Origin: Candidatus Hydrogenedens sp.
GTDB taxonomy: Bacteria > Hydrogenedentota > Hydrogenedentia > Hydrogenedentales > CAITNO01
Reading direction: 5' to 3'
NCBI GenBank assembly: GCA_012522755.1
Contig: JAAYJV010000042.1
Span: 1-38,402 of the forward strand
Length of the DNA stretch: 38,402 nt
Under the pieces are notes generated by a model, which saw only the letters and a program-made list of their open reading frames with translations, had not been told where the DNA came from and ran no database searches. Shown here in pieces: positions 1 through 38,402 of the stretch (position 1 is its first letter; each line of letters opens with the position of its first letter). The position numbers and the translations under genes are program-made.

Positions 1-103
1 ATAGTTTTCCTTTTCTTTTCTTCCCTTCGTGTTTCTTAGTGTGACTTCGTGGAAGAAAAAATAATTCAACACTTGCGCTTTCCAGAATCAGGCTAACTGG
101 TCG

Positions 104-610
104 TTGCATTGGCCTGTCCAAGAAAAGTTGATTTGGACAAGGATGGAAGCAAAAAATAAATATTATATGCCCCAATTCTGTCCTGCTTTCTGGGACTGGC
201 TGCATATGGCAAACAACCAACAAAAAGTTTTCAGTATAGATAAAGTGCGTGAAGAGTTGCAGAAGGGGTCAGACCCATTGGCCAAATGGGCTGAATGTCA
301 CAATAAAGAATTTTTTCTTCCTTATAAACCAGAGGTTGAGCTGGCGCTCGTAATGCTAAGTGAATGGGTGAACAGTCCACCACTGGCGTATAAGAGAGAG
401 GCCATCGATGTTTTTTTGCAATCAGCAGATCTGTTTCTCATCGCATACGCCATTACTTACGGACATGTTGTGGTAACCCATGAGCAGCCTTCTGACACAA
501 GAAAAAAAGTGAAGATTCCCAATGTTTGCGAGGCTATGAACGTAGAATGGACGACAACATTTAAGATGCTTCTCAATGAAAAGGCTTGTTTTGTTCTTGA
601 AGATCTGTAA
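104..610 (+). pseudogene. DUF4411 PIN-domain toxin, N-terminally damaged
   Basis: The protein matches the DUF4411 branch of PIN-domain ribonucleases, usually the toxin of a toxin-antitoxin pair. Visible landmarks are EAKNKYY followed by FCPAFWDWL (residues 15-31), the FSIDKVREEL block, the second acidic site in SADLFLIAYA, and the C-terminal VVVTHEQPS and KVKIPNVCEA motifs. Family members begin with a strand ending in LDTN that carries the first catalytic aspartate; here that segment is absent and is replaced by MHWPVQEKLIWTR. An out-of-frame TTGGAC (Leu-Asp) at 133-138 lies just before the in-frame ATG at 143, which suggests a short frameshifting deletion. No antitoxin gene is visible in the 103 bases upstream. 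I read it as an inactivated toxin, though translation from 104 or 143 could still yield a truncated protein. Confidence 0.6.
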
Positions 611-634
611 TTCTTACCTCCGCCAACAGGCCCT

Positions 635-3475
635 TCACTTCTCGGCCTGAACCTCCAGGATACGGATGCAGGCGTCTTGACTGGCCACAAAGAGGCGGTA
701 GCTCTGAAGAGCAGGGGAGGGGAGAGTATCCAAGTGAGTGATTGCTCCCGTGCCGCGCCTGTCCTCCCACATATAGTCTCCAGCCGCGGAAAAAGCCTGG
801 AGACCACCGTCCGCTGTTCCCGCAATGATTCCGGCTCCCTCAGGCTGGGTCACGAGTGCTGTCAGCCCTGATATCTCCAGCTGCCAGAGGAGTATCGCTG
901 TGCCGTCTTCTTCCGGGCCATAAGCCGCGACGGTATTGCCCGACTGACAGAGCAGTATTTCCTTCTCATGGAGTGTCAGGAAAGAGGACCGCTCAATTTG
1001 TTTCATGCCGTCCAATTTGAAAGAGCTGTGTTCACCAGCGTCTTTTCCTGAAAAAACGTGGATGACACCTCTACGGTCGGGCAGGAATATTTCCGGATCA
1101 TCCGATTCAGCCAGAGCCCGGATAAGCGGTGCTGCTGTGGGTGCATCAGGTATATCCTGCGACCACAGTGATTCCCCTGTCCCGTCCAGACAGGTCAGAT
1201 GATAAGAAGTCTTGTCTGATTCTTCTGTTTCTGTAATGCAAAGAAGTGTCTCCGGGAAAAGCGGATGGGTTGTGAGATGATGTATCTTTCCGGCTCCTTT
1301 TTTTCTCCCGAGAAAGCGCAGGCCCCCCTCATAAAAGATCAGGCTCTCCTCATCCAGCAGCACGGCCAGAATGTCCCCCTGCTTGTCCTGTTCCACCACG
1401 GCCAGCTCCGTAATATGACTTCCTTCCGGCAGGAGCAGGGCTTTTTCCATACCAGCCCGGTCCAGCAGGCGTATGCGGTTATGGTCATTGGCGAGCGCGA
1501 TCAGCCATTCGCTCCGTCGGTTTTTCAGAAGCACCGGAGGCTGACTGTAACTGCCTCGAAAGCGGGACGACCAGAGCGATTCACCCTTCTCCAGCCCGTA
1601 AGCCATCAGCCTGCCCCGCCGGTCACACCAGACCAGACTGTTTTCCGGGTTTCCGGCTTGGCCCGGAAGCCAGGCCGGCACTCCTGTCAGAGGTCCATCC
1701 ACAAAAAGACAGTCCCTCTCCCGAGGAGCTGCAGAAAAGTAAAATTCCCGGGCCACCGGCACTGCATTGGGTCTGTTGAAAGTCATGACAAAGGAGGGGT
1801 TGGCTCCCTGAAAAGAAAGGCCCTGCAAATGACGTGTGAACGAAAGGCGCTCGCCCGGATTGATATAAACGGCCACTGCCGAAGAGCCCAGGGCATAACG
1901 TGAGCTGGTCGATAAAGTCACCATCCCTTCCAGCGGCGTGGTGAGCATATTGGCAAGACTCACGGTCATCCGCGAACGGGTGACTCCGCTGCTCAGTGGT
2001 GGCTCAATTTTCAGATCGAAGGAAGCGGGCAAGGCATATTCTTCCAGTGGTGAGCCTTCAATAAAGACCGGGACAGTCATTGCCGGAAGAGTAACCCTTC
2101 CTTCCCGGGGTCCATGATATCTTTTCTCGCCAGACATTGCTTCAGTAACTGTCATGATCCCCGTGTTCAAAGGCCAGCCCATGGATTCAGGGATACCGTC
2201 CCGGGCAAAAAGCACTGTTTTTCCCTCATGATGCAGTACCGTACAGGCCATTTCTCCGATAATAAGATCGCCCAGCAGTTGCGCACTCTCGTAAAGCAGG
2301 CGGGGCTGAAAAGCATCGAGACTCCGGGGGATGGGCGGCGCAAAACGTACCCGGCCCCGCCCTTTTTGGTACAGCCCGGAAAACTGTTCAGCCACATCGG
2401 GAGGGATATGCCACCAGCCGCCTGTGGGTGCATCAATGATTATGTAGTCCAGCCCCTGGAGTGCGGTTTCGTACAAGGCGGGGATATACTGTTCCACAGC
2501 CTGGCGCGCCACTGGCATGTCTCCGATCCAGTCCACAGGCTCCAGCGAAAAGACAAGTCCTCCTTTCCGTTGCCAACCCTGCTGCGCCCGACCGGAAAGA
2601 CGTGCTTCCCAGAGTCTTTCCACTTTTTCCCGGCTCGCCTGATAGTTCTGAGGCCTGTCACTGTCTGTGAGCCCGGAAAAAAGAAGACGGAGGGCGCCAC
2701 CTCGGGAGCTTTGCAGCCCTTCCAGCAACGCATCAAAAAACACAAACCACAAAGGCCCGCAGCTTTCCGGAGAATCGGCTCGCAGCAGAATAATGCCCTC
2801 GGGACAGTGCCGGGTAAAGACCAGTGCCAGCCGTCTCCCGAAACGGCGCGTTTCTTCAGTCAGGGTCTCGGCGCTCATATGGGGTGGCCAGCCATCCCAG
2901 CGATAATCATAAAAAAGACTGTCGGAACAGCTGTCCAGAGCAATGCCCCGGAGTCGGGTGTCTCTGCAGAAGCGACTGGCCAGATCAAAGCGGGACTCCG
3001 CGATACGCCGCCACAAAGGACTGGTGAACCACGGTGCCTCCGGAGCCAGTTTCATGGCCAGAAAATTCTCCGTGATCCCCTCGGCACGCAAGCGGTTGGA
3101 CGCCCCGAGAATCTCCTCTTTCAACCCGTCCCAGTCGCCGGGCATCACGGCTTCCCTGAGAATGTCGGGATGCGTCATCGTTTCAATATAGCCCGTATTC
3201 TCCTCGTCAAAGGGGATGGCCGCCAGACTCAAAGCCTCCTCTTCAGCGGGGAAGGGTTTCAGGTCATCCAGGATCCCTTCAAAGACAAAGCCACGAAAGC
3301 CTTTCTCATACCACGATGTCCCGTGATTGGCAGCCCAGGTCGCATTGATGGGTGCTGCAAGAAGCGGCTTGCCCATTGCCGGAGAATCCCATTGCCCGCC
3401 TTCAGAAGCATCGAGAGACAATGCTGGCAGAAGGAGGGTGAAAAGGCTGAATATGAGCAGACGGGAGGCATTCAT
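635..3475 (-). CDS. Secreted glycosidase-like protein with C-terminal PQQ-type propeller
   Basis: A 946-residue exported protein. Residues 1-24 form a clear signal peptide (hydrophobic core LLIFSLFTLLLPAL). Residues about 25-430 look like a TIM-barrel glycoside hydrolase-type region, with strands such as LRGIALDSCSDS and LDYIIIDAPTGGWW. A beta-sandwich-like stretch follows to about residue 590, including LPAMTVPVFIEGS. From about residue 600 the repeats (LVWCDRRGRLMAYGLEKGES, IIAGTADGGLQAFSAAGDYMW) resemble PQQ/WD-type beta-propeller blades. I cannot assign a substrate. It ends 24 bases from the convergent PIN gene and stands alone on its strand. The start has no strong ribosome-binding site, but the signal peptide begins right at this ATG, so I keep it. 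Domain calls are by eye; the propeller is the firmer one. Confidence 0.75.
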   Translation of the reverse strand: MNASRLLIFSLFTLLLPALSLDASEGGQWDSPAMGKPLLAAPINATWAANHGTSWYEKGFRGFVFEGILDDLKPFPAEEEALSLAAIPFDEENTGYIETMTHPDILREAVMPGDWDGLKEEILGASNRLRAEGITENFLAMKLAPEAPWFTSPLWRRIAESRFDLASRFCRDTRLRGIALDSCSDSLFYDYRWDGWPPHMSAETLTEETRRFGRRLALVFTRHCPEGIILLRADSPESCGPLWFVFFDALLEGLQSSRGGALRLLFSGLTDSDRPQNYQASREKVERLWEARLSGRAQQGWQRKGGLVFSLEPVDWIGDMPVARQAVEQYIPALYETALQGLDYIIIDAPTGGWWHIPPDVAEQFSGLYQKGRGRVRFAPPIPRSLDAFQPRLLYESAQLLGDLIIGEMACTVLHHEGKTVLFARDGIPESMGWPLNTGIMTVTEAMSGEKRYHGPREGRVTLPAMTVPVFIEGSPLEEYALPASFDLKIEPPLSSGVTRSRMTVSLANMLTTPLEGMVTLSTSSRYALGSSAVAVYINPGERLSFTRHLQGLSFQGANPSFVMTFNRPNAVPVAREFYFSAAPRERDCLFVDGPLTGVPAWLPGQAGNPENSLVWCDRRGRLMAYGLEKGESLWSSRFRGSYSQPPVLLKNRRSEWLIALANDHNRIRLLDRAGMEKALLLPEGSHITELAVVEQDKQGDILAVLLDEESLIFYEGGLRFLGRKKGAGKIHHLTTHPLFPETLLCITETEESDKTSYHLTCLDGTGESLWSQDIPDAPTAAPLIRALAESDDPEIFLPDRRGVIHVFSGKDAGEHSSFKLDGMKQIERSSFLTLHEKEILLCQSGNTVAAYGPEEDGTAILLWQLEISGLTALVTQPEGAGIIAGTADGGLQAFSAAGDYMWEDRRGTGAITHLDTLPSPALQSYRLFVASQDACIRILEVQAEK

Positions 3476-3649
3476 GGTGAGCGTGTTTCCTGATTACTAT
3501 GATAGCAGAAGGCCTATGCCCCGTGGCAAAGAAGAGGGTCTGGAGGCTCGCCTGAAAAAACCGCGGCCCGCACCATGGCCGCAAGCGAATTGTTCTTCTT
3601 TTTTCATCACAATGGGCACAGAGAAACCAAGTCCTGACCCCGCTTCAAT

Positions 3650-3679
3650 TTGAATGATTTATCCTCTCTGTGGTATTGT
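3650..3679 (+). promoter_or_regulatory. Candidate sigma-70 promoter of tRNA-Val
   Basis: TTGAAT at 3650-3655 and TATTGT at 3674-3679 are separated by 18 bases. The predicted start of transcription falls a few bases before the tRNA at 3691. The match is good but not perfect. Confidence 0.5.
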
Positions 3680-3690
3680 ATGCCGGCAGT

Positions 3691-3767
3691 GGGCGATTAG
3701 CTCAGCTGGTTAGAGCGCTGTCTTCACACGGCAGAGGCCACTGGTTCGAGTCCAGTATCGCCCACCA
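3691..3767 (+). tRNA. tRNA-Val (CAC)
   Basis: Full cloverleaf: acceptor stem GGGCGAT/ATCGCCC, D-arm GCTC/GAGC, anticodon stem CTGTC/GGCAG (one G-U pair), T-arm ACTGG/CCAGT with loop TTCGAGT. The 7-base anticodon loop TTCACAC places anticodon CAC at 3725-3727, reading GUG valine codons. The CCA end is encoded (3765-3767). The DUF2075 gene ends 55 bases downstream on the opposite strand; I found no duplicate of the tRNA 3' end in the window that would mark an integration site. Confidence 0.95.
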
Positions 3768-3822
3768 TTTTCCCCTCCTTCCAACCTCTGCTTTTTGTTC
3801 CTTTCCTGTCAAGCCCATTCAA

Positions 3823-5826
3823 TTACAGGGTTTGCAGGCCTATGTCACAGAGATAGGCATAGGTCTCATCATAAAAAGCCGGAAGCCGCGTGGGATCTGA
3901 AGTTTCGCCTGTGGGCACATACAGAACCATTCCCTGTCTGGCTCGGGTCAGTAACACTCTGTAAGCATTTTTCTGATAGAGCTGTCTCTGGGCCTTGGCG
4001 ATACGCTGCCATTTATTTCCCCGGAAAGAAAAATGCTTCCAGGTCTTATCCCTGAAGCGGAAATCCCCATCCCAGGCAACACAGGCCCAGTCCAGTTCCA
4101 GCCCCTGCACATGAAATTCTGTGGCCACGTCTTCCAGATAATAGGAGGAGCGGACATCGTCTTTTCCTTCCAGGAACCAGTTTACAGGATCCATGGGACT
4201 TTTCACATCAATGGCATAAGGCTTCAGACGTTCCGCCTGAGAAGAGACAACGATACCGTAACGCTCGTTTCCCGAAGCCTGTTCTCTCAGCCAGTTCTTG
4301 GCTTTGTCCAGATCCCGTGTCAGTCGGATGGGATAATTCTCATTGATTTCTTCCAGCAGCCGCCCCGCTTCAGCGACTTCAATATCCAGTACTTTCTTCA
4401 CAAATTCGGAGACCCTTTCCGAGCGGAAAGAACGCATGGATACACTGAGATGCAGTTCTGATTTTTGCTCGCAAATCATGGTGGGATGCTCTGCAATGGC
4501 TTTCAGTACATCGCCGGAACCGTATTCACTTTCATGGAGGTGAGGCGAGATATAGAGGTGCCAATGAGGAAAATGTTCCAGAGCCGCGTCCACCCAGGCT
4601 GTAATGCCCGCTTCTCCCGTATTGATTTCCTGGCCGCCTCCAACAAGACAGACGATGACAGCCCAGCTGTCTTCATGGCGATCCATAACAGAGATGAGGA
4701 ACTCCGGCTCAGACTGTGAGAAGTTCTGGATCTTTTTCTTCCGCTTCATGAAAGCGGCTGTCTGGTTCTGGTTCCAGGCGCGTTGAGCTTCGTCAAAAAG
4801 AGCAACATGTTCCGCCGGAGCCCGAAGGTCTTTCAGATAATCATCTCGAAAGTGGTGGACATTCTGAATAAAGGCTTTGACTTTGGTACGGGCGTCCCCT
4901 TTTTTTATTTTCTTTCCCAGCCGCTTTTCCCGTTCAACCATATCTCTGGCCAGGGCTTCCCGCAACACTTTGACAAGAGGGCCATTACCGGACAGAAAAA
5001 TACGGGGTACCTTCGCATCGATATGTTGCGTGGCAATATTCAGACCCACCAGTGTTTTGCCTGCTCCCGGCACACCTGTGACAAAACACAGTGCTTTGAA
5101 ATTCTTCGCCTCCGCTTCCTGGATAATCTGGAAAAGTGTTTCCGAAGTCTCCTGCAGGTTTTGAGCACCTGCATCGCTCCGGGATATTTCCGCTACACCA
5201 TGGCCGGCGTACAAGGCCCGGGCCGCTTCAATAATCGTGGGCGTAGGATAATAACGGGAGTTTTCCCAGCAGTGAATATCGAAGGGTTCGGAGGAAATAT
5301 ATTCGGGGATTTTGGTGAGACAGTGCCGGAGATTATCACTGTTGGCCAGAACTGTTTCATAGAGTCCGGCCATACGGCCATGACTCACCAGGGCAAAAGG
5401 CACCGAAGGGGCGTCAGTGGCCACCAGTACAGGCACTATCGGGAGATTGTGACTTCCCTCGTGAAAGTTTTTCAGATCCAGGGCGTAGTCATAGGCCTGG
5501 TCCCGGTCAGCGCGCAGATAGGTCGTGGCACCCGTTTTGAATTCGAGGATATAAATGATCCCGCCAATTACGGCCAGCACATCAATGCGCCGGCCCATGC
5601 GGGGGATATCAAATTCAAAATAGAGCTTCCCATGAAAACCGGACAGAGCCTTCCGCAAGATGTCAAAGCTGTCCTGCCAGGCATTGCGTTGGGCGAGCTC
5701 GATGGAAAAAGTGCTCTGTGCGGCAATCAATCCGAGGACATACTCATCGGAACTGTTCAGAAATTCCGTAATCGTTGCGCTGTACCAGGCCCGTTTGATG
5801 AGTGGATTTGTTGTGCTTGACCCCAT
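3823..5826 (-). CDS. DUF2075 nuclease/SF1 helicase-like protein
   Basis: A 667-residue protein combining an N-terminal restriction-type nuclease fold with a DUF2075 helicase-like ATPase. The nuclease signature is RRIDVLAV followed by ILEFKTG, giving Asp82, Glu95 and Lys97 in PD-(D/E)XK order. Walker A is GVPGAGKT at 251-258, Walker B is LFDEAQRAW (Asp345, Glu346). Near the C-terminus EFHVQGLELDW resembles helicase motif V and YRVLLTRARQGMVLYVP motif VI. Known family: DUF2075 proteins are widespread, often near defence or mobile genes, with function unproven. The ATG at 5826 has AGGTGA seven bases upstream. The gene is monocistronic, next to tRNA-Val and divergent from the zinc-ribbon gene. 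A role in nucleic-acid processing or phage defence is inference. Confidence 0.82.
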   Translation of the reverse strand: MGSSTTNPLIKRAWYSATITEFLNSSDEYVLGLIAAQSTFSIELAQRNAWQDSFDILRKALSGFHGKLYFEFDIPRMGRRIDVLAVIGGIIYILEFKTGATTYLRADRDQAYDYALDLKNFHEGSHNLPIVPVLVATDAPSVPFALVSHGRMAGLYETVLANSDNLRHCLTKIPEYISSEPFDIHCWENSRYYPTPTIIEAARALYAGHGVAEISRSDAGAQNLQETSETLFQIIQEAEAKNFKALCFVTGVPGAGKTLVGLNIATQHIDAKVPRIFLSGNGPLVKVLREALARDMVEREKRLGKKIKKGDARTKVKAFIQNVHHFRDDYLKDLRAPAEHVALFDEAQRAWNQNQTAAFMKRKKKIQNFSQSEPEFLISVMDRHEDSWAVIVCLVGGGQEINTGEAGITAWVDAALEHFPHWHLYISPHLHESEYGSGDVLKAIAEHPTMICEQKSELHLSVSMRSFRSERVSEFVKKVLDIEVAEAGRLLEEINENYPIRLTRDLDKAKNWLREQASGNERYGIVVSSQAERLKPYAIDVKSPMDPVNWFLEGKDDVRSSYYLEDVATEFHVQGLELDWACVAWDGDFRFRDKTWKHFSFRGNKWQRIAKAQRQLYQKNAYRVLLTRARQGMVLYVPTGETSDPTRLPAFYDETYAYLCDIGLQTL

Positions 5827-6150
5827 GGGTTCACCTGTTGATGTTTTCTCAAGGAACGCTGGTTTCTATTGTAACCTACAGGCCATCGAACAAGGAAATG
5901 ATGCGGGGGAGAGGGAGGGGACAGCGTGGATCCCGAAGGTCAATCTCCGCCGTCTTTTCCCCTTTTCTCTCCTAAAATCCGGATCAGACAGGAAGTCTCA
6001 ACAAAGAATAAAAAAATAATCCCGTCAACACTGGTTCCGTTCAGCTGAGATTTGTATAATAGGAATGGAATAGTATTGATGAGCGTAGATTGGAGAATAT
6101 TCTGGCATGCTTGAATTCAGGACAGCGGTTAGTGAAAGGATTGCTTGAAT
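5827..6150. other. Divergent intergenic region
   Basis: 324 bases between two divergent genes. The only site I can support is a TATAAT at 6055-6060 for the rightward gene. A purine-rich stretch near 5900-5930 has no clear structure. No small coding region with a ribosome-binding site is visible. Confidence 0.5.
6032..6060 (+). promoter_or_regulatory. Candidate promoter for the zinc-ribbon gene
   Basis: A perfect -10 TATAAT lies at 6055-6060. The -35 at 6032-6037 (TGGTTC, 17-base spacing) is weak, so an activator or another sigma factor could be involved. The expected transcript would have a leader of roughly 85 bases. Confidence 0.4.
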
Positions 6151-7227
6151 ATGTCTGGTTTTTATTCCGACAAAAGAGGGAAAGATCCAACACGCTTGTG
6201 TCATGTATGCCGCATGTCTGTGAGTGCTCTGGCGCAGCGTTGTCGTTTTTGCGGTGCCACGCTGCAGCGTCCCCGTAAAACGGATGAAACGCTTACAGTG
6301 GAAGATCTGGGTGGGGAAACCAGCACCTCTTACAGGCCTTCAGCCAATGTGGTTGGTGCTCTGGAAGCATTTGCCGAAGAAGAAAAAGCGCAAAGCCGTT
6401 CCTACACTGAAGGGACAGGCAAGGAGCGCAGCCGTAATAAGCAGTCCAGTCAGTCCGATGCCCGTTCGAAAATGGAGCAGGCTCTGGATGAATTGGATCC
6501 TTCCAAGATAGATATTTATTCCGTGGATATTCTTTCACGGCGTCCCAGAGAATCGCCACAGCCCACTTCATCTCCCCTGCAATCTCTGGGACCTAAACTG
6601 TTGGTGATCGCAGCATTTTTTCTCGGGCTTATCGTTCTTTATTTTGTGGCGGATATAGGCTGGAAATGGTTCCGTTCCGGCCGTGGCACGCAACAGGTTG
6701 TCACCACAGTATCACCCAATCGTGCGGAATCCATGCTTGCGGAAGGTCTCCCATTGCTGGAAGTGCACCGCGAGGCCATTCGTGCTCTTCAAGAAGAGAA
6801 TTCACCGGAAAACCTCCGTATTATCCGTGACATCCGGACAAGATTGACCCGCTACATCGAGGAGGAGGCCTATTGCAATCCCTTTGATATGTTGCGTCTT
6901 TCCAATGCCAACAGAGACTGCTCAGCTGCGGCTACGGTGGATTTCGACCAGGGCCTGAACCATCTCGCTGATGAGATACGTAAAGAAGCGGCTCTCTTCA
7001 AGTTTATTCTGACCAGCGTTGATGCTGATGAGGGAACGGCCGTCTTCCGTTTGAACAATGCCTATACAGATCTGGAAGAACAGACTGTTCAACAGGGAGA
7101 CCTGCTTCAGGACCGCTTTATCGTGACCGGCATCTCTTCCCGTGGTGTTGCACTTCAGGACACCCATCCAAAAGCAGAGGGGCGCCGCCTGATTGCGAAA
7201 ACGCTGTCTACTGTTCTTCCGGACTGA
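6151..7227 (+). CDS. Zinc-ribbon, single-TM protein with periplasmic domain
   Basis: A 358-residue protein that I cannot place in a named family. The N-terminus carries a Cys4 zinc ribbon, CHVC then ten residues then CRFC (C-x2-C-x10-C-x2-C). A low-complexity Ser/Glu/Arg linker follows, then one membrane helix (KLLVIAAFFLGLIVLYFVADI), then about 190 extracytoplasmic residues. The last 80 residues (TAVFRLNNAYTDLEEQTVQQ, GDLLQDRFIVTGISSRGVAL) recall the small beta domains of GspC or PilP, which is only an inference. An upstream in-frame TTG at 6145 is possible, but GAAAGGA at 6134-6140 sits ten bases before ATG 6151, so that start is preferred. The 3' end overlaps the convergent spermidine synthase gene by 20 bases. 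Confidence 0.75.
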   Translation: MSGFYSDKRGKDPTRLCHVCRMSVSALAQRCRFCGATLQRPRKTDETLTVEDLGGETSTSYRPSANVVGALEAFAEEEKAQSRSYTEGTGKERSRNKQSSQSDARSKMEQALDELDPSKIDIYSVDILSRRPRESPQPTSSPLQSLGPKLLVIAAFFLGLIVLYFVADIGWKWFRSGRGTQQVVTTVSPNRAESMLAEGLPLLEVHREAIRALQEENSPENLRIIRDIRTRLTRYIEEEAYCNPFDMLRLSNANRDCSAAATVDFDQGLNHLADEIRKEAALFKFILTSVDADEGTAVFRLNNAYTDLEEQTVQQGDLLQDRFIVTGISSRGVALQDTHPKAEGRRLIAKTLSTVLPD

Positions 7228-10087
7228 CGGGAGAGGAATCAGCCTGAGGAGCCGGAGCAGTACGGGCCTGTCCTTGCACAGCCTCCAGAAGCTGCGGATC
7301 CACTTCCTGATTACGGGCCTGCATCTGTTCCACATAGCCGCGCGCCGCTTCAATATCACCCACCATGAGATGGGCCGCCGCCAGATTGTAGAGGCTGTCT
7401 CCATGATCGGGTTCCGCAGCAATGGCCTGTTTCCAGCAGGCGATGGCCTCGGGGATTTCCTGGCGCATACCATGCAATACTCCCAGATTGTAGAGAGCAA
7501 AAACATAGTCCGGCTTGATGCGTATGCTCTCTTTCCAGGCGGCCATGGCTTCATCAACACGCTGAGCCTCCAGATAGGCCCGAGCCAGATTGGACCAGGC
7601 GAGTGCCGGATCGGAATGACCCGGTATGGCCCGGGCCAGTGCCTCCAGCCAGCTGTCCTCATCGCCTGAGTCTTTCATGAGCCCGGCCAGGAATTCAGAG
7701 GCTTCCGGCCAGTTCGGGTGAATTTCCAATGCTTTGTGCCCGCGTTTCAGCGCCCGGGCCCGGTTTCCACGGGCCGCGTCCATTCTGGCAAAATTCAGAT
7801 ACAGTTCTCCCGCATCGCCTGCGCGGGTCCGTACCACCGGCGCGAGCAGGTTCTCCACAGGCGCAAAATTGTCCGTCAGCAGGAGTGTCCCGTTTTTCCG
7901 GATCAATTCATTGAGGGTCACATTGGGAATGCGCATGCCTGTATAGTCATGAGAAGCGGCCAGCCGACCGGGGATATCATCGAGAGAGAGGGCTTGTTTT
8001 GAACAGACGACGACAAAGGTATCCCGCACGAAGGAAGGGCGGCCTGTATTGAAGACAGCCACTTCTTCGAAAACCTGACGGCAGGTGTGCACCACGGCCG
8101 AGAGGAACGCACCTGAATCCAGCAGATCGATCATGTTGAAGAGATACATGCCGTCTTCTTTCAACAGCCGGTGGAGACGCTGATTGAATTCCAAAGTGGT
8201 GAGATGATAAGGAACCGTGTAATCATTGATGGAGTCACCGAAAATATAGTCGAAATCTCCATGAACATCATCACGGCCCTGTTGAGCCAGCAGATCATCA
8301 ATCACATTGCGTGCGTCCATGTCGCGGATATCAATGGTCGTGTCCCGGGGCAATCCCAGCTGTGCATGGGCTGCTTCGGTAACAGCCGGATCAATTTCAG
8401 ATACCAGAATCCTGCTGCCCGGTCGCAGCAGTTCCAGATGATGGGGATAGGCATAGCCGCCGCCACCGATGACAAGGGCATGCAGCTGCGCAGGACGGGG
8501 ATGCCGTTTTTCCAGCACACTGTCATAGACCCATTCATATTCATAAAGCAGCCGTGTGGGATCGCGCAGATCTATACAGGAATGAACAAGCTGATCCAGC
8601 AGCATCTCCCGTACTTCCGGCTCTTCCCGATCCTGTAAAATGGCAATGTATGAATACTGACTTTCCTCTTCATAGACCGTACGGTCACTGTAAGCGGAAG
8701 GGATTCGGATAAGTGCATATACAGAGGAAAGCGGAGCCACGGTGGGAAAGAGAGCCGCTGCAAGAAAGACGCAAGTGAGCAATACCACTCCCACGGAGAG
8801 GATCCGGCGGGGCTTGTACAGCAACCCGGCCAGTGCAAGAGAAAAAGCCACGGCCAGAATCATGGGCAAAGCGCCCATCCACTGGATGAGCCAGTAGCCG
8901 GAGAGGAAAGTCCCGAAAATACCGCCCAGAGAACCCCAGGCGTAAATCATGCCTACAGAAGCTCCGGCACCCCGGCCGCTTTCCAGACTGCGGCGTACCA
9001 GCAGCGGGCTGATCATGCCGATGAAGAAGCAGGGGACAAGACAGAGCACGGCCAGCTGCAACGCGATCTGCATGGGCCAGGAAAGGAGGGCGAGAAAAAG
9101 GATTTCGCCCCGTTTCATACTGGTCAGGCCGTTCCAGACTGGCGAGAGCATGACAGCAAGAGCGGAGAGGGATAAAACCGCCGCAATGCATCTGTTGCTG
9201 AAGCTCCGGTCGGCCAGCCGCCCCCCCAGATAATTTCCGAAGGTGATCCCGCCCAGAACCAGCCCGATAACCATGGTCCAGGTATAGAGGGAGCTTCCGA
9301 ATTCCCGTGCGATGAGCCGTGATACACCAAGTTCATAAGCCATGAAAGCCGTGTTGGAAAGAAATACGGTTGCCGCAGCCGGAGCCCATTCTCTAAGGCC
9401 CGGGGTATTCGTCCGGTCCGGCGCCGATTCCGATTCCTTTGCAACAGCGGTCTCTTTTTTTACAGACCGGGAAAAGCTGTGCAGACTGTATGCCAGCCCC
9501 AGCAGCCCGAGTCCGCCCCCCGAGACAAAGAGGATGGTGGAAGCATTCCAGACCATCACAAGATAATAGCCTGTGAGAAAGGTGCCCAGCAGACTGCCCG
9601 CCACGCCCCAGGCGAAAATACTGCCCACAGTGCGCCCGGCCTTACGCTTGAGACCCAGAGCCATTTTCACCACCACGGGCGGAATCATGCCCAGAAGCAG
9701 AGCCGGGATCAGAAAGACCAGGGATACATGCAGAAAAATGCGCAGAGGCCAGAGGCGGCCACCCAGAAAGCTGAGCAGGCTTCCCAGACGATTGAGAGGA
9801 AGAATCATGAAACAGGCCAGGGCCGCCAGAAGAAAAAGAACAGCCAGCGACCGCTCCGGTATGCGCCGGTCAGCCAGCCGTCCGCCCAGATGATTGCCCA
9901 GAGCCATGCCCAGCATGATCACGCCGATGACTGCTGTCCAGGTATAGAGCGAAACCCCGATATACCGGGCGATAATTCTCCCGGCCACCAGTTCCAGAAT
10001 CATGATGCAGGCGCTGGAGATAAAGACGGTGCCGCAGGCGGTCAGCCAGGGGATCAGCGGTGGAGAAGAACTGTTGTCACGGTGCAT
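7208..10087 (-). CDS. Fused MFS-like transporter/spermidine synthase-like/TPR protein
   Basis: A 959-residue fusion. Residues 1 to about 460 hold two homologous sets of membrane helices; both begin with a segment like ILELVAGRIIARYIGVSLYT and contain GNHLGGRLADR or GNYLGGRLADR. Residues about 510-730 form a spermidine synthase (SpeE) Rossmann domain with GGGGYAYP around 538-545, SEIDP, and FGDSINDYTVPYHLTT in place of the usual aminopropyltransferase active-site strand. Residues about 770-940 are TPR repeats (WKESIRIKPDYVFALYNLGV). The architecture 'fused MFS/spermidine synthase' is common in environmental bacteria, but the substrate is unknown and no SAM decarboxylase is near. The altered active-site strand makes true spermidine synthesis doubtful. 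A GGA about ten bases upstream supports the ATG. Confidence 0.88.
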   Translation of the reverse strand: MHRDNSSSPPLIPWLTACGTVFISSACIMILELVAGRIIARYIGVSLYTWTAVIGVIMLGMALGNHLGGRLADRRIPERSLAVLFLLAALACFMILPLNRLGSLLSFLGGRLWPLRIFLHVSLVFLIPALLLGMIPPVVVKMALGLKRKAGRTVGSIFAWGVAGSLLGTFLTGYYLVMVWNASTILFVSGGGLGLLGLAYSLHSFSRSVKKETAVAKESESAPDRTNTPGLREWAPAAATVFLSNTAFMAYELGVSRLIAREFGSSLYTWTMVIGLVLGGITFGNYLGGRLADRSFSNRCIAAVLSLSALAVMLSPVWNGLTSMKRGEILFLALLSWPMQIALQLAVLCLVPCFFIGMISPLLVRRSLESGRGAGASVGMIYAWGSLGGIFGTFLSGYWLIQWMGALPMILAVAFSLALAGLLYKPRRILSVGVVLLTCVFLAAALFPTVAPLSSVYALIRIPSAYSDRTVYEEESQYSYIAILQDREEPEVREMLLDQLVHSCIDLRDPTRLLYEYEWVYDSVLEKRHPRPAQLHALVIGGGGYAYPHHLELLRPGSRILVSEIDPAVTEAAHAQLGLPRDTTIDIRDMDARNVIDDLLAQQGRDDVHGDFDYIFGDSINDYTVPYHLTTLEFNQRLHRLLKEDGMYLFNMIDLLDSGAFLSAVVHTCRQVFEEVAVFNTGRPSFVRDTFVVVCSKQALSLDDIPGRLAASHDYTGMRIPNVTLNELIRKNGTLLLTDNFAPVENLLAPVVRTRAGDAGELYLNFARMDAARGNRARALKRGHKALEIHPNWPEASEFLAGLMKDSGDEDSWLEALARAIPGHSDPALAWSNLARAYLEAQRVDEAMAAWKESIRIKPDYVFALYNLGVLHGMRQEIPEAIACWKQAIAAEPDHGDSLYNLAAAHLMVGDIEAARGYVEQMQARNQEVDPQLLEAVQGQARTAPAPQADSSPVSPEEQ

Positions 10088-10131
10088 GGCGAACTTTCAT
10101 CCAGAATAAAAAGGGATATTCAAGAGATTGA

Positions 10132-10169
10132 CACAAAAGGCAGCCGGAGAACAGAAGTTTTCCGGCTGC
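10132..10169 (-). terminator. Intrinsic terminator after the 10.2-11.2 kb gene
   Basis: Arms GCAGCCGGA (10140-10148) and TCCGGCTGC (10161-10169) form a 9-bp stem with a 12-base loop. On the minus strand the stem is followed by CCTTTTGT. It separates the gene ending at 10204 from the gene starting at 10087. Confidence 0.65.
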
Positions 10170-10203
10170 GTGAAACATATCATAATCGAAAAGAGAAAAA
10201 TGT

Positions 10204-11178
10204 TTACAGGGCCATCTTCTGACGAATGACCGCTTCCAGGCCGGTCAGGGTATAGCTGCCTAAAATGGCTTTTTCCGCTTCATTCCACTGAAGGTCACCG
10301 CTCAGGGTCAGGTCCATTTCATTTTTCAAGTATTGCGTAACCCAGGGCAGGGCCAGACCGGATAGCAGAAACTGCAGTCCGGGTCCGCCCGTTTCATCGG
10401 CTTCAATACGCAGAATGAAGGTGGCTGTATTCGGGTCGTTCAGATCAGCAGCCAGCCTGGCCGTCTGGATGGTCTGAACCACGCCCATGGCCATCTCCGC
10501 TTCCTGGCTTTTTCGGAAAGCTTCCCAGTCCTGGCCGCCGGAGCTGACGCCTGCTGCAATGAGTGCCAGCAGATCACCATTGTTATTGTCCAGTACCAGT
10601 TCAAGATGGTGGTTGCCCTCGATAGCAGCGGGAGCTGCTTTGCTTTGTACAGGCCACAGTTCGAAAAGCTCTTCTTCCACGGCTTCAGGAATGGCGAGAG
10701 TGCCTTGCACGAAAAGGTTGCCCCGTTCCGGCAGTTCAAAACCGTCAGAAGTCCAGTTGATCTGTTTCACTTTGGCCAGAAGATTCTGTCCGTTCAACTC
10801 CTTTGCAAACAAGCGGCCCAGACGCTGTTCATTGGCGAAAACAGTCAGCTGCGCTTTATGGGTGTTCATGTCCGTCTTGATCAGAACCGCCAGTTCCCGG
10901 GGCAGCACATGGGGAAGCAGTGTTTTTATCTGATCCGCATTCAAGGGGAGGTCCAGTTTTTCAGGCAGATAATCGACCAGATAGGGAACCAGCAAGAGAG
11001 GATTGGCTATGAGTCGCAGGCGTGCGCCGGGATCACACACGGTCTGATGCTGCAACACGGGTGAAGCTGAAAGTCCCAGTTCTCCATCGAATTTATTCCA
11101 GGCGATGGCACCGCCCGCAATGATGGCGATGAGCAGCACACCCAGCACGATAAGAATAACAAGAAGTACTTTTTTCAT
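10204..11178 (-). CDS. Membrane-anchored protein of unknown function
   Basis: A 324-residue protein with an N-terminal membrane anchor or uncleaved signal (KKVLLVILIVLGVLLIAIIAGGAIAW) and no lipobox. The remainder is extracytoplasmic with alternating strands and helices; no motif lets me name a family. The middle (NADQIKTLLPHVLPRELAVL) and the end (LQWNEAEKAILGSYTLTGLE) look like a lipid- or protein-binding fold, but that is a guess. AAGGA eight bases upstream supports the ATG. An intrinsic terminator follows the gene, so it is likely its own transcription unit. The long tract upstream contains dispersed repeats rather than a recognisable partner gene. Confidence 0.7.
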   Translation of the reverse strand: MKKVLLVILIVLGVLLIAIIAGGAIAWNKFDGELGLSASPVLQHQTVCDPGARLRLIANPLLLVPYLVDYLPEKLDLPLNADQIKTLLPHVLPRELAVLIKTDMNTHKAQLTVFANEQRLGRLFAKELNGQNLLAKVKQINWTSDGFELPERGNLFVQGTLAIPEAVEEELFELWPVQSKAAPAAIEGNHHLELVLDNNNGDLLALIAAGVSSGGQDWEAFRKSQEAEMAMGVVQTIQTARLAADLNDPNTATFILRIEADETGGPGLQFLLSGLALPWVTQYLKNEMDLTLSGDLQWNEAEKAILGSYTLTGLEAVIRQKMAL

Positions 11179-11428
11179 CTGTTTTTCCTTATGCTTCCAA
11201 CTGATGCCTTTCTCCGCCGGAAGGATACAGCAGAAGCTTTTTGTCTGTTAAAACCGGAGAGCATGATCACACTTCAGTATACTGGAAGGAGAAAGAGTGA
11301 ATCCAGAAAGTGACGAGAGAAGCTCAGGGGACGGCATCAGTCATTCTTCCTCTTTTTCCTGGTGCTGATTCGGCAAGATTCAACACTGAAAAGGGTAGGT
11401 TATGCTTCTCTTGGTCTTCCCAATCTGG

Positions 11429-11500
11429 ATCCCGGTCATTTTTTGCGTTGTTGTGGCTGAACGCTTTGACCTGCGTACCGGGTCGCAAAAAAACCGGGAT
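11429..11500. repeat. Imperfect inverted repeat (MITE-like hairpin)
   Basis: The left arm at 11429-11447 (ATCCCGG, TCATTTTTT, GCG) pairs with the right arm at 11484-11500 (CGC, seven A, CCGGGAT), apart from a two-base indel. The arms enclose a 36-base loop. It could be a small non-autonomous element or a transcribed hairpin. Confidence 0.5.
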
Positions 11501-11540
11501 GACGGCGGGGGTTGTAGTAGGGGCGAGGACCGAGGGATGA

Positions 11541-11692
11541 GGGGCGTATTATAGGTGACAGGTGATTGGGGATAGGTAATAGGGCTGACGACTTTGAGTC
11601 GCGCACCTGGGAACGCCAATTTCCACATTGGCAGACAGCGTATGAGGACCGGGAAAGCATATTGATCTGATTACGGCATGACATCTCTATTT
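11541..11692 (+). repeat. Dispersed hairpin repeat, copy A
   Basis: The copy begins with GGGGCGTATTATAGG and a GGTGAT/GGGGATAG heptamer-like run, then hairpin 1 (CGACT-TTG-AGTCG) and hairpin 2 (GCCAAT-TTCCAC-ATTGGC). The 33-base core containing hairpin 2 is at 11608-11640. A tail resembling GATTACGGCATGACATC follows. It shares its order of parts with copies B and C. Confidence 0.85.
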
Positions 11693-11760
11693 TCTTAAAT
11701 GAATCCATTACCTGGAAAACTTTCCGGCAGAGGATGTGCATGTCGTGAAAGAAATAAGAT

Positions 11761-12035
11761 ACTTGAAGAGATCAGTGGTTTCTGGGAAGTCGGACGGATG
11801 TGGGAGGGGCGTATTACAGGTGATTGGGGATAGGGGATAGGTAATAGGGCTGATGACTTTGAGTCGCGCACCTGGGAACGCCAATTTCCACATTGGCAGA
11901 CAGCGTGTTATGACCCGGCGAAGTTATAAGCCTGATTGCGGCATGATATCTTGTTTTTGACCAGATACTTTTGATGCACTCAAGTCTTTACGTCGCGTCA
12001 AGGTTCTACAACAACTGACCGGCTTTGTCGCGATG
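11761..12035 (+). repeat. Dispersed hairpin repeat, copy B (longest)
   Basis: The left module runs from ACTTGAAGAGATCAG through GTCGGACGGATGTGGGAGG, then the GGGGATAG-type run, hairpin 1, and the 33-base core at 11873-11905. The right module includes GCGGCATGATATCTTG and a stretch shared with copy C (GATGCACTCAAGTCTTTACG in B; copy C starts TATGCACTC). It is the most complete example in the window. Confidence 0.85.
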
Positions 12036-12115
12036 CATGTCAATGGGGACATTGGCGACAGCGTGTTATGACATTGACATTTTGTAAACAGTGATGCGGT
12101 AACAGGTCTTTTGCC
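12036..12115 (+). repeat. Diverged repeat copy E with a different hairpin
   Basis: The flank GACAGCGTGTTATG and the tail TGTAAACAGTGATGCGG match copy D at the end of the window. The hairpin itself has changed to CAATG-GGGA-CATTG (12041-12054). The ability to fold is retained although the sequence is not. Confidence 0.6.
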
Positions 12116-12205
12116 AACCAAGAATAAAATAAAAGCCTTTGTAAACTCTGAGTCTTTGTTCTCCCGTCAAGTGCATATATAAGTCATGGCCTTTTCCCGG
12201 GTGTC

Positions 12206-12232
12206 CTGCCAATGTGGAAATTGGCGTTCCCA
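12206..12232 (-). repeat. Inverted core copy F
   Basis: On the minus strand this is 27 bases of the core (TGGGAACGCCAAT through ATTGGCAG), including both arms of hairpin 2. It lacks the rest of the repeat. After it the sequence GGTCATCTGGTTGTTGCTG resembles a motif found near 21186. Confidence 0.8.
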
Positions 12233-12463
12233 GGTGCGCTATGATTTCTGTGGTGAAAGAAAAAGGTCATCTGGTTGTTGCTGTACAGCGCTGAGCCTTT
12301 CATTGATCCCAAGGAGGTATCTTTACTGCGGGGGTTGATTTATCCATCCTTTTATGAGTATTCTTGAACAGGATCATGAAACAAATCAGCGTCTGATACC
12401 AAGCGTATTCTCTTTACAGTCACGCTTCTTTCAGGCCAGGTCTCCAACATAAAGGAACAGCAC

Positions 12464-13579
12464 ATGGGTTTAGTCTTCGGTCTTTTCTTTCATTGGCTCG
12501 GGGGATTGGCTTCAGCCAGCTTTTATATCCCCTACAGACGGGTACAACGCTGGTCCTGGGAAACCTACTGGCTTGTGGGCGGCTTCTTCTCCTGGCTTAT
12601 TGCGCCCCTTATTCTGGCCAGCATTCTTGTGCCTGATACCATCGGCGTGATACGCAGCGCACCGGCAAGCAGCCTGGCCTGGGCCTATTTCTGGGGCACC
12701 ATGTGGGGTCTGGGCGGACTCACCTTCGGGCTGACCATGCGTTATCTGGGCATTGCTCTGGGCATGGCCATTGCCCTGGGTTATTGTGCCGCCTTCGGAA
12801 CGCTCATGCCGCCCATCTTCGACGGAACCATCACGACGCTGGTTGTCCAGACGCCCGGACAGTTCATTCTTTTCGGTGTTCTGGTATGTCTCACCGGTAT
12901 CGGCATCAGTGGCGCTGCGGGCATGTCCAAAGAGCGTGAAATGCCTGAAGAAGAAAAGAAAGCGGCCATCAAAGAATTCAACTTCCCGAAAGGACTCATG
13001 GTCGCCACCTTCTCCGGTATTCTCAGCGCCTCCATGGCCTATGGCATGGCGGCGGGCAAGCCTATAGCCGAAATCGCTCTCACAAACCTTACGGCCTCCG
13101 GGAAATCCGATCTCTGGCAGAATCTTCCCATCCTCGTTGTGGTGCTCTGGGGCGGATTCACCACGAACTTTATCTGGTGCATGTTCCTCAACTTCAAAAA
13201 CCGCAGCGGCCACGAATACTTCTCGCCCATGACCAAGGCAACGGAAAGTGAAGAATCCAAGCGCGTACCCATGCTGAACAACTATGTGTTTTCCGCCCTG
13301 GCCGGGGTCACCTGGTATATGCAATTTTTCTTCTACAGCATGGGCGAAACCAGAATGGGGAAATACAGTTTCTCCAGCTGGACGCTGCATATGGCCTCCA
13401 TCATCATCTTCAGCACCCTGTGGGGTATTTTCCTGAAAGAATGGCACGGCACCAGCAAACGCACCAAAGTACTTGTAGCCGTGGGGCTTGCCATACTGAT
13501 TCTTTCCACGCTGGTGGTAGGATATGGCAACTACCTCAATACGCTGCCCCAATATGCGGTTGAGGTGGCGGTGAACTGA
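12464..13579 (+). CDS. rhaT: RhaT-family sugar/proton symporter
   Basis: A 371-residue integral membrane protein with about ten hydrophobic helices, matching the L-rhamnose-proton symporter family (RhaT, drug/metabolite transporter superfamily). Family landmarks are the N-terminal GLFFHWLGGLASASFYIPYR, the WSWETYWLVGGFFSWLIAP block, GTMWGLGGLTFGLTMRYLG, and near the end YMQFFFYSMGETRMG. Its length is close to the E. coli protein. No rhamnose catabolic genes are adjacent, so the substrate could be another sugar. AAAGGA eight bases before the ATG fixes the start. A repeat tract lies upstream and a two-way terminator downstream, so it is probably transcribed alone. Confidence 0.88.
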   Translation: MGLVFGLFFHWLGGLASASFYIPYRRVQRWSWETYWLVGGFFSWLIAPLILASILVPDTIGVIRSAPASSLAWAYFWGTMWGLGGLTFGLTMRYLGIALGMAIALGYCAAFGTLMPPIFDGTITTLVVQTPGQFILFGVLVCLTGIGISGAAGMSKEREMPEEEKKAAIKEFNFPKGLMVATFSGILSASMAYGMAAGKPIAEIALTNLTASGKSDLWQNLPILVVVLWGGFTTNFIWCMFLNFKNRSGHEYFSPMTKATESEESKRVPMLNNYVFSALAGVTWYMQFFFYSMGETRMGKYSFSSWTLHMASIIIFSTLWGIFLKEWHGTSKRTKVLVAVGLAILILSTLVVGYGNYLNTLPQYAVEVAVN

Positions 13580-13603
13580 GCCATTTGTTTGCATTGAAAT
13601 CAT

Positions 13604-13653
13604 GAAAAAAGCAGCGTCTTTTCCCATCGGGGAGAGGCGCTGCTCTTTGTTTT
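13604..13653. terminator. Bidirectional intrinsic terminator
   Basis: AGCAGCG at 13610-13616 pairs with CGCTGCT at 13638-13644. The inner part continues pairing (with several G-U pairs) to a three-base loop, giving about 16 pairs. CTTTGTTTT follows on the plus strand, and six A precede the stem, giving TTTTTT on the minus strand. It fits termination of the convergent RhaT-like gene and of the minus-strand cluster ending at 13734. Confidence 0.75.
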
Positions 13654-13733
13654 ATGGCTGGTGCTGTTTTTTGGACAGATAAGAAGTTTTCGGCAATCAG
13701 CCATTTTCGGAGAGAAGAAGCAGTTTTTTTTCC

Positions 13734-14492
13734 TCAGTCTTCCTTTGCCGCCTGAGCCAGCCAATCCATTTCCACCTTCGTGATAGCAGCCACACCAGAG
13801 GCGATAAGTTCAGTCGGCAAGGAATCAAAGAGGCTGCGCCCTTCCGCCAGTACCTTCACGGCATAACGTGCACCCTCACGCTCTTCCTCATCATATGAAT
13901 CAGGCTGATTTTCCATGGTCTGAGCAATCTCGCGCAAGACCGATTCCCCCGCTTCCAGCAGTTCCGGTCGGGTCAACAGATCGGCCAGATTTGTCAAGCC
14001 CTGCAGGTAAGCTTCATATTCAGCAGTGGAGAGAGCCGCCAGAGCCGGAGCAAGTCCCGAAATACCCTCGTTCATGATGCGTACTTCCAGGCCAAGTTCT
14101 TTAACATGATTGAAAAGCTGAGCCTCCAGTTTGCGAGTTGCCTCAAAACTGTCGAGCAGCTGCAATCCCGCCTGAGCCGCCTGGGAGATCCGGGGACCAA
14201 AGCGAAAGAAAGCTTTCCAGGTGGCTTTACTGAGTTTGAGAAGCCTGGAAAGAGAGGCGAGCAAGGCCTTTGTCTTTTTAAACACACGGATCTGAAAGTC
14301 CCGCTCTTCCCAATCCGGATAGATATGACGAAGTGCAAAGTGCCGCAGCCGGTCCAGTGATTCATCAGAGAAACCGTCAAACTCCGCATAGTTACGCAGA
14401 TGGGCTGTTGCATAGCGTTGTGAGAGCCCATCACGGAGAAGGGTCAGAATGCGTCGTTCAAGCGCTTCATCCGCGGATCTTGAAGTGTTCAT
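13734..14492 (-). CDS. Helical protein of unknown function
   Basis: A 252-residue, almost wholly helical, soluble protein with no signal peptide and no motif I recognise. The reading frame extends upstream to 14594, but that would overlap the acylphosphatase gene by more than 120 bases. The ATG at 14492 is preceded by GGAGAGG at ideal spacing and leaves only a 26-base overlap, so I choose it. The middle is Leu/Ala-rich (ISGLAPALAALSTAEYEAYL) and the N-terminus basic and charged. It is the last gene of a likely operon with the HEAT-repeat protein and acylphosphatase, and a two-way terminator lies downstream. Confidence 0.72.
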   Translation of the reverse strand: MNTSRSADEALERRILTLLRDGLSQRYATAHLRNYAEFDGFSDESLDRLRHFALRHIYPDWEERDFQIRVFKKTKALLASLSRLLKLSKATWKAFFRFGPRISQAAQAGLQLLDSFEATRKLEAQLFNHVKELGLEVRIMNEGISGLAPALAALSTAEYEAYLQGLTNLADLLTRPELLEAGESVLREIAQTMENQPDSYDEEEREGARYAVKVLAEGRSLFDSLPTELIASGVAAITKVEMDWLAQAAKED

Positions 14493-14760
14493 GAACGGCC
14501 TCTCCACTGATGACTGTTTTGCTAACCTCATCCACACGGGCGAAAGCGGGACCCTGTGCACACCAGGCTGCCATATCAGCCAAAGCGTCGCCATTTCCCT
14601 GGATCATCGCTTCAACAGAGCCGTCATGCATATTGCGCACCCAACCCGTGATACCCAATTGCTGTGCGACACTCCGCATGGCATAACGATAGCCCACTCC
14701 CTGGACCCGCCCGGAAATACGCAGTTGTATGGTTTCATTCTGTTTCGGGGAATTCAACAC
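14467..14760 (-). CDS. acyP: Acylphosphatase
   Basis: A protein of about 97 residues with the full acylphosphatase signature RISGRVQGVGYRYAMR, where the arginine of GVGYR binds phosphate, and GWVRNMHDGSVEAMIQG, whose asparagine orients the attacking water. The family hydrolyses acyl phosphates such as acetyl phosphate and carbamoyl phosphate. The reading frame runs further upstream to 14799, but that would extend deep into the HEAT-repeat gene. A GTG at 14760 or TTG at 14757 gives the normal family length and overlaps the upstream gene's end by about 26 bases, typical of translational coupling. Which of the two starts is used is uncertain. Confidence 0.85.
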   Translation of the reverse strand: MLNSPKQNETIQLRISGRVQGVGYRYAMRSVAQQLGITGWVRNMHDGSVEAMIQGNGDALADMAAWCAQGPAFARVDEVSKTVISGEAVHEHFKIRG

Positions 14761-16099
14761 GATATTCCAGCAGACGTTCCCGGAAGGAGGGCAGGGCAAG
14801 AGAGATCACGGCTTTACAGGCATTGAGAGCGAAGCCGGGATCGGCGTTTTCAATGCTCGGCTGAAGAAGGGTGATGAGCCGCGGCTGGCCCAGTTCGGCC
14901 ATCAAAGAGAAGACAGTACTGGTGACCACGGAATTATTGGAACGGAGCAGTTCCTGAAATACAGCCATGGCCGAGGGATCACCGCTTGCCAGAAGAGCCT
15001 GCGCATTGCGTGCACGGAAGACCAGATTGCTTTCCGTGGGGTCTTCGCGACGGGCCAGACGATTGCGTAAAAACAGCGTGGCATCCCAGTACCCGTTTGT
15101 GGCCAGGGGCAATGACACTTCCGGCATGAGCGTGGGATAGGTCTTGAATATATGCTGCAGTTCATCTACTCCGGCGGGATCACCCAGATTGAAGAGCACA
15201 CGGGCCAGACGCAGGCGGTTGGAACCGTCCGCCTCCAGAAGCCGGAACTTCAGTTCTTCCACAACACTGGTATCCTGCAGCTTCGTCAGAGCGAAAATAG
15301 CCGCTTCCCCTTTCTCCTGCTGCAATTCAAAGAGCATGGTCAGCAGGCGCGGGGTGATGCTCGTGTCTTTCAGCCGGGCCAGAGCACGGGCGGCCGGTGC
15401 GGAAAATTGTACAGACCGATCCTGAAACATGGGTCGGATCACCGGCACGACATCTTGAAAGCCAGCCAGTCCGGCCAGACTTGCAGCCGTGACACGGACA
15501 TCCCGTTTCCCGCTTTCCAAACCCTGACGCACCAGATTTTCCGGAATAATATCGCCGACCAGAAAAAGCATCCCGGCCGCTTCCAACTGCAAACTGATAT
15601 CATTGGATCCCGCAAGTTGACGCAAATAGTCATGGGCATTTTCATCGCCCGACAGGGCAAGCAGCATGGCCGCCTCAATTTTCAGAGCCTGGTTGTCATC
15701 GTTTTGCTGAAAGAGATCGCGAACCCGTGACCAGGCACGCTCAACAATGCGCTGATGCTCCGCACGAAGGACCTGAGATTCCAGATCCAGCGCACGGCGT
15801 TGCTCAACAATACCGTCCTGCACCTCAATGGCCTCAATGGAATCAAGCATATAGGGAACGATATCCCCTGTGTTCGTAAAGAAGATAAGACGATCTTCAC
15901 GTACTTCCGCCAGTTTCAGATTACTGTCTTTGGCATTGGATTCTTTCAGTATGACGGTGAGCATGGTCGGAGTCCCCGCAAGATCAGACAGGGAAACAGA
16001 CGCACCGGCACCGGTAATGGTCACGCCCGCTGCAGATGCAGTCAGACTGTGCAGTCCCACAAAAACCGCCAAAGCAATTACAAACAGAGTGTTTTTCAT
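14735..16099 (-). CDS. Exported HEAT-repeat protein
   Basis: A 454-residue protein with a signal peptide (KNTLFVIALAVFVGLHSLTASA) followed by a small beta-rich region to about residue 100, and then a series of HEAT/armadillo-type helical pairs, for example ALKIEAAMLLALSGDENAHD, DVRVTAASLAGLAGFQD and NRLRLARVLFNLGDPAGVDE. Such solenoids bind partner proteins and have no catalysis of their own. A TTG at 16105 could extend it by two residues, but GAGGA lies ten bases before the ATG at 16099 and only four before the TTG. It overlaps the acylphosphatase start, so the genes are probably coupled although one product is exported and the other is not. Confidence 0.8.
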   Translation of the reverse strand: MKNTLFVIALAVFVGLHSLTASAAGVTITGAGASVSLSDLAGTPTMLTVILKESNAKDSNLKLAEVREDRLIFFTNTGDIVPYMLDSIEAIEVQDGIVEQRRALDLESQVLRAEHQRIVERAWSRVRDLFQQNDDNQALKIEAAMLLALSGDENAHDYLRQLAGSNDISLQLEAAGMLFLVGDIIPENLVRQGLESGKRDVRVTAASLAGLAGFQDVVPVIRPMFQDRSVQFSAPAARALARLKDTSITPRLLTMLFELQQEKGEAAIFALTKLQDTSVVEELKFRLLEADGSNRLRLARVLFNLGDPAGVDELQHIFKTYPTLMPEVSLPLATNGYWDATLFLRNRLARREDPTESNLVFRARNAQALLASGDPSAMAVFQELLRSNNSVVTSTVFSLMAELGQPRLITLLQPSIENADPGFALNACKAVISLALPSFRERLLEYRVEFPETE

Positions 16100-16310
16100 T
16101 ATCAACGATTCCTCTTTTATCTAATCAACTGGCTGAGCGGGGAGCCGGGCTGACCCGCCGGGTGTACTGGGAGTATCGGCATTCCTTCAGTGTCAACATT
16201 ATGCAACAAGAAAGCACAGTGCTTCAAAACCACATCCCGCTCACCGACTGGAGCAGGCAGCCGGATCGCTTGGGAATGTTTTTATGTGTGGACTGTACAG
16301 AAAAACAGGC

Positions 16311-17003
16311 TTACTGATTTCTTCCGGAAAAGTTACGGGAAGGACCGGTTTCAACCCGGACTTTGACATCAGGACTCATCTCCTCAGGGGCAAGGCGATT
16401 CAGAGCGCTTTCCCCATCCTCGCCGCCCTGACCACTGCGACTGAGCAGCAGTTCGCCGTCCTGACTGATCATTTTCACAATGCCCATGGGCCGTACGGAA
16501 TCACTGATCCACACTTCGGTTGTTTCACCCGCCTGCTCAATGCTGAAACGTTCCGCCTGAATCTCTCCTGCTGGGGTGACCACGGTTTCTGTACCCAGAG
16601 AAGTCCGTACTGCTTCCGCCTGGTCATCGTCCGGGCTTTCCAGGCTGTCCAGTGCGATTTTTTCCGGTTCATTGAATCCTTCGCGCACAATAATTTCATG
16701 GACATTTTCTTTTTGGGTGGCCGGCCCGGTGAGGAGCATTTTGTAGATCACGGGAAAGCCCACTTCCGGAATGATTTCCGTTTCCAGATAATATCCTTTT
16801 TTGCCCTGTACCTTTTTCTCGTCCACAATGGCCTGGCGGACGAAAAGAGTACGGCCATCTTCGGCATCTTTGAGTTCGTACCAGGAATAGACTCCCTTTT
16901 CCGGATTGATGAGCGTACCGGCCATGATATCCTGAAAAACACCCTGTCCGGCTGCGGAAAAGGCCACTGCGAGCGTGGATAGCAATAAAGCAGCTGTGCG
17001 CAT
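16311..17003 (-). CDS. Exported protein of unknown function
   Basis: A 230-residue protein with a signal peptide (RTAALLLSTLAVAFSAAGQG) and a beta-rich body. The segment GETTEVWISDSVRPMGIVKM resembles the C-terminal strands of periplasmic lipid- or lipoprotein-handling folds (DUF3108-like), which is a weak impression. AAAGGAGA seven to eight bases upstream makes the start secure. It may lead the minus-strand cluster with the HEAT-repeat protein, but the 211-base gap between them may hold a separate promoter. Confidence 0.7.
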   Translation of the reverse strand: MRTAALLLSTLAVAFSAAGQGVFQDIMAGTLINPEKGVYSWYELKDAEDGRTLFVRQAIVDEKKVQGKKGYYLETEIIPEVGFPVIYKMLLTGPATQKENVHEIIVREGFNEPEKIALDSLESPDDDQAEAVRTSLGTETVVTPAGEIQAERFSIEQAGETTEVWISDSVRPMGIVKMISQDGELLLSRSGQGGEDGESALNRLAPEEMSPDVKVRVETGPSRNFSGRNQ

Positions 17004-17247
17004 GAAAAAGTCTCCTTTAAAATGATTCCTGATCAGTATAAAAGAGGGCGGGTCAGAAGATCAAGAGTGACCGGTCTGCAAGTTGATGTCAGACCGTGGT
17101 TGTGCTATCATTATCAGCAGTCCGGGGCCGCCTGAAGCGGTTGGAAAAAGGATGGGGAAGGGTGAGTTGCGGGACAGGGTTCTCTTTCTGCACTCTTTCC
17201 CGCTGAAAGACAAAGCGGAATCATTCAAGTTAAACTTTTCAAGACGT

Positions 17248-17324
17248 GCGCCTGTAGCTCAGTTGGATAGAGCATCTGCCTTCTAAGCCGAGGGTCGCAG
17301 GTTCGAATCCTGCCAGGCGCGCCA
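17248..17324 (+). tRNA. tRNA-Arg (UCU)
   Basis: Acceptor stem GCGCCTG/CAGGCGC, D-arm GCTC/GAGC, T-arm GCAGG/CCTGC with loop TTCGAAT, and an encoded CCA. The anticodon loop CTTCTAA gives anticodon TCT at 17282-17284, reading AGA. The anticodon stem TCTGC/GCCGA has a U-C mismatch at the middle pair (17277 with 17289); usual tRNA-Arg(UCU) has GCAGA there. A T run follows the gene. No convincing promoter is visible in the 244 bases upstream. Confidence 0.93.
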
Positions 17325-17503
17325 TTTTTTTGTCTCCGGTCAACTGAAGGGCACAAAAAATCACGGAAGGGAGTGGGGGAGGATCAACGGCTGCGCAGAG
17401 GCATATCATTTCTCTCAAAAGTCACCGGAACACTGTCCTCAGACGGCTGAAAGGAAAGCGCTTTCGCCCTGTTCCACTCTCGTATCAGGATTTTTTATCG
17501 ATC

Positions 17504-19651
17504 ATGACCAGACTTAATGCGACACAACAGGCCGCTGTCAGTGCATCGCCGGGGCCCATTCTGGTGCTGGCCGGTGCGGGCAGCGGGAAAACCCGCGTCA
17601 TTGTGGAACGCATGGCCTGGCTCGTGGAAGAGCAGGGCGTTTCCCCGCGCAATCTTCTCGCACTCACCTTCACCAACAAAGCGGCCGGAGAAATGCGCAT
17701 GCGCTTCGCCCGCCGTCTCGGTGTGGAAACTGTTCCGGCTTTCATCGGCACATTCCATTCCTTTGGTCTGTGGGTTTTGCGGCGTGAAGCGGAGGCTCTG
17801 GATCGTTCCAAAAGTTTCACCATCTTCGATGATGCCGACCAGCTCTCTCTCATGAAACGGCTGGTCAAGGATCTGCCCAAAAGTTTTGTTCCCGTGTCTC
17901 CCCGTGATGCACTGCGTTTCATCAGCCAGATCAAACAGATTGAGCCCTATCCGACCTGGACCGATCAGCCAGAATCTCTGGAAGAAGGAAGCTTCCGCGA
18001 ACTGTGGACACGGTATCACGACGCTTTGAAAGGCTGTTCGGCTCTGGATTTTGATGATCTCACGGCATTGACAGCCTATCTCTTCAGCACCACCCCTGAA
18101 ATCTGCGAAGGATACAGGATGCGTTTTCATCATGTCCTCGTTGATGAGTATCAGGACACCAACCGCAGCCAGTATGTCATTGCCCGGAGTCTGGGCCTCG
18201 ATTCGAGCCTCTTTGTTGTAGGCGACGAAGATCAGAGTATTTACTCCTGGCGCGGTGCGGATATCAACAATATTCTGGACTTCGTCAAAGACTTCCCCAA
18301 TGCTCAGGCCTTCCGACTGGAGGAAAATTACCGGAGCACCCAGAAGATCCTCGATGCGGCCAATGCCGTTGTGGCGAACAATGTGAACCGTCTCGGAAAA
18401 ACCCTCTACACCCGTCAGGAAGAAGGATCGCCTGTCCGCTGTTTTTCTGCTGAATCGGCGAATGAGGAAGCGGACTTCATAGCCGAAGATTTCTTGAAAC
18501 GTCAGCTGCCCGCCAGTCGTGTAGCCATTTTCTACAGAGTCCATACCCTGGCGAGGCTCCTGGAAGAAGCCTTGCGCCAGCGACGGATTCCCTATGTCGT
18601 TGTGGGCGGCATCAAATTCTACAGCCGCAGAGAGATCAAGGATATTCTGGCCTACCTGCGACTGGCGGCCAATCCTCGTGACGACGAATCATTGCGCCGG
18701 GTGCTCAATGTGCCGGCCCGGGGTATCGGCAATGCAACCCGTGAACGGCTGGAAGAATATGCGCGCCTGCGCAACCAGACGCTCCTGGAGGTGTTGCGCG
18801 AATCGGAATATGACCAGTCGCTCCCGGCCCGGGCCCGCAGTTCCGCAGCCGCTTTTGTGGAGACCATCGATTTTCTGGCAAGCCGTGCCAAAGACACCGA
18901 TCTGGCTGAAGTCGTGGAGCTCCTCCTCGATCGCATCGGCTACCGGGATTATGTGCGTCAAAGCGATGAGAAGGAATTCCAGAACAGAATTGAAATCATC
19001 GAAGAATTTGTCGTCTCCTGCAAAGAATACGACAGCGGCAAATCAGGGGGACTGCAGGGTTTTCTTCAGGATCTCGCTCTCCAGACTGATGCCGATCAGT
19101 GGGATGCCGATGCCGGCGCCGTAACGCTCATGACCTGTCATTCAGCCAAAGGACTCGAATTCGACCATGTTTACCTGCTGGGTATGGAAGAGGATCTTTT
19201 CCCCATGACCCGCTTTGATGATGACGATGACGACATGGAAGAAGAACGGCGCCTCTGTTATGTCGCCATGACCCGTGCCAGAAAAACCCTCACTCTCACC
19301 CATGCACAAAGCCGTATGGTCTACGGCGTATCGCACAACCGGCGAACGCCCAGCCGTTTCCTCGGTGAAGCGGGCATGCAGCGTCTGCAGATGGTGGATT
19401 ATTCCGGAGCCGTCAAGACCGAAAGACAGTTCCGCAAAACCATATCGGCACCTGTCACAGCGCATCCGGAAATGGAATCCTCCGAACTGCGTACGGGAAC
19501 AACCGTCCGACATGCACGATTCGGCCGTGGTGTTGTATTATATACAAAAGGTGCCGGCGAAAAAATGACCGCCCGTGTCCGCTTTGAAACAGGCCGTGTA
19601 GCCATGTTGCTCGTAGCCAAAGCGCCTCTGGAAATAGTATCAAAACGATAA
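17504..19651 (+). CDS. pcrA: UvrD/PcrA-type 3'-5' DNA helicase
   Basis: A 715-residue superfamily 1A helicase of normal length. In order: Q-motif LNATQQAAV, Walker A GAGSGKT (24-30), motif Ia LTFTNKAAGEM, motif II VDEYQDTN (around 212), motif III GDEDQSIYSWRGAD, motif IV LEENYRS, motif V MTCHSAKGLEFDHVYLLGME, and motif VI RRLCYVAMTRAR. The C-terminal GTTVRHARFGRGVVL is the tudor-like domain of PcrA that contacts RNA polymerase. Role from the family: nucleotide excision repair and clearing of replication-transcription conflicts. It follows tRNA-Arg and precedes pheA by 61 bases on the same strand; that gap can form a long hairpin without a T run. Confidence 0.95.
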   Translation: MTRLNATQQAAVSASPGPILVLAGAGSGKTRVIVERMAWLVEEQGVSPRNLLALTFTNKAAGEMRMRFARRLGVETVPAFIGTFHSFGLWVLRREAEALDRSKSFTIFDDADQLSLMKRLVKDLPKSFVPVSPRDALRFISQIKQIEPYPTWTDQPESLEEGSFRELWTRYHDALKGCSALDFDDLTALTAYLFSTTPEICEGYRMRFHHVLVDEYQDTNRSQYVIARSLGLDSSLFVVGDEDQSIYSWRGADINNILDFVKDFPNAQAFRLEENYRSTQKILDAANAVVANNVNRLGKTLYTRQEEGSPVRCFSAESANEEADFIAEDFLKRQLPASRVAIFYRVHTLARLLEEALRQRRIPYVVVGGIKFYSRREIKDILAYLRLAANPRDDESLRRVLNVPARGIGNATRERLEEYARLRNQTLLEVLRESEYDQSLPARARSSAAAFVETIDFLASRAKDTDLAEVVELLLDRIGYRDYVRQSDEKEFQNRIEIIEEFVVSCKEYDSGKSGGLQGFLQDLALQTDADQWDADAGAVTLMTCHSAKGLEFDHVYLLGMEEDLFPMTRFDDDDDDMEEERRLCYVAMTRARKTLTLTHAQSRMVYGVSHNRRTPSRFLGEAGMQRLQMVDYSGAVKTERQFRKTISAPVTAHPEMESSELRTGTTVRHARFGRGVVLYTKGAGEKMTARVRFETGRVAMLLVAKAPLEIVSKR

Positions 19652-19712
19652 GTACGGCCTGCGCCACAGTTGGCCTGGCCGGTACTCAGGGCCGATTCGC
19701 GAAGGATTGACC

Positions 19713-20789
19713 ATGGACCACCATCTTGAAGAACTGCGTGCAAAGATCGATGCACTGGACAGCAAAATTATTGAAGCACTCAATGAACGGGCCAATGCCG
19801 CCCGGGAAATAGGCGAACTGAAAATGAGTGCTCAGGCACCCATTTACGTGCCGGAACGTGAAAAAAACGTCTTCGACAAACTTATTGCGCGCAATCAGGG
19901 CCCTCTGAACAACAAAGCGGTCATTTCCATATACAGGGAAATCATCAGCGCCATCCGTGCTCTGGAAAAACCCACCAGCGTCGCCTTTCTCGGGCCTCGC
20001 GACACCTTCAGCCATATGGCCGCATTACGTATTTTCGGACTTGCCGCCGAATACCTGCCTCTGCCTTCCTTCCTCGATGTCTTTACGGAAGTGGAACGCA
20101 AACGCATTGATTACGGAGTTGTCCCCGTGGAAAGTTCCATGGGCGGATCGGTCAGTGACACCTTGGATAAATTCATCTCCTCCAACTTGAAGATTGTCAA
20201 TGAGGTGCTGCTTCACATCACGCAAAACCTCCTGTCCAACGCACCGCTTCAGGAAATACACCGGGTCTACTCCAAGGACAACGCCATTCTCCAATGCCGC
20301 AACTGGCTCCGTGCAAACCTGCCCGGTGCGGAACTCATCGAAACAAGCAGCACAGCCGAGGCCGCACGACGTGCAGCGGTAGAACCCGGCACAGCCGCCA
20401 TTGCCAGCCGTCTCGCCGCACAGACCTATAACCTCGAACTGCTCGCCGAGAGAATCGAAGATGCGCCTCATAATTACACACGCTTCGTGGTTGTAGGCCA
20501 TCAGATGGTGAAAAGAACAGGCGACGACAAGACCTCAATCCTTGTCTGGGTCAAGGATAAACCCGGCGCTTTGTATAATATGCTCCTGCCCTTTTCACGA
20601 CGCAATATCAACCTAACCCGCATTGAGTCACGTCCTTCCCAGCAGAAAGCCTGGGAATATGTTTTCTTTATTGATTTCCTCGGTCATGTGGAAGAGGAAG
20701 TGGTTCAGGATGTCCTGACCGAGGTCGGCGATCATGCCCGGAACCTCAAAGTGCTCGGCTCTTTCCCCCGCGCTGAACTCCAGGAATAG
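19713..20789 (+). CDS. pheA: Bifunctional chorismate mutase/prephenate dehydratase
   Basis: A 358-residue P-protein converting chorismate to prephenate and then phenylpyruvate in phenylalanine synthesis. Residues 1 to about 90 are an AroQ-type chorismate mutase (LRAKIDALDSKIIEALNERA and VPEREKNVF). Residues about 90-275 are the dehydratase, starting VAFLGPRDTFSHMAA and including VPVESSMGGSVSDTLDKF and the terminal NYTRFVVVG. Residues about 285-355 are the ACT domain with LTRIESRPS, the usual phenylalanine feedback site. The preceding TTG at 19707 is rejected because AAGGA at 19701-19705 touches it, while ATG 19713 has proper spacing. Dispersed repeat copy C starts directly after its stop codon. 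Confidence 0.95.
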   Translation: MDHHLEELRAKIDALDSKIIEALNERANAAREIGELKMSAQAPIYVPEREKNVFDKLIARNQGPLNNKAVISIYREIISAIRALEKPTSVAFLGPRDTFSHMAALRIFGLAAEYLPLPSFLDVFTEVERKRIDYGVVPVESSMGGSVSDTLDKFISSNLKIVNEVLLHITQNLLSNAPLQEIHRVYSKDNAILQCRNWLRANLPGAELIETSSTAEAARRAAVEPGTAAIASRLAAQTYNLELLAERIEDAPHNYTRFVVVGHQMVKRTGDDKTSILVWVKDKPGALYNMLLPFSRRNINLTRIESRPSQQKAWEYVFFIDFLGHVEEEVVQDVLTEVGDHARNLKVLGSFPRAELQE

Positions 20790-21010
20790 GTGGTAGGTGA
20801 TAGGGGATAGGGGATAGGGCTGACGACTTTGAGTCGCGCACTTGGGAACGCCAATTTCCACATTGGCAGACAGCGCATTATGACCCGGAGAGTATGTTGA
20901 TTTGGTTGCGGCTTGATATCTTGTTTTGACCAGATGTTTTTTATGCACTCAAGTCTTTACGTCGCGCCCAAGTTCTCCAACAACTGACCGTCTTTGCCGC
21001 AAGGCATATG
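20790..21010 (+). repeat. Dispersed hairpin repeat, copy C
   Basis: It begins immediately after the pheA stop with four GGTGATAGGGGATAGG-type heptamers, then hairpin 1 and the 33-base core at 20843-20875, in which one base before the core differs from A and B. The right module (GCGGCTTGATATCTTG, CACTCAAGTCTTTACGTCGC) matches copy B to about 21000. Confidence 0.85.
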
Positions 21011-21125
21011 AGAGACTTGAAGGGATCAGGCAGCTCCGGGGAGTCGGTCGGATCGGTCGGATCGGTCGGATCGGACGGATGTGGGAGGGGCGCATTATAG
21101 GTGATAGGTGATAGGGCTGCGCGAC
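21011..21125 (+). repeat. Partial repeat: left module with expanded 9-bp array
   Basis: Sequence like the left module of copy B (ACTTGAAGGGATCAG, GTGGGAGGGGCGCATTATAGG) is present, but the hairpin core is missing. Inside it the unit GGTCGGATC is repeated three times at 21046-21072 with a variant fourth unit, where copy B has only one. Confidence 0.75.
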
Positions 21126-21288
21126 TCAAGGTCTTTAATTTATCAGTGTCCATCAGTGGTTCTAAAAGTCTCTGTGGTAAAAAAGATCATTTGGTTGCGG
21201 CTATGCCGCGCTGTGAAGCTCCGTGCCCTTCGTGACTTCGTGCTGAAAAGATAATTTGGTCACGGCTGTGCTGTGTGTCCATTGCGAT
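21126..21288. other. Intergenic tail with degenerate short repeats
   Basis: GATCATTTGGTTGCGGCTAT near 21186 and GATAATTTGGTCACGGCTGT near 21250 are two versions of one motif; a third lies near 12267. CCCTTCGTGACTTCGTG near 21228 resembles the first 60 bases of the window. No gene is visible. Confidence 0.5.
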
Positions 21289-21319
21289 AAAAAACAGGCA
21301 CAGCTATCCTCCTGTGCTT
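21289..21319 (-). terminator. Intrinsic terminator of the SGLT-like gene
   Basis: Arms GCACAG (21298-21303) and CTGTGC (21312-21317) enclose an eight-base loop, extended by one A-U and one G-U pair. Six A at 21289-21294 give TTTTTT just after the stem on the minus strand. It lies 24 bases past the stop codon. Confidence 0.65.
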
Positions 21320-21342
21320 TCTCTACAGTGAAAAATCCGCTC

Positions 21343-22965
21343 TTACCAGAAGATATAATAGAACCAGGCTGTAATCAGAATAACCACAGCACCGAGAATG
21401 GGGATCATGGGCGAGGTACTCAGATCAAAGTCTTTGTTCACAGGCATTTTCACAGGCTCTTTCAGTGGTTTGACAGCCGTGATGACCGCCATGACAGCGA
21501 TGAGACACAGCGCCGTGATACCCATCTGATTCAGAAAGGCTATATTACCGACACCATCATTCATGGAGCCCAGGAAAGAGAATTTCCCTACGAGCCAGGT
21601 CTGTACAGAGGAAAAATGGAGCAGTCCATAGATGGGTACATTGGCAACCATGGCCGCAATGGCCGCAGCAGCCGGGGTGCGTTTGATGATCAGTCCGAAG
21701 ACAAAAGCGGTGAGGATACCGGGCGAGATGAATCCCTGGAAATCCTGAATATACTTGAAGACGCCGCCAAAGCGGGGATCGGCCAGCATGGGCGCAATAA
21801 GACAGCCGATGACCACAAAGATCACTGTCGTGATGCGGCCCACGAGAACCATCTGATTTTCAGAGGCATCCCGTTTCAGATAGCGCCTGTAAAGGTCCAT
21901 GGTGAAAATGGTCGATGCAGAGTTCAGCATGGAAGCCAGCGAGCTGATGACAGCGCCAGCCAGTGCTGCAAGCATGAAGCCCGTCAGTCCTGCAGGGACC
22001 AGTTCGCGAATCAATACGGGATAGGCGGCGTCTTTTGCCGTCGTGCCGTCTCCCAGCTGATCCGCAAAAAGCAGCCACGCCATGATCCCCGGAATGACAA
22101 TCACAAAGGGGATGAGCAGTTTCAGGCCGGCAGCGAAAAGAACCCCTTTCTGACCTTCTTTGAGACTTTTGGATGCCAGGGTACGCTGGGTGATGTACTG
22201 GTTCAGACCCCAATAGTAGAAATTGGGAATCCAGATACCGAAGATAAGGGCTGTGAAAGGAAGCTCAGGATGATCAATGGCAAGACTCATATGCATCTTG
22301 TCGCCGGCCTGCTCCATGAAAGAGGACCAGCCCGCAATGAGTCCGCCTTCCGGGGTCATGGCCTGCAAGCCGAAGAAGAGCACAATGGCACCGCCCAGAA
22401 TCAGAGCGGAACCCTGAATCAGATCGGCCCAGATAACAGCCTTCAATCCGCCGAAAGAGGTATACAAAGCCGCAAAAATACCGATGAGCCAGATACTGCG
22501 CACCAGCGGCCAGTCAAAGATGGCATGAATCGTGAGTCCTCCCGAATAGACCACAGCCACAATGGTCACACATACATAAACCACCATGAGGAAGAGAGAC
22601 ATGATTGTCCGGGCCGTGGCATTGTACCGGTATTCCAGATATTCAGGAATGGTGAAGATGCCGGCACTCAGAAAACGGGGAAGGAAGAAAATGGCCACAA
22701 AGACCAGGGTGATTGCCGCAATCCATTCATAGCTCGCAATGGCCAGGCCCGTATTGCCCGCACCGGCACCGCTCATCCCCACAAACTGTTCCGTGGAGAT
22801 ATTGGCGGCTATGAGAGAAAAGCCGATGAGCCACCAGGTCGCCTCACGCCCTGCAAGAAAATAACCGGCACTGTCTTTCTTCTGACGGCTCTTATACATG
22901 CTCACACCGAGAACAAGTGCGATAAAGGCCACAATACTCGCGTAATCAATCCAAGTCATTGCCAT
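21343..22965 (-). CDS. SGLT-like sodium/solute symporter (SSS family)
   Basis: A 540-residue membrane protein with about 14 helices. Family marks are the N-terminal DSAGYFLAGREATWWLIGFS, SLIAANISTEQFVGMSGAGA, IPEYLEYRYN, the loop YYWGLNQYITQRTLASKSL and LAALAGAVISSLASMLNSAS, whose small residues line a sodium site. Similarity is closest to the bacterial sugar transporters of the vSGLT type, so sodium-driven hexose uptake is likely, with the exact sugar unknown. AAGGAG ten bases before ATG 22965 sets the start. An intrinsic terminator follows. No catabolic genes are adjacent on the same strand. Confidence 0.92.
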   Translation of the reverse strand: MAMTWIDYASIVAFIALVLGVSMYKSRQKKDSAGYFLAGREATWWLIGFSLIAANISTEQFVGMSGAGAGNTGLAIASYEWIAAITLVFVAIFFLPRFLSAGIFTIPEYLEYRYNATARTIMSLFLMVVYVCVTIVAVVYSGGLTIHAIFDWPLVRSIWLIGIFAALYTSFGGLKAVIWADLIQGSALILGGAIVLFFGLQAMTPEGGLIAGWSSFMEQAGDKMHMSLAIDHPELPFTALIFGIWIPNFYYWGLNQYITQRTLASKSLKEGQKGVLFAAGLKLLIPFVIVIPGIMAWLLFADQLGDGTTAKDAAYPVLIRELVPAGLTGFMLAALAGAVISSLASMLNSASTIFTMDLYRRYLKRDASENQMVLVGRITTVIFVVIGCLIAPMLADPRFGGVFKYIQDFQGFISPGILTAFVFGLIIKRTPAAAAIAAMVANVPIYGLLHFSSVQTWLVGKFSFLGSMNDGVGNIAFLNQMGITALCLIAVMAVITAVKPLKEPVKMPVNKDFDLSTSPMIPILGAVVILITAWFYYIFW

Positions 22966-23061
22966 GATAAATGCGCTCCTTATACCGTTATGAAAACAGA
23001 CAAAGATCCTGAATCACTTCCAAAAGCATTGTAACGGAAAAGGAAGCTGCCGTTCTACTGG

Positions 23062-23106
23062 ACAGCGTGGAGAGCGTGGAGAGCGTGGAGAGCGTGGACA
23101 GCGTGG
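23062..23106. repeat. 9-bp tandem array AGAGCGTGG x5
   Basis: Five consecutive 9-base units: ACAGCGTGG, three of AGAGCGTGG, then ACAGCGTGG. The array lies in the 213-base gap between the symporter and the TonB-like gene and abuts a palindrome. Confidence 0.9.
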
Positions 23107-23124
23107 GCACGGCATGCCGTGCCC
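23105..23124. repeat. 20-bp perfect palindrome
   Basis: GGGCACGGCA is followed directly by its exact reverse complement, giving a two-fold symmetric 20-base site. CCTAC follows. It could be an operator, a recombination site or a dispersed repeat; it sits downstream of the TonB-like gene, which argues against an operator for that gene. Confidence 0.9.
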
Positions 23125-23178
23125 CTACCTGAACCACGTCTCACTGTATTTGCTCGCTCCTCACTCCTCGCGCCTCAT

Positions 23179-23874
23179 CTACTGCAGCTTAAAGGCATAA
23201 ACCACCAGCTGCTCCACCTGCGGATATCCATCGGGGAGGGGCGGGAAAGGCCGGGCGAGCATGATGGCATTCACGCCTGATTCGCCGAGAACAGGGTCCG
23301 TGGCATGTTTGGTCACAACGGGGGTTCCGATGAGATCTCCGTATCGGTCCACCCAGAAGCTGACTTCGGCAATATTATTGGCGGGATCCATCATGATTCC
23401 GGGAGGCACGGCCCACACGCCTTCGACTTTTCTTTGCACCAGACGCACCCAGCCCGCAAGCTCAGAGGGTACCCCTTCCGAGGCCTCACCTGTGGTCAAC
23501 TTCAACTCCTGCGGTTCCGAGGGAGTGACGGGCGTCAGATCGGGGATAGGCTTGGGCGGATCCGGTTTCGGCTCCGGCGGCTTGGGCGGTTCCGGTTTCG
23601 GCTCCGGTGGCTCGGGCGGTTCCGGTGGGGGAGTGGGTGTGGCTGGTGTTTCTGGCGGTCCTTCGTTCATGGTGACTCCGCCCGACAGCATGAGCACTTC
23701 CACTTCCGGTTCTTTGAAGTTGTAGAACAGTCCAAGCAATAGGATGACGAGTATATGCAGTATGACAGAAAAAATAATGAGCCGCATCAACCATTTTTTG
23801 GCTTTTTTTTCGCGCCAATAGGGATGCTGCTCATACTGATTGTCATCAGGTATGTGAGAAAGGGTTTTGTTCAT
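23179..23874 (-). CDS. TonB/TolA-like energy transducer
   Basis: A protein of about 231 residues with the TonB layout: a short basic cytoplasmic tail, one membrane helix (MRLIIFSVILHILVILLLGL, residues 30-49), a proline-rich periplasmic spacer at about 73-120 made of EPPEPKPEPPKPP-type repeats, and a C-terminal domain (GWVRLVQRKVEGVWAVPPGI, ANNIAEVSFWVDRYGDLIGT) with the TonB/TolA fold. The family transmits proton-motive energy from ExbBD or TolQR to the outer membrane; neither partner is in the window. An upstream in-frame ATG at 23943 would add 23 residues; neither start has a good ribosome-binding site, and the shorter tail is more usual. Confidence 0.8.
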   Translation of the reverse strand: MNKTLSHIPDDNQYEQHPYWREKKAKKWLMRLIIFSVILHILVILLLGLFYNFKEPEVEVLMLSGGVTMNEGPPETPATPTPPPEPPEPPEPKPEPPKPPEPKPDPPKPIPDLTPVTPSEPQELKLTTGEASEGVPSELAGWVRLVQRKVEGVWAVPPGIMMDPANNIAEVSFWVDRYGDLIGTPVVTKHATDPVLGESGVNAIMLARPFPPLPDGYPQVEQLVVYAFKLQ

Positions 23875-24135
23875 TGCCTCGGCCGTTGTCAATAGAGGGT
23901 TTGGATCTGGTGCATTTGCCTGGAGTCCGTTCCGTCTTCGCATCTCTTGGGGCGCAAGGACGGTGACTCTTCAGTACACACCCCTCAAGTATACTAAAAA
24001 AACAGGGCTCAGGGGAATTACACTCCTTACTTTTATCCAATTTGTCCGGGCATTGCATTTGTCTGCTTCCTCTCCGTACAATTGCTTTTGTGCCTCTCAC
24101 CGGAAAATACGTATACTTCCTCTGTACCCTTTCGG

Positions 24136-24163
24136 TTGACGCAAGAAGTTTCTGTTCCAAAAT
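24136..24163 (+). promoter_or_regulatory. Possible promoter of the sialate esterase gene
   Basis: TTGACG at 24136-24141 and CAAAAT at 24158-24163 are 16 bases apart. The -35 is near consensus and the -10 matches at four of six positions, so this is tentative. Confidence 0.3.
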
Positions 24164-24206
24164 CGCTGTACACTTCGTTGCAGCGCAACTTACACGGAGA
24201 TCCGTT

Positions 24207-25757
24207 ATGAAAAGATTCTATGTTCTACTGACCTTGACGATGGTCGCCGCCTTCTTATTCACAGATGCCTTTGCTGCGGTCAGCACGCCCAGCATCTTCG
24301 GTGATCACATGGTGCTGCAGCAGAAAAAGACATTGCCCGTCTGGGGCAAAGCCGACCCGGGCGAGCAAGTCACCGTCACTCTGGGCACCAACAGCCGAAA
24401 GACCCAGGCCTGTGCTGAGGGAAATTGGCGTGTTGATCTGCCCAAGATGAAAGCGGGTGGCCCCTATGAACTCAAAATCCAGGGAGCGGGCAACAGCCTT
24501 CTTTTCTCCGACGTGCTCATAGGTGAAGTGTGGCTTGGCTCCGGTCAGTCCAACATGCAGTGGGCCGTGAAAGATTCGAACAACGCTGAACGTGAAATCG
24601 CCAATGCCCATTATCCCAAGATCCGTCTCTTTTATGTGAAACGCACTGTCGCAACCTCCCCTCAGGAAGATTGTGAAGGGGAATGGAAACTCTGCTCACC
24701 CGAGACCCTGCCTGAATTTTCCGCAGTCCTCTATTACTTCGGACGGGAACTGCACCAGCAGCTTGACGACATGCCCATGGGCCTCATCCATACTTCCTGG
24801 GGAGGCACACCCGCCGAATCCTGGACCAGCCGTCCCATGCTCGAAAGCGACCCGGCACTGGTGGGCCTCGTGAACAAATGGGACAAGCTGCTTGCCGAAT
24901 ATCCCGAAGCGAAAGCAGCTTATGATGAAGCTCTGGCCGCCTGGGAAGTGGAAGCGGAACAGGCCAAAGCCGAAGAAAAAGAAGCTCCCAAAAAGCCCAA
25001 AGCGCCGGCTGGTCCCGAAGATCCCTGGCTCGCTTCCGGATTGTACAATGCCATGATCGCACCGCTGGTTCCCTATGCGATTCAGGGTGCCATCTGGTAT
25101 CAGGGTGAATCCAATGCAAACCGTGCCTATCAGTACCGCACACTGTTTCCCGCCATGATCACAGACTGGCGCAACAGCTGGGGCCAGGGAGATTTCCCCT
25201 TCCATTTCGTGCAGCTGGCCAATTTCACGGATATCAACGAAGAGCCCGTCGAATCGGATTGGGCCGAACTGCGTGAAGCCCAGACCATGACGCTTGCTCT
25301 GAGAAAAACAGGCATGGCCACCATCATTGACATAGGCGAAGCCAAAGACATCCATCCGCGCAACAAACAGGATGTGGGCAAACGCCTGGCTCTCAATGCC
25401 CTGGCTAAAGACTATGGCAAACGCGTCCCCTTCTCCGGACCCATGTACAAGAGCATGCGCGTACGGAAGAATGAGATTACCATCAATTTCACCCACACCT
25501 ACGGCGGTATCAGTGCCCGGGATGGAGAGAAGCTGACAGGCTTTGCCATTGCCGGAGCCGACAAGAAATTTGTCTGGGCCGATGCCGTCATCAAAGGAAA
25601 AACCGTCGTCGTTTCATCGCCGGAAGTGGACGAACCCGTGGCTGTCCGCTATGCCTGGTCTCACAACCCTGTCTGTAATCTGATCAACAGCGAAGCTTTG
25701 CCGGCCTCGCCTTTCCGTACAGATGACTGGCCGGGACTGACCGACAACAACGAATAA
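24207..25757 (+). CDS. Sialate O-acetylesterase-like SGNH hydrolase
   Basis: A 516-residue exported esterase. The open frame extends upstream to 24042, but ATG 24207 has GGAGA six bases before it and begins a signal peptide (MKRFYVLLTLTMVAAFLF, cleavage near residue 23). The body matches the family that removes O-acetyl groups from sialic acids or other acetylated sugars: GDHMVLQQKKTLPVWGKADP, GEVWLGSGQSNMQW with nucleophile Ser115, GAIWYQGESNANRAYQYR around 297, and DIGEAKDIHPRNKQDVGKRL with the Asp and His of the triad region. An Ala/Glu/Lys-rich helical insert occurs near residues 230-270. True substrates of this family in environmental bacteria are often plant or algal acetyl-esters, so the name is by homology only. 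Confidence 0.9.
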   Translation: MKRFYVLLTLTMVAAFLFTDAFAAVSTPSIFGDHMVLQQKKTLPVWGKADPGEQVTVTLGTNSRKTQACAEGNWRVDLPKMKAGGPYELKIQGAGNSLLFSDVLIGEVWLGSGQSNMQWAVKDSNNAEREIANAHYPKIRLFYVKRTVATSPQEDCEGEWKLCSPETLPEFSAVLYYFGRELHQQLDDMPMGLIHTSWGGTPAESWTSRPMLESDPALVGLVNKWDKLLAEYPEAKAAYDEALAAWEVEAEQAKAEEKEAPKKPKAPAGPEDPWLASGLYNAMIAPLVPYAIQGAIWYQGESNANRAYQYRTLFPAMITDWRNSWGQGDFPFHFVQLANFTDINEEPVESDWAELREAQTMTLALRKTGMATIIDIGEAKDIHPRNKQDVGKRLALNALAKDYGKRVPFSGPMYKSMRVRKNEITINFTHTYGGISARDGEKLTGFAIAGADKKFVWADAVIKGKTVVVSSPEVDEPVAVRYAWSHNPVCNLINSEALPASPFRTDDWPGLTDNNE

Positions 25758-25783
25758 GCCTTCAGGCTTACCCGTCTTTTTTT
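25755..25783 (+). terminator. Weak intrinsic terminator after the esterase
   Basis: TAAGCC at 25755-25760 pairs with GGCTTA at 25765-25770 over a four-base loop, overlapping the stop codon. A run of eight T starts six bases after the stem, farther than usual. Confidence 0.4.
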
Positions 25784-25808
25784 ATGGCGTGGTTGCGGGA
25801 GACAGGTC

Positions 25809-26795
25809 TCAGACTTTGAATCCTTCGACCACGCCATCCATTTTATCGCCGTCCTGAACCAGAGCGACATTTTTAAAGCCCACCTCTTCCAATTCACGGC
25901 GGACATGATCGAAGCTGTAGCAGTTGCCGCCATTGGTGCCCACAAGCATGTTCACGGCAAAAAGGGCTCCGGACGTTGGCTGGGTAAGATCGGGGGACAG
26001 AATATGATCCCGGATCAGGATGCGTCCGCCCGGTTCCAGCGCCTCAAAGCATTTCCTGTACAGATCCACATTCTGTTGCGGGCTGTTCTGATGGATGATG
26101 GCCGAAAGCAACACGAGATCATGCCCTGTCGGCAGGGGATCATCATAAAAATCGCCCACAACCAGAGATATCCGATCAGCCACAGGTGAATCAGCAAGCC
26201 GTTCCTTCGCCATTTCTATGACAGGCTCCCTGTCAAAAACGGTGGCTGTCAGACCGGGATATTCATTCAGAAAAGCCTCCGAATAACTTCCTGTTGCACC
26301 ACCCACATCGAGGAGCTTTTTCGAGGCCGACGCCTTCGCGCAAATCGCTATGGCTCGAGCCGCATGACGCCCCACCACATGCATGGCGAAGATATAAGAG
26401 CGCAGCTCATCGCCTTTGTAGAGTGCCCCCGTGATCGTGTCTTTTTTGCCCGATTCAACGATCTCCGTCAACTCAGACCAGCGCGACCACATGCTCGCCG
26501 AATGCATCAGCATGGGACGTATGGACAGGGGCGAATCTTTGGAAAGAAATTCATGGTATTTCGCAGGGCAGGAATAATGCTCTTCCTTCTTTTCGAGAAA
26601 GCCGAGGCCCGCCAGTGCATTCAGCAGGATGGCGGCACCACGCTCCTTCAGAGACAGAAGGCTGATGATTTCCTCAAGTGTCTTCGGCTCTTTGAGATGG
26701 GAAAAAATGTCCAGCTGCGCCGCTGTCAGTAAAACACGCGCCTCTATAAAACCACGCGCCAGGCCAAGTGTCGATTCCGCAGTCCAATCAGTCAT
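25809..26795 (-). CDS. SAM-dependent O-methyltransferase-like protein
   Basis: A 328-residue protein built like plant-type and polyketide O-methyltransferases. The N-terminal 100 residues form a winged-helix dimerisation domain (LTAAQLDIFSHLKEPKTLEE, AILLNALAGLGFLEKK). The catalytic Rossmann domain starts at about residue 160 with LLDVGGATGSYSEAF, the SAM-binding glycine-rich loop, followed by VFDREPVIEMAKERL and LEPGGRILIRDHIL. At the usual catalytic-base position it reads SAIIHQNSP, keeping a histidine. The substrate is unknown; relatives act on hydroxylated small molecules, including hydroxyneurosporene and quinones. AAAGGA with normal spacing precedes the ATG. It converges on the esterase gene and is otherwise isolated. 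Confidence 0.85.
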   Translation of the reverse strand: MTDWTAESTLGLARGFIEARVLLTAAQLDIFSHLKEPKTLEEIISLLSLKERGAAILLNALAGLGFLEKKEEHYSCPAKYHEFLSKDSPLSIRPMLMHSASMWSRWSELTEIVESGKKDTITGALYKGDELRSYIFAMHVVGRHAARAIAICAKASASKKLLDVGGATGSYSEAFLNEYPGLTATVFDREPVIEMAKERLADSPVADRISLVVGDFYDDPLPTGHDLVLLSAIIHQNSPQQNVDLYRKCFEALEPGGRILIRDHILSPDLTQPTSGALFAVNMLVGTNGGNCYSFDHVRRELEEVGFKNVALVQDGDKMDGVVEGFKV

Positions 26796-26946
26796 GTCCG
26801 ATCCTTTCTACACAAGTTGAACACCGGATACAACCCCTTCCAGGAAGTACCCGAATTTATTACCGCTACAGTCTACAATAAAGGAGCCATGGGATCAATC
26901 AGAGAAGGGAGCTGATGTCCGGGATTAAGGAATTGATCGGGAATTA

Positions 26947-26982
26947 ATGGACCAGATGGACCGAATGGATCGTATGGACTGA
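26947..26982. repeat. 9-bp degenerate tandem array ATGGACCNN x4
   Basis: Four consecutive units: ATGGACCAG, ATGGACCGA, ATGGATCGT, ATGGACTGA. Six or seven of nine positions are constant. The frame is not part of any credible gene. Confidence 0.85.
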
Positions 26983-27042
26983 AGATTCTGATCCTCGCCC
27001 CATAGATTTGCATGGGCATCGGCGTGCGTTCAATATCTTTTC

Positions 27043-27071
27043 TTTACATCATTCACGGAATGAGGTATACT
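27043..27071 (+). promoter_or_regulatory. Sigma-70 promoter of lepB-lpxH
   Basis: TTTACA at 27043-27048 and TATACT at 27066-27071 are separated by exactly 17 bases; each hexamer matches five of six consensus positions. Transcription should begin near 27078. Confidence 0.6.
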
Positions 27072-27189
27072 ATATATTGAGTAGGCATACATTATTTATT
27101 GACGCAACCAAGAATACTGAGACTTGCCTGAAAATCTCTGATCGTTTGCACACAGACCCGAAGCCGAAGGAGACCTTATCATCAACCCT

Positions 27190-27846
27190 GTGGATACAGA
27201 TCTTTCTCCTGAGACAGAAGCACCTGAACAGGAACAGTCCAAACCGGATATACGCCGCGAGTTTTTTGAACTTATTCGGCTGGTAGTCATTTTTCTGTTC
27301 ATTTTCTGGGGTGTGAAGACTTTTGTCGTTGAAGGTTATGAGGTTCAGGGTGAATCCATGATGCCCACGCTCGCAGATAAAGACCGTATTCTCGTATTCA
27401 AGCTGCCGCAACAACTCTTCAAACTGCCTGTCCTCAATCGTTTTCAGCCATTTCAGGACAGCGATATTCTTGTTCTGGAAGGCTTCGGAAGTAAACGACT
27501 CATCAAACGGCTTATCGCCTATAATCCCCGTCAGCATAGACAAATGGTCAATGCCCAGTCTGCAGAGGATCATGTGGTTGCTCCCGATACGGTGAAAGTG
27601 GAATATGACCGGGGGATCGTGCGGATCAACAACTGGCAGATTGATGAAAGCGCTTATCTTTTTGATGCGGACCGGCGTTCCAGTGACACGGATCTCTGTA
27701 TGCTTGAACCGGGCGAACTCTATGTTCTCGGTGACCACAGGCTGGTCAGCAAAGACAGCCGCAGTTTCCATGCCGTTCGCGACAATCAGGTTATCGGCAA
27801 AGCCGTTTTCCGTTTCTGGCCTCTTTCCAAGATCGGCCTGCTCTGA
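27190..27846 (+). CDS. lepB: Signal peptidase I
   Basis: A 218-residue type I leader peptidase that cleaves signal peptides at the outer face of the inner membrane. One N-terminal helix (ELIRLVVIFLFIFWGVKTFV) is followed by box B, GYEVQGESMMPTL, with nucleophile Ser56, and box D, SKRLIKRLIA, with general base Lys106. Box E reads LGDHRLVSKDSRSF where many members have GDN. The GTG at 27190 is the first conventional start, but its upstream AAGGAG (27167-27172) is 17 bases away. That site is eight bases from an in-frame ATC at 27181, so a non-standard start adding Ile-Asn-Pro is possible. The gene is followed 22 bases later by lpxH and is probably cotranscribed with it. Confidence 0.92.
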   Translation: MDTDLSPETEAPEQEQSKPDIRREFFELIRLVVIFLFIFWGVKTFVVEGYEVQGESMMPTLADKDRILVFKLPQQLFKLPVLNRFQPFQDSDILVLEGFGSKRLIKRLIAYNPRQHRQMVNAQSAEDHVVAPDTVKVEYDRGIVRINNWQIDESAYLFDADRRSSDTDLCMLEPGELYVLGDHRLVSKDSRSFHAVRDNQVIGKAVFRFWPLSKIGLL

Positions 27847-27868
27847 TATTGCCGGAGGCTGACAGTTC

Positions 27869-28612
27869 ATGAAGCATACCCTCCTTTTTTCCGACGTGCA
27901 TTTGAAACCCTCGGGTATGCAAAGAAAATCTGATGAGGAATTTCTGGCTTTTCTGCGAAGCATTGATCCGCAAAAAGTGGAGCGCCTGGTCTGCTTGGGG
28001 GATTTATTCGACTTCTGGTTCGAATACCGGCACGTGAACTTTTCCGGCTATTTCGAAATACTTCGAGCCTTTGCGGATCTTCGTGATCAGGGGCTGAGCC
28101 TGCACCTGTGTTGCGGCAACCATGATTTGTGGGCGGGAGAACTGTTGACACGGCTCACGGGATTTCAGGTCTACCATGAGCCTGTGCATCTGGACTTTGG
28201 CGACAGACGGGCACTGCTGCTCCATGGTGACGGGCTCAATCCGAAGGACAAAGGTTATCTCCTTTTCAAAAAAGTTGCCGCCAACAGGGTGCTGCAAAAA
28301 ATCTTCCGATGGGTTCACCCTGATCTTGCCATGGCCTTCGCTCAGTTTCTCAGCAGGAAAAGCAGGGATCTTCTGAGCACCCATCCTCCGGCGAAAGGGC
28401 CGGAAGTGATGGCTGTACGGGAATACGCCCGTCAATGTATCGTCTCCGGGAGTGAATCTCTGGTCATCTGCGGTCATGCTCATGAGCCTGTGATTGAAGA
28501 GGTGGAAGGTCCGGAGTTTCGCGGTCAGTATGTGAATACAGGGGACTGGCCCATTCACCGCTGTTATGTTTGCTTCGACGGCACGGAATTTACCATCCGG
28601 AGCTGGTGTTAA
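27869..28612 (+). CDS. lpxH: UDP-2,3-diacylglucosamine diphosphatase (LpxH-like)
   Basis: A 247-residue calcineurin-like metallophosphatase. Metal ligands appear in the standard order: SDVHL (Asp9, His11), GDLFDFWFE (Asp45), CGNHDLW, LLHGD and CGHAHEP. The family hydrolyses UDP-2,3-diacylglucosamine to lipid X in lipid A synthesis at the inner membrane, which implies a lipopolysaccharide-bearing outer membrane. Length and the NPKDKGYLLFKKVAANRVLQ segment in the lipid-binding cap agree with LpxH rather than LpxI; LpxG or a related cap-bearing hydrolase is the alternative. GGAGG ten bases upstream supports the ATG. It lies 22 bases after lepB. Confidence 0.85.
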   Translation: MKHTLLFSDVHLKPSGMQRKSDEEFLAFLRSIDPQKVERLVCLGDLFDFWFEYRHVNFSGYFEILRAFADLRDQGLSLHLCCGNHDLWAGELLTRLTGFQVYHEPVHLDFGDRRALLLHGDGLNPKDKGYLLFKKVAANRVLQKIFRWVHPDLAMAFAQFLSRKSRDLLSTHPPAKGPEVMAVREYARQCIVSGSESLVICGHAHEPVIEEVEGPEFRGQYVNTGDWPIHRCYVCFDGTEFTIRSWC

Positions 28613-28639
28613 GCATATAGAACAGCGGAGAATATGACA

Positions 28640-28723
28640 ATGAGATACATTGGTTTTTTTCTTATCGGAACCTTGGCCGTATTTCTTTTCAGTGCCCTTC
28701 TGGAGTCATCGCCGGGCCTTTGA
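28640..28723 (+). CDS. Possible 27-residue membrane peptide
   Basis: The sequence MRYIGFFLIGTLAVFLFSAL followed by LESSPGL makes a single hydrophobic helix with a positive N-terminus. GGAGA lies eight bases before ATG 28640; an earlier in-frame ATG at 28634 is too close to it. The stop of lpxH is 27 bases upstream on the same strand, so the peptide would share its transcript. No relative is known to me, and the short length leaves real doubt. Confidence 0.4.
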   Translation: MRYIGFFLIGTLAVFLFSALLESSPGL

Positions 28724-28797
28724 AAGTACGGTGGGATCTGTGAGCGGGCGGAGCCGTTTCAGGCGGGTGGATGACGGCTGAGCGCAGAAGTGAGAGC

Positions 28798-29682
28798 TCA
28801 GAGAACTTTTCTGATGCGTATCTTATCAAAAAAATTGACAATGGCAAGCCATAAACGCATGTGGAGGGTCTTGCGTTTGATTTCCCAATCCCTGATACGT
28901 TGATACAGAGCGAGCAGTTCTGACTGGAATACCTGTACGGAAGGGAAACGGTCAATGGGATTGCGGGCCATGGCTTTGGATAAAAAGACATCCGCTTCCC
29001 GGGGAAGTCCCGGACAGATCCGGGAGATTTTGTCGCCCAGCTCCGGCCGTCGTCCCGTGAGCATTTCAAAAAACATCACGCCCAGAGGATAGATGTCGGC
29101 GCGTTTATCAACCCGTGATGCGTCCTGATGCTGTTCCGGAGCGATATAGGCGATTTTTCCCAGGTTGATGCCCAGCATGGTCAGATTTTTGAATTTGTCG
29201 TCCACTTTCGCCAGCCCGAAATCCAGAATCCGGATGGATCCATCACCCAGGACCATGACATTTTCGGGGGACAAATCGCGGTGAATGGTCATTCTGTGTG
29301 CATGGGCGAGGGCATCAGCCACGAGACAGAGAATACGCACGGTGGAACCGATATCCAGCCGGCCCCGTTGATGCATCCACTGGCGCAGTGATTTTCCCTC
29401 CACATAGTCCATGGTGTAATAGAGAATTCCCTCCCACTGACCGGCGCTGTAAATGCCCACAATACCAGGATGGGTAAGCTGGCGCGCCGTGGTGGCTTCC
29501 CGGATAAAGCGCGCTTTGGCGTGGTTGCTGTTCAGATATTTTGAACGGAGCGTTTTCAAGGCGCGCTGCTCGCCACTCTCAGCATCTTCAACCAGATACA
29601 CCTCACCCATACCGCCACGACCGAGACGCCGCACGACAGTGTAGCGCTCGTCGATCACTTGTCCTTCACGAAACTGATCCAT
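28798..29682 (-). CDS. Ser/Thr protein kinase (Hanks type)
   Basis: A 294-residue bacterial eukaryotic-like kinase with all core motifs: glycine loop LGRGGMGEVYLV (Gly21-Gly26), Lys43 in ALKTL, catalytic loop IHRDLSPENV (134-136), DFG at 154-156, and APEQHQ of the activation segment end. There is no extracellular sensor domain. The last 30 residues (KRKTLHMRLWLAIVNFFDKI then RIRKVL) are basic and amphipathic and might bind the membrane. The frame opens at 29730, but the predicted transcription start of the upstream promoter lies only a few bases from it, and GGGGA precedes ATG 29682 at good spacing, so the shorter start is chosen. Targets are unknown. Confidence 0.9.
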   Translation of the reverse strand: MDQFREGQVIDERYTVVRRLGRGGMGEVYLVEDAESGEQRALKTLRSKYLNSNHAKARFIREATTARQLTHPGIVGIYSAGQWEGILYYTMDYVEGKSLRQWMHQRGRLDIGSTVRILCLVADALAHAHRMTIHRDLSPENVMVLGDGSIRILDFGLAKVDDKFKNLTMLGINLGKIAYIAPEQHQDASRVDKRADIYPLGVMFFEMLTGRRPELGDKISRICPGLPREADVFLSKAMARNPIDRFPSVQVFQSELLALYQRIRDWEIKRKTLHMRLWLAIVNFFDKIRIRKVL

Positions 29683-29740
29683 GATGTATTCCCCATAGCT
29701 TATCTTCTCTGAAGGTGAGCCCGCTATCATTTGAAGTGCA

Positions 29741-29769
29741 ATTATACACTATTCTTAATATTATGTCAA
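29741..29769 (-). promoter_or_regulatory. Consensus sigma-70 promoter of the kinase gene
   Basis: On the minus strand TTGACA (29769-29764) and TATAAT (29746-29741) are separated by 17 bases, matching consensus at all twelve positions. The predicted start is near 29734, leaving a leader of about 50 bases. Confidence 0.8.
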
Positions 29770-30060
29770 GCCAAACAGAAAACACACTTCATGTTCAAAA
29801 TAAAGCAATGAAGCCAATAAACATACAGCATATTTGAGTTATCGTCGTCTTCATGAACAGAGAAAACTTCTCAATATTGTGCTTCACAGCCTTTGCAGAG
29901 AACAGCGATTGCGGGGTAATGCATGATGAGGGGAAGGGATGAGAGGCGGTACCCCTTCGCAGTATCCCTTGAATCGCAATACCAGGCCGCTTCCTGAAAA
30001 GGCAACATTTCTGAAAGTGCTTTTATGCCTTCGTCAGATTCTCGTCAGATCTGCAAAGGA

Positions 30061-30095
30061 AAGCGCGTCCGATCAACCCGGGACCGGACGCGCTT
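30061..30095 (-). terminator. Stem-loop after groEL
   Basis: AAGCGCGTCCG at 30061-30071 pairs perfectly with CGGACGCGCTT at 30085-30095, an 11-bp stem with a 13-base loop. On the minus strand TCCTTTG follows, a poor T run, but the position 23 bases past groEL fits a terminator. Confidence 0.65.
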
Positions 30096-30117
30096 GAATT
30101 AAAGTCAGATACAGGGA

Positions 30118-31710
<1,593 letters not shown>

Positions 31711-31767
31711 TTAATCTCCTTCATAGCATGGATTTCAGAAACAAACCGGATCACTTCCGGGGCGGGA

Positions 31768-31794
31768 TTAGCACTCAATCGGCTTGAGTGCTAA
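31768..31794. promoter_or_regulatory. CIRCE operator (HrcA site)
   Basis: TTAGCACTC, nine bases, GAGTGCTAA: an exact match to the canonical inverted repeat bound by the heat-shock repressor HrcA. It covers the predicted transcription start of groEL. Confidence 0.97.
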
Positions 31795-31797
31795 CAA

Positions 31798-31826
31798 ATA
31801 GTAGCATATCAAACAGATGATGTCAA
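31798..31826 (-). promoter_or_regulatory. Sigma-70 promoter of groEL
   Basis: On the minus strand TTGACA (31826-31821) and TACTAT (31803-31798) are 17 bases apart. The CIRCE element follows directly, the classical arrangement. Confidence 0.8.
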
Positions 31827-32015
31827 ATTTCAGGGCTGCTCCGCCCAAACAGAAAGAGAGGTACTTCCGGATCCCGGATTTTTTTACGAAGCTTTTTCCA
31901 GAGAGCAAAAGCGTGATCAGAAGCCCTTTTTTCGCAGCACCTGAGAGGGGAGAATTCCCGGCCGGGAAAAATTTTCAACTGGAGGGAGAAAAGCGAGCAC
32001 TTGCCGTTGGACATA

Positions 32016-32024
32016 TGCTATATT
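32016..32024 (+). promoter_or_regulatory. Possible extended -10 promoter for the wall operon
   Basis: TGCTATATT fits an extended -10 (TGn plus a five-of-six hexamer). No good -35 is visible, which such promoters can tolerate. It lies 35 bases before the ATG at 32059. Confidence 0.35.
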
Positions 32025-32058
32025 GATCACAACAATGGCATAAACTTCCGGAGTCTGT

Positions 32059-33675
32059 ATGCATAAAACCAATTCGTTGAAATTTTATTTCCCGGCTTCT
32101 TTTCATTGCGGACTCCGGCTGGCGCTGTTGCTTTTTTTTCTTCCGGGCTGTGCGTTATTTTCCTGGTCTCAACCTTCTGCTCCGGCCGGTGTGAACCCTC
32201 TGGAGGTCCGGGCCCGCATCCGCTATGGAGAAATGACAGGAAAGGTGAGTTTTCATCTGAAGGAAGCGGGAACACTGCAATCGGAGGGCCGGCGTTACCC
32301 TCTTGTTCCGGGTGCGTATACACTCACGGCGGAAAAATGCCGTCCCGCTGCACAGCGTTACCATGTCTTTGTCCGTACTTTTGCCCCATCAGAAGCTGAG
32401 GCCCGGGACGCCTTTATGAAAGAATGGCGTGAGAAAAACTATTCCCCCGAGGTGGTCACTTTCGGGCTTCTTTTTCGCCTGCCCTCAGGGCGTCAGCTCG
32501 ACAACCGTCGCCACTGGATTTCTGTTGCACGCTGTTCTGAGGAAAAAGAAGCATTGGCTTTGGTTGAGCGCTTGAAAGGAGGAGCCATTGCTCCCTGGAT
32601 CCGGCCGGAACGCATCAGTGCCGGTATGGCGCAATGTTCGCTTCACGGTCCTCAGGGGAAAGCTTCTGTTCAGTTGACCGCCCCGCTTGTCATAGACAGT
32701 TCCGGAGCGATAGAAGTGGTCGATGTTTCCAGCAGTTTCTGGAAGGAGCGCAAGGCCAACCGTCTGTATGCCGCCCCTCTGGAAGTGGGTGTCGGCCCTG
32801 AGAGTGCCCTGGAAGTATTCGGCACCCTTTCCGTGGAGGAATATCTTCGTGGTGTGGTGCCTGCTGAGATGCCCGGCCAATGGCCTTTGGAAGCGTTGAA
32901 GGCACAGGCGCTCGTGGCGCGCAGTGAAATCTATGCGAGCCTGTCGGGCAAATACAAATTGCAGGGTTTTGATTTTACCGCCCTGGAGAGCTGCCGTGCC
33001 TATTGGGGGACCGGTGAATATCAGGCCAGCACCGATGAGGCCATTCGCGCCACGGCCGGCGAAGCCTTGTCTTATGAGAATCAGTTTGCCGCAACAGTCT
33101 TTTCCTCGTGCTGTGGCGGCTGGACAGAAAACAATGATACTGTCTGGAGTGGACCGGCCACGGGTCTTCTTCGCGGCGGAAGTGATCTGCGCGGTGGAGC
33201 GATTTCTCCGTCTCCTGCAGGGGGCCTGGAAGGCTGGTTGAGAGGATCGCCCCGGGCCTGGTGTGATGGCGATGATAAAGGATACCGATGGAAACGCCGC
33301 TTTTCCAATGCGGAATTATCGGCATTGGTCAACAGCAAATACAAAGTCGGAACCATCCATAAGATCGAAGAAGGTCAACGAGGTGTAAGTGGCCGGTTGA
33401 AATCCGTTACAATAGCAGGCAGTCAGAGTAAGGTGACTGTTGATCGTGAACTGGCCATCCGTCAGGCTTTTGGCGGATTACCCAGTGCCATGATTATAAT
33501 AAAGCCGTCTCACTCCGGCACGACACCGGAATATTGGGATATTCTGGGCGGAGGTCGTGGACATGGAGTGGGGCTTTGTCAACATGGTTCGCGTGGCATG
33601 GCCGCCGCGGGACTGGGGTATAATGAAATTGTGGCGCATTATTTTTCCGGCGCCAGGATAGAAAGGACACGCTGA
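32059..33675 (+). CDS. SpoIID/LytB-domain lipoprotein
   Basis: A 538-residue protein with a lipoprotein signal (LALLLFFLPGC, acylated Cys31). Residues about 60-200 contain a small-domain region with YHVFVRTFAPSEAEARDAFM that resembles SPOR-like folds. From about 240 the SpoIID domain runs to the end, with SVEEYLRGVVPAEMPGQWPL carrying the catalytic glutamate, ALKAQALVARSEIY, and the closing GGGRGHGVGLCQHGSRGMA. SpoIID enzymes cleave glycan strands lacking stem peptides as lytic transglycosylases, acting in the periplasm. This is a non-sporulation member. The stop overlaps the anmK start by one base. GGAG lies close upstream of the chosen ATG. Confidence 0.88.
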   Translation: MHKTNSLKFYFPASFHCGLRLALLLFFLPGCALFSWSQPSAPAGVNPLEVRARIRYGEMTGKVSFHLKEAGTLQSEGRRYPLVPGAYTLTAEKCRPAAQRYHVFVRTFAPSEAEARDAFMKEWREKNYSPEVVTFGLLFRLPSGRQLDNRRHWISVARCSEEKEALALVERLKGGAIAPWIRPERISAGMAQCSLHGPQGKASVQLTAPLVIDSSGAIEVVDVSSSFWKERKANRLYAAPLEVGVGPESALEVFGTLSVEEYLRGVVPAEMPGQWPLEALKAQALVARSEIYASLSGKYKLQGFDFTALESCRAYWGTGEYQASTDEAIRATAGEALSYENQFAATVFSSCCGGWTENNDTVWSGPATGLLRGGSDLRGGAISPSPAGGLEGWLRGSPRAWCDGDDKGYRWKRRFSNAELSALVNSKYKVGTIHKIEEGQRGVSGRLKSVTIAGSQSKVTVDRELAIRQAFGGLPSAMIIIKPSHSGTTPEYWDILGGGRGHGVGLCQHGSRGMAAAGLGYNEIVAHYFSGARIERTR

Positions 33676-34835
33676 TGAATCTGGAAGCCATACGTGCGAA
33701 GAAAGCCCGCTTTGCGATTGGTCTCATGTCCGGTACTTCCTGTGATGGGGTCAATGCGGTGTTGGTTCGTATCAAAGGAACCGGCCCTGGTCTTGCAATA
33801 AAACTGATTGCTCATCAGACCTTCCCCTATGGTGCTGACTTGCAGAACCGTCTGCTCATGGAACATATGAGCGCCAAAGATGTCTGTCTTTTGAACTTTG
33901 AGTTGGGAGAGCTTCTGGCCGAAGCGTCTCTGGCCATGCTTGACCAGGCCGACGATCATGAAGTGGAAGTGGACTTTGTTTCCGCCCATGGCCATACAGT
34001 GGGTCATTATCCGCCAGGCTCCGGTGGAGACCGTATCGGCACCCTGCAGATTGGCGAAGCGGCTGTCATCGCCCAGCAGACCAAGCTTCCTGTTGTTTCC
34101 GACTTCAGAGTGCGTGACATGGCGGCCGGCGGACAGGGAGCGCCTCTGGTGCCCTATGCGGATTGGCTTCTTTTCAGGCGGGAAGACAGAAATATCATCT
34201 GCCTCAACATAGGCGGTATTGCGAACTTCACCGTTGTCACTCCCCAGTTTGAAGATATTCTGGCTTTTGATACGGGGCCCGGCAATATTGCCATTGATGC
34301 CACGGTACGCCTCTTGTCCCGGGGTACCCGCGCCTTCGACGAAAATGGCGATGCAGCCCGTCGTGGAACGGTCATTGAGGAATTTCTGGAATATCTGCTC
34401 AGTGACAACTATTTTCAGAAAGAGCCCCCTAAAAGCACAGGCCGCGAACGTTTCGGTCTGGAAGTCTATCTCCGTGATGCTCTGGCCAACAGAAAAAATC
34501 ATTCTTATGAAGATCTGGTTGCCACAGTCACGGAAGCGACCGTACAGAGCATTGCCGACGCTTATAAAAATTATGTGGCTCCCAATTATGAAGCCACGCA
34601 GATGATTGTGGGCGGTGGTGGAGCCATGAACACGACGGTCATGGACGGTCTGCAGGAAAAACTGCCGGAGGTGAAAATCTTCATCAGTGATCGCGTCGGA
34701 ATTTCCTATGACGCACGCGAGGCCATCGCCTTCGCCATTCTGGGCAACGAGACTATTTTCGGAACCCCCGCCAATGTTCCCCAGGCCACGGGCGCTTCTG
34801 AATCCGTTGTTCTCGGAAAAATTACGCCTCCCTGA
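33675..34835 (+). CDS. anmK: Anhydro-N-acetylmuramic acid kinase
   Basis: A 386-residue kinase that converts 1,6-anhydro-MurNAc to MurNAc-6-phosphate with ATP in cytoplasmic wall recycling. Family motifs are IGLMSGTSCDGVNAVLVRI (phosphate 1 loop, residues 15-33), SAHGHTVGHYPP, TLQIGEAAVIA, VSDFRVRDMAAGGQGAPLVP with the catalytic Asp region, NIGGIANFTVV, AFDTGPGN and IVGGGGAMNT. Length and order are typical. Its ATG overlaps the stop of the SpoIID-like gene, so translation is coupled, and a Trm112-like gene follows two bases after its stop. The pairing with a lytic enzyme gives it a clear context. Confidence 0.96.
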   Translation: MNLEAIRAKKARFAIGLMSGTSCDGVNAVLVRIKGTGPGLAIKLIAHQTFPYGADLQNRLLMEHMSAKDVCLLNFELGELLAEASLAMLDQADDHEVEVDFVSAHGHTVGHYPPGSGGDRIGTLQIGEAAVIAQQTKLPVVSDFRVRDMAAGGQGAPLVPYADWLLFRREDRNIICLNIGGIANFTVVTPQFEDILAFDTGPGNIAIDATVRLLSRGTRAFDENGDAARRGTVIEEFLEYLLSDNYFQKEPPKSTGRERFGLEVYLRDALANRKNHSYEDLVATVTEATVQSIADAYKNYVAPNYEATQMIVGGGGAMNTTVMDGLQEKLPEVKIFISDRVGISYDAREAIAFAILGNETIFGTPANVPQATGASESVVLGKITPP

Positions 34836-34837
34836 TA

Positions 34838-35137
34838 ATGCTCAACCCGGACAAAAAGGAAGATAACCCGAAAATGGTTAACCCTGAACTCTTGAAAATT
34901 CTGGTATGTCCTGAAACGAAAATGCCTCTTCAGGAAGCGTCGACCGAAATTATTGATGCACTCAATGCGGAAATTGTTACAGGTACCCTGAAAAACCGGG
35001 CTGGAGAGATTGTAAGCGATCCCATACAGGAAGGCCTGGTTCGTGAAGACGGAGCCGTGCTCTATATTGTTCGCGATGATATCCCCGTAATGCTCATTGA
35101 AGAAGCCATCCTTCTGGAGCACCAACAGGATACATAA
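34838..35137 (+). CDS. Trm112-like protein lacking the zinc cysteines
   Basis: A 99-residue member of the Trm112/UPF0434 family. The core reads NPELLKILVCPETKMPLQEA and ends with GLVREDGAVLYIVRDDIPVM followed by LIEEA. Canonical Trm112 has CPxC and a second pair of cysteines for zinc; here only one cysteine remains, a variant seen in several bacterial lineages. Trm112 proteins activate methyltransferases in other organisms, but the bacterial role is unclear. It begins two bases after anmK, probably by re-initiation; an internal ATG at 34874 is the alternative start. Its end lies eight bases from the convergent HAD gene. Confidence 0.8.
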   Translation: MLNPDKKEDNPKMVNPELLKILVCPETKMPLQEASTEIIDALNAEIVTGTLKNRAGEIVSDPIQEGLVREDGAVLYIVRDDIPVMLIEEAILLEHQQDT

Positions 35138-35145
35138 GGAGTAAG

Positions 35146-35793
35146 TCAGTTTTTCCAGTGTGCGATGAGCCAGTCGGGCAGCTCTCCTATGGACTGTAAA
35201 ATACAGTGAGCGAGCCGGTGTTCCTCCTCGTTGCCGAAACCATAAGCAGCGGCAATGCCTGTACCCCCATGGTTCAAAGCAGCTTCAATGTCGTCGTGAC
35301 GATCACCGATAACCGCAAAACGGGCGGGTCTGTGCTTTTCCAGAATGAGACCCACCATTTCCGTCTTGTCTTTGTAACGGTTGCCCCGGGCATATACCGT
35401 TTCAAAAAAAGGGGCCATCCCGTGGGCATCCACAAATTCCGCCACATAGGGTTCCGGCCCGTTGGAACAGATCGCCATCCCGAAGCCCAGCTCATGCAGG
35501 TGCCTTATGCTTTCAAATGTCCCGGGATACAGAATGCCGCGCTGGCGCATGCATTGCAGTTCCAGAGCATTGGCATGAGCCACCACCTCGGCGGCCTGTT
35601 CCGGCGAAGAGAGCGATGCCATCCAGTTCTCATAATCTTCCACAGGTTTACCGAAAAAATAACAGATGGCTTCTTTCGTCGGTTCTTCCAATCCGTATTC
35701 CCTGAAAGCCTGTTGTACTGCGGGCACTGTTACGGTATCGGTCTGCAATAAAGTACCATCTATATCAAAAATCAACAAACTGTCCTGAAACAT
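35146..35793 (-). CDS. HAD-superfamily phosphatase (Gph-like)
   Basis: A 215-residue haloacid-dehalogenase-type hydrolase. Motif I is IFDIDGTLLQTD (nucleophile Asp10, acid Asp12), motif II CSNGPE, motif III/IV YKDKTEMVGLIL and VIGDRHDDIEAA. A helical cap sits between motifs I and II, as in phosphoglycolate phosphatase and beta-phosphoglucomutase relatives. The substrate cannot be read from sequence; two-phosphoglycolate or a sugar phosphate is plausible. Only GGAAAA is present upstream of the ATG, a weak site. It is a single gene converging on the Trm112-like gene. Confidence 0.88.
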   Translation of the reverse strand: MFQDSLLIFDIDGTLLQTDTVTVPAVQQAFREYGLEEPTKEAICYFFGKPVEDYENWMASLSSPEQAAEVVAHANALELQCMRQRGILYPGTFESIRHLHELGFGMAICSNGPEPYVAEFVDAHGMAPFFETVYARGNRYKDKTEMVGLILEKHRPARFAVIGDRHDDIEAALNHGGTGIAAAYGFGNEEEHRLAHCILQSIGELPDWLIAHWKN

Positions 35794-36038
35794 GAAAATA
35801 CTGTTTTCCTTTCTTTTTTGTGAACTTTGGGCTATTATACAGAAGAAGCCCGGGCCGATCCTTATCCGGCGGTTCCTTCTTCAATATTGTTCCAATATGG
35901 AGCGGTGCGTGCAGTTTGAAAGCCGAAAAGACTCTTTACTTAATAGAAAGTTGAAGAACGGAGAACCCGCATCCGACTGAGAATAGTGGTTGTCTGTACC
36001 TTGCCGTTACCGAAGGTAAATTTACTGGGAAATAAACA

Positions 36039-36632
36039 ATGAGCCCCACAGATGGAGAACTTGTCCGCAAGAGCCTCCAAGGTGATACCGATGCTTATGC
36101 CGTCTTGGTAAAGCGATACCAGGACGCTGTATATGCAACGGCGTTTTATTATGCCGGGCGTTATGGCGGTGCAGAAGATATTTCCCAGGATGTTTTCTGG
36201 AAGGCCTATCGCAATCTGCGCCAGCTGAAGGATCGGGAACATTTCGGTGCCTGGTTGAAAATCATTACAACCCGCACAGCGGCCAACTGGCTTCGCAAGC
36301 ATGTGGCCCGTCCGCAAAACACAGCCACACCCCTTCCTCATCGTCGGGGCCGGAGTCCTGAAGAAGCGGTTGCAGCGCCTTTTTCCGAAAGTGACGATTA
36401 TACGCGTATCCAGGCGGCCATCCAGCAGTTGCCGGAGCGGTATCAGTTGCCCGTGGTTCTTCGTTATGTGCAGGAGATGAGTTACAAAGAAATCTGCCGT
36501 TTTACCGGAGATTCTTATGATGAAACCCGTGGTATTCTGAATCGCGCAGCCAAACGGTTGCGACAGGCTTTATCGGAACCGACAGATCATAACGACGAAG
36601 GAATTATCCAGTGGCCTCATGCAGCCAAATAG
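36039..36632 (+). CDS. ECF-type RNA polymerase sigma factor
   Basis: A 197-residue sigma-70 family protein of the extracytoplasmic-function group. Region 2 is SLQGDTDAYAVLVKRYQDAV followed by AEDISQDVFWKAYRNLRQL, and region 4 is IQQLPERYQLPVVLRYVQEM followed by SYKEICRFTGDSYDETRGIL, the -35 binding helix-turn-helix. Region 3 is replaced by a basic linker. The last seven codons overlap the anti-sigma gene, the usual arrangement for a cognate pair. The palindrome TTACC-GAA-GGTAA ends 21 bases before the ATG and might be an operator or leader hairpin. I see no clear self-type promoter. Confidence 0.93.
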   Translation: MSPTDGELVRKSLQGDTDAYAVLVKRYQDAVYATAFYYAGRYGGAEDISQDVFWKAYRNLRQLKDREHFGAWLKIITTRTAANWLRKHVARPQNTATPLPHRRGRSPEEAVAAPFSESDDYTRIQAAIQQLPERYQLPVVLRYVQEMSYKEICRFTGDSYDETRGILNRAAKRLRQALSEPTDHNDEGIIQWPHAAK

Positions 36633-37909
36633 ATAAGATGATCCATGCTTACCTCGATGGCGAGCTGAGCCGTGTGGATCGCCTGCTGTTTGAGGAGCAC
36701 CTGGCAAGCTGTGCAGCCTGCCGTCGTGAGCTGCAACAGGCCCGTGCCTGTGCGGCCCGCCTTTATGAATCGCTGCGCAGGGATCGCCGCCCCCGTGATC
36801 TTGTCAGCAGTGTTATGGCCCACCTTCCTGAAATGAAAAAGAAGCGACCCGGCTGGCGGGACAGTGCTTCTTCCACACGCTCCACGCCTGATTTCGGCAA
36901 ACAACGGAAAAGACATCCTGTCTTTCGGTATATGCCTGTTTATGTGCCGGCTGTTCTTCTGGTGCTGGCCATTCTTTTGTGGCTGCAGTGGCCTGAAACA
37001 ATCAACAAAGAGAACCGTGCGCTCGGTGTTGTCACCTGCAGTTCCGGTCTTTCCTACAATGTTGACGCCATCTCTTCCAGAAGCAATCCCATTCGTACAG
37101 GGGATCTTCTGGCGGCCGGCGATCTTGTGGACACCAGCACTGATGGCCAGTTGCTCCTCGGGTTGAAAGGGCCCACCCATCTGGCTGTCTATCAGAACTC
37201 GTCTCTGATAATAGAGAATGACCGCGAAATAAACATATTCCGTGGACGCATGTTTCTGGATGTATTCAAAGAAACCCGTCGTTTCACCATTACCACGCCC
37301 CATGGACGTGTGACGGTCATGGGTACTTCTTTTCATATTCAGATCGCTGATCAGGGTACGGAAGTGAGTGTGGTGAGCGGCGATGTGCTTGTGGAAAACG
37401 ACCGATCCTTCGCACGGCTGGCTCGGGGCAAAAAAGCACTCTTCGAAAAAGACTCTGATATGCGCATTGCATCGCTCGCTGAAACAGATACCTTTGTTGA
37501 AGAGGCCCGCGCCTTGTCACCGGATATTCAGGCGGAACGTTTTTTCCTCTCCAAGATTCTGTCGGAACCGGTGGAAGTTCCCAGGCTCACAGGTGAGCAG
37601 GTTTTCGTGGTCAAAACAGGTCAGCGCAGTGTTAAAACACTCCTGCTACGCTGGGTGCCCGATCCTTATCTTAGCGGTCATGCATCCTACACTGTGTACA
37701 TTTCCGACAATGCCATGCAGCCTGTATACAAATATACCGTCCTTCCCCTCATGTTCGAAGAAAAAACCAGAAATACTCTGGAGATCAAGCTTCCAGCCGG
37801 CAAGGAAGATCGTGACATGTCCGTATTGCATGTCAGTCTTCTCCCTGTCCAGGGATCCGGTTATGTGGAAACTTCTTTCACTGAAGTGCTGGCCGTGGGG
37901 GAAAAATGA
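36611..37909 (+). CDS. Anti-sigma factor: zinc finger, TM helix, FecR domain
   Basis: A 432-residue membrane protein. The N-terminus is an anti-sigma zinc finger: FEEHLASCAACRREL gives His30, Cys34 and Cys37, with Cys4 nearby. A basic linker leads to one membrane helix (about 109-127, PVYVPAVLLVLAILLWLQW). The periplasmic part is a FecR domain (RTGDLLAAGDLVDTSTDGQL, FRGRMFLDVFKETRRFTITT, VMGTSFHIQI, VSVVSGDVLV). The last 130 residues form a beta-rich extension I do not recognise. The GTG start at 36611 has AAGGA eight bases upstream and overlaps the sigma gene by 22 bases. It should hold the sigma factor at the membrane until a signal arrives; no TonB-dependent receptor is adjacent. Confidence 0.88.
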   Translation: MASCSQIDKMIHAYLDGELSRVDRLLFEEHLASCAACRRELQQARACAARLYESLRRDRRPRDLVSSVMAHLPEMKKKRPGWRDSASSTRSTPDFGKQRKRHPVFRYMPVYVPAVLLVLAILLWLQWPETINKENRALGVVTCSSGLSYNVDAISSRSNPIRTGDLLAAGDLVDTSTDGQLLLGLKGPTHLAVYQNSSLIIENDREINIFRGRMFLDVFKETRRFTITTPHGRVTVMGTSFHIQIADQGTEVSVVSGDVLVENDRSFARLARGKKALFEKDSDMRIASLAETDTFVEEARALSPDIQAERFFLSKILSEPVEVPRLTGEQVFVVKTGQRSVKTLLLRWVPDPYLSGHASYTVYISDNAMQPVYKYTVLPLMFEEKTRNTLEIKLPAGKEDRDMSVLHVSLLPVQGSGYVETSFTEVLAVGEK

Positions 37910-37952
37910 TGAGAGTACCAACAGCCCATACAGCTTTTCTTTTTGTCACTCG

Positions 37953-38040
37953 CGGGTCAAACCGTCGTTGTTCCTTGTTCTGCCTCACGTCACTCCTTTC
38001 CCCAAGAATACCTGTAAGGCAACGACACCAGTTTGACCCG
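37953..38040 (+). repeat. Long imperfect hairpin
   Basis: CGGGTCAAAC at 37953-37962 pairs with GTTTGACCCG at 38031-38040, and GTCGTTG at 37964-37970 with CAACGAC at 38020-38026; a 1-by-4 internal loop lies between. The 49-base terminal loop contains the first direct repeat. The T run expected of a terminator is absent. Confidence 0.75.
37978..38014 (+). repeat. 37-bp direct repeat, copy 1
   Basis: Starts TTCTGCCTCACGTCACTCC and ends AAGAATACCTG. It is identical over 37 bases to 38115-38151. Confidence 0.95.
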
Positions 38041-38114
38041 CTTCCCTGTTCTTATCAAAAGATAAACCGATTCTCCCCCGGAGGGGGATGTGCCCGCGCC
38101 GTGTTGACGAATCC

Positions 38115-38151
38115 TTCTGCCTCACGTCACTCCTTTCCCCAAGAATACCTG
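38115..38151 (+). repeat. 37-bp direct repeat, copy 2
   Basis: Identical to the copy at 37978-38014, with 137 bases between equivalent positions. The flanks differ and only a short TGTGC/GCACA pairing can surround it. Confidence 0.95.
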
Positions 38152-38202
38152 CAAAGCACAGCCTGTCGCACATCTCCCTCCTCCCTCTGAAGACCTTCTG
38201 TT

Positions 38203-38249
38203 GCCGCCGACCTATCGTCTCCTTTCTCTCGGGTCGGTGGCTTTTTTTT
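38203..38249 (+). terminator. Strong intrinsic terminator
   Basis: GCCGCCGACC at 38203-38212 pairs with GGTCGGTGGC at 38232-38241 (ten pairs, one G-U), followed by eight T at 38242-38249. It ends either the sigma/anti-sigma transcript or a separate small RNA from the repeats before it. Confidence 0.85.
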
Positions 38250-38310
38250 GTGTGTCAAAGCTGCGGGGCCGGGAAATGCCTTGGGGCTGTCTGAAAGACC
38301 TTGAGATTCA

Positions 38311-38402
38311 CTCCTGGGAACGCCAATTTCCACATTGGCAGACAGCGTGTTATGGCGGCGATATTTTATAAACAGTGATCCGGCAACAAGCCTTTTTCTG
38401 AC
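38311..38402 (+). repeat. Dispersed hairpin repeat, copy D (runs to window edge)
   Basis: The 33-base core is at 38315-38347 and is identical to copies A and B. The left modules and hairpin 1 are absent. The tail (TTATAAACAGTGATCCGGC) matches diverged copy E rather than A to C, so there are at least two tail types. Confidence 0.85.

Follow-up and report, generated by a model that had tools for sequence, protein, structure and literature searches.

Most of what is known of REP elements comes from Proteobacteria and from GTAG-tagged families. BIMEs and REPINs, together with RAYTs, are the nearest known systems to the repeats described here: their palindromic cores lie in inverted pairs or clusters, in more than 100 intergenic copies, and they too are mosaics of cores and inter-core segments with an association to RAYTs, which for our repeats is found in relatives (Nunvar et al. 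2010, PMC2817692; Bertels and Rainey 2011, PMC3116915). The RAYTs of those relatives also resemble the REPtrons of TnpA-REP subclass 2.4, which are patchily distributed over many phyla and for which in-frame insertion of REPs, between the HUH and Tyr motifs, has been reported (Quentin et al. 2018, PMC6006769). A further likeness is to TIRtrons or TIRYTs, RAYT relatives with non-GTAG flanking inverted repeats, some of them multiplied, including examples from Acidobacteria (Di Nocera et al. 2013, PMC3733652); that work allows for the loss of a RAYT from a REP-bearing genome. Single-strand cleavage with strand transfer at CT has been demonstrated for TnpA-REP of E. coli and S. maltophilia (PMC8266576).

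We analyzed a 38,402-nucleotide stretch of Candidatus Hydrogenedens sp. (the window) in the context of its own genome, G000, an assembly of 4,006,924 bases (4.0 Mb) in 199 contigs that is 95% complete. A recurring 33-base core had been predicted at 11608, 11873, 20843 and 38315. The copies are real, and each begins one base further along: the 33-mer is exact at 11609, 11874 and 38316 and has one mismatch, in its last base, at 20844, against a chance expectation of 0. The idea of a repeat family depended on further copies elsewhere in the genome, and the family proves larger than first reported. A 24-base form of the core, GGGAACGCCAATTTCCACATTGGC, has 353 copies with up to 3 mismatches in all 4,006,924 bases, where the reversed-pattern control has 0; the count is a lower bound, as the assembly often breaks at cores. 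Among sampled contig ends, 31 of 78 have a core no more than 200 bases away, compared with 1.75% of random windows, an excess somewhat inflated because the sampled contigs were picked for carrying cores. Cores at contig ends thus help explain the break-up of G000 into 199 contigs; the window's own contig terminates within a mosaic copy.

Repeat DNA in the window spans about 11382-12240, 20783-21234 and 38275-38400, more than was originally marked out. The first mosaic is preceded, upstream of the range first described, by an outer repeat module (11382-11519) whose orientation is opposite to that of U4's far part and which has at least 4 other matches in the sampled genome. On the forward strand there follow outer module U3 (11533-11608), consisting of a GGTGATA/GGGGATA heptamer run and the hairpin CGACT-TTG-AGTCG at 11589-11601; core 1 (11609-11632), with the hairpin GCCAAT-TTCCAC-ATTGGC at 11615-11632; a D1-U5 module (11633-11746); a D5-like stretch with a heptamer run and a U3 hairpin, TGACT-TTG-AGTCG at 11854-11866 (together 11747-11873); core 2 (11874-11897), within an exact 33-mer match; and an inner module of D1-D4 type (11898-12038). 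The mosaic is completed by a degenerate core hairpin with 3 mismatches on the reverse strand (12039-12056), an inner D3-D2 module (12057-12207), which is the usual filling of a 176-bp inverted unit, and core 3, inverted on the reverse strand (12208-12231). An inverted copy had been noticed at 12206 and holds up as a 28-base form starting there, with its hairpin at 12208-12225; the degenerate inverted copy at 12039-12056 had been overlooked. At 11746 the next core is absent and the end of U5 is fused straight to the D5-like stretch, the hairpin missing, as if a core had been excised. Core-less joints of this kind were also seen elsewhere in the G000 sample.

The second mosaic (20783-21234) begins right at the stop of pheA (20789), as the original prediction had it, and contains U3, a core at 20844-20867, D1, a D5-like stretch, heptamers and a reversed U2 from 21118. 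The CGACT-TTG-AGTCG hairpin had been reported before three cores in the window; it is exact at 11589 and 20824, and the copy at 11854 starts with TGACT and so has a G-U pair at its foot. The third mosaic, on the forward strand (38275-38402), consists of U1, a core at 38316-38339 and D3, truncated by the contig end, with repeat DNA matched over 38275-38400. Two short core-free stretches of the window, 76-149 and 23103-23144, each have at least 4 other matches in the sampled genome.

Statistics on modules, spacing and context rest on 943 kb of G000, made up of the window and 60 other stretches. Classing the modules of 164 core copies by alignment scores gave at least 6 types 5' of the core (U1-U6) and at least 7 types 3' of it (D1-D7), in many combinations. 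U1 is found with D1 (31 copies), D3 (18), D2 (2) and also D4, D5 and D7; U2 with D2 (20), D6 (2) and also D1, D3 and D5; and U4 with D2 (7), D1 (3) and D4 (2). The pairings are non-random, yet few are exclusive, and the combinations bear out the proposal that modules are gained and lost independently. Module conservation reaches 50 to 150 bases outward from the core. Only the core hairpin is general, and the earlier description of two conserved hairpins was an overstatement: the second belongs to U3, one of six outer types, which with its heptamer runs occurs in 20 of the 164 copies. Cores may be single, directly paired (most often 138 bases apart) or in inverted pairs, whose spacing is mostly 158-199 bases with 176 as the commonest value. 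Outer module U2 (for example in stretch L285 near 16558, and reversed at 21118-21234 of the window) carries CCACAGATGAACACTGATTAACACTGATAAAT, and some inner modules terminate in its reverse complement, a hint of another repeat family at the ends.

Of 164 copies, 163 have GGGAAC or GGGAGC at the foot of the core. These sequences define two core variants, GGGAAC with TTCCAC, mostly beside U1-U4, and GGGAGC with GTCCCC, mostly beside U5-U6; a few cores have exchanged halves between the two. The dinucleotide preceding the core is CT before GGGAAC in 123 of the 164 copies and GT before GGGAGC in 27, counts that are not independent events because the dinucleotide belongs to the adjoining module. A tandem array of a related hairpin, GGGAGCGCCAACGTCCCTGTTGGC, was also observed in G000 (contig C33 near 31065; stretch L304, about 11000-11160), in which a stem pair is compensated, with AAC/GTT for AAT/ATT.

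As predicted, the repeats lie outside genes: this holds for 168 of 169 cores in the sampled DNA, of which a simple hexamer gene finder marks 82% as coding. Gaps with a core have a median length of 880 bases, compared with 116 for all gaps, and they lie between divergent (23), tandem (21) and convergent (12) genes, with no preference for gene ends. Of the intergenic DNA in this core-rich sample, 28% has matches in 3 or more other gaps; since the core density of the sample is about twice that of the genome, the genome-wide repeat share must be below 28%.

The same regions were compared with 1.2 Mb of DNA from a genome of the same genus, G001. Thirteen core clusters, in 12 intervals, could be aligned on both flanks; in G001 all 12 are core-free and shorter. 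The pheA interval measures 553 bp in G000 and 83 bp, without a core, in G001, where a terminator-like hairpin directly follows the gene. Because cores are absent from all 12 syntenic intervals, the G000 copies are, on the evidence of these alignments, lineage-specific; loss in G001 could in principle give the same pattern. G001 has its own sister core, GGGAACGCCAATCTCCGCATTGGC, in 27 copies, nearly all preceded by CT and accompanied by recurring modules of its own, which match those of G000 at no more than a single 23-base stretch. The genus thus shares the core, but not the modules.

The original prediction had called for a search for a RAYT flanked by the same hairpins, and such genes were found in relatives and in other phyla. 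There the hairpin has the form GGGARCGCCAATCTCCNGATTGGC, occurs in inverted pairs and lies beside, or in frame inside, the genes of one RAYT family. The core motif is present in at least Acidobacteria, Planctomycetes, Verrucomicrobia, Lentisphaerae, BRC1/Sumerlaeota, Latescibacterota, Armatimonadota, Calditrichaeota and one deltaproteobacterium. Outside G000 we found nine RAYT loci of this family, their cores lying within the ORF or on its upstream or downstream side; as the loci were reached via the core search, they do not sample the association blindly. Their hosts are Acidobacteria, Planctomycetes, BRC1, Latescibacterota, Victivallales, a deltaproteobacterium and, from the Hydrogenedentota, G002. 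The nine proteins are 54-63% identical to the first, and both HUH histidines and the tyrosine are invariant. In G002 and other genomes of the family the core reads GGGAACGCCAATCTCC[CT]GATTGGC and is arranged as in REPINs, with hairpin starts about 33 to 93 bases apart. Four loci (L226:7960-9025 on G002 contig C10, L219:3886-5239, L205:2-845 and L107:1-439) have in-frame REP hairpins within the RAYT gene, between the HUH and Tyr motifs. In the G002 gene a single frame of 355 codons encloses nine cores, translated as NANLPIG and AN(R/Q)EIGVP.

Base pairing of the hairpin is conserved across these genomes. All 18 stem types found outside G000 keep at least 3 of the 4 variable pairs, and 8 keep all four, where 1.2 would be expected. 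In addition, a related RAYT (59% identical) in genome G006 is adjoined by a core with the compensated stem GCCAGGC/GCCTGGC. From the inverted pairing, the RAYT association elsewhere and the stem covariation we conclude that the core, judged by its sequence, is a REP-type hairpin in an E. coli BIME-like arrangement, without the GTAG tag. This agrees with the original suggestion of a REP-like, non-autonomous element, which the copy number and the core-free sites in G001 also favor.

Comparison with the described systems shows both fit and departure. In a broad sense of REP and BIME, the palindrome is compensated, occurs in high-copy extragenic pairs and clusters, and flanks a RAYT in some genomes; a cognate RAYT in the same genome was not found in the G000 assembly, 95% complete and broken at cores. 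The core does not have the 5' GT[AG]G foot of the GTAG REP superfamily and is not a member of it. Unlike in BIMEs and REPINs, the core of the G000 elements is flanked on either side by 50-150 bp modules, which recur and reassort over hundreds of sites. REPs of subclass 2.4 are reported to have a GT[AG]G foot (PMC6006769), whereas the foot here is GGGARC. By motif comparison, the core-linked RAYTs have NHVH, NHIH, NHFH or NHLH, WH and YI[HR]xNP, against the subclass 2.4 signature NH[IFV]H, WQ and YIxNNP; the conserved W is thus followed by Q in subclass 2.4 and mostly by H here. TIRYT repeats share GGGGWSAS, and the core, which has no GGGG, falls outside that group; the core-linked repeats, moreover, are hairpins and also occur inside the gene. 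A search for the sequence strings in the main texts of a set of open-access papers gave one irrelevant 12-base match.

The original prediction noted no mobilizing enzyme in the window, which is right, and in the assembled genome, too, no cognate RAYT was found. No member of the core-linked family (A1) was found in the G000 or G001 assemblies by single-protein or profile A1 searches, nor did the G000 assembly contain a REPtron carrying the core. A Y1_Tnp gene at G000:C8:69085 was rejected as the mobilizer: it is degenerate, having lost, as read from its sequence, the first HUH histidine and the Tyr motif, scores 33 bits against NF047646 (cut-off 80) and has no adjoining core; its counterpart in G001 is similarly degenerate. 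An autonomous element between two cores was also sought, and the 0.7-5 kb intervals of neighboring cores contain ordinary genes and no transposase. The exact core was absent from viral contigs, the mosaic had no match in plasmids, and no exact G000 core was present in contigs of other species among the matches listed.

The only intact RAYT-like gene found in G000 (C167:8932-9555; stretch L336) is of another class and matches NF047646 at E=1e-20 with 74.1 bits, where the cut-off is 80. It could be thought to mobilize the cores, the more so as a decayed core lies just upstream. Its downstream flank, however, has an inverted pair of a different hairpin, GGAGTGCGGAAGC/GGAGTGCGCAAGC, and homologues in several relatives are flanked by this other family, GGAGTGCGGAAGC or GGAGTGCGGCAGC, none of them with an adjoining core. 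Since the class has its own flanking hairpin, the upstream core is probably a chance neighbor; we rejected the gene as a candidate and consider mobilization by it very improbable. Slightly more doubtful still is the suggestion, made in the original prediction, that the elements encode RNA, whether as small structured RNAs or as stabilizers or terminators of mRNA. Every element does contain a stable hairpin, and REPs are capable of such side effects, but at the gathering score of Rfam 15 only two tRNAs matched in the window and the repeats did not, covariation in three module sets is confined to the core hairpin, and the occupied gaps are of all three orientations. Least probable in our judgment are MITEs of a DDE-type insertion sequence, with the core inside a terminal inverted repeat. 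Many copies are indeed 176-bp units with a core inverted at both ends; the core, however, is not terminal, conserved modules continuing 50-150 bp beyond it, direct and single copies are common, and it is the ordinary genes mentioned above, not a transposase, that lie between neighboring cores.

The main rival, for the module-shuffling step, is homologous recombination among identical cores. On this account, which we think unlikely, no enzyme would act at the hairpin, and the mosaics would stem from homologous recombination, slippage and template switching, all between the identical cores of scattered REP hairpins. An assembly with no cognate RAYT is in keeping with it, identical 24-base cores could serve as recombination seeds, and the 138-bp direct units and variable heptamer runs resemble slippage; the core-less joints and the few exchanged core halves also speak for it. 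Recombination alone, on the other hand, cannot place cores in 12 of 12 tested gaps that are core-free in G001, and the joints sit at the hairpin foot, after CT or GT.

The repeats probably form a REP/BIME mosaic that is non-autonomous and owes its spread to a RAYT that has since been lost, is unassembled or acts from elsewhere. The arrangement is of the BIME/REPIN kind, and the mechanism is probably so too. This explanation builds on what was directly observed, namely a base-paired, covarying hairpin, lineage-specific intergenic copies, modules that reassort across the core, and a link to a RAYT family elsewhere; cleavage of the single-stranded core by a RAYT in the G000 lineage is what we infer from them. 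The core would belong to one horizontally spread family of RAYTs, which are HUH/Y1 single-strand nucleases. In the G000 lineage its copies would have increased in number as non-autonomous elements, and it would now link the parts of BIME-like mosaics, whose long flanking modules are recombined at the hairpin. The RAYT may cut the single-stranded hairpin at its foot, after the CT or GT preceding the core, and rejoining of strands after the cut could yield both spread of the core and exchange of modules. In favor of this is the near-constant CT before the core, in G001 as well, CT being where the TnpA-REP enzymes studied so far cleave (PMC8266576). The enzyme may have been lost, may be encoded in DNA missing from the assembly, or may have acted from another replicon. 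Counting against this explanation are the failure to find a cognate RAYT in the G000 and G001 assemblies, a guide tag of GGGARC, not GT[AG]G, and the length of the modules, which far exceed usual BIME parts. Going further, and much more tentatively, the hairpin might be a universal single-strand joint: any core could be cut by a nuclease supplied in trans, and any module linked there to any other. Much of the intergenic DNA would then be put together and reshuffled by the genome from gene-less cassettes, of which every species of the genus would have its own stock.

One hairpin and one RAYT family thus co-occur in several other phyla, with REPs within the transposase frame, and in one lineage, which has no recognizable cognate enzyme, that hairpin is the basis of large lineage-specific mosaics. 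Such a system allows two questions to be tested in nature: whether the shuffling of intergenic modules is the work of RAYTs, and what happens to a population of REPs once their enzyme has disappeared.
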